Source of the DNA: Arthrobacter sp. SDTb3-6
GTDB lineage: Bacteria > Actinomycetota > Actinomycetes > Actinomycetales > Micrococcaceae
Length of the DNA: 64,000 nucleotides
Assembly: GCF_013376095.1 (NCBI RefSeq)
Contig: NZ_JAAMFN010000002.1
Span: forward strand, 62,001 to 126,000
Reading direction: 5' to 3'
Part shown: positions 1 through 64,000 of the stretch, one piece after another
How positions within the stretch are numbered: position 1 is the first letter of the stretch
Layout of the letters: each line of letters begins with the position of its first letter
Notes under the pieces: model-generated
Told to the model about the DNA's origin: nothing
What the model saw: the letters and a program-made list of their open reading frames with translations, nothing else
Databases searched by the model: none
Program-made: the position numbers and the translations under genes

Positions 1-21
1 CAAGCCGCCGCAGCGAACTAG
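1..21 (+). CDS. benA: C-terminal tail of a truncated gene, probably benA (benzoate 1,2-dioxygenase large subunit)
   Basis: The window opens inside a reading frame that reads QAAAAN and then TAG, 17 bp before benB. Only six codons are visible, so the protein cannot be recognised from sequence. The call rests on the invariant benA-benB order of this operon and on the spacing. The alternative is that this is non-coding leader. Confidence 0.5.
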   Translation, partial: QAAAAN

Positions 22-38
22 ACGTAAGGAAGCACACC

Positions 39-569
39 ATGACCGCCATAGCCACCACCGAGTTCCAGGCCAGCACCGGAACGGTGACACTTCAGGACGT
101 CAAGCAGTTCCTCTACCAGGAGTCCCGTTTCCTGGACGACCGCGACTTCGACCGATGGATCGACTGCTACCACCCCGAGGCCACTTTCTGGATGCCCGCC
201 TGGGCCGACGACGATGCGCTCACCGAGGACCCCCAGCGGGAGATCTCGCTGATCTACTACGCCAACCGCGGCGGCCTGGAAGACCGCGTTTTCCGCATCA
301 AGACCGACCGCTCCTCGGCCACCAGCCTGCCCGAGCCCCGCACCGGGCACAACGTGACCAACGTGGAAATCGTTGCCAGTGACGGCGACAGGGTCGATGT
401 ACGTTTCAACTGGTTCACCCTGTACTACCGCTACCAGAATGTCGACACCTACTTTGGCACCTCGTTCTACACCATCGACTATTCCGGCACCCAGCCGGTG
501 ATCATGGCCAAGAAGGTTGTGTTGAAAAACGACTTCATCCACCACGTCGTGGACATTTACCACATCTAA
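39..569 (+). CDS. benB: Benzoate 1,2-dioxygenase small (beta) subunit
   Basis: This is the 176-aa beta subunit of the ring-hydroxylating oxygenase that converts benzoate to the cis-1,2-dihydrodiol carboxylate. Its length and composition are those of the SnoaL-like beta-subunit fold (SRFLDDRDFDRWIDCY near residues 29-44; the family ends in a VDIYHI-type tail, present here). The beta subunit has no metal site; it builds the alpha3beta3 shell around the large subunit. The ATG at 39 has AAGGA at 26-30 upstream. It is followed by benC after a 115-bp gap holding two hairpins, and by benD, which together fix the pathway. Toluate or anthranilate dioxygenase beta subunits are close relatives, but the benD and cat neighbours favour benzoate. 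Confidence 0.93.
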   Translation: MTAIATTEFQASTGTVTLQDVKQFLYQESRFLDDRDFDRWIDCYHPEATFWMPAWADDDALTEDPQREISLIYYANRGGLEDRVFRIKTDRSSATSLPEPRTGHNVTNVEIVASDGDRVDVRFNWFTLYYRYQNVDTYFGTSFYTIDYSGTQPVIMAKKVVLKNDFIHHVVDIYHI

Positions 570-628
570 CCAGTCCCCGTCCCGTGAAGGGGCCCGGACT
601 GGTTGCGGGGGCGGCGACGCCCCCGCAA
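568..628 (+). other. Two tandem RNA hairpins between benB and benC
   Basis: The first stem pairs AACCAGTCC (568-576, overlapping the benB stop) with GGACTGGTT (596-604). The second pairs TTGCGGGGGCG (603-613) with CGCCCCCGCAA (618-628) across a GCGA loop of the GNRA type. No U-tract follows, so termination is unlikely. mRNA processing or stabilisation of the upstream oxygenase-subunit messages is the more likely role (inference). Confidence 0.6.
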
Positions 629-684
629 CATTTCCAGGTACCAACGGCCGTACCACCTGCACTATTTTGAAAAGAGCCCCCCTC

Positions 685-2238
685 ATGACCTATCAGGTTG
701 CCCTCGCCTTCGAGGACGGCATTACCCGGTTCATTAAAGTTGGACCGCGCGAAACCGTTGCCGACGCCTCCTACAAGGCCCGCATCAATATTCCGCTGGA
801 CTGCCGCGACGGCGCCTGCGGCACCTGCAAGTCCTTCTGCGAGTCCGGAAAATTCGACGGCGGGGACTACATCGACGAAGCCCTCACCGAAGACGAGGCC
901 GAAGCCGGCTACTGCCTGCCGTGCCAGATGGTCCCCGAGTCCGACCTCGTGCTGCAGATCCCCACCACGTCCGACGTCGCGAAGACCGCCGCAACCACCT
1001 ACTCCTCGACGTTGACCGAGATCCGCCGCATCTCCGAAACCACCTACGCCTTCAGCCTTCACGTCGAAAACCGGGGGGACCTGAATTTCCTGCCCGGCCA
1101 GTACGTGAACATTGAGGTTCCGGGCTCGGGCGGGCAGACCCGCTCCTACTCCTTCAGCTCCGGCCCGGAAGTGGAGACGGTCTCCTTCCTGATCCGCATC
1201 ACCGACGGCGGATTGATGTCCACCTACATGCGCGACGTGGCCCAGGTCGGGGACGCCATCAATTTCACCGGCCCGATGGGCAGCTTCTTCCTTCGCGAGC
1301 CCAAGCGCACCTCCCTGCTGCTGGCCGGCGGCACCGGCCTGGCCCCGCTGCTGGCCATCCTGGAGAAACTTTCCGGCATGTCGAACCCGCACCCGGTCCA
1401 CCTCATCTACGGGGTCAACACCGACACCGACCTGGTCGAAATCGACGTCCTCGAGGACTACCGGGCGCGCATCGAAGGCTTCACCTTCGATACCGTCGTC
1501 GGCGACCCGGCCAGCAGCGCGGAAAAGAAGGGCTACGTCACCAACCACTTCCAGCCGCACCACCTGGCCGACGGGGACGTGGACATCTACCTCTGTGGCC
1601 CGCCGCCCATGGTCGAGGGTGTCCGCCGCCATCTGGAGGGGGAGGGCATCAAGCCGCAGAACTTCTACTTCGAGAAGTTCGCCCTGGCGGTTGTCCCCGA
1701 TGCCGCCCCCGCACCGCAGGCGCCGGCTGCCGCAGCTCCGGCAGCGGAAGCAGCAGAGCCGCCGTCCACCCTGCCCGCCTATGAAATCGGCGAGGAGCAC
1801 GCAACATTCCAGGCGCAATTCGACGCCCGCATGGCCTTGGAACTGGCCATCGTTGAACTGACCATGGGCAAGCTGACGCCCGAGCAACTGGTCGAGTTCA
1901 AGGTCCTGGCCCAATTGGCCGGCAAGACCCTGGACGGCGAGAAGTTCGTGAACGCCGAGGAATTCACCGTCACCAACGAGGCATTCCACCAGTTCCTGTT
2001 CAGCTGCGTCGGCAACGAACACCTGTTGCAGGCCTACAACCGCCTCGAGGTCCCCGCCACCATGGCCAAGGTCCTGCGCCAGGAGCACTGGATTGACGGG
2101 GCCGTGGACGCCGACCACCTTCAGATCGTTGCCGCGTTTGAAAACAACGACCTGGCCGGCGCCCGCAAGGCGATCATGGCCCACAACGAGCACGCCAAGG
2201 CAACCATGGCCGCAGCCTCCAAGGCGGGTGCCAAGTGA
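685..2238 (+). CDS. benC: Benzoate dioxygenase electron-transfer reductase with a fused FCD-like C-terminal domain
   Basis: 517 aa, against about 340 aa for the classical BenC. Residues 1-95 are a plant-type 2Fe-2S ferredoxin (CRDGACGTCKSFC, then CLPCQM). Residues about 105-335 are the FAD/NAD(P)H ferredoxin-reductase module (RSYSFSS flavin motif, LLLAGGTGLAPLL nucleotide loop, YLCGPPPMV). An Ala/Pro linker (about 340-365) leads to about 150 residues that read like the FCD domain of FadR-type GntR regulators: ARMALELA, NEAFHQFLF, GNEHLL, DHLQIVAAF and IMAHNEHAK, including the His residues that bind metal in that family. No DNA-binding wing is attached. I chose ATG 685 (MTYQVALAF, ferredoxin start) over the upstream TTG at 667. 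benD overlaps it by 4 bp. The core function is certain; the role of the tail is unknown. Confidence 0.93.
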   Translation: MTYQVALAFEDGITRFIKVGPRETVADASYKARINIPLDCRDGACGTCKSFCESGKFDGGDYIDEALTEDEAEAGYCLPCQMVPESDLVLQIPTTSDVAKTAATTYSSTLTEIRRISETTYAFSLHVENRGDLNFLPGQYVNIEVPGSGGQTRSYSFSSGPEVETVSFLIRITDGGLMSTYMRDVAQVGDAINFTGPMGSFFLREPKRTSLLLAGGTGLAPLLAILEKLSGMSNPHPVHLIYGVNTDTDLVEIDVLEDYRARIEGFTFDTVVGDPASSAEKKGYVTNHFQPHHLADGDVDIYLCGPPPMVEGVRRHLEGEGIKPQNFYFEKFALAVVPDAAPAPQAPAAAAPAAEAAEPPSTLPAYEIGEEHATFQAQFDARMALELAIVELTMGKLTPEQLVEFKVLAQLAGKTLDGEKFVNAEEFTVTNEAFHQFLFSCVGNEHLLQAYNRLEVPATMAKVLRQEHWIDGAVDADHLQIVAAFENNDLAGARKAIMAHNEHAKATMAAASKAGAK

Positions 2239-3065
2239 GCGCCAACGCGAACGCCACTGCGGCCGCCGGCCTGCCCACGTCCTTCCACGCGGACCGGTTC
2301 TCCGGCAAGGTCGTGATGGTCACCGGTGCCGCCCAAGGCATTGGCTGGGCCGTGGCCCGCCGCATTGCCGCCGAGGGCGGGGAACTGGTGCTGGTTGACC
2401 GGTCCCCGCAGGTCCACACGGTGGCCGAGGGCCTGCGCAGCCACGGCGTGCACGCGCTGAGCGTGACCGCCGACCTGGAGGCCTTCGAGGGTGCGATGTC
2501 CGCGGTCGTCGCCGCACTCACCGAACACGACCGGATCGATGTGCTCGTCAACAACGTCGGCGGAACCATCTGGGCCAAGCCGTTCGAGCACTACTCCCCT
2601 GAGGAAATTCACCGGGAAATCCAGCGCTCGCTTTTCCCGACCCTGTGGATGTGCCGTGCGGTGTTCCCTGAAATGATCAAGGCCGGCGGCGGCACCATCG
2701 TCAATGTCTCCTCCGTGGCGACGCGCGGGGTCAACCGCGTCCCCTATGGCGCGGCCAAGGGCGGGGTCAAGGCCATCACCTCGGCCCTCGCAATGGAGGG
2801 CGCTGCCCATTCCATCCGTGTGGTGGCGACGGCACCCGGCGGCACCGAGGCACCCGAACGTGTCGTCAAGCGGGGTCCGGCCCCCGAAGGCGAACAGGAA
2901 AAGGCCTGGTACCAGCAAATCGTGGACCAGACCGTCGACTCCTCGTTGATGAAACGCTATGGCAACCTTGACGAACAGGCCGGCCCCATCGCGTTCCTGG
3001 CCTCCGATGAGGCGTCCTACATCACCGGAAGCGTCCTTCCGGTGGCCGGAGGGGACCTGGGCTAG
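2235..3065 (+). CDS. benD: 1,6-dihydroxycyclohexa-2,4-diene-1-carboxylate dehydrogenase (benzoate diol dehydrogenase)
   Basis: A 276-aa classical short-chain dehydrogenase. It oxidises and decarboxylates the benzoate cis-diol to catechol with NAD+. Visible marks are the Rossmann TGAAQGIG near residue 31, NNVGG near 108, and the catalytic Ser-Tyr-Lys set in NVSSVATRG / VPYGAAKGG. It starts with GTG at 2235 inside the benC stop (GTGA overlap), which implies translational coupling. A strong hairpin 20 bp after its stop ends the operon. Confidence 0.93.
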   Translation: MSANANATAAAGLPTSFHADRFSGKVVMVTGAAQGIGWAVARRIAAEGGELVLVDRSPQVHTVAEGLRSHGVHALSVTADLEAFEGAMSAVVAALTEHDRIDVLVNNVGGTIWAKPFEHYSPEEIHREIQRSLFPTLWMCRAVFPEMIKAGGGTIVNVSSVATRGVNRVPYGAAKGGVKAITSALAMEGAAHSIRVVATAPGGTEAPERVVKRGPAPEGEQEKAWYQQIVDQTVDSSLMKRYGNLDEQAGPIAFLASDEASYITGSVLPVAGGDLG

Positions 3066-3084
3066 CAGGTCCTTCCCTTCCCCA

Positions 3085-3115
3085 CGCATGGGGCGGCCTG
3101 TGGCCGCCCCATGCG
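3085..3115 (+). terminator. Hairpin terminator after benD
   Basis: A perfect 14-bp stem, CGCATGGGGCGGCC (3085-3098) with its complement at 3102-3115, around a TGT loop and followed by GCATTTTC. It separates benABCD from benK, so the transporter may be expressed at a lower level by read-through or from its own promoter. Confidence 0.75.
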
Positions 3116-3271
3116 GCATTTTCAGCACCCAGCCATTCCACGGCCCGCCGTCCGGAGCCAACTTTCCGGGCTACGGCCTCCACACCGCAGGCACCCGCCT
3201 GTGGAGCTTGTTCGTGCCCAGACACCCGCACAATGCCGTGCGCCCGGGCCCATGAGTCAACGGAGCAAATC

Positions 3272-4636
3272 GTGAAATCACCGGACCAACGTGCCGCCAG
3301 GAAACAACAAAGCACCATCCTCTGGGTGGTGGCCATAGCAGCCCTCGCCCTCGTGTTCGACGGATACGACCTCGTAGTCTACGGAACTGTGGTTTCCACG
3401 CTGCTGGGCGATCCAACCCAGCTCGGCGAGATCGGTCCGGCCACCGCCGGCGTCCTGGGCAGTTGGGCGCTTCTGGGCGTCATGGTCGGCGCGTTGGCCA
3501 CGGGCGCCATTGGGGACTACCTCGGGCGCCGCAAGATCATGATCACCGGCATCACCTGGTTCTCCCTGGGCATGGGCCTGACCGCACTCGCCCCCAACGT
3601 CATGGCGTTTGGCGCCCTGCGTTTCGCCACCGGGCTGGGGGTCGGCGCACTGGTCGCGACCGCTGGCGCGATCGTGGCCGAGTTCGCCCCCCAGGGCAGG
3701 CGCAACTACTACAACGCCATCGTCTACTCCGGCGTCCCGGTGGGCGGGGTGCTGGCGTCGCTGCTGGCCATAGTCCTGTTGGACGCCGTCGGCTGGCGCG
3801 GGCTCTTTCTCATCGGCGCCACACCCATTCTCTTCCTGCTGCCCATGGCCCTGGCCAAGCTGCCGGAATCCCCCGAGTGGCTGATGGCCCGCGGCCGCAC
3901 CGAGGACGCCTGGCGCGTCTCGATCCGCGCAGGTGTCCCGGTCCCCGTCCCGGAGGCCGCCGCCGCCACTGCCAAGGCACCGGTTTCCGCATCCTCCGGT
4001 GCCAAGATCGGCTTCCGCGCCCTGGCGACCCGGAAATATGCGCTGCCCACCATCCTGCTGGGCCTGATGAGCTTCGCCGGACTGATGCTGACCTATGGCC
4101 TGAACACCTGGTTCCCGCAGATCATGTCCCAGTTCGGCTACGGCAAGTCCTACTCGCTCGCTTTCCTGCTGGTGCTTAATGCCGGTGCCGTCTTCGGCGG
4201 GTTGGTTGCCTCCGTGGGCGCCGACCGAATCGGTGCGAAGCGCGTGGTGGCCACGACCTTCTTCCTTGCCGCGGTGGCCATGGCACTGCTGACCATGCAG
4301 CTTCCCCTCGGCATCCTGCTCGGGCTGGTTGCGGTGGCAGGCGTGGGCACCATCGGCACACAGGTGCTGATCTACGGTTTCGTCTCCAACTATTACAACA
4401 GCGCCGCACGTGGCGCCGGGGTTGCCTGGTGTGCAGGGTTTGGGCGGCTGGGCGGCATCTTCGGCCCACTCATTGGCGGGTTGCTGATGGCGGCGGGCGT
4501 CCAAAACCACATCGCCTTCTACGTCTTCGCCGCAGTTGCTATCGTTGGTGCATTGGTGACAGCCTTTGTCCCATTGCACCACTCCGAGACCAAGCGGCCG
4601 GCCGCCCCTGCGGCCGTGGCCGCCGCGTCCAGATGA
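3272..4636 (+). CDS. benK: Benzoate/aromatic-acid MFS transporter (BenK/PcaK family)
   Basis: A 12-TM major facilitator of the aromatic acid:H+ symporter type, expected to import benzoate across the cytoplasmic membrane. Near the N-terminus it carries the family mark DGYDLVVYGT in TM1 (residues about 31-40), and in loop 2-3 the MFS signature GAIGDYLGRRK. An Ala/Pro-rich central loop (about residues 225-250) separates the two six-helix halves. I chose GTG 3272 because GGAG lies 6 nt upstream; an in-frame ATG at 3233 would add 13 residues without a ribosome site. Its place directly behind benD supports the substrate call; other aromatic acids remain possible. Confidence 0.88.
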   Translation: MKSPDQRAARKQQSTILWVVAIAALALVFDGYDLVVYGTVVSTLLGDPTQLGEIGPATAGVLGSWALLGVMVGALATGAIGDYLGRRKIMITGITWFSLGMGLTALAPNVMAFGALRFATGLGVGALVATAGAIVAEFAPQGRRNYYNAIVYSGVPVGGVLASLLAIVLLDAVGWRGLFLIGATPILFLLPMALAKLPESPEWLMARGRTEDAWRVSIRAGVPVPVPEAAAATAKAPVSASSGAKIGFRALATRKYALPTILLGLMSFAGLMLTYGLNTWFPQIMSQFGYGKSYSLAFLLVLNAGAVFGGLVASVGADRIGAKRVVATTFFLAAVAMALLTMQLPLGILLGLVAVAGVGTIGTQVLIYGFVSNYYNSAARGAGVAWCAGFGRLGGIFGPLIGGLLMAAGVQNHIAFYVFAAVAIVGALVTAFVPLHHSETKRPAAPAAVAAASR

Positions 4637-4667
4637 CCACAGGCCGGGTGAAATACCGGCGGTGGGG

Positions 4668-4693
4668 CTGCCCGGACAACGTTGGCCGGGCAG
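4668..4693 (+). other. Hairpin in the benK-regulator gap
   Basis: CTGCCCGG (4668-4675) and CCGGGCAG (4686-4693) form an 8-bp stem with a 10-nt loop. No T-run follows, so it is a weak terminator or leader structure ahead of the regulator gene. Confidence 0.4.
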
Positions 4694-4733
4694 GCCCGGC
4701 CACACCTAGTGAAAGGCTGGAAACGGCGCCTCC

Positions 4734-7412
4734 ATGCACCAACAACGATCGCAGGCGTTCCTGGCACGGCTGTTGCACCTGGCCGAGTCCGGCGCCGCCC
4801 AGTTGGTGGTGGTCAGGGGTCCGGCCGGCTGCGGCAAAAGCACGCTGGTCCGGCGTTTCCTGGACACCAACAAGCATCTGGCCACCTGGAACTCCGCCGG
4901 TGCCCGCTGGGAAAGCGGCATCCCGGGTTCCGCCCTTCAGGAGCTGCTCCCCCCGGCCCCGGAAGCGCCGGACGTCGCGCTGGGTGACAGGCTGCTCGCC
5001 TTCCTCCAGGAGGCCGGCAAACACACCGGCATCCTGGTGGTCGAGAACCTGCAGTGGACCGATGGCCAGTCGCTGGCCGCGCTGCTCTTTGCCTGGCGGC
5101 GGCTCCGGGCCGAAAAGCTGCTTCTGGTCCTCACCCTCCGCGAGGAGGAAGCCGCCTTCATGCCGCATGGCGCACGCGAGTTGCTCGAAGCCGCACACGG
5201 CACCACGCTCGAGCTGGAGCCTCCCACCCCGGCCGGTCTCCAGGAGATTGCCGCTTCGCGCCTTGGGGCCGAACTCTCGGCGGCCGCGGCCGACCAACTG
5301 TTGGCCTACACCGCCGGCAACATCGAGACCGCACTGGAGCTGATCCGCGAAAATCCCGGGCACACCTGGAACCAGCTCAACCAACGCTTTCCCGCGCCCC
5401 GGGCAGTGGCCGCCGAGGTGGCCGGGCTGCTTGAAACGCTCTCGGTCCCGGCCCGCACCTTCATCGAGGCGGCAGCCGTCCTCGGCCGGCAGCCGCGCCT
5501 GGACATGGTCGTCGCGCTGTCCGCCGCCGGGGATCCCCTGCCGCTGATAGAGGAATGCGTGTCAACGAAACTGGTGGAGGTGGCCGGCAGCGGCGGAAAC
5601 CACTCCGTGCGTTTCAGCGGGCACATCCACCAGATGGCCGTCTATCATTTGATCCCGCTCTCGCGGCGCCTCGCACTGCATGCCGCCGCTGCTGCCCTGG
5701 GCGAGTTTGCGGGCGATCCCCTGGCCCACCGGGCCGATGCCACGCTGCTCTCCGACCCGGGCCTGGCCCACCAGCTCGAAAGCCGCGCCCAGGAGCAGTC
5801 TGCCCGCGGGGAATGGTCCTCGGCTGCGGCCTCCCTGCACCGCGCGGCACAACTTGCCACGGATGCCTCCCAACGCGGGCCCCTCCTGCTCAGGGCCGTC
5901 GATGCCACGGTGGCCGCCGGTGAGCTGCCCCGCGCCCTCTCCTTTGCCGGGGAACTGGCCGCCATGGCCAGCAGCCCCACCCGGGACCTGCTGTCCGGCT
6001 ACATCGCCATTCTCCAGGGCAGGTCGCTGACCGCCGACCGCTGGCTCACCAGGGCCTGGGCCGGGGCCGAGCAGACCGGGGACACCGAGCTCATGGCCAC
6101 CGTTGCCCAGCGCCGCGTCCTGCACTCGCTGGGCCGGCTGGAAGGGGACGCGCTGGTCGAATGGGCCGAGCGGACGGCAGAACTCAGCGCCCCTGAAAGC
6201 ACGCTGTCCGTGGAGGCCTCAGCCATCCAGGGACTGGGCCTGGGCATGCTGGGCCGAAGGCGTGCCGGCGAGGACATCCTGACGCGCATGCTTTCCGCCC
6301 TGCCGTCGGGCGCCCAGCGCCAACGCGCCGAAATGGCCATGGGCTGGCTGCACGTGGCCGGGGACCAAATTGAGACTGCCCGCCACGAACTGGCCAATTC
6401 CAGCTCCACGGACTTCAGCGAGGGTTCCCACCGCATCGCCCTGTGGGCCCGTGCCTGGCTGGCCAGGGCCCACTATGCCGCCGGGGACTGGGACCAGGCG
6501 CTGGAAACCCTGCGCACCGGTATCGCCCTCCAGGAAAAGTCGGGCATCGAACTGATGCGTCCGCTGCTCCACCTCACCGCGGTGCAGATCCACTCGATGC
6601 GCGGGGAACCGCTCGAAGTCGAGGGCCACCTTGCGAAGGCCTGGGCGCGGACCGGCAGCTACGAGGTCATGCAGGTGCCCTACCGCATGGCCCGGGCTGA
6701 GGCCGCCCGCGCCCGGGCGGACTATGACGAGGTCATCCTGGCGCTGGAACCGTTGCTGGCAATGGACCGCTCGCACGGCATCGACGAACCTGGGTTCTGG
6801 CCGTGGCACGACGTCTACGCCGACGCGCTGGTGCGCAAGGAGCGCCTGGACGAGGCGGGGGAATTCCTGGCTCCGCTGCTGGCGCAGGCCCGGAAGCGCA
6901 GGCACCGCTCCAGCATCGCCCGCCTGCTGGTGGTGCGCGCCCAGCTGTTGGCGGCACGCGGCGACCTGGAAGGGACGCACGATTGTTTTGAGGAAGCGCT
7001 CACCTCGTTGCAGGGCCTGACCCTGCCGGTGGTGCGGGCCAACGTTGAATACTCGTACGGGCAGTCGCTGCGCCGTGCGGGAAAGCGCGGAGACGCTGTC
7101 GGGCCGCTGACGCGTGCGCTGGCCGGCTACACCCAGTTGGGCGCCACCATCTACATCGAGCGGTGCAACCGCGAGTTGCAGGCCACCGGCATCAGTGTTC
7201 CGCGCCGGGACACTGCCGACTGGTCCACCCTGACCGCCCAGGAAAAAGCTGTCGCGGCGCTGGTGTGTGCCGGGGCGAGCAACAGGAAGGCCGCCGAGGA
7301 ATTGTTTATCGGGACAAAGACCGTCCAGTACCACCTGACGCGGATCTACGCGAAGCTGGGCGTGGCCTCACGCACCGAGCTCGCGGCCCGCTACCGCGAC
7401 TCCGACAAGTAG
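4734..7412 (+). CDS. LuxR-family (LAL-type) ATPase transcriptional regulator, probable regulator of the ben genes
   Basis: An 892-aa large ATP-binding LuxR regulator. Order: an AAA/STAND ATPase at residues about 15-260 with Walker A (GPAGCGKST, about 28-36) and a Walker B-like LVVENLQWTDG; a long alpha-helical, TPR-like sensor region (about 340-800); and a C-terminal LuxR helix-turn-helix (about 825-885) with LTAQEKAVAALVCAG, NRKAAEELFIG, KTVQYHLTRIYAKLGV and SRTEL. Such proteins oligomerise on ATP and inducer and activate nearby operons. It follows benK on the same strand after 97 bp, so control of benABCDK is the natural inference. The gene is convergent with the flavin reductase 28 bp away. 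Confidence 0.85.
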   Translation: MHQQRSQAFLARLLHLAESGAAQLVVVRGPAGCGKSTLVRRFLDTNKHLATWNSAGARWESGIPGSALQELLPPAPEAPDVALGDRLLAFLQEAGKHTGILVVENLQWTDGQSLAALLFAWRRLRAEKLLLVLTLREEEAAFMPHGARELLEAAHGTTLELEPPTPAGLQEIAASRLGAELSAAAADQLLAYTAGNIETALELIRENPGHTWNQLNQRFPAPRAVAAEVAGLLETLSVPARTFIEAAAVLGRQPRLDMVVALSAAGDPLPLIEECVSTKLVEVAGSGGNHSVRFSGHIHQMAVYHLIPLSRRLALHAAAAALGEFAGDPLAHRADATLLSDPGLAHQLESRAQEQSARGEWSSAAASLHRAAQLATDASQRGPLLLRAVDATVAAGELPRALSFAGELAAMASSPTRDLLSGYIAILQGRSLTADRWLTRAWAGAEQTGDTELMATVAQRRVLHSLGRLEGDALVEWAERTAELSAPESTLSVEASAIQGLGLGMLGRRRAGEDILTRMLSALPSGAQRQRAEMAMGWLHVAGDQIETARHELANSSSTDFSEGSHRIALWARAWLARAHYAAGDWDQALETLRTGIALQEKSGIELMRPLLHLTAVQIHSMRGEPLEVEGHLAKAWARTGSYEVMQVPYRMARAEAARARADYDEVILALEPLLAMDRSHGIDEPGFWPWHDVYADALVRKERLDEAGEFLAPLLAQARKRRHRSSIARLLVVRAQLLAARGDLEGTHDCFEEALTSLQGLTLPVVRANVEYSYGQSLRRAGKRGDAVGPLTRALAGYTQLGATIYIERCNRELQATGISVPRRDTADWSTLTAQEKAVAALVCAGASNRKAAEELFIGTKTVQYHLTRIYAKLGVASRTELAARYRDSDK

Positions 7413-7440
7413 GCCAAGGCCGCCACGACGGTGCGCAATG

Positions 7441-8001
7441 TCAGTGCCGGTGGGTGCCTAGCGGCTGGAAGGACTGTGCACCGGCAAACCAGCTTTCACC
7501 CCGGCGCTCCCCGAGCTGTTCACCGAGGCGGTGGAACACACCCGCGTGAAAGATCAGCGGGGCGGCATCGCAGACTGTCAGCGAGCGGACTTCGCCGACC
7601 ACAATGACGTGGTCGCCGCCGTCGTAGTTGTTCCAGGCCCGGCATTCCAGCGTGGCGGCATTGCCTGCCAGCACCGGGACCCCGCCGCGAAGGTCCCATT
7701 CCGGCCGGCCGTGCGTGGGCCGGCCGGCAAAGTGCCGGGCCACCTCCAACTGCCTCTCCGAGAGGATGTTGATGGCGAAGGACGATCCGTCCAGGTGCCG
7801 GGCTGTCCGGGAACTGCGCGTCAACGTGATCTGGGCCAGCGGCGGATCCATCGAGACGGCTGCGAAGGCGGTCACCATGGCGCCGTAGGGCTTGCCGTCG
7901 GTGCCTTGGGTGGTGACCACTGTGACGCCGGTGGCGAACCGGCCGAAGGCGCTGCGCAATTGGCGGGCATCCATGGTGGCCCGCACGGCTTCCTGGGTCA
8001 T
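7441..8001 (-). CDS. Flavin reductase domain protein (FMN/FAD reductase of a two-component monooxygenase type)
   Basis: A 186-aa flavin-reductase-like split-barrel protein: FGRFATGVTVVTT and GAMVTAFAAVSMDPP near the N-terminus, FAINILSERQ in the middle, and GDHVIVVGEV then FHAGVFHRL near the end. Proteins of this type reduce FMN or FAD with NAD(P)H and hand it to a partner monooxygenase. The start at 8001 has AGAGGA upstream; longer readings lack one. It lies behind catA but beyond a hairpin terminator. No large monooxygenase partner is visible beside it. Confidence 0.85.
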   Translation of the reverse strand: MTQEAVRATMDARQLRSAFGRFATGVTVVTTQGTDGKPYGAMVTAFAAVSMDPPLAQITLTRSSRTARHLDGSSFAINILSERQLEVARHFAGRPTHGRPEWDLRGGVPVLAGNAATLECRAWNNYDGGDHVIVVGEVRSLTVCDAAPLIFHAGVFHRLGEQLGERRGESWFAGAQSFQPLGTHRH

Positions 8002-8099
8002 GGCTGGTCCTCTTTCACGTCGATGCACCCCTGGGGTGCGTGGGCCTGGTTCTTGGGCCTTCCCGGCGGCGTGGGCCGTGGGACTGCCGGGGAATGGGA

Positions 8100-8139
8100 A
8101 CGGCGGGGCTCCCGGACATTTCGCCGGGAACCCCGCCGT
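8100..8139 (-). terminator. Terminator-like hairpin after catA
   Basis: A 16-bp stem with one mismatch (8100-8115 against 8124-8139, loop of 8 nt), 17-56 bp past the catA stop on the minus strand. It should reduce transcription into the flavin reductase gene. Confidence 0.6.
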
Positions 8140-8155
8140 CGCGACAGGCCGAAGG

Positions 8156-9010
8156 CTACTTGGCTTCGGGGTCGAGCACGAAGTCGTAGGTGACCTGCTT
8201 GCCGTTGCCGGACTCGGCCGGCTGGATGTCAAGCAGGAGTTCCGGCTTCACCGCAGTGGCGATGTCGTCGTCATTGTGCGCGTCGCCCGGGAAGTAAAGC
8301 TGTGCGGTCAGCAGTTCGTGGCCGGGGGCCGAGACCTTCAGGTGCAGGTGGGCCGGGCGCCATGCGTGCCAGCCGGCCGCGGCAATGAGCTGTCCGCAGG
8401 CACCGTCGGTCGGGATCTGGTACGGGGCCGGCTGCATGGTGTCGATCTGGAATTTGCCCTCCGCGTCGGCAATGAACGTGCCGCGCAGGTTCCACTCCGG
8501 GATGTTCGGGGCGAACTGGGAGTAGAAGCCCTCTTCGTCGGCGTGCCACAGCTCAATTTTGGCGTTCTTCAGCGCGGAACTGTCGGTGGAACGGACCTGG
8601 CCCTGGAACAGCAGCGGCGTGCCCTTCTCGTCGTCGCGCATGGAGATCTTGGCCGGGGAGTCCTGCGACGGGGAGCCGGGGACGTAGTACGGACCCTCGA
8701 TGGAGCCCTTGTTGCCTTCGCGGTGGCTGGTGGCAACGTCCTCAACGGAGTGTTCGAGCCAGACGTCCAGGAACAGCGGCCATTCGCCGTCGTCGCCGAC
8801 CTTGATCAGCCAGGCCTTCAGGGCGTTGAACTCGTCATAGCTCACGCGCTCTTCGAGCACGATGTCGTTGGCGGCCTTGATGAGCTTGCTGGCCAGCAGG
8901 TTGACGCGCTCGACGTCGGCGGCGATCGCGCCGGTCTTGCCGGACTGGCGGAAGCGGTCGGTGGCCGCGTTCCCTGAAGCTGCGGCGCTTGCCGTGGTCT
9001 CGGTGGTCAT
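8156..9010 (-). CDS. catA: Catechol 1,2-dioxygenase (intradiol ring cleavage)
   Basis: 284 aa. It cleaves catechol to cis,cis-muconate with non-haem Fe(III). The N-terminal helical linker domain (residues 20-100) is followed by the catalytic beta-sandwich. The iron-binding pattern of two Tyr and two His is present: GPYYVPGSP, APYQIPTDG and PAHLHLKV. The second His lies in HLH, as in the family. ATG at 9010 has AAGGAG 7 nt upstream. It is the last gene of the catRBC(A) series but sits behind a 197-bp AT-richer gap, so it may have its own promoter. Confidence 0.95.
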   Translation of the reverse strand: MTTETTASAAASGNAATDRFRQSGKTGAIAADVERVNLLASKLIKAANDIVLEERVSYDEFNALKAWLIKVGDDGEWPLFLDVWLEHSVEDVATSHREGNKGSIEGPYYVPGSPSQDSPAKISMRDDEKGTPLLFQGQVRSTDSSALKNAKIELWHADEEGFYSQFAPNIPEWNLRGTFIADAEGKFQIDTMQPAPYQIPTDGACGQLIAAAGWHAWRPAHLHLKVSAPGHELLTAQLYFPGDAHNDDDIATAVKPELLLDIQPAESGNGKQVTYDFVLDPEAK

Positions 9011-9207
9011 GGTTACTCCTTCGTAATCTCCTGCTGGAGGGGTTTTGGTGTGCTGGGACTAAATCACATGGTGCCGTGATGGTTGTCACAGCGGCTTTCC
9101 ATGCATTCAATCTATGTCTCTTATTGAGCCGTGTGAAATACTTTTTTCCGCCTGATTCAGATGTTTTACATATCAGTCGGCGGGGAAGGCAAGCCCGTCC
9201 CGCCCGA
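9011..9207 (-). promoter_or_regulatory. AT-rich gap between catC and catA, probable catA promoter region
   Basis: A 197-bp stretch that is clearly richer in A+T than its surroundings, with TTTTTTCC, GTTTTACATATC and TTATTGAGCC runs. It holds no reading frame of note. A separate catA promoter, perhaps with a CatR site, is the simplest explanation; I cannot place the hexamers with certainty. Confidence 0.4.
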
Positions 9208-9486
9208 TTAGCGGATCGAATTCGGGTGCTTGGCGAGCGGGGTGACCTTGATGCGCATGTAGGGGTACATGGGGAAGCCGCTGAGGATCTGGTGCAGCTC
9301 GTCATTGGACTCGACGTCGAACAGGGAATGGTTTGCGTATTCCCCCACGATTCGCCAGATGCCTGCCATCTTTCCGCTGCGCTGCAATTGTCCCGAGTAC
9401 TCCTTCTCACGGACCTGGAAGTCCGCAATTTGCGCCTCGGTCAGGTGGGCCGGGAACGATACGTCCATGCGGGCGAGGAATTTCAT
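9208..9486 (-). CDS. catC: Muconolactone delta-isomerase
   Basis: 92 aa, the usual length. The protein starts MKFLARMDVSFP and carries the family pattern EKEYSGQLQRSGKMAGIWR and LSGFPMYPYM. It moves the double bond of muconolactone to give beta-ketoadipate enol-lactone. It is small and decameric in known cases. ATG 9486 has AGGAGA 6 nt upstream. It lies 31 bp after catB. Confidence 0.95.
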   Translation of the reverse strand: MKFLARMDVSFPAHLTEAQIADFQVREKEYSGQLQRSGKMAGIWRIVGEYANHSLFDVESNDELHQILSGFPMYPYMRIKVTPLAKHPNSIR

Positions 9487-9517
9487 GCTGTTCTCCTGGA
9501 TAGGGCGTGGTTGGGGG

Positions 9518-10618
9518 TTAGTTTTGGCGGTAGCGCGCGAGCTTGTCTTCGTCGATGCCGGCACCGACACCCGGCACGTTGCGCACGGAGATCCGTCCGC
9601 CGCTGATCCGGATGGGTTCGGCGATCAGGTCGTCCGACATGTCCAGGAAGTTGGACAGTTCCCCGGCGCTGCGGGTGGTGGCCTCGTGGGCGGCGCCGAA
9701 GGTGACGGTGGCCAGCGATCCGATTTGTGTGTCGATCTGGTTGCCCATGGTGACATCCACACCCAGTCCGGCGCACAGGCCCAGGATTTGCCCGGCCTCG
9801 GTGAATCCGCTGCGGGCGGTCTTGATGCAGATCGCGTTCGATCCCCCGGCGAGCAGTTCGCGCGAGACGTCCCCGGCCGTGGGAACCGACTCGTCGCCGA
9901 CGATCGGGATCGGCGACTTCTCCACGAGCCTGCGGCGGCTCATGGCCTCCTTGGCGTCGCACGGCTCCTCAAGCTTGGTCAGGCCCAGGCCCTCGGTACG
10001 GCGCAGCACCTCAAGCGCCTCGTTGGCGGTCCAGCCGCGGTTGGCGTCCAGGTAGATCTCCACGTCGTCGCCCAGCCCGGCGCGCAGCACATGGCAGGCC
10101 TCGATGTCCAGGGCCAGCGGACGGCGCCCCACCTTCAGCTTGAAGGTGGTGATGCCGTAATCCTCGCCAAAGCGCAGCGCCTCCTCGAGCAGTTCCTCCG
10201 CAGGGCGGAAACCGAGCATGTGCGAGACGCGCATGGAATCGGCATAGCCGCCGAGCAGCTTGTGGACGGGGGTGCCCAGGGCCTTGCCCAGCAGGTCCCA
10301 CAGCGCAATGTCAATGGCACCCTTGGCAACCTGGTTGTGGATGGTCCGGTCCAGCACCTCGTGCACCTTGCCGCGGTCCAGCGGGTCAAGTCCGATCAGT
10401 TGCGGGGAGAAGACCTTGTCGATGATGGACATGATCGAGTCCTGGGTTTCCCCGTAGGTGTAGGGGCGCGGCGGGGCGTCCGCCTCGCCGATGTGGCCGT
10501 CGTCGGAGTGGATGCGCACCAGCACGTGTTCGGCATCGGTGACCTCCCCGCTGGCAAATTTCAGCGGGTGGGCATAGGGGATTGAATAGGGGATCGCTTC
10601 GATGCGTTGGATCTTCAC
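9518..10618 (-). CDS. catB: Muconate cycloisomerase
   Basis: A 366-aa enolase-superfamily enzyme that lactonises cis,cis-muconate to muconolactone. The N-terminal capping domain (1-125) is followed by a TIM barrel with the KxK acid/base pair (TFKLKVG), metal ligands in LDANRGW, LEEPCD and VGDESV, and the Lys on strand six (CIKTARSG). It begins inside the catR stop codon with a 4-bp overlap, so it is coupled to the regulator. Confidence 0.94.
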   Translation of the reverse strand: MKIQRIEAIPYSIPYAHPLKFASGEVTDAEHVLVRIHSDDGHIGEADAPPRPYTYGETQDSIMSIIDKVFSPQLIGLDPLDRGKVHEVLDRTIHNQVAKGAIDIALWDLLGKALGTPVHKLLGGYADSMRVSHMLGFRPAEELLEEALRFGEDYGITTFKLKVGRRPLALDIEACHVLRAGLGDDVEIYLDANRGWTANEALEVLRRTEGLGLTKLEEPCDAKEAMSRRRLVEKSPIPIVGDESVPTAGDVSRELLAGGSNAICIKTARSGFTEAGQILGLCAGLGVDVTMGNQIDTQIGSLATVTFGAAHEATTRSAGELSNFLDMSDDLIAEPIRISGGRISVRNVPGVGAGIDEDKLARYRQN

Positions 10619-11508
10619 GACGGGTTTCCTTCCGTGGGGGCGGGGGTCTCAAAAAGGTCCAGGAACTTGTTCAGCAGGGCTGTCTCGCTGCCCGTCTTCC
10701 ACGCCACGGCCAGGTCGACGGCGGGCGCGTGCCGCAATTGGCGGAAAACGATGCCCTGGAGGGCAAACATGCGCCGGGCAGTGGGGACCAGGGCCACGCC
10801 CATGCCGGCGGCGACGAAGGAGAGCAGGGTGGAGGTCTCGCGGGTTTCCTGCACGACCTGGGGGCTGAAGCCGGCCTGGCGGCAGGCTTCGGTGGAGATG
10901 GCGTTGACCGCGGACGTCAGCGGATAGGCAATGAACGCCTCCCCGGCCAGGTCCGCGAGGTCCAGCAGCCCGCGGGAGGCCAGTTCATGGTCTTCGGGCA
11001 GTGCCACGACCAATTCGTCCTTCTCCAGGAATTTCAGGCTCAACTGGTTTGACCGGATCGGCGGGCGCAGCACGGCCACGTCCACGCGCTGCTCCTCCAG
11101 GGCGATTTCCATTTCCGGGGTAAGCATTTCCCCATGGACGCTCAGGCGCAGGCCGGGCATGTACTGGCGCGCCGACTGCACAATCAGGGGCATCAGCCGG
11201 TAGGTCGCCGTGCCGGAAACCCCGACCCGCAGGACGCCGCTGGCGCCCTCCCCCACGAGCTTGACGTCCTGTTCGAGCTTGTCGATCTCCGCCAGCAGCA
11301 GGCGGGCGCGGGCCAGCAGCAGCTTTCCGGCCTCGGTGAGGTCCACCTTGCGCGTGGTGCGCACCAGCAGCTGGGTGCCCAGCTGCTCCTCCAGCTGCTT
11401 GATTTGTTGCGACAGCGGAGGCTGCGCCATGTGCAGGCGCTGTGCGGCGCGGCCGAAGTGCCGTGCCTCGGCCACGGCAATGAAGTAACGCATCTGACGC
11501 ACTTCCAC
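10615..11508 (-). CDS. catR: LysR-family regulator of the cat genes
   Basis: 297 aa. The N-terminal winged helix reads MRYFIAVAEARHFGRAAQRLHMAQPP, LSQQIKQLE and ELG-type TTRKVDLTEAG; residues about 90-297 are the periplasmic-binding-type effector domain. In CatR/BenM relatives the effector is muconate. I placed the start at GTG 11508 because GGAGGG lies 9 nt upstream; an ATG 12 nt further in (MRYF) is an alternative. Unusually it is not divergent from catB: it precedes it on the same strand and overlaps it. Confidence 0.88.
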   Translation of the reverse strand: MEVRQMRYFIAVAEARHFGRAAQRLHMAQPPLSQQIKQLEEQLGTQLLVRTTRKVDLTEAGKLLLARARLLLAEIDKLEQDVKLVGEGASGVLRVGVSGTATYRLMPLIVQSARQYMPGLRLSVHGEMLTPEMEIALEEQRVDVAVLRPPIRSNQLSLKFLEKDELVVALPEDHELASRGLLDLADLAGEAFIAYPLTSAVNAISTEACRQAGFSPQVVQETRETSTLLSFVAAGMGVALVPTARRMFALQGIVFRQLRHAPAVDLAVAWKTGSETALLNKFLDLFETPAPTEGNPS

Positions 11509-11600
11509 GTCGTCCACCCTCCGGTCGTGGGCACCGTTGTGCTCCACTGCCAGATTAGGACGCAAAGATTACTTATGAGAAATACATATATCGGCTCGAT
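11509..11600 (-). promoter_or_regulatory. AT-rich promoter region ahead of catR
   Basis: The stretch 11565-11600 (ATTACTTATGAGAAATACAT and following) is markedly AT-rich and lies just behind the end of the MFS gene and before catR. It is the likely promoter and CatR target for catRBC. No exact LysR box can be assigned by eye. Confidence 0.4.
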
Positions 11601-12902
11601 TCAGAGCTTTGAACTATCAGTGCGTGCCGGCAGAGCCCCGGGGACGGGAGCGGCGGCCGACTCCTCGATGTAGCGCTTGGGGTTGATCATGACGGCGCCG
11701 GTCATCATGACGACCAGGCACAGGCCCAGCGTGGCGAACGACCACGTCCAGGACCCCGTGGCGTCGTGGATGGTGCCGAAGAACAGCGGCGCTATGCCTG
11801 CCCCCGCGTACCCCACGCCCTGGCTGAAGCCGGAAAGCACGGAGGAGCCGTGCGTGGTCCGCGAGCGCAGGTTCACCATCAGCAGTGCCGTGGCGAAGGT
11901 GCCCTGGCCCAGGCCGGCAGAGGTGACCCACAGCCAGGTCCCGGCAGTGGGCGCCAGGTAGAGGCCCAGGTGCCCGATGGTCCAGAACATGGCAAAGAGT
12001 GAAATGGCGATGATCGGGTTCTTCATGCGCGGCACCCACAAGGGAACCAGCAGGCTGACGGGCAGGCCCAAAATCGCGAAATAGGCCAGGGCCGAGCCTG
12101 CCGCTGCCGGGTCCAGGCCCTCGCCGGCCAGGTAGGGCGGCAGCCAGGTGAAGTAGACGTAGGTTTGTGCCGAATTGCCGGCCAGGAAAATGGCCAGCCC
12201 CCACGCCACCCGCGAGCGCCACGGCACCAGCTTCGGTACGGCGGCCTTCACGGCCGCACCGGGGCCGGTGGAGGCAGTGCCGGGTGCCCGGCCGGCGTCG
12301 TCCGCGGCGCTGCGGCGAACCTGTCGGTCACGCAGGGCCTGCGCGGCCCACGGGAGCAGCACCAGGAAGCTGACCGAGGCCCACAGGCCGATGGAGACGC
12401 GCCAGTTGGTGAGTCCGGCCACCGGGACGGCCAGCTGCGGGCTGGCCGCCGTGCCCACCGCCAGCAACGTCACGTAGCCGGCCGTCACCACGCCCACGCG
12501 GTCCGGGAAGTACTTTTTCACCAGCGGCGGCAGCACCACATTGCCGATCCCGTAACCGGCCATGACCACGGCGCTCCAGCCGAGGAACGGCCACACCTGC
12601 CCCGTGGCCGCGCGAACCAGCTGCCCCACCACGGCCAGCACGACGGCGGCCACCAGCACCCTTTCGAGGCCAAAGCGGCGGATCAGCACCGGCGTCAGCA
12701 GCCCGAACACGGCGAAGATGAGGGGCGGGAGCATGGCCAGCAGGCCGATCGTGCCGGCGTCGAAGCCCAGTGCGGAGCGCAGCTCCCCCAGCAGGGGTGG
12801 CACCACCGAGACGGCCGCACGCAGGCTCACGGCCATGACCATGATGCCCAGCAGCGCCCCGATGCGGCCGGTCCACGGCTTCTTCACAAGATAATTGCTC
12901 AC
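11601..12902 (-). CDS. MFS transporter, CynX/NimT-like
   Basis: A 433-aa, 12-TM carrier. TM1 reads [22 protein letters not shown], the opening of the CynX/NimT group (cyanate and nitroimidazole-type exporters and others). A Gly/Ala-rich cytoplasmic loop lies near the middle. The true substrate cannot be read. I used GTG 12902; longer readings run into atypical sequence. It is divergent from kynureninase (143 bp between starts) and upstream of catR on the same strand. Confidence 0.75.
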
Positions 12903-13045
12903 TTGACAAGAGTAGTCACTGCCACGACACCACCCGGGCAGGTCTTGTTGACCGGCCCCGGGAGCGGACATACATTGGGAATTGGCCGCCACCCCTGCGG
13001 TCCACCCGCCCCGGCCGCCCCCGGCCACCCACGGCAAGGACGCCC

Positions 13046-14323
13046 ATGGACGCAGCACAGCAGCCCGCACCGCCCACCACCCGGGAGGCCTGCCTGGCCG
13101 CCGACGCCGCCGACCCGCTGCGCCGCTTCCGCGACGACTTCCTGCTGCCGGGCGGTGTCATCTACCTGGACGGCAACTCGCTCGGGGCCCGGCCGAAGGC
13201 CTCCCTGGACGTGGCCGCCCGCGTGCTCGAGCAGGAGTGGGGCACGGGTCTGATCCGCAGCTGGAACACGGCCGGCTGGTTCGGGCTGCCGGGCCGGCTC
13301 GGCGACAAGCTGGCTGCGCTGGTCGGCGCCGGCCCCGGTGAGGTGGTGGTCACGGACACCACTTCACTGAACCTGTTCAAGTCGCTGGCCGCGGCGCTGC
13401 GCATCCAACAGGCTGCGGACCCCGCCCGGAAGGTGATCGTGACCGAACGTGACAACTTCCCCACGGACATCTACATGGCCGAGGGAATCGCGGACTTCCT
13501 GGACCAGGGGCATTCGGTGCGCCTCATCGATGCGGACCTGCCGCTGGAGGACGCGCTGGGAGCCGACGTGGCCGTCGTCGCCCTTTCCCATGTCAACTAC
13601 CGCACGGGGGCCATGTGGGACATGGCGTCCACCACCTCCCTGGTGCACGACGCCGGCGCCCTGGTGGTCTGGGACCTCGCCCACGCGGCCGGTGCCGTGC
13701 CGGTGGACCTGCGTGGCGCCGGGGCGGACTTCGCGGTGGGCTGCACGTACAAGTACCTCAACGGCGGGCCCGGCTCACCCGCGTTCATCTGGGTCAACGC
13801 CCGCCACCAGGACCGGTTCTGGCAGCCCCTCTCCGGCTGGTGGGGGCACGCGCGGCCGTTCGCCATGGAGGATGCCTACGAGCCGGTGTCGGGGATCGGC
13901 CGGTTCCTGTGCGGGACACAGCCGGTGGTGTCGATGGCGCTGGTGGAATGCGGGCTGGACATCAGCCTCGCGGCGGACATCGGCGCGGTGCGGGAGAAGT
14001 CCCTGGCGCTGGCGGAGCTGTTCATCGCCCTGGTGGACGCCCGGCGCGGGGACCATCCGCTGGAGCTGGTCACGCCGCGGGACCCGGGACTCCGCGGCAG
14101 CCACGTCAGCTACGCCCATCCCGAGGGCTATGCCGTCATGCAGGCCCTCATTGCCCGCGGCGTCATTGGCGACTACCGCGAACCCCACGTGCTCCGCTTC
14201 GGCATCACCCCGCTGTATCTGGGCCGGGCCGACATCTGGGACGCCGTGGAGGCACTGTTCGACATCCTCGACAACCGGCTCTGGGACGCGCCGCAGTTCC
14301 GGGAGCGGCTGGCTGTCACGTAG
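13046..14323 (+). CDS. kynU: Kynureninase
   Basis: A 425-aa fold-type I PLP enzyme that cleaves kynurenine (or 3-hydroxykynurenine) to anthranilate and alanine. Visible: [13 protein letters not shown] near residue 39, TERDNFPTD, the PLP-anchoring [17 protein letters not shown], and the Schiff-base Lys in [13 protein letters not shown], followed by GWWGH and [17 protein letters not shown] 13046 has AAGGA 5 nt upstream. No tryptophan dioxygenase or formamidase is nearby. Anthranilate could enter the catechol route coded next door. Confidence 0.93.
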
Positions 14324-14333
14324 CGGCGGTCCC

Positions 14334-14412
14334 GCCGAGATCGGGGACAAGCCGCGAGAAAGGCGTCAACCAACACCGTTCTCGCGGCTTGTCCCCTTCC
14401 TCGGCGAAAGCG
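14334..14412. repeat. 79-bp palindromic repeat, left copy
   Basis: It forms an 18-bp perfect inverted repeat (arms 14343-14360 and 14379-14396, loop 18 nt), with outer arms GCCGAG (14334-14339) and CTCGGC (14400-14405) extending the palindrome. The same 79 bp recur at 15458-15536 in the same orientation with two base differences. It begins 11 bp after kynU. It looks like a REP or MITE-sized element; there is no transposase. Confidence 0.9.
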
Positions 14413-14486
14413 GTAGGGACGGCCCGTTATCCACAATTGCCGATCCCGGCCTTGAAGCCGTGACGGGCCCGCGGAAGACTCTGCCC

Positions 14487-15455
14487 ATGGGAGACGAGAA
14501 ACTGCTGGAGCGGATCGGGCGCGCGTGGCCGGCGGGCGCGCCGGTGGCAACCACGGCCCAGCTTGCCGCCGCCGGCGTCGGCGACCGGGTGCTCGCCGCC
14601 GCGTTGAAACATGGCTGCGTGTACCGCCTGCGCCGGGGCGCCTACGTGCAGGCAGCCCTGTGGCACGAACAAAAGCCCTGGGACCGGGACAAGCTGCGGC
14701 TGTATGCGCACATTCTGACCGCACGCGGCAGGCCGCGGTATTCCTACTTCAGCGCGGCCCGCCTGCACGGCCTGTTCATCTGGAATTGCGGGCCCAAGGT
14801 GCATGTGACGGCATTCTCCGCCGCCTCGGGAACGGGCACCGCGAGGGACGTCGTCCCGCACCACGACGAGCTGCCGGCCGGAGACACCTGTACCATCCGC
14901 CTGCGCAACGGCATGGAGGTGGTGGCCACCACGCTTGAACGCACTGTTGTCGATTGCGCCCGCATGGGCAGGATCGCCGAAGCCGTCGTCATCGGCGACC
15001 ACGCACTGCGGCGCGGCGCCCGGCTCGAGGCCATGTGGGCCATGCTTGCGGCAGGCACCGGGCGCCGCGGCGTGCGCCGGGCCGCAAAGGTCCTGCGGGC
15101 ACTCGACCGGCGGAGCGAGTCGCCCGGGGAGAGCCGGACCCGCCTGATCATTGCGGCAATGGACATCCCGCAGCCGGAACTGCAACTGGAACTGCGCGTT
15201 GACGGGCACCTGTACCGGCCGGACTTTGCCTGGCGGGAACAAAAAGTCATCGTGGAGTTTGACGGCGATGTCAAGTATTTCGACTTCGGACCCACCCGGG
15301 AGGTCCTGCTGGAGGAGCGGAAGCGGGAGAAGAGGCTCATGGAGGCGGGCTGGCGGTTCGTCCGACTGGAGTGGCGGGACCTGTCACGGCCGGCGGACGT
15401 CCGGCGGCGGATCCTCGCCGCGCTCGGCTCGATGCAACCCGCCGCCGCAGCCTAA
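14487..15455 (+). CDS. AbiEi-antitoxin-like / DUF559-type protein
   Basis: 322 aa. The N-terminal part (to about residue 60) looks like the winged helix of AbiEi-type antitoxins (TTAQLAAAGVGDRVL, CVYRLRRGAYV). The middle (80-165) continues that family (FSAARLHGLFIW, TTLERTVVDCAR). The C-terminal 100 residues resemble a Vsr/DUF559 PD-(D/E)xK fold: RPDFAWREQKVIVEFDGDVKY, then KREKRLMEAGWRFVRLEW. Such proteins are common in actinobacteria, often without a visible AbiEii toxin, as here. The gene lies exactly between two copies of the 79-bp repeat, which suggests it may move or recombine as a unit. Its biological role is unknown. Confidence 0.72.
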   Translation: MGDEKLLERIGRAWPAGAPVATTAQLAAAGVGDRVLAAALKHGCVYRLRRGAYVQAALWHEQKPWDRDKLRLYAHILTARGRPRYSYFSAARLHGLFIWNCGPKVHVTAFSAASGTGTARDVVPHHDELPAGDTCTIRLRNGMEVVATTLERTVVDCARMGRIAEAVVIGDHALRRGARLEAMWAMLAAGTGRRGVRRAAKVLRALDRRSESPGESRTRLIIAAMDIPQPELQLELRVDGHLYRPDFAWREQKVIVEFDGDVKYFDFGPTREVLLEERKREKRLMEAGWRFVRLEWRDLSRPADVRRRILAALGSMQPAAAA

Positions 15456-15457
15456 GT

Positions 15458-15536
15458 GCCGAGATCGGGGACAGGCCGCGAGAAAGGCGTCAGCCAACAC
15501 CGTTCTCGCGGCTTGTCCCCTTCCTCGGCGAAAGCG
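15458..15536. repeat. 79-bp palindromic repeat, right copy
   Basis: 77 of 79 bases match the copy at 14334-14412, in direct orientation. One change (A to G at the first arm) turns a Watson-Crick pair into a G-U pair in RNA. It begins 2 bp after the AbiEi-like gene. Confidence 0.9.
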
Positions 15537-15557
15537 CGGCCCGGCCTGCAGGATCGT

Positions 15558-15586
15558 GCAGAATTCTGCCACCGGCGTTCTAGGAT
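15558..15586 (+). promoter_or_regulatory. Probable hipBA operator and promoter
   Basis: The 12-bp perfect palindrome GCAGAATTCTGC (15558-15569) lies 12 bp upstream of a -10-like TAGGAT (15581-15586), in the -35 position. This is where a HipB-type repressor would bind to autoregulate. Inference from spacing and symmetry. Confidence 0.45.
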
Positions 15587-15618
15587 GGAGGCAGCATCTG
15601 CGAAAGGAGCCGCACGGC

Positions 15619-15825
15619 ATGGATGCAGCACAGCTTGGCGCCGCCCTGCGTGCCCGGCGCCGCGAACTGGCGCTGACCCAGATTGAGACGGCGGACCTCG
15701 CCGACATTTCCACGCGCGTGCTCAGCGACCTGGAAAACGGCCGGGAAACCGTGCGGCTGGACATCCTTTCCGCCGTGGCCAACGCCCTGGGCCTGGCCGT
15801 GACGCTTGAGGTGCAGGCCCCGTGA
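15619..15825 (+). CDS. hipB: HipB-type helix-turn-helix antitoxin/regulator
   Basis: 68 aa, a single XRE-type helix-turn-helix: LGAALRARRRELALTQIETAD, STRVLSDLENGRETVRLDIL and a short tail. ATG 15619 has AAGGAG 9 nt upstream. It overlaps the kinase gene by 4 bp, the standard hipBA layout. Expected to bind the kinase and repress the operon. Confidence 0.85.
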   Translation: MDAAQLGAALRARRRELALTQIETADLADISTRVLSDLENGRETVRLDILSAVANALGLAVTLEVQAP

Positions 15826-17084
15826 AGAACCCCGAGGACGCCAAGAAGATCCACCACGCGGTGGTCTACAAGCAGGGGCGCCCCGCCGCGACCCTGGTCC
15901 GCCACGCGCGTGCCGGCGTTGTTTTCTCCTACCTGCCCGCCTACCTGAACTCCGGCGGCCCGGCCATCGCCTCCACCCTGCCACTGCTGGACATGCCGGT
16001 GACGCTGGCCCACGGCAGCGTGCCGGCGTTTTTTGCCGGGCTGCTGCCGGAAGGCGAGCGCCTGGCGAAACTGCGGTGGGCCGTGAAGACCACCATCACC
16101 GACGAATTCTCGCTCCTGCTGGCGGCCGGCCAGAATCCCGTGGGCGACGTGCGGATCGTGCCCGCCGGTGACCCCCTCGAGGACGTGCCGCCGCTGCTGG
16201 CCGTCACCAAGACGATGGACACCGTGCACTTTTCCAGCTATGCCGCCATCCCCGGCCCCGTGGACCCGTCCGCGCTGCCCGGCCTGCAGGACAAGGCCAC
16301 CGCCTCCTACGTCCACGACAAGGACACCTCCCGGGCCTACATCCTCAAGTTCAACGACGGCAGCCACGCCCGCCAGGTCGAAACCGAATACCTGATGCTC
16401 AACAAGGCGAAGGCGCTGTCCATCCCGGTGGCCGCATCCCGCCTGGTGTACGACGCCGAGCGCCAGGCCGCCCTGCTCGTCTCCCGTTTTGACCGGTCCC
16501 CGGCCGGGCCCCTCGCCACCGAGGACGGCGCGCAGCTGCTGGGCCTGCCGCCCTCTCGCAAGTACAGCGTCCCGGCCGAGGCGGTGGCGGCTGCCGTGGC
16601 GGCCATGTGTTCGGCCCACGTGCTCGCCGCCCGCAACGTGTTCCTGCAGTTCCTGTTCGGCTGGCTGACCGGCAACGGCAACCTGCACGCCAAGAACATT
16701 TCGGTGGTCCGGCACCCGGACGGGGAATGGTTTGTGGCTCCCGCCTATGACCTGCAGTGCACGCTGGCCGCGGAGATTGAACAGGGCTTCGCCGCCGGCG
16801 TGCCCGGCGGCATCCTCACCGAGCTGACCGACGGCGACCCCTCCCGCGACCCCGGCATGGCGCTTCCGGTGGGAGGCAGCGCCGGCAGCCGGACCGGGCT
16901 GGGACGCAACGACTGGCTGCGCTTTGCCCGCACCCTGCACCTGCCCGAGCGGCTCGCGGCCAAGAGCATTGACAAGGCCCTGGCCGCGTCCGCGCTGACC
17001 GCGGCGGAGCTGCCGTTTGGGCCGGACGTCAGCGCCGCCGTCGTCCGCGTCCTGGGCATCCGCCGCGCGGCCATGCGGCCGTAA
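15822..17084 (+). CDS. hipA: HipA-family serine/threonine kinase-like protein with altered catalytic motif
   Basis: A 420-aa HipA-like protein. The N-terminal subdomain holds FFAGLLPEGERL (residues about 67-78); the kinase core includes KATASYV and AYILKFN (ATP-binding Lys region), VSRFDRS and GWLTGNGNLHAKNISV. In the family the last motif reads GNxDxHxKN, with the Asp acting as catalytic base. Here the codon is AAC (Asn). The second Asp, of the metal-binding site, is present in APAYDLQCT. HipA phosphorylates GltX in E. coli; this protein may be a weak or dead kinase. It is translationally coupled to hipB. Confidence 0.85.
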   Translation: MKNPEDAKKIHHAVVYKQGRPAATLVRHARAGVVFSYLPAYLNSGGPAIASTLPLLDMPVTLAHGSVPAFFAGLLPEGERLAKLRWAVKTTITDEFSLLLAAGQNPVGDVRIVPAGDPLEDVPPLLAVTKTMDTVHFSSYAAIPGPVDPSALPGLQDKATASYVHDKDTSRAYILKFNDGSHARQVETEYLMLNKAKALSIPVAASRLVYDAERQAALLVSRFDRSPAGPLATEDGAQLLGLPPSRKYSVPAEAVAAAVAAMCSAHVLAARNVFLQFLFGWLTGNGNLHAKNISVVRHPDGEWFVAPAYDLQCTLAAEIEQGFAAGVPGGILTELTDGDPSRDPGMALPVGGSAGSRTGLGRNDWLRFARTLHLPERLAAKSIDKALAASALTAAELPFGPDVSAAVVRVLGIRRAAMRP

Positions 17085-17109
17085 CACAATCCACACGCCC
17101 GACCAGTTT

Positions 17110-17141
17110 TTTTACTGACGGAATGACGGTAAAATAGGGGC
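17110..17141 (+). promoter_or_regulatory. Leaderless promoter and candidate operator of the TetR gene
   Basis: TTTTAC (17110-17115) and GTAAAA (17129-17134) form an inverted repeat over the promoter. TAAAAT (17130-17135) is a good -10 hexamer exactly 6 nt before the ATG at 17142. Transcription should therefore start at or next to the start codon. The symmetry suggests self-repression. Confidence 0.55.
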
Positions 17142-17768
17142 ATGCCACGAATAGCCGCCCCCACCAACGCGGCGCAGCGCGAGCAGACGCAGCGCAAGAT
17201 CCTCGACGCCTTTGGCGAGCTGCTGTTCAGCCACGGGCTGCCCGGTCTCACCATGACGGATGTCGCCCGCACCGCCGGCGTCGGCCGCACCGCCGTATAC
17301 AACTACTATGCCGACCTTGAACAGCTCCTGGTGGCGTACGCGCTGGATGAAACCGGCCGCTTTGTCACGGAGCTGAAGGCCGACCTGGACAGCCTCGGCA
17401 ACCCGGTGGACAAGCTTGCACTGTATGTCCGTTCCCAGATGGAGGACCTCAGCCGCCGCCACCTGCCGCCGGGGCCCGCCATGCGTTCGGTGCTGTCCGG
17501 GGAGTCGTTTGCCAAGCTGGCCGTCCACGTGGGCGAACTGAACCAGCTGCTTGCGGACATCCTGCGCGAGGGCATGGACCAGCACTTCCTGCCCGAAGCG
17601 GACGTCGACGGGCTGGTGCAGCTGATCCACGGCTCCCTGACGGCCAGTGCCTCCCGGCGCAATCCCGACACCCCGGACGAGGACCGTGCGGCCGCGGCCA
17701 TCCGGTTCATCCAGGCCGGGGTCGGCGCCGTGTTTGACGACGACGGGCGCCCCGCCACCATCGCGTAG
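17142..17768 (+). CDS. TetR-family transcriptional regulator
   Basis: 208 aa. N-terminal TetR helix-turn-helix: KILDAFGELLFSHGLPGLTM, TDVARTAGVGRTAVYNYYAD, LEQLL. The remaining 140 residues are an all-helical ligand domain without a recognisable subgroup signature. It is divergent to nothing and stands alone between hipA and the convergent LytR_C gene 13 bp away. Its own promoter carries an inverted repeat, so it may mainly regulate itself plus remote targets. Confidence 0.85.
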   Translation: MPRIAAPTNAAQREQTQRKILDAFGELLFSHGLPGLTMTDVARTAGVGRTAVYNYYADLEQLLVAYALDETGRFVTELKADLDSLGNPVDKLALYVRSQMEDLSRRHLPPGPAMRSVLSGESFAKLAVHVGELNQLLADILREGMDQHFLPEADVDGLVQLIHGSLTASASRRNPDTPDEDRAAAAIRFIQAGVGAVFDDDGRPATIA

Positions 17769-17781
17769 CAGCCCGGCGGCG

Positions 17782-18564
17782 TCAGCCTTTCGCGGCGGGC
17801 GTTGCCGGCTTGGCGGTGGGCGCCGCAGGCGTGGGGCCCAGCCGCGGGCAGGAGAGCGGCCCCGGGGTCTGGTCCACCTTCCTGGCATCGATCAGGCCGT
17901 CATAGCTGCTGGTCACAATGAAGTCGACGGTGGCGTCCTTGCGGCTGTCCTGCACGTACTCGGCACCCTGGACATTGCGCTGGAGGTTGAAGGCGGCGGC
18001 CCGCCCGGCAGCGCCGGAGACCACCACCACGGGCGCGTCGTACGGGGTGCTGCCGTTGGCAACCGCCTTGACCTTGTAGCCGCGTTTCTTCAGCTCAGCC
18101 GCAACCTGGCCGGCCAGGCCTTCCTCGCTTCCGCCGTTGTACACGTTGACGGTGACGGTTTTGTTCGCCGGGTAGTCAAAGGGCCCGGCCGGGCAGCTGT
18201 CGGGCGTGGCCACCGGCCTGGGCGTGCCGAAGTGGAGCACCAGCTCGCCGCGCTGGATCATCCCCGCCACCACCACGCCGGCCACCACCAGGGCGAGCAG
18301 CAGCACCAGGGTCACGCCGTGGGTTATGCGCCGCCGGACGGTCCGGGCGGAGTATTCGGCCGTCTCCGGCTCGGGAAAGGCCTCCGCGAGCCCTGCAGCG
18401 TCAATGACGTGGTGGCCGTGCCAAAACTGCACGTCCTTGGACCGTTTGCGGGCCAGGCGTTCCTCATACGCTGCATCCTTGACCTGGCGCTTCGCTTCCC
18501 GCGCGGCCCGGCGCGCCTGGCGTGCGGTGAGCTGGACGTCGTCGTCCGGGGCACCGTCAGTCAT
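17782..18564 (-). CDS. LytR_C-domain membrane protein
   Basis: 260 aa. A basic cytoplasmic head (residues 1-80, [13 protein letters not shown]), one TM helix (about 82-105, GVTLVLLLALVVAGVVVAGM), then an extracellular LytR C-terminal domain: TVTVNVYNGGSEEGLAGQVA, LKKRGYKVKAV and ADYVQD-like VQDSRKDATVDFIVTSS. A Pro/Ala-rich tail closes it. The function of stand-alone LytR_C proteins is unsettled; cell-envelope work is likely. It overlaps the next gene by 8 bp. Confidence 0.8.
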   Translation of the reverse strand: MTDGAPDDDVQLTARQARRAAREAKRQVKDAAYEERLARKRSKDVQFWHGHHVIDAAGLAEAFPEPETAEYSARTVRRRITHGVTLVLLLALVVAGVVVAGMIQRGELVLHFGTPRPVATPDSCPAGPFDYPANKTVTVNVYNGGSEEGLAGQVAAELKKRGYKVKAVANGSTPYDAPVVVVSGAAGRAAAFNLQRNVQGAEYVQDSRKDATVDFIVTSSYDGLIDARKVDQTPGPLSCPRLGPTPAAPTAKPATPAAKG

Positions 18565-18859
18565 CGATCACCAGCACCCGGGCGTGCAGGATGGTGCGCT
18601 GGTGCAGCGCGGTGCGCACGGCCCGGTGCAGCCCGTCCTCCAGGTAGAGGGTGCCGCGCCACTGCACCACATGCGGGAAAAGGTCGCCAAAAAACGTTGA
18701 GTCCTCCGCCAGCAGCGCCTCCAGGTCCAGCTGTGCCTTGGTGGTCACCAGATCCGCCAGCCGCACCTGCCGCGGGGGCACCGACGCCCAGTCCTTGGGC
18801 GTTACATGGCCGTGGTCAGGATAGGGGCGTTTGTCGCCAACTGCTTTGAAGATCACCAC
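18557..18859 (-). CDS. Conserved small actinobacterial protein, ParB-like motif
   Basis: 100 aa. It contains YPDHGHVTPKDWASVPPRQVRL, LEALLAEDSTFFGDLFPHVV and LYLEDGLHRAVRTALHQ. The DGLHR string resembles the DGxHR of ParB/sulfiredoxin-like folds, but the protein is short and I do not recognise a defined function. Two consecutive GTG codons (18859, 18856) could start it; no Shine-Dalgarno is seen, while TAGTCT lies 6 nt before the second, so it may be leaderless. It is cotranscribed with the LytR_C gene. Confidence 0.7.
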   Translation of the reverse strand: MVIFKAVGDKRPYPDHGHVTPKDWASVPPRQVRLADLVTTKAQLDLEALLAEDSTFFGDLFPHVVQWRGTLYLEDGLHRAVRTALHQRTILHARVLVIDD

Positions 18860-18977
18860 ACCAGACTATGGAGTGGGGCTCCCCATGGGAACTTCACCCG
18901 GTCCGAGCCGCGGGTGTGTTGCCAAATGGTTACAGTCAGGTTCGGCCCCCGGGGGCGAAGGCTGCAATCATGGTTCC

Positions 18978-19865
18978 ATGACGAGAGAAACCCCGCCGCT
19001 GGCCCTTTTGCTGGACGTGGACGGCCCCATTGCCAGCCCCGTGACCCGCACCGTGTCCGCCGAAATCATCGCGAGCCTGATCGCCCTGGTCCGCGAGGGC
19101 ATCCCGGTGGTGTTCAACACCGGGCGTTCGGACGCCTTCATCGCCGAGCAGGTCATGGGCCCCATGATCGAGGCCGGCATGCCCGCCCGTTCCGTGGTGC
19201 ACGCCATTTGTGAAAAGGGCGCCACCTGGTTCAGTTTCACGGCCAACGGCCCCGGCACCGTCCATCTGGACCGAGAGCTGGCCATGCCGGCAGCCTTCGC
19301 AGACGATGTCCGCACGCTCGTGGCCACAAAGTATGCCGAGTTCATGTTCTTCGACGAAACCAAGCGGGCCATGGTGTCCGTGGAGCAGCAGGTCACGGTG
19401 GACAGCGCCGGCTACCTGGCCCAGCAGGACCGTTTCGACGCCGACGCCCTGGAGCTGCTGGCCCGCCACGACCTCGGCGCCGTCCGCCTGGACCACCGCG
19501 CCCCGGCCTCCTCCGGGCGCGTGGACTACCGCGTGGACCCGACCATCATCTCCACCGACATCGAATCGGTCCGGCTCGGCAAGGACCTCGGCGCCAGCCG
19601 GGCCGTGGAACTGCTGGCCGGGCAGGGCATCGTCCCCGAGGCGTGGCGGACCATGGGGGACTCGAGGACCGACTACGCCATGGCCGACTGGCTGCACCAC
19701 CAGGACCACGAGGTCAAGCACGTGGACGTGCGCCCGGCCGACGGCGTTCCCGCCAAGCCCTACCCCATCCTCACCTCGGTGGACCTGGGCCTGGACCGGA
19801 ACTTCATCCACGACGACGCCGGCGCCGCCTTCCTCAAGGCCTGGCTCGACGCCGTCACGGCCTAG
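18978..19865 (+). CDS. HAD-superfamily hydrolase
   Basis: 295 aa. HAD motif I is LLLDVDGPIAS (residues about 9-19), motif II is VVFNTGRSD, and motif IV is MGDSRTDYAMADWLH near 226. The insert between them fits a C2-type cap, as in Cof or sugar-phosphatase-like enzymes. Substrate unknown. ATG 18978 is the first good start. Its TAG stop and the convergent glutathione peroxidase stop share the four bases CTAG. Confidence 0.8.
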   Translation: MTRETPPLALLLDVDGPIASPVTRTVSAEIIASLIALVREGIPVVFNTGRSDAFIAEQVMGPMIEAGMPARSVVHAICEKGATWFSFTANGPGTVHLDRELAMPAAFADDVRTLVATKYAEFMFFDETKRAMVSVEQQVTVDSAGYLAQQDRFDADALELLARHDLGAVRLDHRAPASSGRVDYRVDPTIISTDIESVRLGKDLGASRAVELLAGQGIVPEAWRTMGDSRTDYAMADWLHHQDHEVKHVDVRPADGVPAKPYPILTSVDLGLDRNFIHDDAGAAFLKAWLDAVTA

Positions 19866-20344
19866 CGGGCGAGCGCTGCCTCCACCGCGGCCACCAGCTC
19901 GGGTGAGTCGGGCGCAACCGCGGAGGCAAAGCGGGCCACGAGCGCGCCGTCGTGGTTGAGCAGGAACTTCTCAAAGTTCCACCTGACGGGCTCGGCACCG
20001 CCATCCGTGAGGGCGGCAAAAAGCCGGTGGGCATCCGGGCCGTTGACGTCCGCCTTGGCGGCCAGCGGGAAGGTCACACCGAAGTTCTTGCGGCAAAATT
20101 CGGCAATCTCGCCGTCGGTGCCCGGTTCCTGTCCGCCAAACTGGTTGCAGGGCACGCCCAGGATGACCAGCCCGCGGTCCTGGTACTTTTCATGGAGCGC
20201 TTCGAGGGCGTCGTACTGCGGGGTGAATCCGCACTGCGAGGCGACGTTGACCACCAGGACGGCCGTGCCGCCCAGGGCGGCGAGGCTGCTGGCGGTGCCG
20301 TCGTTGAGGGTCAGGGGAATGGTCTGCAAGGTTTCTGTAGTCAC
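19862..20344 (-). CDS. Glutathione peroxidase-family thiol peroxidase (Cys type)
   Basis: 160 aa. The catalytic set of this family is complete: Cys in NVASQCGFT (about residue 38), Gln in GVPCNQFGGQEPG, and Trp-Asn in RWNFEKFLL. There is Cys, not selenocysteine. In bacteria without glutathione such as actinobacteria the reductant is normally thioredoxin. It stands alone. Confidence 0.92.
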   Translation of the reverse strand: MTTETLQTIPLTLNDGTASSLAALGGTAVLVVNVASQCGFTPQYDALEALHEKYQDRGLVILGVPCNQFGGQEPGTDGEIAEFCRKNFGVTFPLAAKADVNGPDAHRLFAALTDGGAEPVRWNFEKFLLNHDGALVARFASAVAPDSPELVAAVEAALAR

Positions 20345-20368
20345 GTTTTGATTCTATGGCCCGGCGGT

Positions 20369-21457
20369 TCAGTTGTTGCGCCCGCGCGCAGCCACGGCCC
20401 ACGTCCCCGCCGGCGCGCCGTCCCGGACCACCACCAGCTCGTCGGCGAGGTTGACCGCGGCGCACACGTGGTTGGGCACGGCCTGCAGGATGTCCCCGCG
20501 GCGGGGCATCGGGACGCCGTCGGGAATGGCGACGGTGGCATGGTGCTCGGAGAGGGCCGTGATCCGGGCGCCGGGCATCCCGAGGATCCGCCCGCCGCCG
20601 GTGGCCCAGGCTGGCTGGTCGGCCCCGAGGACCTTGCTGCCGGCGTCGAGGATCACGCTGCGCCCGGTGCTGCTGACCACGGTTGCGACGGCGGTCAGGG
20701 CCACGTCGTCCCATCCGCAGCTGCCCAGTTCCACCTGTTGGGCGTCGTTGAAGGCGTACACGCCGGGGCGCAGTTCCGTGAGCACGCCGGCGTCCGCGTC
20801 CGCAGCGGTGGGGGTTGACCCGCCACTGACGGTGCCTGCCGGGATGCCGGCGGCCACCAGGGAGGCCGCCGCCGTGGCGAGTGCCGCCGCCTCCTGGCCG
20901 GCTGCCGGCCCGCGTTTCCCCGGCCCATAGCCGTGGCCGGGGAAGGTGAAGACGCCCGCCACGGCGAGCCCGTGGTCCAGGGCCGCCTGCGCCACGGTGC
21001 CGGCGTCGTCCGGGCGGCAGCCGCTGCGGTGGTGGCCGCTGTCCACTTCCACCACCACCTGCACGCCGCAGCCGGCGACGGCCTGCCCCAGCTCGCGGGC
21101 AGCTTCCACGGAGTCGACGCCGATCCGCAGGGCGGCACGGGCGGCCAGCGACTTGATGCGCGCCGCCCGTGCCGGGGTGACCCACAAGGGGTAGGCCAGG
21201 AACAGGTCCGTGCAGCCGGCAGCGGCGAACACCTCGGCCTCGCCCAGCGTGGCGACGGTGAGCCCGACGGCGCCCAGCTCCAGCTGGCGCCGGGCAATTT
21301 CGGGCACCTTGTGGGTCTTGGCATGCGGCCTGAGGGACAGGCCGGCCGCCGCGGCCCGCCCGGCCATGGCCGCGAGGTTGCGGTCCATGACCTCCGCATC
21401 GACGCACAGGAACGGCGTGGAGGGAAATTCGGGGGCGGCAAAGTTCGTCTGGTCCAT
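20369..21457 (-). CDS. D-serine dehydratase / D-threonine aldolase-like PLP enzyme
   Basis: A 362-aa fold-type III PLP protein (alanine-racemase-like barrel plus beta domain). The PLP Lys lies in LRPHAKTHK (about residue 50), and the zinc pair His-x-Cys is visible in AVPNHVCAAVN near the C-terminus, which separates this family from alanine racemase. FTFPGHGYG and VSGGSTPTA bind the cofactor phosphate. Expected to break down D-serine or D-threonine-type amino acids. The ATG at 21457 gives the family start (FSTPFL-like PSTPFLCVD). Confidence 0.82.
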   Translation of the reverse strand: MDQTNFAAPEFPSTPFLCVDAEVMDRNLAAMAGRAAAAGLSLRPHAKTHKVPEIARRQLELGAVGLTVATLGEAEVFAAAGCTDLFLAYPLWVTPARAARIKSLAARAALRIGVDSVEAARELGQAVAGCGVQVVVEVDSGHHRSGCRPDDAGTVAQAALDHGLAVAGVFTFPGHGYGPGKRGPAAGQEAAALATAAASLVAAGIPAGTVSGGSTPTAADADAGVLTELRPGVYAFNDAQQVELGSCGWDDVALTAVATVVSSTGRSVILDAGSKVLGADQPAWATGGGRILGMPGARITALSEHHATVAIPDGVPMPRRGDILQAVPNHVCAAVNLADELVVVRDGAPAGTWAVAARGRNN

Positions 21458-21568
21458 GGCACCATGATGCCATCCGCGCCGGTGCGGCCGGTTCCAGGGC
21501 GGAAGAAATGATCCACCGCGGGTGCGGACGCTGTTTAAGGCGGCGACGTCACGGCCATGGAAAAGCAA

Positions 21569-21615
21569 AAAAGTGGTCCCGCTCCATGCCTGGGGCACGG
21601 TGCGGGACCACTTTT
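21569..21615 (-). terminator. Terminator of tRNA-Ser
   Basis: AAAAGTGGTCCCGC (21569-21582) and its exact complement (21602-21615) form a 14-bp stem. On the minus strand a T6 run follows, so this is an intrinsic terminator 10 bp past the tRNA. Confidence 0.8.
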
Positions 21616-21624
21616 CATTCTGTG

Positions 21625-21709
21625 CGGAGGATGGGGGATTTGAACCCCCGAGGGCGTTAACCCAACACGCGTTCCAGGCGTGCGCCATAGGCCGCTAGGC
21701 GAATCCTCC
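21625..21709 (-). tRNA. tRNA-Ser (anticodon GGA)
   Basis: Reading the minus strand, the acceptor stem GGAGGAT pairs with ATCCTCC, the anticodon stem CACGC/GCGTG holds the loop CTGGAAC with anticodon GGA, there is a long variable arm (class II), the T loop reads GGTTCAAATCC, and the discriminator base is G. CCA is not encoded. It decodes UCC/UCU. Confidence 0.95.
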
Positions 21710-22105
21710 AGCTGCCGTGGCGAACACGGCAGGTTCAAGAGTACCTGACGAAGTGCCGAAGTCACGAATCGGGGCCTGCCGGTGCGGGCGGAGGGCAAGA
21801 AAGAGGGGTAGTGGGGCCCCGTTCAAGCTCCACTACCCCCATTTCCCATGCGGTCCATCGGAAGGCAGACCCTCTTGCTGGGGACTGGCGCCGTGGCGCC
21901 TGTCCCTGCACTCCGCCGCGGTGCTCCCTCCGCGGGTGGCGTGCATTCGCAACTTTACAACATTGTCACGCAGCTGTGACATATTGCGGCAAATATTTCG
22001 CGAGTTGAAACATGGGCGGTTTGGCGCGGCCGCGGACGAACCCGGAAAGGCCCGCAGCCGCGGCCGGGCGGCCCGCCAGGGTGCCTTGACCGGCGTCGTG
22101 TCCCA
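21710..22105. other. Gene-free gap between tRNA-Ser and a small membrane protein gene
   Basis: 396 bp without a supported gene. A hairpin (21805-21814 with 21830-21839, 10-bp stem) lies near the tRNA. An AT-rich island (about 21945-22010) carries the inverted repeat TGTCAC-GCAGCT-GTGACA (21964-21981). The tRNA promoter must lie in the first 60 bp. The island looks like a promoter/operator with no gene attached. Confidence 0.5.
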
Positions 22106-22330
22106 CTACCGCAGGCCGTGCCGGACTGCCAGGGCGGCGGCAACAAAAGCGGCAATGGCAAAGAGGAAGGTCAGGATCCACAGCAGCGCCTGCTGGTCGC
22201 CGTGGTGGCGCACCTTCTGGGTGCTTTGCGTCGAGAAGGCCTCGACGCGCAACATGGCGGATATGCCGCAGATAAAGGCGAGCGCCATGAATATCCATTG
22301 AAAAATTCCGTAGATCATTTTGACCGTCAT
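22106..22330 (-). CDS. Small two-TM membrane protein
   Basis: 74 aa with two hydrophobic helices: residues 5-25 (MIYGIFQWIFMALAFICGIS) and 49-70 (LLWILTFLFAIAAFVAAALA), joined by a polar loop with Gln/Thr/His. No family recognised. ATG 22330 directly abuts GAGGAG; a second ATG 12 nt downstream has better spacing, so the protein may start MIYG. Confidence 0.65.
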   Translation of the reverse strand: MTVKMIYGIFQWIFMALAFICGISAMLRVEAFSTQSTQKVRHHGDQQALLWILTFLFAIAAFVAAALAVRHGLR

Positions 22331-22510
22331 CTCCTCATGGCCTCGGGCGGCAGGGGCAGGTCGGCCCGGGACCTTTTTCGCAGCTGTTAAAGAAGGAGCG
22401 TCCCTCTCGCGAACGTACCACCCCGCCCTGAAAATTGGTATGGCACGGGCGCCGGTCCCTGCCCCGGCACGGATTCGCCCGTCCCGCGTCCGTCGGGTAA
22501 GCTGATTCCC

Positions 22511-22597
22511 GGCCCCTCATGTGGCGTCACCCTGTGAACTCCCCCAGGACCGGAAGGTAGCAAGGGTAAGCGGGCTCTGGCGGGTGCATGGGGGGTC
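22511..22597 (+). ncRNA. ffs: Small SRP RNA (4.5S)
   Basis: The conserved SRP Alu-less hairpin is clear: GGCCCCTCATG at the 5' side pairs with CATGGGGGGTC at the 3' side, and the apical part shows the SRP domain IV signature (CAGGACCGGAAGGTAGCAAG, with GGAA tetraloop and the asymmetric AGCA bulge). It binds Ffh. TAAGCT (22498-22503) is a suitable -10. It sits just upstream of dnaX, as in many actinobacteria. Confidence 0.95.
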
Positions 22598-22607
22598 TTT
22601 ATTTTTT
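22598..22607 (+). terminator. ffs: T-rich terminator tail of SRP RNA
   Basis: TTTATTTTTT directly after the closing GC-rich stem of the SRP RNA; the RNA's own long hairpin serves as the terminator stem. Confidence 0.7.
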
Positions 22608-22674
22608 CCCTGGACTTATCCCCAACCTCGCCCGATTCCGCCGGGGCGACGGGCGGTTTGTCAGGCAGATTGGA

Positions 22675-22680
22675 TAGGGT
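22675..22680 (+). promoter_or_regulatory. -10 element of a probable leaderless dnaX promoter
   Basis: TAGGGT lies exactly 7 nt before the GTG start of dnaX and there is no Shine-Dalgarno sequence in between, which is the layout of leaderless actinobacterial genes. Confidence 0.45.
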
Positions 22681-22687
22681 TTTATCT

Positions 22688-25600
22688 GTGAGCGCACCAA
22701 CAGCCCTTTACCGCCGGTACCGTCCCGATTCCTTTGCGGACGTGATCGGCCAGGAGCATGTGACCGCCCCGCTCATGGCCGCCCTGGAAAAGAACCGGGT
22801 CAACCACGCCTACCTGTTTTCCGGCCCCCGCGGCTGCGGAAAGACCACGTCCGCCCGCATCCTGGCCCGCTGCCTGAACTGTGCGCAGGGCCCCACCTCC
22901 CACCCGTGCGGCGAGTGCGACAGCTGCATCGAACTGGCGCGCGGCGGTGCCGGTTCCCTGGACGTCATCGAGATTGACGCGGCCAGCCACGGCGGTGTCG
23001 ACGACGCCAGGGACCTGCGCGAACGCGCCACCTTCGCCCCGATCCGCGACCGCTACAAGATCTTCATCATTGACGAGGCCCACATGGTGACCTCGGCCGG
23101 CTTCAACGCCCTGCTGAAGATCGTTGAGGAGCCGCCGGAGCACATCAAGTTCATCTTCGCCACCACGGAGCCGGACAAGGTCATCGGCACCATCCGCTCG
23201 CGCACACACCACTACCCGTTCCGACTCGTCCCGCCGGAGCCCCTCATGGCGTATCTGGCACGGTTGTGCGAACAAGAGGGTGTGCCGGTGGCCCCCGGGG
23301 TCCTGTCGTTGGTGATCCGCGCGGGCGGCGGTTCGGTGCGCGATTCGCTCTCGGTGCTGGACCAGCTCATGGCCGGTGCCGGGGCGGCGGGCCTGGACTA
23401 TGAGCTTGCCGTCGACCTGCTCGGCTATACGCATGCTTCCCTGCTGGACGACGTCGTGGAGGCCCTCGCCGCCGCCGACGCCGCCACCGTGTTCAAGTCC
23501 GTGGACCGCGTCATCCAGACCGGGCATGACCCCCGCCGCTTTGTGGAGGACCTGCTGGAGCGCTTCCGCGACCTCATCATTGTCCAGGCCATGCCCGAAA
23601 GTGCGCACGCCATTTTGCGTGGCACCCCCGACGAGCTGATCGCCCGCATGCAGACGCAGGCCGCGCAGCTCGGCGCCTCCGAACTTTCGCGCGCCGCCGA
23701 CGTCACCAACAGCGCCTTTAACGAGATGACGGGCGCCACCTCGCCCCGGCTGCACCTGGAACTGCTCGGCGCACGCCTGCTGCTGCCCGGCGCCGACGCC
23801 TCCGCCCGCGGCATGGCGTCCCGGCTGGATGCGATGGAACGGCGCCTCAACTATGGCGGCGCCCCGGCCGGCACGGACTCCGGGCCGGGCCTGGAGGCTG
23901 CCGCCACTGCCCCCAGTACGATGCCGACCCCCATGGACGCTCCCCCCGTCGCCCCGGGCGGCGGGCTGGCTGCCGTGCGCGCCCAGCTCGCCAAGGCCAA
24001 GGCCGACGCCGGCGCGCAGGTTGCCAGCCGCCATCCGGAAAGGGTGCAGCATGCCCCGGTGCCGGCAGGGGAAGCACCGGTGCCGGCTGGGGAAGGACCG
24101 GTGCCGGCTGGGGAAGGACCGTCGGGGGTACCGGCCGGTCCTTCCGGCGAGCCCGAGGAACGGCAGGACCGCCCGGATCCGGCACCCCACCGGCAGCCCA
24201 CCTGGGGCGACCTCGATGTTGCGCCCGCTCCAGAGCCGCCCGCTCCACAGCCCGACGCCGGGCCATGGCACACGACTGCCCCCTCCTCCCGGCTGGCGGA
24301 CGCAGGGCACCGCGCGACTCCGCGGCAGCAGGCATCGGCGCCAGCGGCCGCCCCGCAGGAAACGGCAGTCGGTGAACCGGCAGCACCGCCCGTGCAGCAG
24401 GCCTCCGCACCCACAGGTCCGGGCCCGGGTCCGGCCTCCGGCGGCACCGGCATCGAAGTCATTCGGCGCGCGTGGCCGGAAATCCTGGCCAACCTCAGCA
24501 ACATCCGCAAGGCGTCGTGGGCCATGGTGAACCAAAATGTGGTGCCCCGTGCCTTTGATGGCGAAACCCTGCGGGTGGCCCTGCCCACCACGGCACTGAT
24601 CCAGACATTCGGCAACAGCGGCCACGCCGAGAACCTCCGCCAGGCCATCCACACCACCCTGGGCATCAGCTGCCGGCTCGATCCCATCACGGGCGACGCC
24701 CCGAACCCGGGATCGAGCGCTGAGCCAAACCCAAAAGAACCGGCTGACCCGGGGCCCCCCGGCAGCGCCGGCCGCCCTCCCCTGGGCCAGGCCCCTGCCA
24801 CCGCGGCAGCCGGCAACACGCCGCCTTACGGCGCTGCACCGGCCATGCCTGCCCCCGCCGGCCCGTCGGCCGGCGGCACCAGCCCGTCCCCTGCCGCGCA
24901 GCCGCGCCCCACGGCGCCCGTCCCTGCCCGGCAGCCGGACCTGGCACCTCAGCCGGCCCGTGCCCAGGCCGTTGCACCCTCTGCCGCCTCTCCCGCCGTG
25001 GAAGCCACACCCACGCCGCACCCAGCTCCAGCGGCAGCTCCAGCGGCAGCGCCGGCGCCCGCCCCCTCCGCACCGGAGACCCGGAATGGGCAGCCGGCAG
25101 GCGGGGCCCGCCCCGGTGTTCGCGTGTCGGAGTGGGACGGGCCCATCCCCGAGGAGCCGTCGTGGGACGACGAGCCCCCGTTCGACGACTGGTCGGAACC
25201 CGTTCCGCCGCAGTTCCGGGAATCGGCGCCACCGCCTGGCGGACCGCATCCGGCCCGGGCGCAACAACCGCCGGCCGCACCGGGGCAAGCCCTCCCCGCC
25301 CCGGCACCTTCCTCTGAGCCGGCCAGGGAACAGCAACCGTCCGCCGCGGCCGTCGCCGCCCAGGCAGGCAGCGCAAACAGCGCAACCGGGCCTGCCCCGG
25401 CAGCTGCACCGGAACCCTACCGGCCCAAGGTTTCCCCCATTTCCGCATGGACCACGGGCTGGGACATGCCCTCCGACCAACCGTCGGAGGCACCCGCATC
25501 AGCGCCGGAAGAACCTGCGGTGCCCCGGCGCAGCCAGCTGCTGGCAGCCCAGGCAGGGCAGTCCGCCGGCCGGAACAACCAGCAGGACGCCCCCCAGGAC

Positions 25601-26176
25601 TGGGGCGTCTCCCTGGGCGGCCCGTCGCGAAACACCGTGGCCGATCCCGGCTGGGGCGCCCCTGCCGAGGCGCCCGACTGGGCCACGCCCGCACCGTCCC
25701 CCGCCGGTACTGCCGCCCCCGGTGCGAATTCCGCCCAGCCGGGGACCGGCAGCCGGGACCTTGGCAGCACTGATGCCGCCCCGGCGGGCACCACACAGGC
25801 ACCACCCGGCGCACCCGCGGCCGCCCCACGACCGGGCACGCCCGCAGCCGCCCCACGAAACGGCGACACGCCCGCAGCGCCAACGCGCGACGGCGGGCAG
25901 GACGTGTCGGGGGGAACGCCGTCGTCCGAGGCACGGCAAGCCCCGGCAGCCGGCGAAAAGCTGAGCATGTACCAGCGCCTCTCCAACAGCGCCGAGGCCC
26001 AGGCCGGACGGAGCCGCGTCCAGGCACGGCCGGCGGACGCCCCGTATGTTGAGGACGTGCCGAGCGAGGACGACGTCACCATCGAGGAATCGGGCGTGGC
26101 CGGCCAGGCCGCCGTGGAGCGTATCCTTGGCGGGCAGCTGGTGGAGGAACGCCCCCTCCACGGCAGCAGCTACTGA
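22688..26176 (+). CDS. dnaX: DNA polymerase III subunits gamma and tau
   Basis: A 1162-aa clamp-loader ATPase. Residues 1-370 are the conserved core: LYRRYRPDSFADVIGQ, Walker A GPRGCGKTTSAR (about 45-56), zinc module CLNC...CGECDSC, Walker B IIDEAHMV, and sensor 1 FATTEPDK. A weaker conserved block (about 600-680, GIEVIRRAWPEILANLSNIRKASW) is the gamma/tau C-terminal domain. The rest, over 600 residues, is Pro/Ala/Gly-rich linker with three tandem 7-residue repeats (VPAGEGP type, 24054-24122). The C-terminal end is acidic. No AAAAAAG slippery site is seen in the core. GTG 22688 gives the family start. Confidence 0.95.
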   Translation: MSAPTALYRRYRPDSFADVIGQEHVTAPLMAALEKNRVNHAYLFSGPRGCGKTTSARILARCLNCAQGPTSHPCGECDSCIELARGGAGSLDVIEIDAASHGGVDDARDLRERATFAPIRDRYKIFIIDEAHMVTSAGFNALLKIVEEPPEHIKFIFATTEPDKVIGTIRSRTHHYPFRLVPPEPLMAYLARLCEQEGVPVAPGVLSLVIRAGGGSVRDSLSVLDQLMAGAGAAGLDYELAVDLLGYTHASLLDDVVEALAAADAATVFKSVDRVIQTGHDPRRFVEDLLERFRDLIIVQAMPESAHAILRGTPDELIARMQTQAAQLGASELSRAADVTNSAFNEMTGATSPRLHLELLGARLLLPGADASARGMASRLDAMERRLNYGGAPAGTDSGPGLEAAATAPSTMPTPMDAPPVAPGGGLAAVRAQLAKAKADAGAQVASRHPERVQHAPVPAGEAPVPAGEGPVPAGEGPSGVPAGPSGEPEERQDRPDPAPHRQPTWGDLDVAPAPEPPAPQPDAGPWHTTAPSSRLADAGHRATPRQQASAPAAAPQETAVGEPAAPPVQQASAPTGPGPGPASGGTGIEVIRRAWPEILANLSNIRKASWAMVNQNVVPRAFDGETLRVALPTTALIQTFGNSGHAENLRQAIHTTLGISCRLDPITGDAPNPGSSAEPNPKEPADPGPPGSAGRPPLGQAPATAAAGNTPPYGAAPAMPAPAGPSAGGTSPSPAAQPRPTAPVPARQPDLAPQPARAQAVAPSAASPAVEATPTPHPAPAAAPAAAPAPAPSAPETRNGQPAGGARPGVRVSEWDGPIPEEPSWDDEPPFDDWSEPVPPQFRESAPPPGGPHPARAQQPPAAPGQALPAPAPSSEPAREQQPSAAAVAAQAGSANSATGPAPAAAPEPYRPKVSPISAWTTGWDMPSDQPSEAPASAPEEPAVPRRSQLLAAQAGQSAGRNNQQDAPQDWGVSLGGPSRNTVADPGWGAPAEAPDWATPAPSPAGTAAPGANSAQPGTGSRDLGSTDAAPAGTTQAPPGAPAAAPRPGTPAAAPRNGDTPAAPTRDGGQDVSGGTPSSEARQAPAAGEKLSMYQRLSNSAEAQAGRSRVQARPADAPYVEDVPSEDDVTIEESGVAGQAAVERILGGQLVEERPLHGSSY

Positions 26177-26227
26177 CCGGCCGGCACTTCCACCCACCCG
26201 TTTTGGATCCAGGAGAATTGAGTAAAA

Positions 26228-26827
26228 GTGTACGAGGGAGCAGTCCAGGAGCTCATCGACGAACTGGGGCGCCTGCCCGGAATCGGCCCGAAGTCTGCCC
26301 AGCGGCTGGCCTTCCACATCCTGGAGGCGGACACCGAGGACATGCAGCGGCTGGTGCGGTCCATCATTACGGTGAAGGAACGGGTCAAGTTCTGCACGAT
26401 CTGCGGCAACGTCACCGAGCAGGAAACCTGCAACATCTGCCGGGACGAGCGGCGTGACCCCACCGTCATCTGCGTCGTGGAGGAATCCAAGGACGTGCTG
26501 GCCGTGGAACGCACGCGCGCGTTCCGGGGCCGGTACCACGTGCTCGGCGGCTCCATCAACCCGATTGCCGGGATCGGCCCGGACCAGCTGCGCATCCGCG
26601 AACTGCTCACCCGGCTCAACGACAGCAAGATCGAGGAGATCATCATCGCCACCGACCCCAACCTGGAGGGCGAGGCGACGGCCACCTACCTCTCGCGCAT
26701 GCTCAAGACCATTGGCATCACCGTGACCCGGCTGGCCTCGGGCCTGCCCGTCGGCGGCGATTTGGAGTACGCCGACGAGGTCACCCTGGGCCGCGCCTTT
26801 GAAGGCCGCCGGAACGCCCTGACGTAG
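26228..26827 (+). CDS. recR: Recombination mediator RecR
   Basis: 199 aa, the standard length. Helix-hairpin-helix [20 protein letters not shown] (10-29), Cys4 zinc finger [16 protein letters not shown] (57-72), Toprim domain with VVEESKD and [12 protein letters not shown], and the C-terminal LGRAFEGRR. Works with RecF/RecO to load RecA on gapped DNA. GTG start at 26228, AGGAG 12 nt before it. It follows dnaX by 51 bp, a conserved pair. Confidence 0.96.
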
Positions 26828-26833
26828 TCGGCC

Positions 26834-27661
26834 CTATCGGCCTGCAAGCCCGGCCAGCCGCTCCTTCGTCGGCGTCCCGGGCGTGGGTACGTACAGCACA
26901 AAGTGCAGCTCCGGCGCGTCGGAGGGCACCAGCCGGTGCTGTTCAAACACCAGGCTGCCCACGGCCGGGTGCAGGAACACGCGCTGCCGCGAGGCGAACC
27001 CCTGGACTCCGCGCCCGCCCCAAATGCCGGCGAACTCCGGGCTGGCCGCGGAGAGCCTGTCCACGAGTGCCGTGTGCTCCGGCGAACCGATGCGGGAGCC
27101 GGCCTCGGCCCGGAACTCGGTCACGAAATGCCGCGATGTCACCTCCCAGTCCGGCAACATCTGCCGCAGCTGCGGGTCGGTAAAAACGAGCCACAGCAGG
27201 TTCCGTTCGGAGGGGTCCACCTGGACGATCCGTGAGTACAACAGCGCGTACGCGGCGTTCCAGCCGGCAATTCCCCAATCCGGGGCGACCGCGAACGCCG
27301 GAAAATCCAGGGCATCCAACAGGGCCTGCAAATGGGGCGGGATGTCATCAATGGCCCGGGACCCGGACGCGTGCACGGGTGCGTGTCCGCCCAGCGCCAG
27401 CACGTAGTCCAGTTCGGCCACGCTCAGCCGCAACACCCGGCCCACTGATTCGAGCACCTGGCGCGAGGCGTTGATGTCGCGCCCCTGTTCAAGCCACGTG
27501 TACCAGGTGACGCTGACGGCGGCGAAGGCGGCCACCTCCTCGCGGCGCAGTCCCATCGTCCGGCTCCGCCCAATGGGAGGCAGGCCAAGGTCCGCCCGAA
27601 GCAGCCCGGCGCGGCGGCCGCGGAGAAACTGGCCCAGCTCCCGGCGTCGTTCTTCATTCAT
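26834..27661 (-). CDS. MmyB-like helix-turn-helix transcriptional regulator
   Basis: 275 aa. An XRE helix-turn-helix (residues about 5-85: LGQFLRGRRAGLL, RTMGLRREEVAAFAAVSVTWYTWLEQGRD, LESVGRVLRLSVAELDYVLAL) precedes the MmyB ligand domain (about 105-260: DFPAFAVAPDWGIAGWNAAY, NLLWLVF, HFVTEFRAEAG, FASRQRVFLHPAVGSLVFEQHRL). Members bind a fatty-acid-like ligand in a known structure. Target unknown; it is divergent from ilvD but 77 bp apart. Confidence 0.86.
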   Translation of the reverse strand: MNEERRRELGQFLRGRRAGLLRADLGLPPIGRSRTMGLRREEVAAFAAVSVTWYTWLEQGRDINASRQVLESVGRVLRLSVAELDYVLALGGHAPVHASGSRAIDDIPPHLQALLDALDFPAFAVAPDWGIAGWNAAYALLYSRIVQVDPSERNLLWLVFTDPQLRQMLPDWEVTSRHFVTEFRAEAGSRIGSPEHTALVDRLSAASPEFAGIWGGRGVQGFASRQRVFLHPAVGSLVFEQHRLVPSDAPELHFVLYVPTPGTPTKERLAGLAGR

Positions 27662-27738
27662 TGCTCCTAATCTAGCACCGCCACTACTAGTATTGGCGCC
27701 GTCTTCTGCGCGGGCGGGAATGCTGGTTGACTGTCACC

Positions 27739-29634
27739 ATGCCTCCTTTACGCTCACGCACAGTCACCCACGGCCGCAACATGGCCGGCGCCCGCGCCCT
27801 CATGATGGCCTCCGGCGTCGCCAAGTCGGACATCGGCAAGCCGATCATCGCCGTCGCCAACTCCTTCACCGAGTTTGTCCCCGGACACACGCACCTTGCC
27901 CCCGTAGGCCGGATCGTCTCCGACGCCATCCACGCAGCCGGCGCCATCGCCCGCGAATTCAACACGATCGCCGTGGATGACGGCATCGCCATGGGCCACG
28001 GCGGCATGCTCTACTCGCTGCCCTCCCGCGACCTGATCGCCGACTCGGTCGAGTACATGGTCAACGCCCACTGCGCCGACGCGCTCGTGTGCATCTCCAA
28101 CTGTGACAAGATCACCCCCGGCATGCTCATGGCCGCCATGCGCCTGAACATCCCCGTCGTGTTTGTCTCCGGTGGCCCCATGGAGGCCGGCCGCGTCACC
28201 CTGACCGACGGCTCCGTCCGCTCCCTGGACCTGGTGAACGCGATCTCCGACGCCGTGGACGAGGCCATCTCCGACGCCGACATCAACCTCATCGAGGAGA
28301 ATGCCTGCCCCACCTGCGGTTCCTGTTCGGGCATGTTCACGGCCAACTCGATGAACTGCCTGACGGAAGCCATCGGCCTGTCGCTGCCCGGCAACGGCTC
28401 CGTGCTGGCCACCCACACCGCCCGGAAGGCGCTGTACGAGCGCGCCGGGGCAACCGCCGTCGAACTGGCCCGCCGCTACTACGAGGACGACGACGACTCC
28501 GTCCTGCCGCGCAACATCGCCACCCCGGCGGCGTTCGACAACGCCATGGCGCTGGACATCGCCATGGGCGGCTCCACCAACACGATCCTGCACCTGCTCG
28601 CCGCGGCACAGGAAGCCGGGGTGGACTACGACCTGGCCGACATGGACGCCCGCTCCCGCCAGGTGCCCTGCCTGGCCAAGGTGGCCCCGAACGTGGCCGG
28701 CAACAAGACCTACTACATGGAGGACGTGCACCGCGCCGGCGGCATCCCCGCGCTGCTGGGCGAGCTGAACCGCGGCGGGCTGCTGCACCAGGACGTCCAT
28801 TCCGTGCACGCCGGCAGCCTGAGCGCCTGGCTGGACGACTGGGACATCCGCGGCGGCAAGGCCACCGGGGAAGCCCGGGCGCTGTGGAATGCGGCCCCCG
28901 GGGGCGTGCGGTCCTCGACGGCATTCTCGCAGTCGAACGAGTGGACCTCGCTGGACACCGACGCGGCCGGCGGCTGCATCCACGACGTGGCCCACGCCTA
29001 CTCGAAGGATGGCGGGCTCGCGGTGCTGCGCGGCAACGTGGCCATGGACGGCGCGGTGGTCAAGACGGCCGGCGTCGACGAGTCGATCTGGACCTTTGAG
29101 GGCCCGGCCGTGGTCTGCGAATCACAGGAAGACGCCGTGACGAAGATCCTGGACAAGACCGTCAAGGAGGGCGACGTCGTCGTCATCCGCTATGAGGGCC
29201 CCAAGGGCGGACCGGGCATGCAGGAAATGCTCTACCCGACCTCGTTCCTGAAGGGCCGCAGGCTCGGCAAGGCCTGCGCCCTCATTACCGACGGCCGCTT
29301 CTCGGGCGGCACGTCGGGCCTGTCGATCGGCCACATCTCCCCCGAGGCGGCCGCCGGTGGCACCATCGCCCTGGTCGAGGACGGAGACCTGATCCGCATC
29401 GACATCCCCAACCGCTCCCTGGAGCTGGTAGTGGAGCAGTCCGTGCTGGATGCCCGCCGCGAACGGCTCGAGGCGACCACGGGGTACCGGCCCGCCAACC
29501 GCCAGCGGGTCGTGTCCGCCGCGCTGCGCGCCTACGCGTCAATGGCCACGAGCGCGGACAAGGGTGCAGTGCGCCAGGTACCGGAGAACACGGTGCTAAT
29601 GAAGGCCCCGCAGACCGCGGCCGCCGTCGGCTAG
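27739..29634 (+). CDS. ilvD: Dihydroxy-acid dehydratase
   Basis: 631 aa, close to the E. coli type. It dehydrates 2,3-dihydroxy-isovalerate/methylvalerate in valine and isoleucine synthesis. Iron-sulfur Cys motifs are [12 protein letters not shown] (about 118-129) and [13 protein letters not shown] (about 189-201). The start at ATG 27739 gives [18 protein letters not shown], matching the family; a TTG 12 nt earlier is unlikely. No other ilv gene is beside it. Confidence 0.95.
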
Positions 29635-29917
29635 CCACCCCGGCCGGACTTCCGGGCAGGGTGCAAAAATGCGCCCGTCCCCCACGAATGCGCCCCGTCC
29701 ACAGGGCGCATTTTCGGGAGGCGGGCGCATTTTTCGATGCGTGGCCGCGGTCCGGTGTCCGTCATGTGGACGCCCCAATTCCAGATCAGCAGCGCGCTGG
29801 GTCTAAACTGGGTGCAACTGCCCAACGCGCCACCTTTGCCGCACAGGCCGCGCGCGTGGCGCTGTTCGGGGGCGAACGGCAGCGAATGAATTCCCGTAAA
29901 TAGATGAGTGTGCACCC
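29635..29917. other. ilvD-lysC intergenic region with a nested palindrome
   Basis: AAAAATGCGCCCG (29665-29677) pairs with CGGGCGCATTTTT (29722-29734); inside it AATGCGCCC (29687-29695) pairs with GGGCGCATT (29704-29712). The T5 after the outer arm fits termination of ilvD on the plus strand. The remaining 180 bp lead to lysC and hold no clear gene; no good Shine-Dalgarno precedes lysC. Confidence 0.6.
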
Positions 29918-31204
29918 ATGAGCTTGATCGTCCAAAAGTACGGTGGATCGTCCGTGTCCGATGCCGCGGGCATCCTCCGTGTTGCCCGCCGCGTGGTGGC
30001 GACCCAGAACGACGGCCACGAGGTGGTGGTGGTGGTGTCCGCCATGGGCGACACCACCGACGAACTGCTGGACCTCGCCGGGGAAGTGGCCGAACACCCG
30101 CCGGCGCGCGAACTGGACATGCTCATGACCGCCGGCGAGCGTATTTCCATGGCGCTGCTGGCCATGGGCATCAGCGCCCAGGGCGGGGTGGCCCAGTCCT
30201 TCACGGGCAGTCAGGCCGGCATGATCACCGACGGGATCCACGGCAAGGCCCGGATCATCGACGTGGACCCGCACCGCGTGCGCACCGCCCTGGACAAGGG
30301 CAAGGTGGCCATTGTCGCCGGCTTCCAGGGCATGAGCCGCACCACCCACGAGATCACCACGATGGGCCGCGGCGGCTCCGACACCACCGCCGTTGCCCTG
30401 GCCGCAGCCCTGAATGCGGACGTCTGCGAAATTTACACCGACGTGGACGGCGTGTACACGGCCGATCCGCGGGTTGTCTCCACGGCACAGAAGATCAGCA
30501 AGATCTCCAGTGAGGAAATGCTGGAAATGGCGGCCTCCGGCGCCAAGATCCTGCACCTGCGCTGCGTGGAATACGCCCGCCGCTTTGGCCTGCCCATCCA
30601 TGTGCGGTCGTCCTTTAGCGACCATGAAGGAACCTGGGTGCTGCCCAGCCCCGACGACAAAATCAAGTTCACAGAAGGAGTTGCCTTGGAGCAGCCCATC
30701 ATCTCCGGCGTGGCGCACGACCGGTCCGAAGCCAAGGTCACCGTGGTAGGCGTGCCGGACATTCCCGGCAAGGCAGCCATGATCTTCGGCATCATTGCCG
30801 GCGCGCGCACCAACATCGACATGATCGTGCAGAACATCTCCACGCAGGGCTCGGGCAAGACGGACATCTCCTTCACCCTGCCCATGGTGGAGGGCGAGGA
30901 AGCGCTGGCGGCCCTGCGCGGCCGGCAGTCCGACGTCGGCTTTGAGGACCTGATCTACGACGACAAGATCGGCAAGCTCTCCCTGATCGGCGCCGGCATG
31001 CGCTCCAACCCGGGCGTGTCCTACAGCTTCTTCAAGGCGCTGTCCGACGCCGGGGTGAACATCGACTTGATCTCCACCTCCGAGATCCGCATCTCCGTGG
31101 TGACGCGCGCGGACCTGCTGGACACGGCCGTGCGCGCCGTCCACCAGGCCTTCGGGCTCGACGGCGAGGATGAGGCCACCGTCTACGGCGGCACCGGCCG
31201 CTAG
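29918..31204 (+). CDS. lysC: Aspartate kinase (alpha subunit)
   Basis: 428 aa. It phosphorylates aspartate, the first step to lysine, threonine and methionine. Kinase domain residues 1-250: [54 protein letters not shown]. Two ACT regulatory domains follow (about 265-425: [54 protein letters not shown]), the site of feedback control by lysine and threonine. asd does not follow; a 19-bp-stem terminator does. Confidence 0.96.
30686..31204 (+). CDS. lysC: Internal in-frame start for the aspartate kinase beta subunit
   Basis: Inside lysC, AAGGAG (30675-30680) stands 5 nt before an in-frame TTG at 30686, giving a 172-aa product that begins [18 protein letters not shown]. Corynebacterium and Bacillus make such an alpha2beta2 kinase from one gene, with the beta chain starting at the same place just before the ACT domains. 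The ribosome site is better than that of the full-length start. Confidence 0.75.
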
Positions 31205-31227
31205 GCTGACGCCCGGGACGGGCAGCA

Positions 31228-31271
31228 CACCAGGGGTGCCGGCCGCATGGTGGCGGCCGGCACCCCTGGTG
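31228..31271. terminator. Strong hairpin after lysC
   Basis: A perfect 19-bp stem (31228-31246 with 31253-31271) and a 6-nt loop ATGGTG, lying between lysC and the convergent small gene. It can serve both strands; no long T-run follows. Confidence 0.75.
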
Positions 31272-31288
31272 CATTTCATCCCGCCCCG

Positions 31289-31510
31289 TCAGGCGGTTTC
31301 TTCGTCCTTTTCAACGGCGTAGTGCTGCCCGTCGGATCCGGTCCGCTGTTCAAAGTGGGCAAGCTGTTGTTCGCTTGCTTCCTCAAAGGCATCATGGCGG
31401 TGCACCACGGGGGCGTCCGAGTCACCTTGGTCGGCGGGGCCAAAGACCTTCTGGAACTTTTCCGTGGCGTGCATGAATTTGATGACGAACTTCTCGTCGC
31501 GAGCCATCAT
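31289..31510 (-). CDS. Small conserved protein, paralogue of the gene at 31629-31895
   Basis: 73 aa starting MMARDEKFVIKFMHATEKF, then KVFGPADQGDSDAPVV and HFEQRTGSDGQHYAVEKD. The pattern KFMxxTxxxxxVFGPA recurs in the neighbouring gene (RFMRFTGRLRLIFGPA). GGAGAGGGG precedes the two adjacent ATG codons. No function known. AT-rich sequence upstream (31560-31600) is a likely promoter. Confidence 0.65.
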   Translation of the reverse strand: MMARDEKFVIKFMHATEKFQKVFGPADQGDSDAPVVHRHDAFEEASEQQLAHFEQRTGSDGQHYAVEKDEETA

Positions 31511-31628
31511 CAACACCCCCTCTCCGGCTGGACGCGTGTGATAGCTATCCCATAATCCTAAACGACCCGGACCCAAAAAGATAATAAAAATATGCCCTAA
31601 TTGACGGCCGAAAATGCCGCGGCCCCGG

Positions 31629-31895
31629 CTATCGCAGGGAACGGTCGCCAGGGTCCTTGGGCACCAGGTAGCTTGTCCCGTCGGCGCGCGTGACGGTGGT
31701 CCACTGCGCCGTTGCTTCCTGCTGGCGGGCCAGCAGTTCCTTGTTTTCAGCTGTCATTTCATGGTCCAGGGGGCTGCTGTGGGCCGGGCCGAAGATGAGG
31801 CGCAGGCGGCCGGTGAAGCGCATGAACCGTTGGACCCGGGAGTTGTCTGCCATGGTGGGGTAATCCTTCACTGTGGAGGCGGCGATGGCATCCAT
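31629..31895 (-). CDS. Small conserved protein, probable target of the OhrR-like repressor
   Basis: 88 aa (74 aa if translation starts at MADNSRVQRF). Contains RFMRFTGRLRLIFGPAHSSPLDHEMT and TVTRADGTSYLVPKDPGD. It is related to the gene just downstream of it. It is divergent from the MarR/OhrR-like gene and shares with it a 20-bp palindrome only 9 bp before its start codon, so it is almost certainly controlled by that regulator. Function unknown. Confidence 0.65.
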   Translation of the reverse strand: MDAIAASTVKDYPTMADNSRVQRFMRFTGRLRLIFGPAHSSPLDHEMTAENKELLARQQEATAQWTTVTRADGTSYLVPKDPGDRSLR

Positions 31896-31904
31896 AGTAC
31901 CCTT

Positions 31905-31924
31905 TTACTTAGTGCACTAAGTAA
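31905..31924. promoter_or_regulatory. 20-bp perfect palindromic operator
   Basis: TTACTTAGTGCACTAAGTAA is fully symmetrical and lies in the 58-bp gap between two divergent starts. Its size and AT-rich arms fit a MarR/OhrR dimer site. Confidence 0.8.
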
Positions 31925-31953
31925 TTTCCGCCCACCCATTCAAGGAGACTTCC

Positions 31954-32412
31954 GTGTCCGCCCAGGAAAACGACCTGCTGCTTGAACGCCAACTCTGCTT
32001 TGGCCTCAGCGTCGCCTCACGCAGCGTCATTGCAGCCTACAAGCCGGTGCTCGCCAAACTGTCGCTGACCCACCCGCAGTACCTGGTCATGCTGGCGCTC
32101 TGGGAGCAGGCCCCGCGCCAGGTCAAGGACATCGGCGCCGCCCTGCTGCTGGAGCCGGCCACGCTGTCGCCCCTCCTGAAGCGGCTCGAGGTTCTGGGCT
32201 ATGTGAGCCGGCACCGCTCGGCCGAGGACCACCGCGCCCTGGCCGTGGACCTGACCCCGGCCGGTGCCGCCCTGCGCGGGAAGGCGTTGTCCGTGCCCGG
32301 GACCATGATGGCGCGCCTGGGCCTGGACCGGGAGTCCGCCATGGCCCTGCACCACAGCATGATGGCACTGATCGAGGCCGCCACCCGCGTCGACGCCATG
32401 GCGGATAATTAG
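31954..32412 (+). CDS. OhrR-like MarR-family redox regulator
   Basis: 152 aa. The N-terminal LLERQLCFGLSVASRSVIAA keeps the single reactive Cys (residue 15) that OhrR uses to sense organic hydroperoxides. LTHPQYLVMLALWE and the winged helix VKDIGAALLLEPATLSPLLKRLE / VSRHRSAEDHRA follow. GTG 31954 has AAGGAG 8 nt upstream. The usual partner ohr is absent; its palindromic site instead faces a small unknown protein. It leads into the next gene with a 3-bp gap. Confidence 0.85.
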   Translation: MSAQENDLLLERQLCFGLSVASRSVIAAYKPVLAKLSLTHPQYLVMLALWEQAPRQVKDIGAALLLEPATLSPLLKRLEVLGYVSRHRSAEDHRALAVDLTPAGAALRGKALSVPGTMMARLGLDRESAMALHHSMMALIEAATRVDAMADN

Positions 32413-32415
32413 ACC

Positions 32416-33303
32416 ATGACCCCACCCGCGCCGGAGCTCCTTGACCAGGACACGTGGCAGGCCAGGGAGGCCGCCCACCACGAGCGTGTGGACCGCTACG
32501 CCGTTCCCTATCTGGCGCGCCGTTCCGTCGGCCGGAAGCACCCCGTGGAGGATTTCCTCTTCACCTACTACACGCAAAAGCCCGGCCAGCTGCGCCGCTG
32601 GCACCCCGGCGCCGGCGTGGTTCTCCGCGGCCAGGGGGCCGCCGAGCGCCTGGACTGGAGGTTCTACCGCCCCCACCCGGGTGCCGGCGTCGGGCTTGAC
32701 GCCGGGCAGTTTCTGGCACAGCGCAGGAAGGCCGTGGACTTTGCCCGGGTCATCCTGGGCCGCACGGCCGCCCGGCCCGCGCAGTTCGGCTGCTTCGGGC
32801 TGCATGAATGGGCCATGGTGTACAGGCAGGAAGCGAACCAGGTCCGGCACGAGTACCTGGACCTGCGGCTCGGGCCGGCCGGCACGGACGCCGTGGTGGA
32901 GGAAAGCAGGATCCGCTGCACGCACTTCGACGCCTACCGTTTTTACACGCCGCAGGCCGCAGGGCTCAACGAGCTGCGGCCCACGCGGGAGAACCAGCGG
33001 GACCTGGAACAGCCCGGCTGCCTGCACGCCAACATGGACCTCTACAAGTGGGCGTACAAGCTCTCGCCCGCGCTGCCCAGCGAACTGGTCATGGACTGCT
33101 TTGAACTGTCGTGGCGGATCCGGGCCATGGACATGCAGGCCTCCCCGTACGACCTCGCCGAGTGGGGCTATCCGCCCATTCCCATCGAGACGGCGGCCGG
33201 CAAGGCGGACTACGTGGCCCGGCAACGCGCGTTCAGCGCCGAGGCGGAAGTGCTGCGGGCCCGGCTCAGCGAGGCCCTGGACCGCCTCGACGCAGCCCCC
33301 TGA
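32416..33303 (+). CDS. Conserved protein, often labelled 3-methyladenine DNA glycosylase
   Basis: 295 aa. It contains RRSVGRKHPVEDFLFTYYTQ, PGQLRRWHPGAGVVL, CFGLHEWAMVY and a long conserved centre with NMDLYKWAYKLSPALPSELV. I recall relatives in actinobacteria carrying the glycosylase label, but no helix-hairpin-helix or AlkA/Tag catalytic motif is visible, so the activity is doubtful. It begins 3 bp after the OhrR-like gene and is probably cotranscribed, linking it to oxidative or alkyl stress. Confidence 0.6.
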   Translation: MTPPAPELLDQDTWQAREAAHHERVDRYAVPYLARRSVGRKHPVEDFLFTYYTQKPGQLRRWHPGAGVVLRGQGAAERLDWRFYRPHPGAGVGLDAGQFLAQRRKAVDFARVILGRTAARPAQFGCFGLHEWAMVYRQEANQVRHEYLDLRLGPAGTDAVVEESRIRCTHFDAYRFYTPQAAGLNELRPTRENQRDLEQPGCLHANMDLYKWAYKLSPALPSELVMDCFELSWRIRAMDMQASPYDLAEWGYPPIPIETAAGKADYVARQRAFSAEAEVLRARLSEALDRLDAAP

Positions 33304-33305
33304 CA

Positions 33306-33464
33306 AACGCTCGGTTGCAATCGGGGCGCTTTCCCGCAACGCCCGGTTGCAACCGGGGCACTATTTAGCAACGCTTTCGCCGCTCGCGCGGGAGGGTTTG
33401 CAATAATCGCCCCGATCGCGCGGAAGGGTCGGGAAAAACACCCCCGATCGCGCGGGAGGGTTGT
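33306..33464. repeat. Degenerate tandem repeat cluster, about 32-bp period
   Basis: The left half has 32-bp units starting AACGCTCGGTTGCAATCGGG (33306) and AACGCCCGGTTGCAACCGGG (33338), with a third AACGC start at 33370. The right half repeats GATCGCGCGG(A/G)AGGGT three times (about 33384, 33414, 33445). The two halves are partly complementary (GCAATCGGGGCG against CGCCCCGATCGC). It fills the gap between two convergent genes. Confidence 0.7.
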
Positions 33465-34445
33465 TCACGCGAGGGCGGCGGCGAGCCGGGGTGCCAAACG
33501 CGCGGCCATGATGGCATAGCCGGCCGTGTCCGGGTGCAGGGTGTCGGGCAGGCGCTCGAAGGCCTCCTGCGCCGTGAGCACGGAGGCGCCGTCGATGCAA
33601 TGCAGGCGTGAATCGCCCCGACGGCGCAGCTGGGCGACGACATTGGCGGTGGCCGCCCGGTAGTCGGCGAGCGTCCAGCCGACGGCGTTGGGCTTGTCCT
33701 CGCGCGGCAGGGACAATACGGGGCTGATGACCACCATCGGCACGTGCGGGTGTGCCCGGCGGACCGTGGCGATGAAGCCTTGCACGGCGCCGGCGTACGT
33801 CCGTTCGGAGAACGTGGCCGCGTTGTAGCTGTTGATGCCAACGCACAAGGAGATGATGTCGGCAGGTGTTTGGGCGATGGTGTCCGCCGCGGCGGGGTCC
33901 AGCTGGCACTCCCCGGCCAACCCCAGGTTGGTCAGCTGCCACCCGTTGCGTGCGGCCACGAGGGCCGGCCAGGTCTGGGTGGGTCCGTCGGCCTGCTGGC
34001 AGTGCGTGATGGAGCTGCCGTAGGTGATCCACCGCGGCCCCTCCTCGAGGGCGGGGGTGACGGTCCCGCCCTCGAACGTCGCCTGCTGCAGCGTGAAATC
34101 GCCAAAGTGCGGGAGCCACAGAACAACGGTTGAATGTGGCGGCACATCCGCCAGGTCGACCTCGTGGAGGTGCGGTCCCGCCGCCGGGAGACGATGCATG
34201 CGCCGGCCGTTGACCACGACGTCGTAAGGAGCACAGCCTTCAGCCCCGTGGCCGGCAACCGTGAGCGTGCCGCCATTCGTGCGCCAGCCGGCACGGACGC
34301 CGGCGGGCATGGCGGCCCGGTTGGCCAGGCCGTCGGTGGACGGCGGCAGGTAGCCGGAGGGGTCCAGGCGGAGGAAATGCCGGGCACCGTCGTCGTCCGT
34401 GTCCATCCGGAACAAGCCGGTCCACTGCGCTGGAACTGAAACCAT
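33465..34445 (-). CDS. SGNH/GDSL-type hydrolase
   Basis: 326 aa. A beta-rich N-terminal half (to about residue 140) precedes an SGNH hydrolase: block I WITYGSSITHC with the nucleophile Ser, block II NLGLAGECQL, block III VGINSYNAA, and block V DTLHPDTAGYAIM with the catalytic Asp and His. This two-part layout is that of carbohydrate acetyl-esterases. There is no signal peptide. It follows the sialidase gene, so a sugar O-acetylesterase role is a fair inference. Confidence 0.8.
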   Translation of the reverse strand: MVSVPAQWTGLFRMDTDDDGARHFLRLDPSGYLPPSTDGLANRAAMPAGVRAGWRTNGGTLTVAGHGAEGCAPYDVVVNGRRMHRLPAAGPHLHEVDLADVPPHSTVVLWLPHFGDFTLQQATFEGGTVTPALEEGPRWITYGSSITHCQQADGPTQTWPALVAARNGWQLTNLGLAGECQLDPAAADTIAQTPADIISLCVGINSYNAATFSERTYAGAVQGFIATVRRAHPHVPMVVISPVLSLPREDKPNAVGWTLADYRAATANVVAQLRRRGDSRLHCIDGASVLTAQEAFERLPDTLHPDTAGYAIMAARLAPRLAAALA

Positions 34446-34466
34446 GGGAGCAGTCCTATCGATGGT

Positions 34467-34510
34467 GGGGACGGGGCCGCCCCGCCGTGCGGCGGCGCGA
34501 CCCCGTCCCC
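34467..34510 (-). other. Hairpin between sialidase and SGNH hydrolase genes
   Basis: GGGGACGGGG (34467-34476) pairs with CCCCGTCCCC (34501-34510), enclosing a second GC-rich stem. It may lower expression of the downstream hydrolase gene. Confidence 0.5.
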
Positions 34511-34518
34511 GGCCTGCC

Positions 34519-37197
34519 TTACGGGGTGACGTGGAAGGCCCCGTACGAGACCTGACTGCCGTCCTTGTCGAGCAGGACCAGGGTGTCCTGGCCGTTCTTG
34601 GTGCCGTCCGGCACCGTGAACGTGATGGTCCCGTGGGCGTCGGCCAGGAACCAGCCAAAGCGCTGCCCGTGCTGGTTCAGGTAGAGGTAGCTCCACTGGT
34701 GGGCGGCGGCGCCGTGCACCGTGACGGTGTCGCCGACGCTGTATTTGCCGCCCTGCAGGCCCAGGTCGACCGGCGGCCGGCCATTGAGGTTGGCCCGGTC
34801 GACGGCGGGGCTGGACGCCGGCTTGGGCGGGAGCACCGGCAGGACCAACGCCGCTGCGGCGGGCCCGACGGCGGCCGTCCTGGCCCCGTTGTGCCCGGTG
34901 GCGGCAACGGAAGTGGCTGCCACCTGCCCCGCCGCCAGTTCCGCCGCGGTCACGGTCCGGGTGGACGTGAAGGTTGCGGATTCCCCGGGTGCCAGGCTGG
35001 CCACCGGGGAGGCGGTGCCGGCCGCGGCCACGTCCGTGAGCGGCACGTTGCCGGCGTTGGTGACGGTGGCGGTGGTGGTGACCGTGTCGCCGGGGTTGGC
35101 GAATCCGTTGCCGTCGACGTCGTTCCAGGCCATGGACGCCGTGCCGGTGAGCCGCGGGTTGCGCACCATCAGGTCAACTTCGTCGCCCGTGATGGTGTAG
35201 TCCTGTGTTGCCGCGCCGGTGCCCGTGACCTGCCAGGTGGTGGCCGGGACAAAGAAGCCCTGTGCCGCCTCGCCCGCAGTGACCACGTGCTTGGGCGTGA
35301 TGCAGTTGTAGCTGCCCCAGACGGGCAGGGACAGGTAGCGGCAGTTGCCGGGTCCCGGCGGCAGGAAGGGCGCAAAGTTGCCGGACTGCGGCACCACGGC
35401 CTCGGTGATGTTGCCCGTGCTGGCCACGGCGAAGGAATAGGGCACGGCGTCCCCGGCAACGTAGGGGTCGGCCGCCAGGTCGCGTCCGGCGTCGTTGCGG
35501 GCGCCGGTGATCGGCGCGCCCACAATGGTCTCGGTGGCGCCGCCCGTGATGGTCACGGGAACCGAGGCGCTGAGCACGTGGCCCAGCACGGTGGCCTGGG
35601 CGGTGATGCTGGTGCTGCCTGCCTTGGCGTAGGACGGGATGGTCACGGGAACCGTGACAACCGCCTGGCCGCCGGCCTGGATGGTGGGGACCTGTACGGA
35701 GCCGAACTGCCAGCCGGGCAGGGGCGCGAACGTCGCCGTGGCTCCGTCGATGGCCTTGGCCGAGGTGTTGGTGACGGTGAGGGAGGCCGCCACCGTGGCG
35801 CCGTTGTTCCCGGTGACCGGTGCGGCCGCCAGGCCGGCGTCGCAGAAGGCATCCACCCAGCCGGCATTGAACTTGCCGAAGGTGATGGTGTTGGAGTCCC
35901 CCTCATACAGGATCCCAAAGCTGCCGTCGGAGAGGGCCGTGATGGTGGAGTAGCTCATGGCGCCGGCCTTGAACTGCTTGCCGGCGCTCCACGTCGTGCC
36001 GTCGTCGCAGGAGTAGCGGACGGTGCCGTTGGTGCGGCTGGTGCTGCTGTTGGAGTTGGAGAACAGCAGCACCTTGGCCTTCCGGGTGCCCTCGGCGGCG
36101 TCCGGGAACATCCGGGTCAGGCCGGCGTTGTTGGTGGGGTCCACCAGGGCCGAGTCATAGTGGACGGCGCCGTAGCTGGCGCCGCCGTCGGTGGAAATGG
36201 CGATCTTGCGGCCGCCGCCGCGGGAGCTGTCGCGCGAGTTGAGCATGACGCGCCCGTCGGAGAGTTCCACCACCTTGTTCTCGTCCATGCCGGTGCCGAC
36301 GAAGGCCCCGCGCTGCCAGGTCTTGCCGTGGTCGTCCGAATAGACGCTGTAGGCCTGGATTTGGGTGCTGCCGTCGGCCTGCCTGACCTTTCCGGCATAC
36401 TGCTGGATCAGGCGGCCCTTGAATTGGCCGTACTTGAGCTGGATGCCTTCCCCGGAGGAGGCGAACATGCCGGCCACACCGCCCACGTTGTCCACGCCGT
36501 TGACCGTGGCGCCTGCCGGCTTGGCCACCGAGGTGACCAGCGGGCCGGCGAACCCGGAATACGCGGATCCGGCCGGGTAGCCGGCCGGGACGGGCAGCGA
36601 GGGCATGTTGGCCGGGTCCGTGGACCAGCTCAGGCCGCCGTCGGTGGAGACGGAGACCTCGGTGCTGATGACCTGGCGGTCGGCGTCGTCGTTTCCGAAG
36701 GTGCTGCCGGCAAAGCCCTGGTCCTTGGAGTAGACGTGGAAGTTGAAGACCGTGCCGGTCTCCTTGTCCACCACGTAGCTGGGGTCGCTGAAGCCGTAGC
36801 GGAGCACCCCCGGGGCGGCGACCTGGCCGCGGGCTATGTAGCTCGGCGCACCCCAGGACTTGCCGCCGTCGGTGCTGCGCCGCTGCACAATCGAGTTGGG
36901 CGACGGCGAGTCCCCGCCGTCGGGGCGGCCGTCGTAGGCCGCCAGCAGCACGCCCTTGCCCAGGTCGGCGAGGGCAACGATGCGGTAGTACTTGCCCAGC
37001 ACGGGGTCAATGGCGTTGTCGCCGTTGCTGGCAAGCACCTGCTCCGTGTAATTCGGGGTCGGCACGGGGACGGGAGCCGCGGGAACGGCGGCCATGGCGG
37101 GCGACACCATGGTGGCGAGCAGGCCTGCACCCAGGACGCCGGCGGCGGTGGTCCGTGGCCAGCCCTTCCATCGGCGCAATTTATCGGTGGACTTCAT
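34519..37197 (-). CDS. Secreted exo-alpha-sialidase (neuraminidase, GH33-like)
   Basis: 892 aa. A Sec signal peptide (residues 1-36, ending MVSPAMA) is followed by a six-bladed propeller (about 45-470). Five Asp-box strings are visible: STDGGKSW, STDGGLSW, SDDHGKTW, STDGGASY and SCDDGTTW. AAYDGRP and NSRDSSRGGGRK carry candidate Arg-triad residues; ILYEGD carries the conserved Glu. Residues about 480-800 are immunoglobulin-like repeats (TVTNTSAKAIDGATA, TATVTNAGNVPLTDV) and the last 75 a small beta domain (YSVGDTVTVHGAAAHQW). There is no LPxTG anchor, so it is probably released. Upstream lies a palindromic operator. Confidence 0.92.
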   Translation of the reverse strand: MKSTDKLRRWKGWPRTTAAGVLGAGLLATMVSPAMAAVPAAPVPVPTPNYTEQVLASNGDNAIDPVLGKYYRIVALADLGKGVLLAAYDGRPDGGDSPSPNSIVQRRSTDGGKSWGAPSYIARGQVAAPGVLRYGFSDPSYVVDKETGTVFNFHVYSKDQGFAGSTFGNDDADRQVISTEVSVSTDGGLSWSTDPANMPSLPVPAGYPAGSAYSGFAGPLVTSVAKPAGATVNGVDNVGGVAGMFASSGEGIQLKYGQFKGRLIQQYAGKVRQADGSTQIQAYSVYSDDHGKTWQRGAFVGTGMDENKVVELSDGRVMLNSRDSSRGGGRKIAISTDGGASYGAVHYDSALVDPTNNAGLTRMFPDAAEGTRKAKVLLFSNSNSSTSRTNGTVRYSCDDGTTWSAGKQFKAGAMSYSTITALSDGSFGILYEGDSNTITFGKFNAGWVDAFCDAGLAAAPVTGNNGATVAASLTVTNTSAKAIDGATATFAPLPGWQFGSVQVPTIQAGGQAVVTVPVTIPSYAKAGSTSITAQATVLGHVLSASVPVTITGGATETIVGAPITGARNDAGRDLAADPYVAGDAVPYSFAVASTGNITEAVVPQSGNFAPFLPPGPGNCRYLSLPVWGSYNCITPKHVVTAGEAAQGFFVPATTWQVTGTGAATQDYTITGDEVDLMVRNPRLTGTASMAWNDVDGNGFANPGDTVTTTATVTNAGNVPLTDVAAAGTASPVASLAPGESATFTSTRTVTAAELAAGQVAATSVAATGHNGARTAAVGPAAAALVLPVLPPKPASSPAVDRANLNGRPPVDLGLQGGKYSVGDTVTVHGAAAHQWSYLYLNQHGQRFGWFLADAHGTITFTVPDGTKNGQDTLVLLDKDGSQVSYGAFHVTP

Positions 37198-37551
37198 GTG
37201 ATCCTTTCAAGCGGCCCCCATCGGCCGCACAGAGATGGATGTGGCACATCCCGCACGGTTGCCCGGCCCTCCAACCTGGGAGGTGGGATGTGGTACCAAG
37301 GTACTATGTGATGCATCACATTGACAGCGTCCCGCCCAAACCGCCCAAATGTTTCTCCTCCCGCCCGTCCCCCTCCCGGCAGCGACGGGCGAATGCGAGG
37401 CACGCCACACCCATTCCTGGAGTTTGGAATCACTCGGTAGAATGAAAGGGCAAGCTCGCGGAGCGTTTCATCTTTCAGGCCCTTGGCCTGGCCAAGGACG
37501 GCGTAAGACGGCAATCCGTGGCCACCCCCCTTTAAAACAGGAGTCCAGCGG
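37198..37551. other. Divergent gap between sialidase and purS
   Basis: 354 bp. Toward the sialidase it holds the operator pair at 37292-37321. Toward purS, TAGAAT (37437-37442) is a candidate -10, followed by a leader of about 110 nt with a small hairpin CCTTGGC-CTG-GCCAAGG (about 37480-37496) and AGGAG before the purS ATG. No riboswitch is recognised in the leader. Confidence 0.55.
37292..37321 (-). promoter_or_regulatory. Operator region of the sialidase gene
   Basis: ATGTGATGCATCACAT (37306-37321) is a 16-bp perfect palindrome, and GTACC-AA-GGTAC (37293-37304) is a second one next to it. On the minus strand the first sits between a TGTCAA-like -35 and a TAGTAC-like -10, so a bound repressor would block the promoter. 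GntR-type regulators use sites of this kind; the regulator is not in the window. Confidence 0.6.
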
Positions 37552-37809
37552 ATGCCCCGGATCGTTGTCGATGTCATGCTCAAGCCCGAAATCCTTGACC
37601 CGCAGGGAAAGGCCATTGTTGGCGCACTTCCCCGCCTGGGTTTCACCGCATTTTCCGGCGTCCGGCAGGGCAAACGCTTTGAACTGACAGTTGACGGCGA
37701 GGTGACGGACGAGATCCTCGCGCAGGCCCGGGAGGCGGCGGAAACCATGCTTTCCAACCCGGTGATCGAAGACGTGGTCAACGTCGAGGTTGTGGCGGAC
37801 CGGGCATGA
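37552..37809 (+). CDS. purS: Phosphoribosylformylglycinamidine synthase subunit PurS
   Basis: 85 aa, the typical size. [33 protein letters not shown] and a C-terminal [15 protein letters not shown]. PurS bridges PurQ and PurL in the three-part FGAM synthase of purine synthesis. ATG 37552 is preceded by AGGAG. It overlaps purQ by 4 bp. Confidence 0.95.
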
Positions 37810-38558
37810 CCGAGACCCCCCTGATCGGCTCATACCAGGGCGCCCCCGCCGATTCCCGCCTGGCCGGCGCCCGGATCGGCGTCGTCACCTTCCCCGGCAC
37901 CCTCGATGACCGCGACGCCATCCGCGCCGTGCGCGTCTCCGGCGCCACCGCCGTCGAACTGTGGCACGGCGACACCAGCCTGGACGGCGTGGACGCCGTC
38001 ATCATCCCCGGCGGCTTCTCCTACGGCGACTACCTGCGCGCCGGCGCCATCTCGCGCTTCGCGCCGCTCATGACCGAGATCGTCAAGGCAGCAAACTCCG
38101 ATGCCAGGCTGCCCGTGCTGGGCATCTGCAACGGCTTCCAGATCCTCACCGAGGCACACCTGCTCCCCGGTTCCATGATCAAGAACGACCACCTGAAGTT
38201 CCTGTGCCGCGACCAGGTCCTGCGCGTGGAAAACAACACCAGCGCCTGGACCAACGCGTACCAGCCCGGTGCGGAAATCACCGTTCCGCTGAAAAACCAG
38301 GACGGCCAGTACATCGCGGACGAGAAGACCCTTGACGCCCTGGAGGCAGAGGGCCGCGTCGCCTTCCGCTATGTGGGCGCCAACCCCAACGGCTCCCGCC
38401 GCAACATCGCCGGCATCGCCAACGCCGCCGGCAACGTGGTGGGGCTCATGCCGCACCCCGAACACGCCGTGGAGGCCGGCTACGGCCCCGGCCACACCGG
38501 CACGGACGGCCGGGGCTTCTTCACCTCTGTCCTGAACACGCTTCTGGGAGGCAAATAA
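37806..38558 (+). CDS. purQ: Phosphoribosylformylglycinamidine synthase subunit PurQ (glutaminase)
   Basis: A 250-aa class I glutamine amidotransferase. It supplies ammonia to PurL. The catalytic Cys is in [11 protein letters not shown] (about residue 112) and the His-Glu pair in [10 protein letters not shown] near 220. [13 protein letters not shown] forms the oxyanion region. Starts by ATGA overlap with purS; purL begins at the next base after its stop. Confidence 0.96.
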
Positions 38559-40889
38559 ATGTCCGAGATCTCAAGCGCCCCGGTCGCCGGGGAAACGAAG
38601 AAGTTCAACATCGACACGGTGGAAAACGCCGCCGCGACCCCCGACGTCGAGCTGCCCTGGGCCGAGCTGGGCCTGAAGCAAAACGAGTACGACGACGTCG
38701 TGAAGGTTTTGGGGCGCCGCCCCACCGGCGCGGAGCTCGCCATGTACTCGGTCATGTGGAGCGAGCACTGCTCCTACAAGTCCTCCAAGAACCACCTGCG
38801 CCAGTTTGGCGACAAGGTCACGGAGGAAATGAAGAAGGACATGATGGTGGGCATCGGCGAAAACGCCGGCGTGACCAACCTGGGGGACGGCTGGGCCGTC
38901 ACGTTCAAGATCGAAAGCCACAACTCGCCGTCGTTCGTGGAGCCCTACCAGGGTGCCGCAACGGGCATCGGCGGCATTGTCCGCGACATCATCTCCATGG
39001 GTGCGCGCCCGGTGGCCGTCATGGACCCGCTGCGCTTTGGCGCCATCGACCACCCGGACACGGCCCGCGTCATGCACGGGGCGGTCGCCGGCATTGGCGG
39101 CTACGGCAACTCGCTGGGGCTGCCGAACATCGGCGGCGAGATGGTCTTTGACCCGATCTACCAGGGCAACCCGCTGGTCAACGCGCTGGCCGTGGGCGTC
39201 ATGCGCCACGAGGACATCCGCCTGGCCAACGCGTCCGGCCTGGGCAACAAGGTGGTCCTGTTCGGTGCCCGCACGGGCGGCGACGGCATTGGCGGCGCCT
39301 CGGTGCTGGCCAGCGAGTCGTTCGATTCCACCAAGCCGTCCAAGCGCCCCGCCGTCCAGGTGGGCGACCCCTTCGCCGAAAAGGTGCTCATCGAGTGCTG
39401 CCTGGAGCTGTTCAAGGGCTCCCTCGTGGAGGGCATCCAGGACCTGGGCGCCGCGGGCATCTCCTGCGCCACCAGCGAGCTGGCCTCCAACGGCGACGGC
39501 GGCATGGAAGTTGAGCTGACGTCCGTGCTGCTGCGCGACCCGACCCTGACCCCGGGCGAGATCCTGATGTCCGAGTCGCAGGAACGCATGATGGCCGTGG
39601 TCTCCCCCGCGAACGTCGCCGCGTTTGAGGCCGTCATGGACAAGTGGGCCGTGGAGTACTCCTGGCTCGGCGAGGTCACCGGCACCGGCCGCCTGATCAT
39701 CAAGTGGGAGGGCGAGGTCATTGTCGACGTCGATCCCCGCACCGTGGCACACGACGGCCCGGTCTACGACCGCCCGTACGCCCGCCCCACGTGGCAGGAC
39801 GCGCTGCAGGCGGACACCTTCACCGGCTCCGTGCAGGACGCCGGCCGCCCCTCCACGCCGGAGGAGCTGAAGGCCGCCGTGCTGGAACTCATCGCCTCCC
39901 CCAACATGTGCTCAAAGGACTGGATCACCAACCAGTACGACCGCTACGTGGGCGGCAACACGGCCATGGCGTTCCCGGACGACGCCGGCGTGGTCCGCGT
40001 CGACGAGGAAACCGGCCTCGGCGTGGCCCTGGCCACCGACGCCAACGGCCGCTACACCTACCTTGACCCGTACCACGGCGCACAGCTGGCACTGGCCGAG
40101 GCCTACCGCAACGTGGCCACCTCCGGCGCCATCCCCATGGCCGTCTCCGACTGCCTGAACTTCGGCTCCCCCGAGGACCCGGACGTCATGTGGCAGCTGG
40201 CCGAGGCCATCCGCGGGCTCTCCGACGCCTGCATGGAGCTGGGCATCCCGGTCACCGGCGGCAACGTCTCCCTGTACAACCAGACCGGCGCCACCCCGAT
40301 CCACCCCTCCCCCGTGGTGGCCGTCCTGGGCAAGTTCGACGACGTCGCCCGCCGCACGCCGTCGGGCTGGGCCGAGGACGGGCAGGCCATCTACCTGCTG
40401 GGCACCACGGCCGCCGAGCTGGACGGCTCCGAGTGGGCCAACCTGCGCGGCCACCTGGGCGGTGCCGCCCCGAAGGTGGACCTCAAGCGTGAGCGCGAGC
40501 TGGGCGAGATCCTGATCAACGCCTCGCGCGACGGCATGGTCGACGCCGCCCACGACCTCTCCGAGGGCGGCCTGGCAGCCGCGCTGGTGGAGTCCTCGCT
40601 GCGGAACAACACCGGCGCCCGCGTGGCCCTGGACGAGGTGGCCGCCCGCGACGGCGTGGACATCTTCACGCTGCTGTTCTCCGAGACGCAGGGCCGGGCC
40701 ATCGTGTCCGTCCCGCGCAGCGAAGAGGTCCGCTTCAACGACATGTGCACGGCCCGCCGCTTCCCGGTGTCCCGGATCGGCGTGGTGGACGCCGCCGGCG
40801 GCGCCCTGGACGTCCAAGGGCTGTTCACCGCCCCGCTCGACGAGCTCCGCGAGGCACACGAGGGGACGCTGCCGAAGCACTTCGGCTGA
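38559..40889 (+). CDS. purL: Phosphoribosylformylglycinamidine synthase subunit PurL
   Basis: A 776-aa small-type PurL. It makes FGAM from FGAR, ATP and ammonia. Marks: [16 protein letters not shown] (about 67-82), [20 protein letters not shown] (about 112-131), [37 protein letters not shown] and [11 protein letters not shown]. It has no fused glutaminase, as expected with separate PurQ and PurS. Followed by a 73-bp palindromic repeat. Confidence 0.97.
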
Positions 40890-40903
40890 CCCCCGCCGCT
40901 GTC

Positions 40904-40976
40904 CAACTGGGTCGCAGTTGTTGCCATCAATCAACTTATTTCGGTTGATGATATGGCAACAACTGCGACCCAGTTG
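40904..40976. repeat. Long palindrome, family copy 1
   Basis: 24-bp perfect arms (40904-40927 and 40953-40976) that begin CAACTGGGTCGCAGTTGTTG. An inner stem ATCAAC/GTTGAT continues the hairpin. It lies between convergent purL and DUF1990 genes, ending 1 bp before the latter's stop. Related copies at 45307-45379 and 55705-55776. Confidence 0.88.
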
Positions 40977-40977
40977 C

Positions 40978-41520
40978 TTAAGTGAGGGAACGGGCTGCCT
41001 GCAGGTATGATTTCGTGACGTTCCGCTGGGTCAGCTTCGTGACCGGGGCGCCCAGCTTGAACAGCAGGCCCGAGGGCCGGCTGAACGCCAGGAGGCGGAA
41101 GTACACGCCGCCATCGGAGGCCTTCATGGCCACAAACGCCTCCTCGCCCAGGGCCGGGTGTCCCGGAAGCGTGCCGTAGCCGAAGCCTGCCAGCTCCACC
41201 TCGGTGCCGTCGCTGCGCAGGGCACCGGTCGGTTCCAGTGCCCAGACCACCTGGCACGGGACCGGCATCCGGAGGTCGCCGACGCCGAAGCCGCTCACCA
41301 CCCGCGCCCCCACCACGGCGCGCGGGGGCGCTGCCACCCGGAGGCCGGCGCGGCGCTGGATCTGCCATGTCAGGATGCCCTCTGCCAGCGCCTTGAAGAC
41401 GGCGTCCCCGGAGCCGACGCGGATCTGCCGGTCCACGTGGCCAAAGCCGTCCGGCCACCGCGCCTGCCCTGAGGGCAGTTCCGCGTTCAGGCGGGTCCGT
41501 CCCAGTTCGGGGTAATTCAA
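40978..41520 (-). CDS. DUF1990-family protein
   Basis: 180 aa. DUF1990 pattern: NYPELGRTR, GDAVFKALAEGILTWQIQRRAGLRV, GFGYGTLPGHPALGEEAFV and a C-terminal FSRPSGLLFKLGAPVTKLTQ. Function unknown. TTG at 41520 is the only usable start after the upstream stop; it lies 10 bp behind the MmcQ-like gene, so the two are probably coupled. Confidence 0.8.
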   Translation of the reverse strand: MNYPELGRTRLNAELPSGQARWPDGFGHVDRQIRVGSGDAVFKALAEGILTWQIQRRAGLRVAAPPRAVVGARVVSGFGVGDLRMPVPCQVVWALEPTGALRSDGTEVELAGFGYGTLPGHPALGEEAFVAMKASDGGVYFRLLAFSRPSGLLFKLGAPVTKLTQRNVTKSYLQAARSLT

Positions 41521-41530
41521 GCCGCCACGG

Positions 41531-41938
41531 CTAGTCTTTGGCAACACGGGCACTCCACTCCAGGGCTGATTGTTGTTTTCGCGGCAGTCCGGCCACCACC
41601 AGGTCGTAGGAATCCTCGAGCATGTCCAGCACCATCCCCGACTCCACCACGGAACAATCCACGGTGTTCCAGTGCCGTTTGTTGAGGTGGTAGCCGGGGA
41701 TGATGCCCGGGTTGGCCGCACGCAGCTGTGCGGCCAGGAGGGGATCGCACTTGAGGCTGATGGACAGGACCTCCTGGCCCAGGTCGCCCAGCGCAAACAC
41801 CTTTCCCACCCAGCGGTCACCGCCGCTGCTGGGCGCCCTGACCTTGAAGACCGATGTTTCCGGGCCAAAGGGGAAGTCTTCGTAGCTGCCGGGGAACTTC
41901 AGGGCCGCGGCCCGCAAGGCATCGGCTGAGATGCTCAC
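41531..41938 (-). CDS. MmcQ/YjbR-family DNA-binding-like protein
   Basis: 135 aa. LKFPGSYEDFPFGPETSVFKV at the start, FALGDLGQEVLSISLKCDP, then PGYHLNKRHWNTV, the MmcQ/YjbR signature. The CyaY-like fold of this family is thought to bind DNA, but no role is established. GTG 41938 overlaps the preceding gene by 4 bp. Confidence 0.85.
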   Translation of the reverse strand: MSISADALRAAALKFPGSYEDFPFGPETSVFKVRAPSSGGDRWVGKVFALGDLGQEVLSISLKCDPLLAAQLRAANPGIIPGYHLNKRHWNTVDCSVVESGMVLDMLEDSYDLVVAGLPRKQQSALEWSARVAKD

Positions 41939-42507
41939 GGGCCCACCGGCGCTGCTTTTTTCACGGCGTAGCTCAGCTGGGCAAACTGCCCGAACATGTC
42001 GGCGCCCCGCAGTTCCAGGCGGTCCGGACCCAGGTTGCGTGGCAGCATCGGGGCCCCGCCGGCCAGCAGGGCGGGTGCAAGGGTGACCACCAGCCCGTCG
42101 AGGGCGCCGATGTCCAGGAACTGGCCGGCCAGCTCGCCGCCGCCCACCACCCAGACGTCCTGCTCCCCCGCCGCCGCCACAATGTCCGGCAGGGCATCCG
42201 CGACGGGGCCGCGGACAAGGCGGACGTCGGCGCCGTCGGGCACGGGCAGCGCGCGCGTGGTGAAAACGTACGTGGGCCTCGTCCCGTAAAGCTGCTGCCA
42301 TCGCGCGGGATTTTCCAACAGCTTCTCCTCGCGCAGCACCCATTCGTAGGTGGTGGAGCCCTCCACCAGGACACCCATGCCGTCCATGAAGGCGGCAATG
42401 TCCGGTGCGCCGGCGTCGTCCACGGCAAACAGCCAGGCAAGCGAGTTGTCCGGGTCGGCCAAAAAGCCGTTGAGCGTGCTGGCGGTGTAGTAGACGGTCC
42501 TGGTCAT
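41935..42507 (-). CDS. Dihydrofolate reductase-family (RibD C-terminal) protein
   Basis: 190 aa. A RibD_C/DHFR-like NADPH enzyme: YYTASTLNGFLADPDNSLAWL at the N-terminus, MGVLVEGSTTYEWVL, and DVWVVGGGELAGQFLDIG, the nucleotide loop. Proteins like this (YyaP/YwjB group) are of unknown substrate; this is not the main folate enzyme FolA. First gene of a three-gene minus-strand run. Confidence 0.85.
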   Translation of the reverse strand: MTRTVYYTASTLNGFLADPDNSLAWLFAVDDAGAPDIAAFMDGMGVLVEGSTTYEWVLREEKLLENPARWQQLYGTRPTYVFTTRALPVPDGADVRLVRGPVADALPDIVAAAGEQDVWVVGGGELAGQFLDIGALDGLVVTLAPALLAGGAPMLPRNLGPDRLELRGADMFGQFAQLSYAVKKAAPVGP

Positions 42508-42576
42508 GTTTCCAAGGCTACCCGTCCGGCACGGCGCGGGGCACTACGCGGGGCACGGCCGGCCCGGGCACCGGCC

Positions 42577-43416
42577 CTAGCTGACGCCCAGGTAGTCCTC
42601 GAGCAGCACCACCTTCAGCCCGGCGGCCTTTTGCGCCTTCACAAAGGCGGCCAGGTCCATCGGAAATTCGGGCCGGAAGTGCATCAGCACAATGTCGCCC
42701 GGGCGCAGCACATGGCCCACCTGGTACTGCATTGAGCCTGCGTTGGCCCGCGCCTGCCAGTCGATGATGGCCTTCATGCCGCATTCGGCCGCGGCCCGGC
42801 GCACGGCCTTGGTGTACGGTCCGCCCGGCGGCCGGAAGAAGACCGGCCGGCGGCCAAAGTACTTCTCCTCGTAGTCTGCCATGCCGCAGATCTCGGCCTT
42901 GACCTGCGCGTACGGGAGCTTGACGAACCCCAGGTTGTGGGTCAGGGTGTGGTCTTCGATCCGGAACCCGGCATCAAGGTAGGCCTGGTAAAACTGCGAG
43001 TGCCCGGCAATGAACACGTGCGCCAGGAAAAGAGATGCCTTGAGGTGGTCCCGCTCCAGCAGCGCCAGGTCCGATTTCCGCTTCACCTGGCCGTCGTCAA
43101 TGGTCAGGAACACCACTTTTTGTTGGGTGGGGATCCTGGTGATGACCGGGACCATGCCGTTTTCAATGGGCGGCAGCTTGTAGTCGGGCACCATCCCGTC
43201 CACGGCGCCGGGCCGCGTCGTCCGGAGCCCCTCCGGCCGGCCGCTTGGCGGGGACGACGCCGGGGCGCCCGTTGCGCCGGAGGTGCCGGCCGGCGTCGTG
43301 CGCTGGCCCAGGAAGCGCACCGCGCCGAGGGCCAGGACGGCGAGCACCACCACCACGGCGGCGCCCAAGGCAATCCGGCGGGCGGTGTTCGGTGCGGCGC
43401 GGAGGTGGTGGGGCAT
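42577..43416 (-). CDS. Membrane-anchored polysaccharide deacetylase (NodB domain)
   Basis: 279 aa. One N-terminal TM segment (about 15-36), a Ser/Pro/Gly linker, and a NodB/CE4 domain from about residue 95. Motif 1 is VFLTIDDGQ (the TFDDG metal Asp), motif 2 is EDHTLTHN (H-x3-H zinc pair), motif 3 is FFRPPGGPY (Arg), and VLMHFR carries the motif 5 His. It should deacetylate cell-wall sugars outside the membrane. Confidence 0.88.
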   Translation of the reverse strand: MPHHLRAAPNTARRIALGAAVVVVLAVLALGAVRFLGQRTTPAGTSGATGAPASSPPSGRPEGLRTTRPGAVDGMVPDYKLPPIENGMVPVITRIPTQQKVVFLTIDDGQVKRKSDLALLERDHLKASLFLAHVFIAGHSQFYQAYLDAGFRIEDHTLTHNLGFVKLPYAQVKAEICGMADYEEKYFGRRPVFFRPPGGPYTKAVRRAAAECGMKAIIDWQARANAGSMQYQVGHVLRPGDIVLMHFRPEFPMDLAAFVKAQKAAGLKVVLLEDYLGVS

Positions 43417-43434
43417 GTCGGCTTTCGCAGCTTC

Positions 43435-43851
43435 CTACAGGCCCAGGGCCCGGGCCTCGATCATGGGGCAGGTGTCCATGACCACCTCCAGCCCGGCGTC
43501 CTCCGCACGGCGCGCCGCGGCTTCGTCGACGACGCCCAACTGCAGCCAAACGGCCTTGGCGCCCACGGCGATGGCCTGGTCCACCACGGCCCCCACCTTG
43601 GTGGAGTTCACGAAACAATCGACGACGTCGATGGCCCCCGGGATGTCCGCGAGCAGCTTGTAGCCCTTGGCCCCGTGGACGTCGTCGCCCTTCAGGCTCA
43701 CCGGGATGATCTCCTGGCCCAGGTGCTGCTGGAGGAATAGCGAGACGCCCACCGCGGCCCGGAGCGGGTTGTTTGACAGTCCCACCACGGCCCAGCGGGC
43801 CGGCGTTGTCAGCAGGCGGTGGATCGTTGCGGGGTCGTTGACATGTGCCAT
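43435..43851 (-). CDS. CoA-binding domain protein (YccU-like)
   Basis: 138 aa. Rossmann-like CoA-binding fold: WAVVGLSNNPLRAAVGVSLFL, IPVSLKGDDVHGAKGYKLLADIP, VDCFVNSTKVGAVVDQAIAVGAKAVWLQLG and MDTCPMIE at the end. Function of the family is not settled. It lies 18 bp upstream of the deacetylase. Confidence 0.88.
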   Translation of the reverse strand: MAHVNDPATIHRLLTTPARWAVVGLSNNPLRAAVGVSLFLQQHLGQEIIPVSLKGDDVHGAKGYKLLADIPGAIDVVDCFVNSTKVGAVVDQAIAVGAKAVWLQLGVVDEAAARRAEDAGLEVVMDTCPMIEARALGL

Positions 43852-43968
43852 GGAACCAACCCTACGGCCCTGCCGGGCCTACCGCATCCAGGCCCGCCGC
43901 CGACGCGGGCGCGAAACGGGCCGCAATGATTTTGGCAGGCGGCCCCCGCCTTGGCAGAATGGTTCCGA

Positions 43969-44075
43969 CCATCCCGAGCGGCCGAGAGATCTGGCTCAGC
44001 GACGCCGCAGCAACCCTCCAAGGCCCACCCTCCACCGGGTGGGCGGCGGAACGGTGCTACCGCCAGAAACGATGG
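43969..44075 (+). promoter_or_regulatory. SAM riboswitch (S-box class)
   Basis: P1 closes with CCATC (43969-43973) and GATGG (44071-44075). Inside are the S-box core strings CGAGCGGCCGAGAGATCTGG, GACGCCGCAGCAACC, a hairpin GCCCACCC/GGGTGGGC, and GGTGCTACCGCCAG. The downstream ribosome site AAAGGA follows P1 at once, so control is probably at translation initiation. Binds S-adenosylmethionine. Confidence 0.85.
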
Positions 44076-44089
44076 AAAGGACTCCACCC

Positions 44090-45301
44090 GTGGCTTTAAA
44101 CACCGACCACATCCGCACCACCCATGCCGGCTCCCTGCCCCGCACCCCCGCCCTCCTGGCGGCCAACGCCGAGCGCGGGGCCAGCGGCGACACCGCCGGC
44201 TACCGGGACCTCCTCACCGAATCGGTGGTGGACATCGTGGCGCGCCAGCAGGCTGCCGGCATTGACATCCCCAACGACGGCGAATACGGCCACACCATGT
44301 CCAACGCGGTCGATTACGGTGCCTGGTGGAATTACTCCTTCGGGCGCCTCGGCGGCCTGGAAGCGACCAACGTGGACCGCTGGGCCGACGCCGAGGTGCA
44401 CCGGTCCTCGCCCGGCAACGTGGTGCTGACCTCCTTTCCGGACCGCCGCGACCGGCAGAGGTTCAACGAGGCCTACAGCGACCCGGCCTCCGGCATCCTG
44501 GCCCACCGCAAGGCCACCACGCAGCCCAAGATCGTGGGGCCGCTGACATACACCGGCCAGACCCAGGTTGCCTCGGACGTGGCCAACCTGGGACGGGGCC
44601 TGGCTGCGGCCGGCCTGTCCGAGGGCTTCATGGCGGCCCTGTCCCCTGGTTCCTGCGCCCGGCTGGCCAACGACTACTACGCCAGCGACGAGGAACTGCT
44701 CTATGCCTGTGCCGACGCCATGCGGGAGGAGTACAAGGCCATCATCGACGCCGGGCTGACCGTCCAGCTCGACGACCCGTCACTGGCCGAAAGCTGGGAC
44801 CAGGTGAACCCGGAACCGGCCCTGGCGGACTACAAGAAGTTCATCCAACTGCGGGTCGAGGCCACCAACCACGCCTTGCGCGGGCTGCCGCAGGAGAAGA
44901 TCCGGCTGCATGTGTGCTGGGGTTCCTGGCACGGGCCGCACACCACCGACATCCCCTTCGCGGACATCCTGGACGAGGTGCTGGCCATCAACGCCGGCGC
45001 CTATTCCTTCGAGGCCGCCAACGTGCGCCACGAGCATGAATGGAAGATCTGGCAGGACACGAAGCTGCCGGAGGGCAAGTCGATCATCCCCGGCGTCGTC
45101 TCCCATGCCACGAACGTGGTGGAGCATCCGGAGCTGGTGGCGGACCGCATTGAGCGCTTCGCCTCCGTGGTGGGCCGGGAGGCGGTCATCGCCTCCACCG
45201 ACTGCGGGCTGGGCGGACGCGTCCACCCGCAGATCGCGGCGGCGAAGCTGCAGGCCCTCGGGCAGGGTGCGGAAATCGCCTCGCGACGCCTCTGGCGGTA
45301 A
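44090..45301 (+). CDS. Cobalamin-independent methionine synthase-like protein (MetE C-terminal domain family)
   Basis: 403 aa, only the catalytic C-terminal type barrel. Marks: HIRTTHAGSLPR at the start, GIDIPNDGEYGHTM, DDPSLAESW, the zinc-ligand HVCWGSWHGPH region, YSFEAANVRHEHEW and a late STDCGLGGRVHP with the Cys. Relatives (YxjG/YxjH group) transfer methyl groups to homocysteine or similar thiols. The SAM riboswitch ahead of GTG 44090 proves a place in methionine metabolism. Confidence 0.88.
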   Translation: MALNTDHIRTTHAGSLPRTPALLAANAERGASGDTAGYRDLLTESVVDIVARQQAAGIDIPNDGEYGHTMSNAVDYGAWWNYSFGRLGGLEATNVDRWADAEVHRSSPGNVVLTSFPDRRDRQRFNEAYSDPASGILAHRKATTQPKIVGPLTYTGQTQVASDVANLGRGLAAAGLSEGFMAALSPGSCARLANDYYASDEELLYACADAMREEYKAIIDAGLTVQLDDPSLAESWDQVNPEPALADYKKFIQLRVEATNHALRGLPQEKIRLHVCWGSWHGPHTTDIPFADILDEVLAINAGAYSFEAANVRHEHEWKIWQDTKLPEGKSIIPGVVSHATNVVEHPELVADRIERFASVVGREAVIASTDCGLGGRVHPQIAAAKLQALGQGAEIASRRLWR

Positions 45302-45306
45302 ACGCA

Positions 45307-45379
45307 GAGCTGGGTCGCAATAGTTACAGCACGTCAACTGGAACCAGTTGATAAAACCGCAACTACTGCGACCCAGTTG
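45307..45379. repeat. Long palindrome, family copy 2
   Basis: Arms CTGGGTCGCAATAGTT (45310-45325) and AACTACTGCGACCCAG (45361-45376), with one mismatch, plus an inner perfect stem TCAACTGG/CCAGTTGA (45334-45351). Lies between convergent genes. The tip sequence CTGGGTCGCA is shared with copy 1. Confidence 0.85.
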
Positions 45380-45411
45380 CGGGGCTGCGGCAGCGCCAGG
45401 GCTCCGGGAGG

Positions 45412-45927
45412 CTAGGCGACGCTGAACGACTCGTCGGCGCCGGGGCGGTCATTGTCCCCGGTGTCGGTTTCGCGTTCTTCCTCTTCCTCATCGTCAAGGT
45501 CGTCGAAGTCCACGTAATCGTCACTGGTCAGTTCCTCCGTGTACAGGGACCAAAACTCGTTGAGGCCCGCGGCCGGCGGGTCCAGCACCTTCAACTGCGA
45601 TTCGAAGGACTTGCGGACTTCCGAAAACTCCTCGTCGTCCTCGGGGCCGGGGACGTCGCGGTCAATGGCCCCCCAGGCGGTCACGATTTTCACAAAGGTG
45701 TCCAGGCTGGAGGCGATGAGGGACTCGTCATCCTCGCAGACAAAGTGCACGGAGCCCTTCTTCCGGTCGACCACCACAAACTGGAAGTCGCCGTCGTTGC
45801 ACACCACGGCACGGCCGCCGGCGTCGTTGCTGTAGGGGGGCTTCAGCCATGTGCCGTCCATCGGCATGTCTTCCAACGCCGACGGATGCAGCGGCTCAAG
45901 CGCGGCCCAAATCCTGGAATCGTTCAT
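45412..45927 (-). CDS. Hypothetical protein with acidic tail
   Basis: 171 aa. The core (residues 1-130) holds WAALEPLHPSALEDMPMDGT, VVDRKKGSVHFVCEDDESLIASSLDTFV and FWSLYTEELTSDDYVDFDDL, somewhat like SUKH-type immunity proteins in its DTF and Glu-rich parts, but I cannot assign a family. The last 35 residues are very rich in Asp and Glu. AGGAGG precedes ATG 45927. Confidence 0.65.
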   Translation of the reverse strand: MNDSRIWAALEPLHPSALEDMPMDGTWLKPPYSNDAGGRAVVCNDGDFQFVVVDRKKGSVHFVCEDDESLIASSLDTFVKIVTAWGAIDRDVPGPEDDEEFSEVRKSFESQLKVLDPPAAGLNEFWSLYTEELTSDDYVDFDDLDDEEEEERETDTGDNDRPGADESFSVA

Positions 45928-45990
45928 GGTCTCCTCCTGCCCTTAATGCTGACACTAACCACGTGGACCCGTGCCGTCAATGGCATATTT

Positions 45991-46797
45991 TCATCCGGCC
46001 GGGACCACCGCTGAATTCCCCTCAAAGCGCCGGTTTCGCAGCACGGGCAGGAATTCGCGCACTTCCTCGATGCGCTTGTGCGTCACGTCCGCCGTGGCGA
46101 CGCCTTCGGCCTCGTCGGCCAGGAAGTCCTGCGGTATGCCCATGGGGTCCAGCACGGCCGAGTGCCCGATGCAGTGGTCGCTGGACGTGCCGGCCGCGGC
46201 GATCCACACCGTGTTTTCGATGGCACGGGCCTTCAGCAGCGTCTCCCAGTGCTCCACCTTGTGGTCGCCCTTGAACCAGGCCGCGGCCACGCACACCAGG
46301 TCCGCACCGGCCACCGCCAGCGCCCGGGCCAGTTCCGGAAAACGGAGGTCGTAGCAGGTCATGATGCCCACCTGGAAGCCGCCGATCTGCACCAGCGTCA
46401 CCCCTTTGTCGCCGGGCTTGATCCGGCGCGACTCCTGGTAGGAAAACGCGTCGTAGAGGTGCAGCTTGCGGTAGGTGCCCAGGATGGCGCCGTCCTCGTC
46501 CACGGCCACCAGCGTGTTGTACGGGCGGGCCTCGCCGCTGGATTCATACCCGCCGGCAACCACGGCAATGCCCACCTCCGCCGCGATGCGCGAGACGCCC
46601 TGGACGAAGGTGCTCCACGTCGCGTCCACGGCCGCCGCGAAATCCCCGGCCACGCGGCCCACGGAGAACATGGATTCCTCGGGGAAGACAACCAGGCGCC
46701 CGCCGTCGGCCCGCGCTTCGGTGGCCAGGCGGCGCATCACCGCCAGGTTGCCGGCCACCTCGCCGCCCGGGTTGAACTGTCCAACGCTGACCTTCAT
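45991..46797 (-). CDS. Carbon-nitrogen hydrolase (nitrilase superfamily)
   Basis: 268 aa. The Glu-Lys-Cys triad is visible: Glu in VFPEESMFS (about 42), Lys in GTYRKLHLYD (about 111), Cys in IMTCYDLRFPE (about 145). Closest in layout to the Nit/omega-amidase branch (amides such as deaminated glutathione or alpha-ketoglutaramate), but substrate is not certain. ATG 46797 with AAGGA 8 nt upstream. Confidence 0.88.
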   Translation of the reverse strand: MKVSVGQFNPGGEVAGNLAVMRRLATEARADGGRLVVFPEESMFSVGRVAGDFAAAVDATWSTFVQGVSRIAAEVGIAVVAGGYESSGEARPYNTLVAVDEDGAILGTYRKLHLYDAFSYQESRRIKPGDKGVTLVQIGGFQVGIMTCYDLRFPELARALAVAGADLVCVAAAWFKGDHKVEHWETLLKARAIENTVWIAAAGTSSDHCIGHSAVLDPMGIPQDFLADEAEGVATADVTHKRIEEVREFLPVLRNRRFEGNSAVVPAG

Positions 46798-46851
46798 CGC
46801 AACTTCCTTACCGTGGGTTGACTTACCTCCAGCGTAGTCTTCCCGGCCCCC

Positions 46852-46899
46852 AAAAAAGGGGGGACGACGGCGGAACTTAAGTTCCGCCGTCGTCCCCCC
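46852..46899 (-). terminator. 42-bp perfect palindrome and T-run: purA terminator
   Basis: 46858-46899 reads the same on both strands with no unpaired loop (21-bp arms meeting at ACTTAAGT). On the minus strand a T6 run (46852-46857) follows directly. It closes the purA message. Confidence 0.85.
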
Positions 46900-46933
46900 T
46901 GGGGCGTCGCCGCCCTACGGCGCGGCCCCGGTG

Positions 46934-48223
46934 TCAGCCGGCGATGAGGTCGTGGCGCACGATGGTCTGGTCGCGGTCAGGGCCCACGCCGATGGCGGAG
47001 ATCCGGGTCCCGGACATGGCCTCCAGCGCCAGGATGTAGTTGCGGGCGTTTTCCGGCAGGTCCTCCATGGTGCGGGCGCCGCAGATGTCCTCGGTCCAGC
47101 CCGGGAAGTACTCGAAGATCGGCTTGGCGTGGTGGAAGTCGGTCTGCGTCATCGGCATTTCGTCGTGCCGGACCCCGTCGACGTCGTAGGCCACGCACAC
47201 CGGGATCTGCTCGATGCCGGTGAGCACGTCCAGCTTGGTGAGGAAGTAGTCCGTGAAGCCGTTGACGCGGGAGGCGTGGCGGGCCAGCATGGCGTCGTAC
47301 CAGCCGCAGCGGCGCGGGCGGCCGGTGTTGACACCGAATTCGCCGCCGGTCTTCTGCAGGTAGATGCCCATCTCGTCAAAGAGCTCCGTGGGAAACGGGC
47401 CGGCGCCGACACGCGTGGTGTAGGCCTTGATGATGCCCACGGCGCGGGTGATGCGGGTGGGGCCGATCCCGGAGCCCACGGAGGCGCCGCCGGCGGTCGG
47501 GTTGGAGGAGGTCACGAATGGGTAGGTGCCGTGGTCGACGTCCAGGAACGTGGCCTGCCCGCCTTCCATGAGCACCACTTCGCCGCGGTCCAGCGCCTCG
47601 TTGAGGACGTAGGTGGAGTCGATGACCATGGGGCGCAGGCGCTCGGCGAAGGCGAGAAAGTACTCCACCGTCTCGTCGATGTCCACGGCGCGGCGGTTGT
47701 ACACCTTGACCAGCAGCTGGTTCTTTTGCTTCAGCGATCCTTCCACCTTCTGGCGCAGGATGGATTCGTCAAAGACGTCCTGGATGCGGATGCCCAGGCG
47801 GGCCACCTTGTCCATGTAGGCCGGGCCGATCCCGCGGCCGGTGGTGCCGATGGCGCGCTTGCCCAGGAAGCGTTCGGTGACCTTGTCCAGCACCTGGTGG
47901 TACGGGGCCACCAGGTGGGCGTTGGCGGAGATGCGCAGCTTGGAGGTGTCCGCCCCGCGCGCCTGCAGGCCCTCGATCTCCTCGAACAGGGCCTCCAGGT
48001 TCACCACGCAGCCGTTGCCGATGACCGGTGTGGCGTTGGGGCTCAAAATGCCCGCGGGAAGGAGCTTGAGCTCATACTTCTCACCGCCCACCACCACGGT
48101 GTGCCCGGCATTGTTGCCGCCATTGGGCTTCACCACATAGTCGACCCGGCCGCCCAAAAGGTCCGTGGCCTTGCCCTTGCCCTCGTCGCCCCACTGGGCT
48201 CCGACGATCACGATTGCTGGCAT
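46934..48223 (-). CDS. purA: Adenylosuccinate synthetase
   Basis: 429 aa. It joins IMP and aspartate with GTP on the way to [19 protein letters not shown] (8-23) is the P-loop with the catalytic Asp and Lys; NNAGHTV carries the catalytic His; [31 protein letters not shown] and TGRPRRCGW follow. ATG 48223 is preceded by GGGGGAGG; upstream in-frame codons are not conserved. Confidence 0.97.
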
Positions 48224-48588
48224 GGGATCCTCCCCCTTGCTCATAAGTTGAGCCGGCCGCTGCATGGCTCGGCGGTTGTTCCGCCGTACACCGTCCGGAC
48301 ACGAAAATGCCCCTTGTCAACGCACCGGCCGTCTCCAACAGGGATTGGCGCCTGGCTGCGCTCAAAGGGGGTCTTGCGTCCCAAGTTTACCGGACGGGCG
48401 CGGCGGCCGCACATTAAGGCGCCGGATGCACGACGCCGGCACCCGCCTTCCCCGTTCGGCCCGCCCCTGCGGGGCAACGGTTTCGGGGCCTGGCGTCCTG
48501 GCGGAGATCCGGACCGAGGTGGGCGGGCAGGCGTCGGCCGTGTTCCTTTTCGCCGGACCGGCGGGATCCTTCTTCGTCGCCGCGGCGG
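48224..48588 (-). other. purA upstream region
   Basis: 365 bp between purA and the monooxygenase, without a supported gene. TAAACT on the minus strand (48384-48389) is a candidate -10 and would give a leader of about 150 nt; a small hairpin GGCGG-TTGTT-CCGCC lies within that leader near 48272-48286. I see no known riboswitch. Confidence 0.45.
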
Positions 48589-49809
48589 TCACGGCGGCCC
48601 CGGACGGTGCGGGCCGCCGATGAGCAGCGTGGCCAGGTACCGGTGCGGGTGCCGGCTTCGGAACGCCGCGCCCAGGACCTGCCGGAGCGCCTCCGCCTCC
48701 GGGCCCGGCGCGGACAGCGCCGCCTGCGCCCGGGTCTGCAGCAGGGCCAGCCGGCCCGCTTCGTGGCGGACGGCGTGATACTCCTCAAGCGATTCCAGGG
48801 GCGAGCCGCCACCGAGCACCGCAGCCAGCCGGGAGGCGAGGTCCACGGCGTCGAGCATCCCCGTGTTCAATGCGGAACCGCCGGCGGAAAACACGTGGGC
48901 CGCGTCCCCGGCGAGGAACACCCGGCCGGTCCGGTAGCGTTCGGCCAGGCGGCTGTTGGCCACCGTGGACCGCAGCCACTGGCCGCCGCTGATCGGCAGT
49001 TCCCCGCCCAGCACACGGCGGATGCTGTCCTTCAGCTCCTGCAGTGGCATTTGCGCCTCCGCCGCCTGGCTGCCCCGGGGCTCGTGCGTGGCGATGACGT
49101 ACAGGTCCTTGGGCGCGCCGCGGACCAGCGCCGACACCGGGGCGATCGTGAGGGAACCGGCCGCCGTGTGGTTGGCCTGGAAGAGCGCCAGCCGCCGGCC
49201 GCCGGGAAGTTCCACGGCGTTCCTGCGCCGGCGCAGTGCGCCGGGCGGGATCGTGACGCGGCCGATCCGCACCAGTTGGCTGCCCGTGGTTCCCGGGAAG
49301 CCGACGCCGAGATGGTGGCGGACGAAGCTGTGCGCGCCGTCGCACCCCACCAGGAATCCGGTGTCAAGGGAGCAGGCCCTGCCGTCGAAGGCGACGTCCA
49401 CGGCCACCCGCCGGCCGTCGTCGTGAAATCCGGTGACGGCGTGCCCGCGGCGGATGTCCACGCCCGCGGCCCGGGCCCGTTCCTCCAGCAGCGCCTCCAG
49501 CCGGCGCTGCGGGATGGGCAGGATCCGCAGGGCGTTGGGCCGCAGCGGGTTCAGCCGCAGCGGCAGCGCCCCGAAGGAGTAGCGGGGCACGGGGATGGCG
49601 TGCACGCCCTGCTGGCCGCGCAACAGCCCCCGCTTCGCCAGCAGGGGCACGATCCCGCCGACCAGGCCGTTGCCCTTGGGCATGGCATCGGGCTCAAGGG
49701 CACGCTCCAGGACCGTCACGGCCACCCCGGCGGCGGCCAGTTCACAGGCGAGCATCAGGCCGACGGGCCCCGCCCCGGCAATGGCCACCTGGGTCCGGTA
49801 CGGCTCCAT
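48589..49809 (-). CDS. FAD-dependent monooxygenase (PheA/TfdB-like)
   Basis: 406 aa. VAIAGAGPVGLMLACELAAAG at the start binds the FAD dinucleotide, VGCDGAHSFVRHHLG is the DG motif, and VFLAGDAAHVFSAGGSALNTG is the GD motif. These are the three marks of group A flavoprotein hydroxylases, often acting on phenols, polyketides or antibiotics. Substrate unknown. The gene starts just past the broken TfoX-like gene, using a GGGGAGGAGGG ribosome site. Confidence 0.85.
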   Translation of the reverse strand: MEPYRTQVAIAGAGPVGLMLACELAAAGVAVTVLERALEPDAMPKGNGLVGGIVPLLAKRGLLRGQQGVHAIPVPRYSFGALPLRLNPLRPNALRILPIPQRRLEALLEERARAAGVDIRRGHAVTGFHDDGRRVAVDVAFDGRACSLDTGFLVGCDGAHSFVRHHLGVGFPGTTGSQLVRIGRVTIPPGALRRRRNAVELPGGRRLALFQANHTAAGSLTIAPVSALVRGAPKDLYVIATHEPRGSQAAEAQMPLQELKDSIRRVLGGELPISGGQWLRSTVANSRLAERYRTGRVFLAGDAAHVFSAGGSALNTGMLDAVDLASRLAAVLGGGSPLESLEEYHAVRHEAGRLALLQTRAQAALSAPGPEAEALRQVLGAAFRSRHPHRYLATLLIGGPHRPGPP

Positions 49810-49839
49810 CCGGTCCCTCCTCCCCGACGGGTCTTTGCA

Positions 49840-50049
49840 TCAGCCTGCCGCGAACGCCTGCGCGTGCCCCGCCGGGTCCCGGCCAAGCTTGAACGCGACG
49901 GCATCGCCGTGGAGGCAGCCAAGTGCCTTGCCGCCCACCATCAGCGACACGGCGCCAAACATTGTGCCGACCGTGACGCCGGCATGGGCAACGTCCGCGG
50001 CGAGGGCGTCAATGGCGGCGGCGGCCCGTGACGGCACAAGTTGTTCCAT
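49840..50049 (-). pseudogene. Truncated TfoX N-terminal-like protein
   Basis: 69 aa. ALAADVAHAGVTVGTMFGAVSLMVGGKALGCL has the TfoX_N pattern (MFG, then a hydrophobic beta hairpin), followed by DAVAFKLGRD. Full members run to about 110 residues and end with a DPSGR...MKEW block. Here a TGA follows FAAG, and the next in-frame codons read CKDPSGRR, which look like the remains of that block. So it is probably a gene cut by a stop mutation. Confidence 0.6.
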
Positions 50050-50118
50050 CCCTGAATCATGCCCGACGCAGCCCCCGCCGTCGAGGGGGCCGCGGGGCGG
50101 GGCAGCCTGGCCGGAACT

Positions 50119-50173
50119 GGCGGTGCAGCCAAAGTGGCCTGGCGTCCCTGAACGCCACACGAGCTGCACCGCC
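50119..50173 (-). terminator. Hairpin after the NirK fusion gene
   Basis: GGCGGTGCAGC (50119-50129) pairs with GCTGCACCGCC (50163-50173); within the loop TGGCGT and ACGCCA form a second stem. It is 33 bp past the nirK stop on the minus strand. No long T-run. Confidence 0.55.
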
Positions 50174-50205
50174 GAAATCCCCGGCCCAAGGGAACGGTGC
50201 CAGGG

Positions 50206-52911
50206 TCAGCCGGCCACCTTGAACACGCCGCGGGCGCCGCGCTCGGCGTCGACCATGTAGTGCGAGACGAACGGATAGCTGCCGGCCTGCGGGAAGGTGA
50301 GCTCCACGAACCCGCCCTGTGCGGGGGCCAGCGCCAGGGCCTGCGAGCCCGCCGTCGGGTCGGAGCCGTCCAGCAGGTAGCGGCCCTCGCTCCACACCGT
50401 GCTGAACTGCCCGCCCACCACGTGGAAGGACGTGGCCCGGTTCGGCCCGGCGTCGAGCACCCAGATGCGCACCTTTTCGCCCACCTTGGCCGTCAGCGGG
50501 CGGAAGCCGTACTGGTTGGCGTAGCCGTTGAACACCACTGCGTCCGGCTTGTCTGCCTGGATTTTCGCCAGGTCTGCGACGCCGTCCTGCGGGCCCAGGT
50601 ACAGCTCGGACTGGATGAGCACGTATTCCTTGTCCACCGGCGGCAGCTTCGGCGGGTCGATGATGACCGCGCCGAACATGCCGTTGGCGATGTGCTCGCT
50701 CATGGGCATGGTGCTGCAGTGGTACATCCAGATGCCTGCGCGCGTGGCCGTGAACGTGTATGTCAGCGACTCGCCCGGGTTGACGGTGCGCATGGGCTGG
50801 TCGGGGGCCAGGGAGCCGGCGTGGAAGTCGATCGAGTGGCCCATCGTGGCGTCGTTGGTGAGCGTGACGTTGAATTTGTCGCCGACCTTCCCCCGCAGCG
50901 TGGGCCCCGGCGCCGTGCCGTTGTACGTCCACAGCGTCTGCTTCACCCCGGCGGCCACCTCCGTCAGCTGGTCGGTGACCTTCAGCGCCACGTTGTGCAC
51001 GGTGCCGGCAGGCAGCGGCGGGATCACGGCATTGTGTGCCTTGAAGCCGGCCGCAGGCTGCTTCATGAAGTCCAGCAGCGACGCCGCACCGGGAGACGCT
51101 GCACCGGGAGCCGTGCCGGATGTCCCGCCGGACGCCCCGTGGTCCATGCCCGGCATGGCCGTGGGCGCCGGAGCCGCGCCCGTGGCGACGATGCTGAACA
51201 CCATGCCCTGCTGCCGGTGCCCCACAATGCTGCACCAGCCGTCCAGGTTGGCAGCAATCACGCCCGCGTCCACGGTGGCCTTCTCCCCGGGATACAGCCG
51301 CCCGGATTCCGCACCGCCCGCCGTGACGAGGTCGTGCACCATGCTGTCCACGTTCGTGACGTGGATGACCAGCCTGTTGCCCGCCGGCACGTCCACCGTG
51401 GACGGGTGGAAGCGCATGTCCTTCATGGTCATTTCCACCGTGGTGGTCTGGCCCGTGGCGTGGACGGCGGCCTGCGTGCCCGCCTGGCTGGGCCCGGGCA
51501 GGGACGACGGGTCGGCCACGATTCCGGCCACCACCACCAGTACGACGACGGCCAGCCCGGCGGCTGCCATCCCCCACCGGCGGCCGGGGGCCGGGTTCCA
51601 GGCGGCGCGCGGGGAAGGGGCGCCGGCACCGGCGGCCGGGGCGGCCGGCCGGGCACCCGGCGTCGAACTTTCCAAAGGTTTCGCCAGCAGCGCCACGCCC
51701 AGCAGCGGCAGGAACCAGGCCAGGCCCGCCAGGACCAGGAAGGCGGTGCCCACCCGGACCAGGCTGGGCACGGGCAGCAGGGACGCCACCAGCGCCACGT
51801 TGACCAGGACCACGCGGAACACGGCCGCCTTGTCCAGGATGGCGGTGCGCTGCCTGACCCGCGCCGGGCCGCCGCCCAAAACCACCGGGAGCAGGTAGCT
51901 CAGGGCCGCGCCGAGCACCTGGGCGGCAAAGCCCGCCGCCAGCACGGGCGCCACGGATTCGATGCCCTGGTGCAGCGCCGTCCAGGACCCCGCGGTTGCC
52001 GTCAGCCCGGCCAGCCGGGTGAGCGAGACCGCCAGCCACACGATCGCGGCGATGGCGGACAGCGGGGCGAAGTTGACCGGCGGCTTGCCGCGCACGGCCT
52101 TCGCCAGCGGAATGCACACGTAGACCACCCCGCCCAGGTAGGCCAGCAGGCCCACGGTGCACAGGAACATGACGCCGGCGGCGGCCCCGGCGGCCGTCAG
52201 GAGCACCCCGGCCAGCAGCGGGAAGGCGCCGTGGCGGGCCACCTGGTCGGCGCCGTCGGCCACGCGGGTGCGCAGCATGGTGGGCAGCAGCGTCATCAGC
52301 GTGCCCATGACGGTGAGGCCCACAAAGCCGAGCACGTTCACGGAGAGGTGGACCAGCAGCAGCCGTGCGTGGGCCTCGCCGGCAACGTTCGCGGCCAGCG
52401 CGGCACCCACGCCTGCGCCGACGGGCAGCAGCAGGCAGGCGGCAACGTAATACCAGACGGTGGCGCCGAAGCGGGACGGCAGGGCCCGGCGGGCGCGCAG
52501 GCCCAGCACCACGGCGTGCGCGGCCACCACGGCGCCGACCAGGATGCTGCCCAGCAGCGTCAGCAGCCAGATGTCCGCCACCATGGACACCACCACGGCC
52601 AGCACCGCCACGTTGAGCAGCACCAGCCGTGCGGCCATGCCGCGGGAGTCCGGGGTGGGCCCGCGCAGCAAGGCCTGGGCGAAGTGCCAGCTCCACACGA
52701 GGATCGAGTTGGTGACGGCGCCCAGGAACAGCAGGTGCACCATGAGCCAGCCTGAATCCGGGACGTTGCGGTGGATGAGGACCACCACCACCAGCGCCAC
52801 CAGCCAAAACACGGCAGGGGCGTTGGCGCGCAGGTGCCAGCCGGCCCGGTTCATGCCGCCGGGACCTTGCGGGGCTGCGGGTTTCCCCGGCGGTGTCAGG
52901 AAGATGTTCAC
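50206..52911 (-). CDS. nirK: Membrane-cupredoxin-NirK fusion: copper nitrite reductase
   Basis: 901 aa. Residues about 30-420 form roughly ten TM helices with intramembrane His (WSWHFAQALL, LLLVHLSVNVLGFVGLTVMG). A further TM helix lies near 450-470. Residues about 495-590 are a cupredoxin with candidate type 1 copper ligands (MVHDLV and WCSIVGHRQQGM). Residues about 640-901 are a two-domain NirK: HSIDFHAG (ligand His and catalytic Asp), YHCSTMPMSEHIANGM (type 1 Cys, His, Met and a type 2 His), and FVSHYMVDAERGARG (last type 2 His). It should reduce nitrite to nitric oxide, with membrane and cupredoxin parts passing electrons. GTG 52911 overlaps the upstream stop by 4 bp; an upstream in-frame start at 53004 is less likely. 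Confidence 0.85.
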   Translation of the reverse strand: MNIFLTPPGKPAAPQGPGGMNRAGWHLRANAPAVFWLVALVVVVLIHRNVPDSGWLMVHLLFLGAVTNSILVWSWHFAQALLRGPTPDSRGMAARLVLLNVAVLAVVVSMVADIWLLTLLGSILVGAVVAAHAVVLGLRARRALPSRFGATVWYYVAACLLLPVGAGVGAALAANVAGEAHARLLLVHLSVNVLGFVGLTVMGTLMTLLPTMLRTRVADGADQVARHGAFPLLAGVLLTAAGAAAGVMFLCTVGLLAYLGGVVYVCIPLAKAVRGKPPVNFAPLSAIAAIVWLAVSLTRLAGLTATAGSWTALHQGIESVAPVLAAGFAAQVLGAALSYLLPVVLGGGPARVRQRTAILDKAAVFRVVLVNVALVASLLPVPSLVRVGTAFLVLAGLAWFLPLLGVALLAKPLESSTPGARPAAPAAGAGAPSPRAAWNPAPGRRWGMAAAGLAVVVLVVVAGIVADPSSLPGPSQAGTQAAVHATGQTTTVEMTMKDMRFHPSTVDVPAGNRLVIHVTNVDSMVHDLVTAGGAESGRLYPGEKATVDAGVIAANLDGWCSIVGHRQQGMVFSIVATGAAPAPTAMPGMDHGASGGTSGTAPGAASPGAASLLDFMKQPAAGFKAHNAVIPPLPAGTVHNVALKVTDQLTEVAAGVKQTLWTYNGTAPGPTLRGKVGDKFNVTLTNDATMGHSIDFHAGSLAPDQPMRTVNPGESLTYTFTATRAGIWMYHCSTMPMSEHIANGMFGAVIIDPPKLPPVDKEYVLIQSELYLGPQDGVADLAKIQADKPDAVVFNGYANQYGFRPLTAKVGEKVRIWVLDAGPNRATSFHVVGGQFSTVWSEGRYLLDGSDPTAGSQALALAPAQGGFVELTFPQAGSYPFVSHYMVDAERGARGVFKVAG

Positions 52912-54119
52912 GCAACAGCTTTCGGAGGGTGGGTGGCCTGCCAGACCGCCATGACGGCGAAAAGCAGGAGGGAGATGACATTGAGCACGCCGCCGGCGAC
53001 CCACGCGCCGTGGATGCCGGCGGCGTCGCCCAGGCCCAGCCGCAACAGCAGCGATGCCTGCAGCAGCACCGCCGGGACCCAGAACAGCTCGGTGTACGGC
53101 AGCGGCTTGCGCAACACGGCCGGCAGGATCACGGACGCGTGGGCCATGATCATGGAAATGGTGAAGCCGAGGAACACCGCGTGGAGCACCGCGTCATAGG
53201 CGGCGCCGTCCAGCGTCCGGTCATGGAGCGCCAGCACGACGCCGGCAATCGCCAACCAGCCGTAGCCCGCCAGCAGGCACGCGGCAATGTAGCGCGGCAG
53301 GCCCTGGCCGCGGATGGTCTTGCGGGCGGCGTCATAGCCCGCCAGCCAGGCCACGATGGCCAGCAGCGAGAGCCCGAAGAGCGGGTAACCTCCGGCGGGC
53401 CACAACAGCGTGGCCACCGTGGAGATGGTCATGGCGAACGCCAGCAGCGTCAGGATGGGTTCAGCCCGCGGACTGGTAATGCCGATCCTGGCCAGTTCCA
53501 GCCGTTCCCCGGCAATGGTAAGCACCACGAAGCCGATCAAAAACGGCAGCAGGACTGCGACGTCGGGCACGCGCACCCACAGCGCCGCCGCACCGACGGC
53601 CGCCACCCCGCCAAGGACCTGGATCAGCACCACGTTGTCGCGCTGGCGCCGCCACAGCGGGACATACACCAGCAGCATGGCGATGGTGCCGGCCAACAGC
53701 ACCAGCTTGCCCACGGGCAGGGGCAGCGGGGAGATCATGAACAGCCCGGACAGGCCCAGCAGCGCCGGGGAGAGGTAGCCGGCGGCCCGGCCCAGCGCCA
53801 CGGAGCGTTCCAGGGCAATCACGGTGCCCACAAAGCCCAGGACCAGCAGCATGCCGTGGATTTCCGGGAACCTGTCCAGCTTCAGCGGCGCGTCGGCACC
53901 CATCAGCTGCAGGCCGGCGTTCAACCCCACCAGCAAGGCCGCCCCGGCGGGCAGCAGGAAGAGCATCCTGAAGCCGGGCCGGCGCAGAAACGCCCGGGTC
54001 CGGCGTTCCCGGCCGGCCTTCGACTTTCGGGGTTTCGGCGGCCGGCTTCCCGGCGGCACAGCGGCGGGCACCGCGGCTCCGGTCTCCTGCGGGGCGCCCG
54101 GCCGGCGTCCGGCACTCAC
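52908..54119 (-). CDS. NnrS-like polytopic membrane protein
   Basis: 403 aa with a basic N-terminal tail (to about residue 48) and some eleven TM helices. Conserved-looking His occur in PEIHGMLLVLGFVGTVIALE and LHAVFLGFTISMIMAHASVILP, strings like those of NnrS-type haem-copper membrane proteins linked to nitric oxide. It overlaps both neighbours by 4 bp, so it is made together with the regulator and the nitrite reductase. NnrS in other bacteria protects from NO stress; here that is inference. Confidence 0.65.
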   Translation of the reverse strand: MSAGRRPGAPQETGAAVPAAVPPGSRPPKPRKSKAGRERRTRAFLRRPGFRMLFLLPAGAALLVGLNAGLQLMGADAPLKLDRFPEIHGMLLVLGFVGTVIALERSVALGRAAGYLSPALLGLSGLFMISPLPLPVGKLVLLAGTIAMLLVYVPLWRRQRDNVVLIQVLGGVAAVGAAALWVRVPDVAVLLPFLIGFVVLTIAGERLELARIGITSPRAEPILTLLAFAMTISTVATLLWPAGGYPLFGLSLLAIVAWLAGYDAARKTIRGQGLPRYIAACLLAGYGWLAIAGVVLALHDRTLDGAAYDAVLHAVFLGFTISMIMAHASVILPAVLRKPLPYTELFWVPAVLLQASLLLRLGLGDAAGIHGAWVAGGVLNVISLLLFAVMAVWQATHPPKAVA

Positions 54120-54877
54120 GTGGCGGCAGCCGACGGCAGGCGCAGGGTGCAGATCCCCGGGGCGGCAAAGGGGACCAGCTCAACCCCGTCCTCCGGGACG
54201 CCGCTGCCTTCCAACAGGCCCTTGACCAGCCCCAGGTGCACGGCACAGACCACGGCCGGGTTTTCCCGGGCCGCCGCCACGATGGGGCAGGTGGTCAGGG
54301 TGAAGTCGGTGGCGTCGGCATTGCCCTGGATGCCAAAGCCGGCATCCCGCAGCGATGCCGCAACGTTCAGGCGCGTCCTGCGCCGCCGGGCGGGACCGGG
54401 CACTGTGCGGCAGGTGCCGGCCGCGCCCGTTCCTGCAGATCCGGCAGATCCTGCAGTTCCGGCCCCGGCGCGGCCGGACAGGACATGGGCCCACTGCCTG
54501 CCGGCAAGGTCCCCGGCGGCGGCTGGGTCGTCGCTCGTGGAGGCAATGTGGCGGGCCAGCGCTGCGGCCAGGGCGGCGTAGCCGGCAGGCCGCTGCTCGG
54601 GCACGGCGGGGGCATAAAGGGAGGCGGGCCGCCCGCGGCCGGAACGGTGCGCCGTCGTCCTGGTGGCAAAGCCGGCGGCCACCAGGGCGTCCAGGTGCTC
54701 ACGGGCCGTGTTGGGGTGCTGGCCGGTTTCGGCGGCCAGGGCGTCCACGGTGAGCGGGACGGCGGAGGAGCGGAGACGTTCGAGCACCGCTGCGCGCGCC
54801 TTGGAAATGGGGGCGACGGGCTCCGTGCCGCCCGGTTTGGGCCCGCGCAGCGGTGGTCCCGAAATATTATTTTCCAC
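54116..54877 (-). CDS. SufR-like winged-helix regulator with a Cys cluster
   Basis: 253 aa. Winged helix at about 25-90 (RAAVLERLRSSAVPLTVDAL, ETGQHPNTAREHLDALVAAG, RGRPASLYAP). The C-terminal third holds TTCPIVAAARENPAVVCAVHLGLVKG and PGICTLRL: the Cys-Cys-(His)-Cys pattern of SufR-type iron-sulfur regulators. It heads the nirK operon, so it is a candidate sensor of nitric oxide, oxygen or iron state. A Gly/Ala/Thr-rich insert (about 135-160) is unusual. GTG 54877 with no ribosome site; leaderless start likely. Confidence 0.75.
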   Translation of the reverse strand: MENNISGPPLRGPKPGGTEPVAPISKARAAVLERLRSSAVPLTVDALAAETGQHPNTAREHLDALVAAGFATRTTAHRSGRGRPASLYAPAVPEQRPAGYAALAAALARHIASTSDDPAAAGDLAGRQWAHVLSGRAGAGTAGSAGSAGTGAAGTCRTVPGPARRRRTRLNVAASLRDAGFGIQGNADATDFTLTTCPIVAAARENPAVVCAVHLGLVKGLLEGSGVPEDGVELVPFAAPGICTLRLPSAAAT

Positions 54878-54897
54878 GGAATTTATTGTAGTAATAT
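54864..54897. promoter_or_regulatory. Shared divergent promoter with inverted repeat
   Basis: ATATTA (54864-54869) and TAATAT (54892-54897) are complementary, 22 bp apart. On the minus strand TACAAT (54885-54890) lies 7 nt before the regulator's GTG; on the plus strand TAATAT (54892-54897) can be the -10 of the DUF2249 gene. The AT-rich stretch stands out from its GC-rich surroundings. Confidence 0.55.
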
Positions 54898-54942
54898 AAG
54901 CTCAGAATCGCCATTCCATCCACCGTCAAAAGGAAAAATGCC

Positions 54943-55692
54943 GTGAACAACCTGGTCCTTGCTTCCTCTTCCGCCGAGGCCGCCGCATTGGAAGAAGTCA
55001 ACAACCGTCTGGCGGAAGCCGGTGGAACGCTGGGCACGCTGGGCAAAAACCTGCTGTCCGCCGCATCGAACGCGGGCGGTGAACTGGCCGGCGGGGACCA
55101 GGCAAAGCTGGTGGAATTCACCGAAACGGAACTGCAGCCGCTGGCCGCAGCCTTTGCACAGGCGCTCTCCGGCGCCACCGGCAAGGACGCCGTGGTGGCC
55201 ACGCTGGCCGCCGGGCACAGTGCGCGGCTGGCCGAGGCCGCCAAGGCCCTGGAGGAACAGGATGCGCCGGCCCGGATCATCCACGCCGGTGCGCGCCTCC
55301 AGGAAGCCGGCGCGGCGTTCCTGGACCAGGCCACCGCGCTGGTGGTTCCGGCCCTGGCCCAAAACCCGGCATTCACCCTGTCCGGCATCCTCCCCGAGCG
55401 CGCCTCCGCACCTGCGGCCGCGGCACCGGCCACGGGCGGCTGCGCCTGCGGCGGCCATGACGAGCCCGGCCTGTCCGAGCTGGACACCCGGGTCATCCCG
55501 CACGCCATCCGCCACGCCACCATCTTTGGCGCACTTGAGGGCCTGTCCTCCGGCAAGGGCATCCTGCTCATTGCCAACCACAACCCGCTGCCGCTCCTGG
55601 CCCAGCTGGAACAGCGCGCCGCCGGCAAGTTCGCCGTCGACTATGTGGAGAACGGCCCGGAGACCTGGAAGCTGAGCATGGTCCGCAACTGA
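54943..55692 (+). CDS. Helical-domain protein with C-terminal DUF2249
   Basis: 249 aa. Residues 1-155 are all-helical and Ala-rich, perhaps a degenerate hemerythrin-like bundle (few His). A linker then holds GGCACGGHDEPG, a Cys-x-Cys-x2-His string. Residues about 180-249 are DUF2249: LDTRVIPHAIRHATIFGALEGL, LLIANHNPLPLLAQLEQRAAGKF and a final WKLSMVR. DUF2249 proteins commonly accompany denitrification genes. GTG 54943 has AAAGGA upstream. Divergent from the nirK regulator and probably under it. Confidence 0.75.
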   Translation: MNNLVLASSSAEAAALEEVNNRLAEAGGTLGTLGKNLLSAASNAGGELAGGDQAKLVEFTETELQPLAAAFAQALSGATGKDAVVATLAAGHSARLAEAAKALEEQDAPARIIHAGARLQEAGAAFLDQATALVVPALAQNPAFTLSGILPERASAPAAAAPATGGCACGGHDEPGLSELDTRVIPHAIRHATIFGALEGLSSGKGILLIANHNPLPLLAQLEQRAAGKFAVDYVENGPETWKLSMVRN

Positions 55693-55704
55693 CCCTCCAA
55701 GCCC

Positions 55705-55776
55705 CAACTAGGTCGCAGTTGTTACCGAAAAACCCCGGAAAATCGCGGGAAAACGGTAACAACTGCGACCTAGTTG
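55705..55776. repeat. Long palindrome, family copy 3
   Basis: 23-bp perfect arms (55705-55727 and 55754-55776), starting CAACTAGGTCGCAGTTGTTA; close to copy 1 with T-A for G-C changes kept paired on both arms. It lies between the DUF2249 gene and the convergent DUF3151 gene, ending 3 bp before its stop. Confidence 0.88.
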
Positions 55777-55779
55777 CTG

Positions 55780-56205
55780 CTAGAGCGCCGCTTCGATCGC
55801 GGCCGCGGCGGCCGGGTCCGAATCGTTGAGGAACGTCGAGATGCGGGCGGCCTCGTCGGCCTCGCCAATGGCACCCGCGGCCCGTCCCAGCGCATAAAGC
55901 GCACGCAGGAAACCGCGGTTGCCCTCATGCGACCACGGCACGGGCCCGGTCCCACGCCAGCCGTTGCGGCGCAGCGCGTCCAGGCCGCGGTGGTAGCCCG
56001 TGCGCGCATAGGCGTAGGACTCGATGGTCCGGCCCTCCACGTAGGCCTCGTCGGCCAGGATGGCCCACAACAGCGACGACGTCGGATGGACGGCCGCGAG
56101 GTCAACCGCCTCATCCCCGGCATCCAGGCGCGCCTGGACATCCTCCTCGGCCGGGAGCAGCGTGGGCTCGGGGCCAAGGAGGTTTTTACGGAATGAATCA
56201 GACAT
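55780..56205 (-). CDS. DUF3151-family protein
   Basis: 141 aa. LLGPEPTLLPAEEDVQARLDAG, HPTSSLLWAILADEAYVEGRTIESYAYARTGYHRGLDALRRNGW and NRGFLRALYALGRAAGAIGE are the family marks; the centre looks TPR-like. Function unknown. It starts at the base after the fbaA stop, a conserved actinobacterial pair, so a link to glycolytic aldolase is likely. Confidence 0.88.
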   Translation of the reverse strand: MSDSFRKNLLGPEPTLLPAEEDVQARLDAGDEAVDLAAVHPTSSLLWAILADEAYVEGRTIESYAYARTGYHRGLDALRRNGWRGTGPVPWSHEGNRGFLRALYALGRAAGAIGEADEAARISTFLNDSDPAAAAAIEAAL

Positions 56206-57228
56206 CTACTTGAACGTCTTGCCGGCGGAACCGAGCTGCTGCGCGGCTTCCACCACACGGGCCGCCAGCCCCTTTTCGGCAGCGGCACCCCAGACACGGG
56301 GGTCGTAGGTCTTCTTGTTCCCGACGTCGCCGTCCACCTTGAGCACACCGTCATAGTTGGCAAACATGTGCCCGGCCACCGGGCGCGTGTACGCATACTG
56401 GGTGTCCGTGTCGATGTTCATCTTGATGACACCGTAGGAAACGGCATCGGCAATTTCCTGCGCGGAAGAGCCCGAACCGCCATGGAAAACGAGGTCGAAC
56501 GGGCTGTCCTTGCCCACCTTCGCACCCACCGCGGCCTGGATTTCCTTCAGGATCTCCGGACGCAGCTTCACATTGCCCGGCTTGTAGACCCCATGCACAT
56601 TGCCAAACGTCAGCGCCGTGATGTACCGGCCATTCTCACCGGAACCCAGCGCCTCCACCGTGGCCAGGCCATCGGCCACCGTGGAATACAGCTTGTCGTT
56701 GATGGCGTTCTCCACACCGTCCTCCTCGCCGCCCACGGCCCCGATCTCCACCTCGAGGATGATGTGCGCGGCGTGCGTGCGGGCCAGCAGCTCACGGCCG
56801 ATCCGCAGGTTTTCCGCCAGCGTCTCCGCCGAACCGTCCCACATGTGCGAGTTGAAGATCGGGTCCCGGCCCGCCTTCACCTCCGCCTCCGACGCCGCCA
56901 GCAGAGGCAACACAAAACCGTCCAGCTTGTCCTTCGGGCAGTGGTCGGTGTGCAGTGCCACGTTGACCGGGTACTTCTTCGCCACCTCACGGGCGAACGC
57001 GGCAAACCCCAGCGAACCGGCCACCATGTCCTTCACCCCCGCGCCGGACCAATACGCGGCACCACCGGTGGAAACCTGGATAATGCCATCGGTGCCGGCA
57101 TCGGCAAAACCCTGCAGCGTCGCATTCAACGTCTGCGAAGACGTCACGTTGACCGCAGGATAGGCAAACCCCCCAGCCTTCGCACGATCAATCATTTCGG
57201 CATACTTGTCCGGTGTTGCAATGGGCAT
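56206..57228 (-). CDS. fbaA: Class II fructose-1,6-bisphosphate aldolase
   Basis: 340 aa. Zinc enzyme of glycolysis and gluconeogenesis: VALHTDHCPKDKLDG (metal His and catalytic Asp), HIILEVEIGAVGGEEDG, LTFGNVHGVYKPGNVKL and FHGGSGSSAQEI. Close to the E. coli FbaA length and motifs. Followed without gap by DUF3151. Confidence 0.97.
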   Translation of the reverse strand: MPIATPDKYAEMIDRAKAGGFAYPAVNVTSSQTLNATLQGFADAGTDGIIQVSTGGAAYWSGAGVKDMVAGSLGFAAFAREVAKKYPVNVALHTDHCPKDKLDGFVLPLLAASEAEVKAGRDPIFNSHMWDGSAETLAENLRIGRELLARTHAAHIILEVEIGAVGGEEDGVENAINDKLYSTVADGLATVEALGSGENGRYITALTFGNVHGVYKPGNVKLRPEILKEIQAAVGAKVGKDSPFDLVFHGGSGSSAQEIADAVSYGVIKMNIDTDTQYAYTRPVAGHMFANYDGVLKVDGDVGNKKTYDPRVWGAAAEKGLAARVVEAAQQLGSAGKTFK

Positions 57229-57441
57229 GAAAAGCTCCTTGGGGCTATACGGTACAAGGTGGCAGCGCTGTTGGCCGCCTCCAGCATGGCTACCTCCATC
57301 TTAGCGATGGGCGCCATTGTGGCGAAGTAGATGAAGCCCTGTCTCTGCAGCGGACCCTTGACACGCACGACGGCGGGCCCTGGCCGGGTGCCGGACGCTG
57401 GCCGGTCGCCGGTTTCCTGTGGAATATCCGCAGGAAGTTGC

Positions 57442-58110
57442 TCAGGCCACGTGCTGGTTGAAGACGTGGCGGCGGATCCAGGCGTGCATGGCAATCCCGG
57501 CCGCCGCAGCCGCGTTGATGGAGCGGGTGGAGCCGAACTGCTCAATGGACAGGGTGGCCTGGGCCGCGGCGTGCACCTCGGCGCTCAGGCCCGGCCCCTC
57601 CTGGCCGAACACCAGCACGCAGTTGCGCGGCAGTTCAAACGTTTCCAGTTTCTGGGAGTCGGGGAAGATGTCGATCCCGATGATCGCCAGGCCCTCGTCC
57701 GTGGCCCACGCGACAAAGTCGTCCACGGTGGGGTGGTGGCGGACGTGTTGGTAGCGGTCGGTGACCATCGCACCCCGGCGGTTCCACCGGCGTCGTCCGA
57801 TGATGTGCACTTCCTTGGCCAGGAACGCATTGGCGGTGCGCACCACGGTGCCGATGTTCATGTCGTGCTGCCAGTTTTCAATGGCGATGTGGAAGTCGTG
57901 CCGGCGCGTGTCCAGCTCGGCGACGATGGCGTCCATCTTCCAGTAGCGGTACTGGTCCAGGACGTTGCGCCGGTCGCCCGCGGCCAGCAGTTCCGGGTCC
58001 CAGTGCCCGCCGTCCGGCCATGCCCCCTCCCAGGGGCCGACGCCCACCTCGTGGTGCAGCTCCGGGTGGTCGGTGGATTCCGGGGCGGGGGCGTTGGCGG
58101 GAGTGGTCAC
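57442..58110 (-). CDS. SPOUT (TrmH/SpoU) RNA methyltransferase
   Basis: 222 aa. SpoU motif 1 IENWQHDMNIGTVVRTANAF (Asn-Arg pair), motif 2 VLVFGQEGPGLS and motif 3 STRSINAAAAAGIAMHAW form the knotted SAM site. It methylates a ribose in tRNA or rRNA; the exact nucleotide cannot be read. GTG 58110 start. Confidence 0.9.
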   Translation of the reverse strand: MTTPANAPAPESTDHPELHHEVGVGPWEGAWPDGGHWDPELLAAGDRRNVLDQYRYWKMDAIVAELDTRRHDFHIAIENWQHDMNIGTVVRTANAFLAKEVHIIGRRRWNRRGAMVTDRYQHVRHHPTVDDFVAWATDEGLAIIGIDIFPDSQKLETFELPRNCVLVFGQEGPGLSAEVHAAAQATLSIEQFGSTRSINAAAAAGIAMHAWIRRHVFNQHVA

Positions 58111-58217
58111 CGTCCAATTTTAGCGGTCCGGCCGCGGCGGTGGGTGCCGCACGCCCACCGGCGCGCGCCCATCTGCCAGACTGAGACACGAAGGAACATC
58201 CAGCCCCAGGAGGCACT

Positions 58218-59012
58218 GTGACCAAGGCGACCCACCGCAAGCCCGCCGACATTGAATGCTGGCTCACCGACATGGACGGCGTGCTGGTCCATGAAAACCA
58301 GGCCGTGCCCGGCGCCGCCGAACTGATCCAGCGCTGGGTGGACACGTCCCGGCGCTTTTTGGTGCTGACCAACAATTCCATCTTCACCCCGCGGGACCTC
58401 GCCGCACGGCTGCGCGCCTCCGGGCTGGAGGTGCCGGAGGAAAACCTGTGGACGTCGGCCCTGGCCACGGCGCAGTTCCTGAAGTCGCAGATGCCCCACG
58501 GGCGGGCCTTTGTCATTGGCGAGGCGGGGCTGACGACGGCGCTGCACGAGGCCGGCTTCATCCTCACCGACCAGGACCCGGACTATGTGGTGCTCGGCGA
58601 AACACGCACGTATTCCTTCGAGGCCATCACGCGCGCCATCCGGCTCATCGGTGACGGCGCGCGCTTCATAGCCACCAACCCCGACGCCACCGGCCCGTCC
58701 GCCGAGGGCCCCCTGCCGGCCACCGGCGCCATTGCCGCACTGATCACGAAGGCCACGAACCGGGAACCGTATGTGGTGGGCAAGCCAAACCCGATGATGT
58801 TCCGTTCGGCCATGAACCGCATTGAGGCCCACTCGGAGACCACCGCGATGATCGGGGACCGCATGGACACCGACATCATCGCCGGCATGGAGGCCGGGCT
58901 GCACACCGTGCTGGTGTTCACCGGCATCACGCGGCCGGAGGACATTGACGCCTACCCGTTCCGCCCGGACCAGGCGCTGGGTTCCGTGGCGGACCTGCTG
59001 GAGCAGATCTAG
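58218..59012 (+). CDS. HAD-IIA phosphatase (NagD-like)
   Basis: 264 aa. Motif I WLTDMDGVLVHEN (about 14-26), motif II LTNNSIFTPRDLAARL, Lys in VVGKPNPMMF, motif IV MIGDRMDTDIIAGMEAGL. Acts on small phosphorylated metabolites such as UMP or p-nitrophenyl phosphate in relatives. GTG 58218 with AGGAGG upstream. Its stop and the tdk stop share CTAG. Confidence 0.9.
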   Translation: MTKATHRKPADIECWLTDMDGVLVHENQAVPGAAELIQRWVDTSRRFLVLTNNSIFTPRDLAARLRASGLEVPEENLWTSALATAQFLKSQMPHGRAFVIGEAGLTTALHEAGFILTDQDPDYVVLGETRTYSFEAITRAIRLIGDGARFIATNPDATGPSAEGPLPATGAIAALITKATNREPYVVGKPNPMMFRSAMNRIEAHSETTAMIGDRMDTDIIAGMEAGLHTVLVFTGITRPEDIDAYPFRPDQALGSVADLLEQI

Positions 59013-59638
59013 CGCCCGGGCAGCCGGCCGCCGGAGGCTTCGAGGTAGCAGTTTCCGCACAGGGACTCGTACCAGACGTCGGCGCCGTCGATGGCGACCT
59101 GGTCGCCGTCGAACACGATGTCCGCCCCGACCCGGCGGGTGTTGAACAGCGCCTTCCGGCCGCACCGGCAGATGGTCTTCAGCTCTTCCAGGGAATGGGC
59201 CATCTCCAACAGCCGTGCCGCGCCCGGGAAGGCGCGGGTGCGGAAGTCGGTGCGCAGCCCGTACGCGATGACCGGCACGCGGTCCAGGACGGCGATGCGG
59301 AAGAGGCCGTCCACCTGGGCAGGGGTCAGGAACTGGGCCTCGTCCACGAGCAGGCAGGCCACCGGCGCCACCTGGACATGCTCCAGCAGGGCATCCGGGT
59401 CGTCGCCGGCGGCGTGGGCGGCAAAGACCGCGCGGGCGTCGTCGCCGGGCTGGATGAGGAAGTCAACGCTGCGCGTCATCCCCAGCCGGGACACAATTTC
59501 GCCGGCGCCCTTGGTGTCGATGCCCGGCTTGGCCAGCAGCACCCGCTGCCCGCGCTCCTCATAGTTGAACGCCACCTGCAGCAGGGCCGTGGACTTGCCG
59601 GAGTTCATGGCACCATGACGGAAGTAAAGCTTGGACAA
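59009..59638 (-). CDS. tdk: Thymidine kinase
   Basis: A 209-aa type II kinase. P-loop YFRHGAMNSGKST (about 5-17), LLVDEAQFLTPAQVD with the catalytic Glu, YGLRTDFRTRAFPGA lasso, and zinc Cys in CRCGRKALFN and ESLCGNCYL. It salvages thymidine to dTMP. TTG 59638 (SKLYF start) has AAAGG 7 nt upstream. It follows pyrE by 51 bp. Confidence 0.93.
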   Translation of the reverse strand: MSKLYFRHGAMNSGKSTALLQVAFNYEERGQRVLLAKPGIDTKGAGEIVSRLGMTRSVDFLIQPGDDARAVFAAHAAGDDPDALLEHVQVAPVACLLVDEAQFLTPAQVDGLFRIAVLDRVPVIAYGLRTDFRTRAFPGAARLLEMAHSLEELKTICRCGRKALFNTRRVGADIVFDGDQVAIDGADVWYESLCGNCYLEASGGRLPGR

Positions 59639-59689
59639 AAGGGACCTTTCAAGAATTAAGGTGTCCGGCACCACGGCCGGCCGCAGGCG

Positions 59690-60256
59690 TCAGTCGAGGC
59701 CGAGCTCGTCCTTGCCGAAGGCGAACAGGTAGGGGACGCCGGCTTCGCTTTCGATGCGTTCCTTGGCGCCCGTGTCCCGGTCCACGATCACGGCGACGGC
59801 CTTGATGTTGCCACCGGCCCTGCGCACGCCTTCGACGGCGGTCAGCGCTGAGCCGCCCGTCGTGGAGGTGTCCTCCAGCACCACAACGTCGCGCCCGTCC
59901 ACCCCGGGGCCTTCCACCTGGCGGCCCATGCCATAGGACTTTTGGGCCTTGCGCACCACGAACGCGTCGATGGCCCGGCCGGCGTCGGCGGCGGCATGCA
60001 TGAGGGCGGTGCCGACGGGGTCCGCCCCCATGGTCAGGCCGCCGGCCGTCTCAAACTCAATCCCGGCGTCGTCCAGCATGGCCAGCATGACGCGGCCGGC
60101 CAGGCGGGAGGCCTCGTGGTGGAGCGTGATGCGGCGCAGGTCGATGTAGTAGTCGGCTTCCTTGCCGGAGGACAGGATCACCTTGCCGCGGACCACGGCC
60201 AGTTCCTTGATGAGTTCGAGCAGGCGGGCGCGGTCGGCAGCGGGAGTCTGGGTCAT
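59690..60256 (-). CDS. pyrE: Orotate phosphoribosyltransferase
   Basis: 188 aa. It joins orotate and PRPP to give OMP. DYYIDLRRITLHHEAS, GGLTMGADPVG, RKAQKSYGMG and the PRPP loop VVVLEDTSTTGGSALTA are present. ATG 60256 with GGAG upstream. Probably cotranscribed with tdk, a small pyrimidine unit. Confidence 0.95.
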   Translation of the reverse strand: MTQTPAADRARLLELIKELAVVRGKVILSSGKEADYYIDLRRITLHHEASRLAGRVMLAMLDDAGIEFETAGGLTMGADPVGTALMHAAADAGRAIDAFVVRKAQKSYGMGRQVEGPGVDGRDVVVLEDTSTTGGSALTAVEGVRRAGGNIKAVAVIVDRDTGAKERIESEAGVPYLFAFGKDELGLD

Positions 60257-60318
60257 GGCCTCCATTCTAAATGCTTTGCCCGGCGTCCGGTTCTGCACAC
60301 CTTCCGTTGGGCGCGGCG

Positions 60319-60349
60319 CTGCGCACCACCCCGGTGGGGTGGTGCGCAG
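60319..60349 (-). terminator. Terminator of the ABC transporter operon
   Basis: A perfect 14-bp stem (CTGCGCACCACCCC, 60319-60332, with 60336-60349) and a 3-nt loop, 17 bp after the binding-protein stop on the minus strand. No T-run. Confidence 0.65.
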
Positions 60350-60365
60350 TGCGGTACCGGCTGTG

Positions 60366-61469
60366 TCAGCCGTCGGCGCCGGCGGGCGTCGTGGTGGTGG
60401 CGAAGCCTTCGAGCTTGTTGGCCGCGAGGGCGTACTTGTTGGTGAAGGTGCCGGCAATGCTGACCTTGGAGGTGTCCACGCCGTTGCCCTTCTCCATGGC
60501 GAAGATGACCTTCGGGCCGCCGGCAGGCATGATCCCGTCCGGCAGGAACTGGCCCTTGTCGGTGGTCAGCCCGGCGATGTACTGGTCCTTGCTGATGGTG
60601 CTGTTCTGCACGTACGACGACGGCAGCTTGTTGGCGATGTCCGCTGCGGAGTGCGTGTTGATCCAGTGCATCGTCGCGACGAGCGCGTCCACCACCTTCT
60701 GGGCGGCGTCCTCGTGCGTCTTCACCCAGCTGGCGTTGGCCAGGACACCGGCTGCGGGCCAGTCGCCGCCGAGCGTCTTTGTGGCGCCGGCGGCCGTTGC
60801 CAGGTCGACGGCGGTGTAGGCGAGCTTTTTGCTTTCCAGCGCCCCGACGGTGGGCTGGGTGGTCATGACGCAGTCAGCGGACTTGCGCTGGATGGCGGCG
60901 ATGGCGGTGGCCCCTGCCCCGACGGCGAGGGTGTGGTAGTCCTTCTTCGTGACGCCGGCCTGCGAGGCGACGAACTGGGTCAGCTCGTCGGTGCCGGAGC
61001 CAAGGTCGGTGACGCCCATCGTCTTGCCCTTGAAGTCCGCCGGCGAGTGGACCCCGCTGTCCGTGCCGCACATGATGCGTTCGCCCGGTGCACCGGAGAG
61101 CTGGACCAGGTTGATGACGTCCTTGCCCTTGGCCTGGAAGTCAACCGTGTGGACGTACCAGGCGCCGGCCATGTCGACCTGCCCGGAGGCCATGGCGTCC
61201 TCGGCTCCCACACCGCCGTTTTGCTCCGTGGAGAGCTGCATGTTCACGCCGTACTTCTTGTAGAAGCCCAGTTGTTGGGCCAGTTCGTAGGGCAGGTAGA
61301 TTTGCTTGTCGATGCCGCCCACCATCATCGTGACGGTCGGCATGGACGCGGCGCCGCCATTGGCCCCGGCGCTGCTGCCGCTACCCGCGGTGCCAGTGCC
61401 CCCACAGGCTGCGAGGCTGAGGACGATGGCCCCGGTGGCCGCAGCCGCGTAGATCTTGTGCTTGATCAT
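60366..61469 (-). CDS. ABC importer substrate-binding lipoprotein (NitT/TauT, SsuA/NMT1-like)
   Basis: 367 aa. Signal peptide with lipobox LSLAACG (lipid-modified Cys about 22). The mature part follows the NMT1/SsuA pattern: MVGGIDKQIYLPYELAQQLGFYKKYGVNM, EDAMASGQVDMAGAW, GKTMGVTDLGSGTDEL and AIAAIQRKSADCVMTTQPTV. Ligands in this family include nitrate, sulfonates, taurine and thiamine precursors; none can be fixed here. Last gene of the operon. Confidence 0.87.
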   Translation of the reverse strand: MIKHKIYAAAATGAIVLSLAACGGTGTAGSGSSAGANGGAASMPTVTMMVGGIDKQIYLPYELAQQLGFYKKYGVNMQLSTEQNGGVGAEDAMASGQVDMAGAWYVHTVDFQAKGKDVINLVQLSGAPGERIMCGTDSGVHSPADFKGKTMGVTDLGSGTDELTQFVASQAGVTKKDYHTLAVGAGATAIAAIQRKSADCVMTTQPTVGALESKKLAYTAVDLATAAGATKTLGGDWPAAGVLANASWVKTHEDAAQKVVDALVATMHWINTHSAADIANKLPSSYVQNSTISKDQYIAGLTTDKGQFLPDGIMPAGGPKVIFAMEKGNGVDTSKVSIAGTFTNKYALAANKLEGFATTTTPAGADG

Positions 61470-61537
61470 GATTTTTCCTTTTGTGTTTGTCCCGAAAACC
61501 GGGCGTTTGCCTAATTCAGTGAATGGAAGGAAGGTTC

Positions 61538-62406
61538 CTAGATGGCCTGTGCTTCCGAGCGGCTCGGCGGCCGCCACTTGAGCAGGGAGTGCTCCAGGAG
61601 GCTGATGAGGTATTCGGCGCCGAGGGTGACCACCGCGATGATCACCATGCAGGCGAAGACCGTATTCGGGTCGAAGGTCCCCTGCGCCTGGGTGATGATC
61701 AGCCCGACGCCGTGCTGGGCCCCGAGCACCTCTGCCACCAGCGCGCCGATGATCGCGAAGCCGAAGGCCGTGTGCAGGCTGGCGATGATCCAGGTCATCG
61801 CCGACGGGATGGTCACGTGCATGGCCACCTGAAGCGGTGAGGCCCCCAGGACCCGCACATTGGAGATGAGGTTCTGGTCCACCTCACGGACGCCCTGGAA
61901 GGCGTTGAAGAAGACCACGAAGAACACCAGGACTGCCGCGAGCAGCACCTTCGGGCCCATCCCGAGGCCGAAGGCCACGATGAAGATTGAGCCGAGCACG
62001 ATGCGTGGAATGGAGTTGACGATCCGGATGTAGGGTCCCACCACGTCGGAGAGGTAGCGGTTTGACCCCAGGAGGATGCCGAGGATGACGCCGGCGAGCG
62101 TGCCGACCACGAATCCGCCCAGCGCCTCCTGCACCGTGATCCAGAGGTTTTCCCAGATGGTGCCGAAGGCGGTGCCTTCCGTGAAGAGCCGGACCAGGCT
62201 GTTCCAGACTTCCGTCGGCTGGCCGAAGAAGAACTTGTCCACGAGCCCGACGGCGGTGAACCACTGCCAGCCGCCGATGACGACGACGGCGAGCAGCGCC
62301 CGGCCGACCCAGATCCAGGTCTTGCGCAGCGTCATGGCTCGGTGCGCGTCGGCCTTGAGTTGGGCCTCCTCCTCGTGGACCAGCGGTGCCTTGTGCGTTA
62401 TCGATG

Positions 62407-62410
<4 letters not shown>
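61538..62410 (-). CDS. ABC importer permease (NitT/TauT family)
   Basis: 290 aa, six TM helices. TVQEALGGFVVGTLAGVILGILLG, and the EAA loop GASPLQVAMHVTIPSAMTWIIASLHTAFG that contacts the ATPase. Overlaps the ATPase gene by 4 bp. Confidence 0.92.
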
Positions 62411-63282
<872 letters not shown>

Positions 63283-63327
63283 TGTTTCCCTTCCTGGATT
63301 TGGTTCGCATGCGTGAGTCGGATCACA

Positions 63328-63345
63328 TAAGCTAAGACGAGCTTA
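63328..63345. promoter_or_regulatory. Inverted repeat operator candidate 1 (ABC importer side)
   Basis: TAAGCT-AAGACG-AGCTTA, perfect 6-bp arms, 46 bp before the ATPase start. In the common region between the importer and the sensor kinase. Confidence 0.5.
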
Positions 63346-63376
63346 GAAAGTGACAGCCAGTGCCAAAAGACTTCAG

Positions 63377-63392
63377 TAAGTTGTGCAACTTA
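63377..63392. promoter_or_regulatory. Inverted repeat operator candidate 2
   Basis: TAAGTTG-TG-CAACTTA, perfect 7-bp arms, in an AT-rich stretch (63360-63425) between divergent genes. A nearby smaller repeat GCAC-GTTTT-GTGC follows (63405-63417). Confidence 0.5.
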
Positions 63393-63493
63393 ACCGCAAA
63401 AATGCACGTTTTGTGCGTTTTCTGCAATGGGCATCCGCACCGGTCCGGGGGCCGGGTCCGGTGAGCCGAATTCCGCCGGCACGCGCCCGCCGG

Positions 63494-64000
63494 GTGCGGC
63501 ACCGGTCGATGACCCTGACCACGCAGATCCTGCTCAGCATGCTCTCCCTGCTGCTGCTCGCCGTGGTCCTGGGCGCGTTCCTGTTCACGGTTGTCAGCAA
63601 CCAGACGCTGGACCGGCAGTACCAGCTCCGTGCGCTGGGCATCGCCACCACCACGGCCGCGATGCCCGAGGTGCGCTCCGCATTGGAGGCCAAGGACCCC
63701 CACCACACCATCGCGGCCCTGGCCAGGGAGATTGTGGCCACGGCCAATCCCTCCTACGTGGTGGTCACCGACCGCAACGGGATCCGCTACTCCCACCCGA
63801 ACCCCGCCCTCATCGGCAAGAAGCTGGAGGAACCGGTGGCCGTCCTGGACGGGAAGACCCACCTTGGCTTTGACCCGGGCAGCCTGGGGCTGTCGGCCAA
63901 CGCCAAGGCCCCGATCTTCTCCGCGGACGGCGCCGTGATCGGCGAGGTCTCGGTGGGCATCCTGGACACCCGGGAACGGGACGAACAGGCGGCGAACATT
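63494..64000 (+). CDS. Sensor histidine kinase, CitA/DcuS type, N-terminal part (cut by window end)
   Basis: 169 codons are seen. MTLTTQILLSMLSLLLLAVVLGAF is the first TM helix, followed by the outer PAS-like (PDC) domain: VSNQTLDRQYQLRALGIATT, AAMPEVRSAL, NPSYVVVTDRNGIRYSHPNP, IGKKLEEPV and SADGAVIGEVSVGILDTRE. This is the pattern of citrate/C4-dicarboxylate sensors; the second TM and kinase core lie beyond the window. GTG 63494 or ATG 63509 may start it; no clear ribosome site. It is divergent from the ABC operon. Confidence 0.82.
   Translation, partial: MRHRSMTLTTQILLSMLSLLLLAVVLGAFLFTVVSNQTLDRQYQLRALGIATTTAAMPEVRSALEAKDPHHTIAALAREIVATANPSYVVVTDRNGIRYSHPNPALIGKKLEEPVAVLDGKTHLGFDPGSLGLSANAKAPIFSADGAVIGEVSVGILDTRERDEQAANI

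Follow-up and report, generated by a model that had tools for sequence, protein, structure and literature searches.

A fused membrane-bound copper nitrite reductase

The 64,000-nucleotide stretch of DNA analysed here (the window), from a soil actinobacterium, encodes a 901-aa protein (50206..52911, minus strand, GTG start) whose best reading, from its sequence, is a membrane-integrated copper nitrite reductase. The first-pass annotation had proposed a membrane/cupredoxin/NirK fusion in one chain, and the open reading frame with its translation, the homologs and the profile matches bear this out with exact coordinates: a membrane domain (residues 1–470; 51502..52911), the extra cupredoxin (residues about 484–575; 51187..51462) and a two-domain NirK core (residues about 638–901; 50209..51000) follow one another, all on the minus strand. 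Of the profile searches that the annotation had recommended, those for the cupredoxin and NirK parts gave matches, while NnrS did not match the protein encoded next to the fusion, nor PF00115 the fusion itself. Cupredoxin_1 (PF13473; residues 484–548) and Cu-oxidase_3 (645–755) both scored above the Pfam cut-offs, and the NCBIfam copper nitrite reductase model TIGR02376 matched residues 637–901 (E 2.6e-49) at 168 bits, below its curated cut-off of 296 bits, an equivalog threshold that divergent NirK may escape.

By comparison with characterised NirK, we take H692, C732, H740 and M745 to be the type 1 copper ligands, H697, H731 and H884 those of type 2 copper, and D695 and H830 the catalytic residues. 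Loss of NirK ligands on alignment, which the annotation had named as one outcome that would overturn its reading, was not seen: across 79 non-redundant full-length sequences (<90% identity, window protein included), on which our counts rest, the copper ligands and D695/H830 were kept in 79/79, with the exception of the axial M745, which the window protein has and which is kept in 74/79. Leu takes its place in five rows of the 102-row alignment, which includes the window copy twice and same-species duplicates. The cupredoxin has a complete type 1 copper site, H526, C560, H565 and M570 being present in all 79. That the NirK part is inactive, or acts on another substrate like a multicopper oxidase, is thus a very improbable explanation of the TIGR02376 score under the cut-off and the replacement of M745 in 5/79, given that the remaining type 1, type 2 and catalytic residues are kept, that the operon is conserved (see below) and that the host genome has narG, a source of nitrite for NirK.

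Fusion relatives are encoded in 443 of 448 candidate stretches from the genome collection, and the best 80 of these 443 all match over most of the fusion length. A single full-length match was found in 21 of the 58 relatives searched, own genome included; together with the 80 best loci this rules out an assembly artefact or a unique case. Four of 105 loci (L021, L026, L027 and L028) were left out as not full length; in L026 the fusion has secondarily become two genes that overlap. One genome (G018) carries a second NirK that has no membrane part, and PMC4770552 also describes some NirK of this kind.

A conserved operon with an NnrS-like gene and a putative Fe-S regulator

The fusion gene overlaps by four bases (52908–52911) the gene for an NnrS-like 12-TM protein of 403 aa (52908..54119, minus strand), which in turn overlaps by four bases (54116–54119) that for a 253-aa winged-helix regulator (54116..54877, minus strand). 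We rejected such overlaps alone as proof of an operon, the conservation of neighbours across loci being stronger evidence: among 80 named loci, the NnrS-like gene is present upstream in 77, the regulator in 63, a divergent DUF2249 gene (54943..55692, plus strand; PF10006, E 2.3e-21) in 58, and all three in 55. One of the three loci without the NnrS-like gene has only 32 bases of upstream sequence. The tightly overlapped three-gene operon proposed at first pass is thereby upheld.

The designation of the middle gene product as NnrS-like needs qualifying. PF05940 (NnrS) matched neither this protein nor any other in its own genome, and reached E ≤ 1 in only five of 64 family members (best 0.098). 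Comparison by hhalign with a small NnrS profile (12 sequences), using a family profile from which the L132 protein was dropped as no relative (E 4), gave a weak match that ran collinear in either direction, with P 0.0012 and 0.015 against 0.37 and 0.49 for reversed decoys, and proteobacterial relatives of the protein adjoin NO genes. H88 in the second TM helix and H313 and H327 in the tenth are invariant. Its model (mean pLDDT 93.2) retrieved haem-copper oxidases in Foldseek with prob 1.00, the lowest E value being 2.0e-3 and so above 0.001. The protein would be, at best, a distant relative of NnrS, and together with the DUF2249 protein it probably handles NO or its damage. A recent duplication giving rise to this gene and the membrane domain of the fusion was considered and rejected, their similarity being weak at most.

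The regulator contains an HTH_20 domain (Pfam) and three Cys, C197, C211 and C243, conserved in 100, 100 and 97% respectively of 35 non-redundant sequences, a pattern that we take to be that of the SufR-like Fe-S regulator family. The earlier call of an Fe-S-type regulator holds as a sequence pattern, and the protein is probably a sensor of NO or redox state that works by means of an Fe-S cluster. A promoter-like block directly before the regulator GTG (54870..54910, minus strand) emerged from 8-mers conserved across 62 upstream stretches. This GTG was in frame in all 32 exact block matches, and in 30 of them TACAAT, TACACT or TACAGT could be discerned by eye seven bases 5′ of it, which looks like a leaderless start. 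As for an operator, no gapped palindrome stood out in the upstream stretches, and the conserved block proved to contain the regulator start. A σ70 promoter scan yielded no hits and a terminator scan two, neither above shuffled sequences, and PHROGs gave no match.

A predicted haem-copper oxidase fold in the membrane domain

The AlphaFold2 model of the membrane domain (mean pLDDT 92.5) has 12+1 helices rather than the "about ten" of the first-pass annotation. In a Foldseek search against the PDB, the six matches at E ≤ 0.001 were all cbb3 oxidase entries (best 9.8e-5), followed by cNOR, ba3 and aa3, with prob 1.00 for matches to all four. The domain is thus confidently modelled with the 12-helix fold of haem-copper oxidase subunit I. 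Lys and Arg residues, with helix ends placed by hand, number 23 inside and two outside, a topology that places the cupredoxin and NirK outside the cell.

Subunit I of haem-copper oxidases and NO reductases (NOR) has six conserved His: one each in TM2 and TM6, and a pair each in TM7 and TM10. In the membrane domain, universal conservation is limited to H59 in helix 2 and H188 in helix 6, which are present in 79/79 fused and 12/12 stand-alone proteins (see below), and the TM7 and TM10 His are absent, numbering helices by plain order. Among the His of the TM helices noted earlier, no others are universal: H47 occurs in 78/79 and H132 in 74/79 fused proteins, and neither in any of the 12 stand-alone ones.

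No sequence method confirmed kinship with haem-copper oxidases, for which we claim no sequence-level proof. A PDB sequence search with the membrane domain returned a single chance match (E 2.3). PF00115 matched one of 63 fused members (6.6e-5), a protein other than that of the window, and neither it nor NCBIfam matched any of the 10 stand-alone proteins scanned of the 12. By hhalign, a match to a small NOR profile (eight sequences; P 0.044) was unconvincing because it fell on the N-terminal extension of qNOR, whose trimming had no real effect on the profile (736 columns left).

Stand-alone relatives suggest an older, separate partner of NirK

Membrane-domain relatives that are not fused were found elsewhere in the same phylum. 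We retained 12 of 14 candidates, leaving out L151, which consisted of two open pieces, and G060, where the match spanned 71 residues. In four of the 12 loci (L147, L148, L149 and L155) nirK lies within the same small cluster, and in L149 each of the three parts (NirK, cupredoxin and membrane protein) has a gene of its own. Elsewhere, the stand-alone gene adjoins one with NosZ propeller and cupredoxin domains (L145) or an NnrS-like gene (L153), while a Crp-type regulator was all that was found among the scanned neighbours in L154, and the profiles used revealed no denitrification gene among those scanned in the other five (L146, L150, L152, L156 and L157). The Pfam scan covered 20 selected neighbours, none of them from L147 or L156, and the L150 neighbourhood is confined to a 4,099-base contig. 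Three tblastn searches of plasmids retrieved no membrane-domain relatives. In the tree, the fused membrane domains fall into a single group (96/86), separate from two groups of stand-alone proteins. With four of these relatives clustered with nirK, one of the four in the three-gene form, the membrane domain has the look of a separate and older NirK partner, which was probably fused to the enzyme afterwards in one actinobacterial lineage.

A proposed route for electrons, and alternatives

We give an even chance to the reading in which the fusion joins a membrane electron-input module to NirK. A domain with the oxidase fold, and without the oxygen- or NO-reducing site of that family, would hold one haem b between H59 and H188 and take electrons from (mena)quinol. 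These would pass to the outward-facing cupredoxin after the thirteenth helix and on to the type 1 and type 2 coppers of NirK, which would form NO from nitrite outside the cell. The first-pass proposal of an electron path through the protein's own cupredoxin fits the NirK ligands, the type 1 site, the modelled haem-protein fold, the His pair and the nirK-linked stand-alone genes; set against it are the lack of a sequence-level match to oxidases, the absent TM7 and TM10 His, the five stand-alone loci where the scan revealed no denitrification gene, the NirK that have no membrane part, and the N-terminal cupredoxin of Hyphomicrobium NirK, reported in PMC6400189 and PMC4770552 to be unable to shuttle electrons.

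The report on the Hyphomicrobium cupredoxin, and the putative standing of the haem, would also suit a membrane domain dedicated to anchoring and to copper loading or assembly, with H59 and H188 binding copper or being structural, and with NirK drawing its electrons from external carriers, for instance the bcc-aa3 supercomplex. Both NirK and cupredoxin require copper, a need that such a domain would serve. We nonetheless consider it rather unlikely, since the modelled fold is a haem scaffold, 12 helices would exceed the needs of an anchor, and the residues that the fused and stand-alone proteins are listed as sharing include no Cys or Met.

Alternatively, the membrane domain might bind or sense nitrite or NO, feeding substrate or removing product like a haem-based, NO-binding relative of NnrS, and oxidize no quinol. 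Here the NnrS-like neighbour was matched weakly by hhalign (by direction, P 0.0032 and 0.0095; reversed decoys 0.24 and 0.42) in an unstable register, collinear one way and about four helices off the other; membrane domain and NnrS-like gene both occur in operons with NO-type neighbours; and the host genome, where the only PF00115 gene found is apparently an oxidase, yielded no NO reductase from that family. This alternative is unlikely, in that a cupredoxin fused directly, or separate cupredoxin and nirK genes adjoining, point to electron delivery, and the match of the membrane domain to true NnrS was no better than to decoys.

Returning to the electron-input reading, a bolder form, which we put forward tentatively as a possibility, is that the membrane domain represents a new, unnamed family with the haem-copper oxidase fold, no catalytic site and a haem between helices 2 and 6, acting as a menaquinol:cupredoxin oxidoreductase; fused, it would make a self-contained quinol-dependent nitrite reductase independent of a bc1 complex or soluble carrier. 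In that form, the helix 2–6 haem site would be the pseudo-symmetric counterpart of the helix 2–helix 10 low-spin haem site of oxidases.

Comparison with known systems

The route by which Gram-positive bacteria supply NirK with electrons has, to our knowledge, no settled answer. Were the domain a quinol-oxidizing module, the fusion would be a NirK counterpart of qNOR, with an oxidase scaffold reused for electron entry. Like cbb3 CcoN and cNOR NorB, the membrane domain has a modelled 12-helix fold with a His early in TM2 and another in TM6 (by helix order), but differs from them in lacking the TM7 His pair and TM10 HxH and any convincing sequence match. The neighbouring protein may resemble NnrS (PF05940), going by its weak collinear profile match, its TM2 and TM10 His and its NO-gene context, yet goes unrecognized by Pfam NnrS, and its proteobacterial relatives adjoin true NnrS.

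Third redox domains tethered to NirK are also found in TsNirK (from Thermus) and Ralstonia RpNiR, which differ in that the cupredoxin or cytochrome c is C-terminal and no membrane domain is described; a C-terminal cupredoxin order of this type occurs in L148 and L155 (by profile) and L147 (by eye). Hyphomicrobium denitrificans NirK (HdNir) shares the N-terminally fused cupredoxin, but has no membrane domain described and an extra copper reported to be too far from the core for electron transfer.

The closest likeness is to NirK of other actinobacteria, where the first-pass annotation had surmised related fusions and where the architecture is indeed already in print. PMC4770552, citing Ellis 2007, describes a ~900-aa NirK in Propionibacterium acnes with a membrane part "of unknown function" and states the extra CX4HX4M cupredoxin, and PMC5338063 an 882-aa, membrane-associated NirK with 13 predicted helices in Corynebacterium pseudotuberculosis; both combine NirK with a membrane part of about 400–500 aa, as does the window protein. 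The fusion architecture is therefore known, if little studied; to what these sources give, the present analysis adds the predicted fold, the His pair as two candidate haem ligands and the stand-alone partners, which along with the topology open the electron route to direct testing.

Organization of the operon

As the first-pass annotation had proposed, three genes lie head to tail on the minus strand, the fusion at 50206-52911, the NnrS-like gene at 52908-54119 and the regulator gene at 54116-54877, with a four-base overlap at both junctions; a DUF2249 gene starting at 54943 runs divergently. Arthrobacter species hold the closest named relatives, and an NnrS-like gene lies upstream of the fusion in 77 of the 80 named loci (best 80 of 443 relatives). 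By eye, the surroundings (46934-49809 and 56206-58110) are housekeeping-type genes, presumably including those for adenylosuccinate synthetase, an FAD monooxygenase, an aldolase and an rRNA methyltransferase. In a locus of the same genus (L021, genome G016), the fusion is broken between cupredoxin and NirK into two overlapping frames. The operon also occurs in records named Sporosarcina (L030) and Bacillus (L067), with Arthrobacter-like and Blastococcus-like sequence respectively, perhaps reflecting misnamed or contaminated assemblies rather than horizontal transfer. The host genome has narG and a single detected PF00115 gene, a strong match; since the latter looks like an aa3 oxidase, the host would have no PF00115-family NO reductase.

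The regulator combines HTH_20 with C197, C211 and C243 (100, 100 and 97% of 35 sequences), an Fe-S-type pattern like that of SufR. Exact CCGTGGAAA occurs in 32 of 62 upstream stretches, its GTG being in frame in all 32; in 30 of these, as judged by eye, TACAAT, TACACT or TACAGT lies seven bases 5' of the GTG. This conserved promoter-like block (54870-54910 in the window), immediately before the regulator GTG, suggests a leaderless transcript across many actinobacteria.

Copper sites of the fusion

Profile searches placed Cupredoxin_1 at residues 484-548 and Cu-oxidase_3 at 645-755 (Pfam), with TIGR02376 matching residues 637-901 (E 2.6e-49, below the equivalog cut-off), in agreement with the cupredoxin and NirK parts first recognized by reading alone. 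Mapping from characterized NirK gave the type 1 ligands (H692/C732/H740/M745), type 2 ligands (H697/H731/H884) and catalytic residues (D695/H830). Loss of NirK ligands would have spoken against the proposed nitrite module; on alignment all these residues were kept in 79/79 non-redundant full-length sequences, except M745 (74/79), as were H526/C560/H565/M570 of the extra cupredoxin (79/79). The same check on 102 rows, duplicates included, found the axial M745 replaced by Leu in five, which could shift the copper potential.

Fold and relatives of the membrane domain

The membrane domain, modelled from a 63-sequence alignment (mean pLDDT 92.5, pTM 0.91), has twelve helices and a thirteenth running into the cupredoxin. 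With helix ends placed by hand, Lys/Arg residues number 23 inside and 2 outside, so cupredoxin and NirK would face outward. In Foldseek searches of the PDB, all six matches at E ≤ 0.001 were cbb3 oxidase entries (best E 9.8e-5, probability 1.00; query TM-score 0.55-0.60), followed by cNOR, ba3 and aa3 entries. None of the sequence methods tried bore out this resemblance, and kinship to haem-copper oxidases therefore rests on the model. In plain helix order, H59 (helix 2) and H188 (helix 6) lie in the outer half, and helices 7 and 10 have no conserved His; judged against the ligands of the oxidase family, the catalytic site is therefore absent. Separately, a 150-aa frame containing THAHINLLGW (L158:5122-5571, minus strand; G060:C4) aligns with the helix 5-6 region of the membrane-domain profile (E 3e-9) as well as with the TM10 region of the NOR profile (E 1.6e-5), and is possibly a small oxidase-like protein linking the two at the sequence level.

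Searched by profile, 19 of 119 genomes of the phylum proved to have the membrane domain, fused in five, as separate open frames of about 410-640 aa in twelve, in two open pieces in one and as a short weak match in another. H59 and H188 are kept in 12/12 stand-alone proteins, as are W55, G64, F77, G121, R147, Y155, T204, P210, T211, R216, Q331 and P342; H47 and H132 are kept in 0/12. NirK is encoded in the same small cluster at four of the twelve loci: L149 has separate genes for NirK, cupredoxin and membrane protein, and NirK carries a C-terminal cupredoxin in L148 and L155 (by profile; L148 weak, E 0.0097) and L147 (by eye). At other loci, nearby genes encode a protein combining NosZ propeller and cupredoxin domains (L145), an NnrS-like protein (L153) and a Crp-type regulator (L154); with the profiles used, the neighbours scanned at L146, L150, L152, L156 and L157 included no denitrification genes. 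An Rrf2-type regulator adjoins five stand-alone loci (L145, L148, L149, L153, L155). In a midpoint-rooted tree, for which the tool warned of long branches, every fused domain fell in one group (support 96/86), separate from two stand-alone groups, with L026 nested inside it as a later split.

The NnrS-like protein

No Pfam family matched the window's NnrS-like protein. Its model (mean pLDDT 93.2), like that of the membrane domain, is similar in fold to haem-copper oxidases (probability 1.00; the best hit had E 2.0e-3, with none at E ≤ 0.001), and its invariant His residues fall in helix 2 (H88) and helix 10 (H313/H327). It aligned with twelve NnrS proteins collinearly almost end to end in either direction (P 0.0012 and 0.015, against 0.37 and 0.49 for reversed decoys). 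Its match to the fusion's membrane domain was weak (P 0.0032 and 0.0095, against 0.24 and 0.42 for decoys), with a register either collinear or offset by about four helices depending on direction, which a pseudo-threefold fold could cause. Six of the 119 genomes carry the NnrS-like gene, and four of these, the host genome included, contain the membrane domain as well (hypergeometric P 0.006).

Using tblastn, plasmid relatives were found in 11 records. In the three inspected they sit among DUF2249 genes, with qNOR, hemerythrin, Rrf2 and metal-sulfur cluster assembly genes varying by record, and true NnrS genes adjoin them in two. At L112, L113 and L132:2446-4963, DUF2249 genes and genes for metal-sulfur cluster assembly factors cluster on plasmids next to those for NnrS or NOR, together with one for an unnamed membrane protein. 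In L112 and L113 this protein is a homologue of the window's NnrS-like protein; the hypothetical protein of L132 is not one (E 4).

Comparison with known systems

The ~900-aa NirK of P. acnes is described in PMC4770552, whose reference 20 is Ellis 2007, as having a CX4HX4M cupredoxin and a membrane domain of 400 aa with no known function; all actinobacterial NirK of that study have the cupredoxin, and not all have the membrane domain. Other papers describe a Corynebacterium NirK of 882 aa, predicted to have 13 helices (PMC5338063), an HdNir distal copper unable to shuttle electrons (PMC6400189) and other Nir fusions (PMC8756737, PMC13324648). The membrane-domain/cupredoxin/NirK arrangement is already known, and common in actinobacteria. 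The electron path suggested in the first-pass annotation, from membrane domain through cupredoxin to NirK, is plausible and now better grounded, with haem, quinol and electron flow putative. Judged by titles, abstract openings and accessible passages, none of the papers found in searches of the open literature (on NnrS or NirK with haem-copper oxidase and on NirK domain architecture, among others) gives the membrane domain a haem-copper oxidase fold. The modelled fold of the domain appears to be new, as do its pair of conserved His residues and its stand-alone partners.
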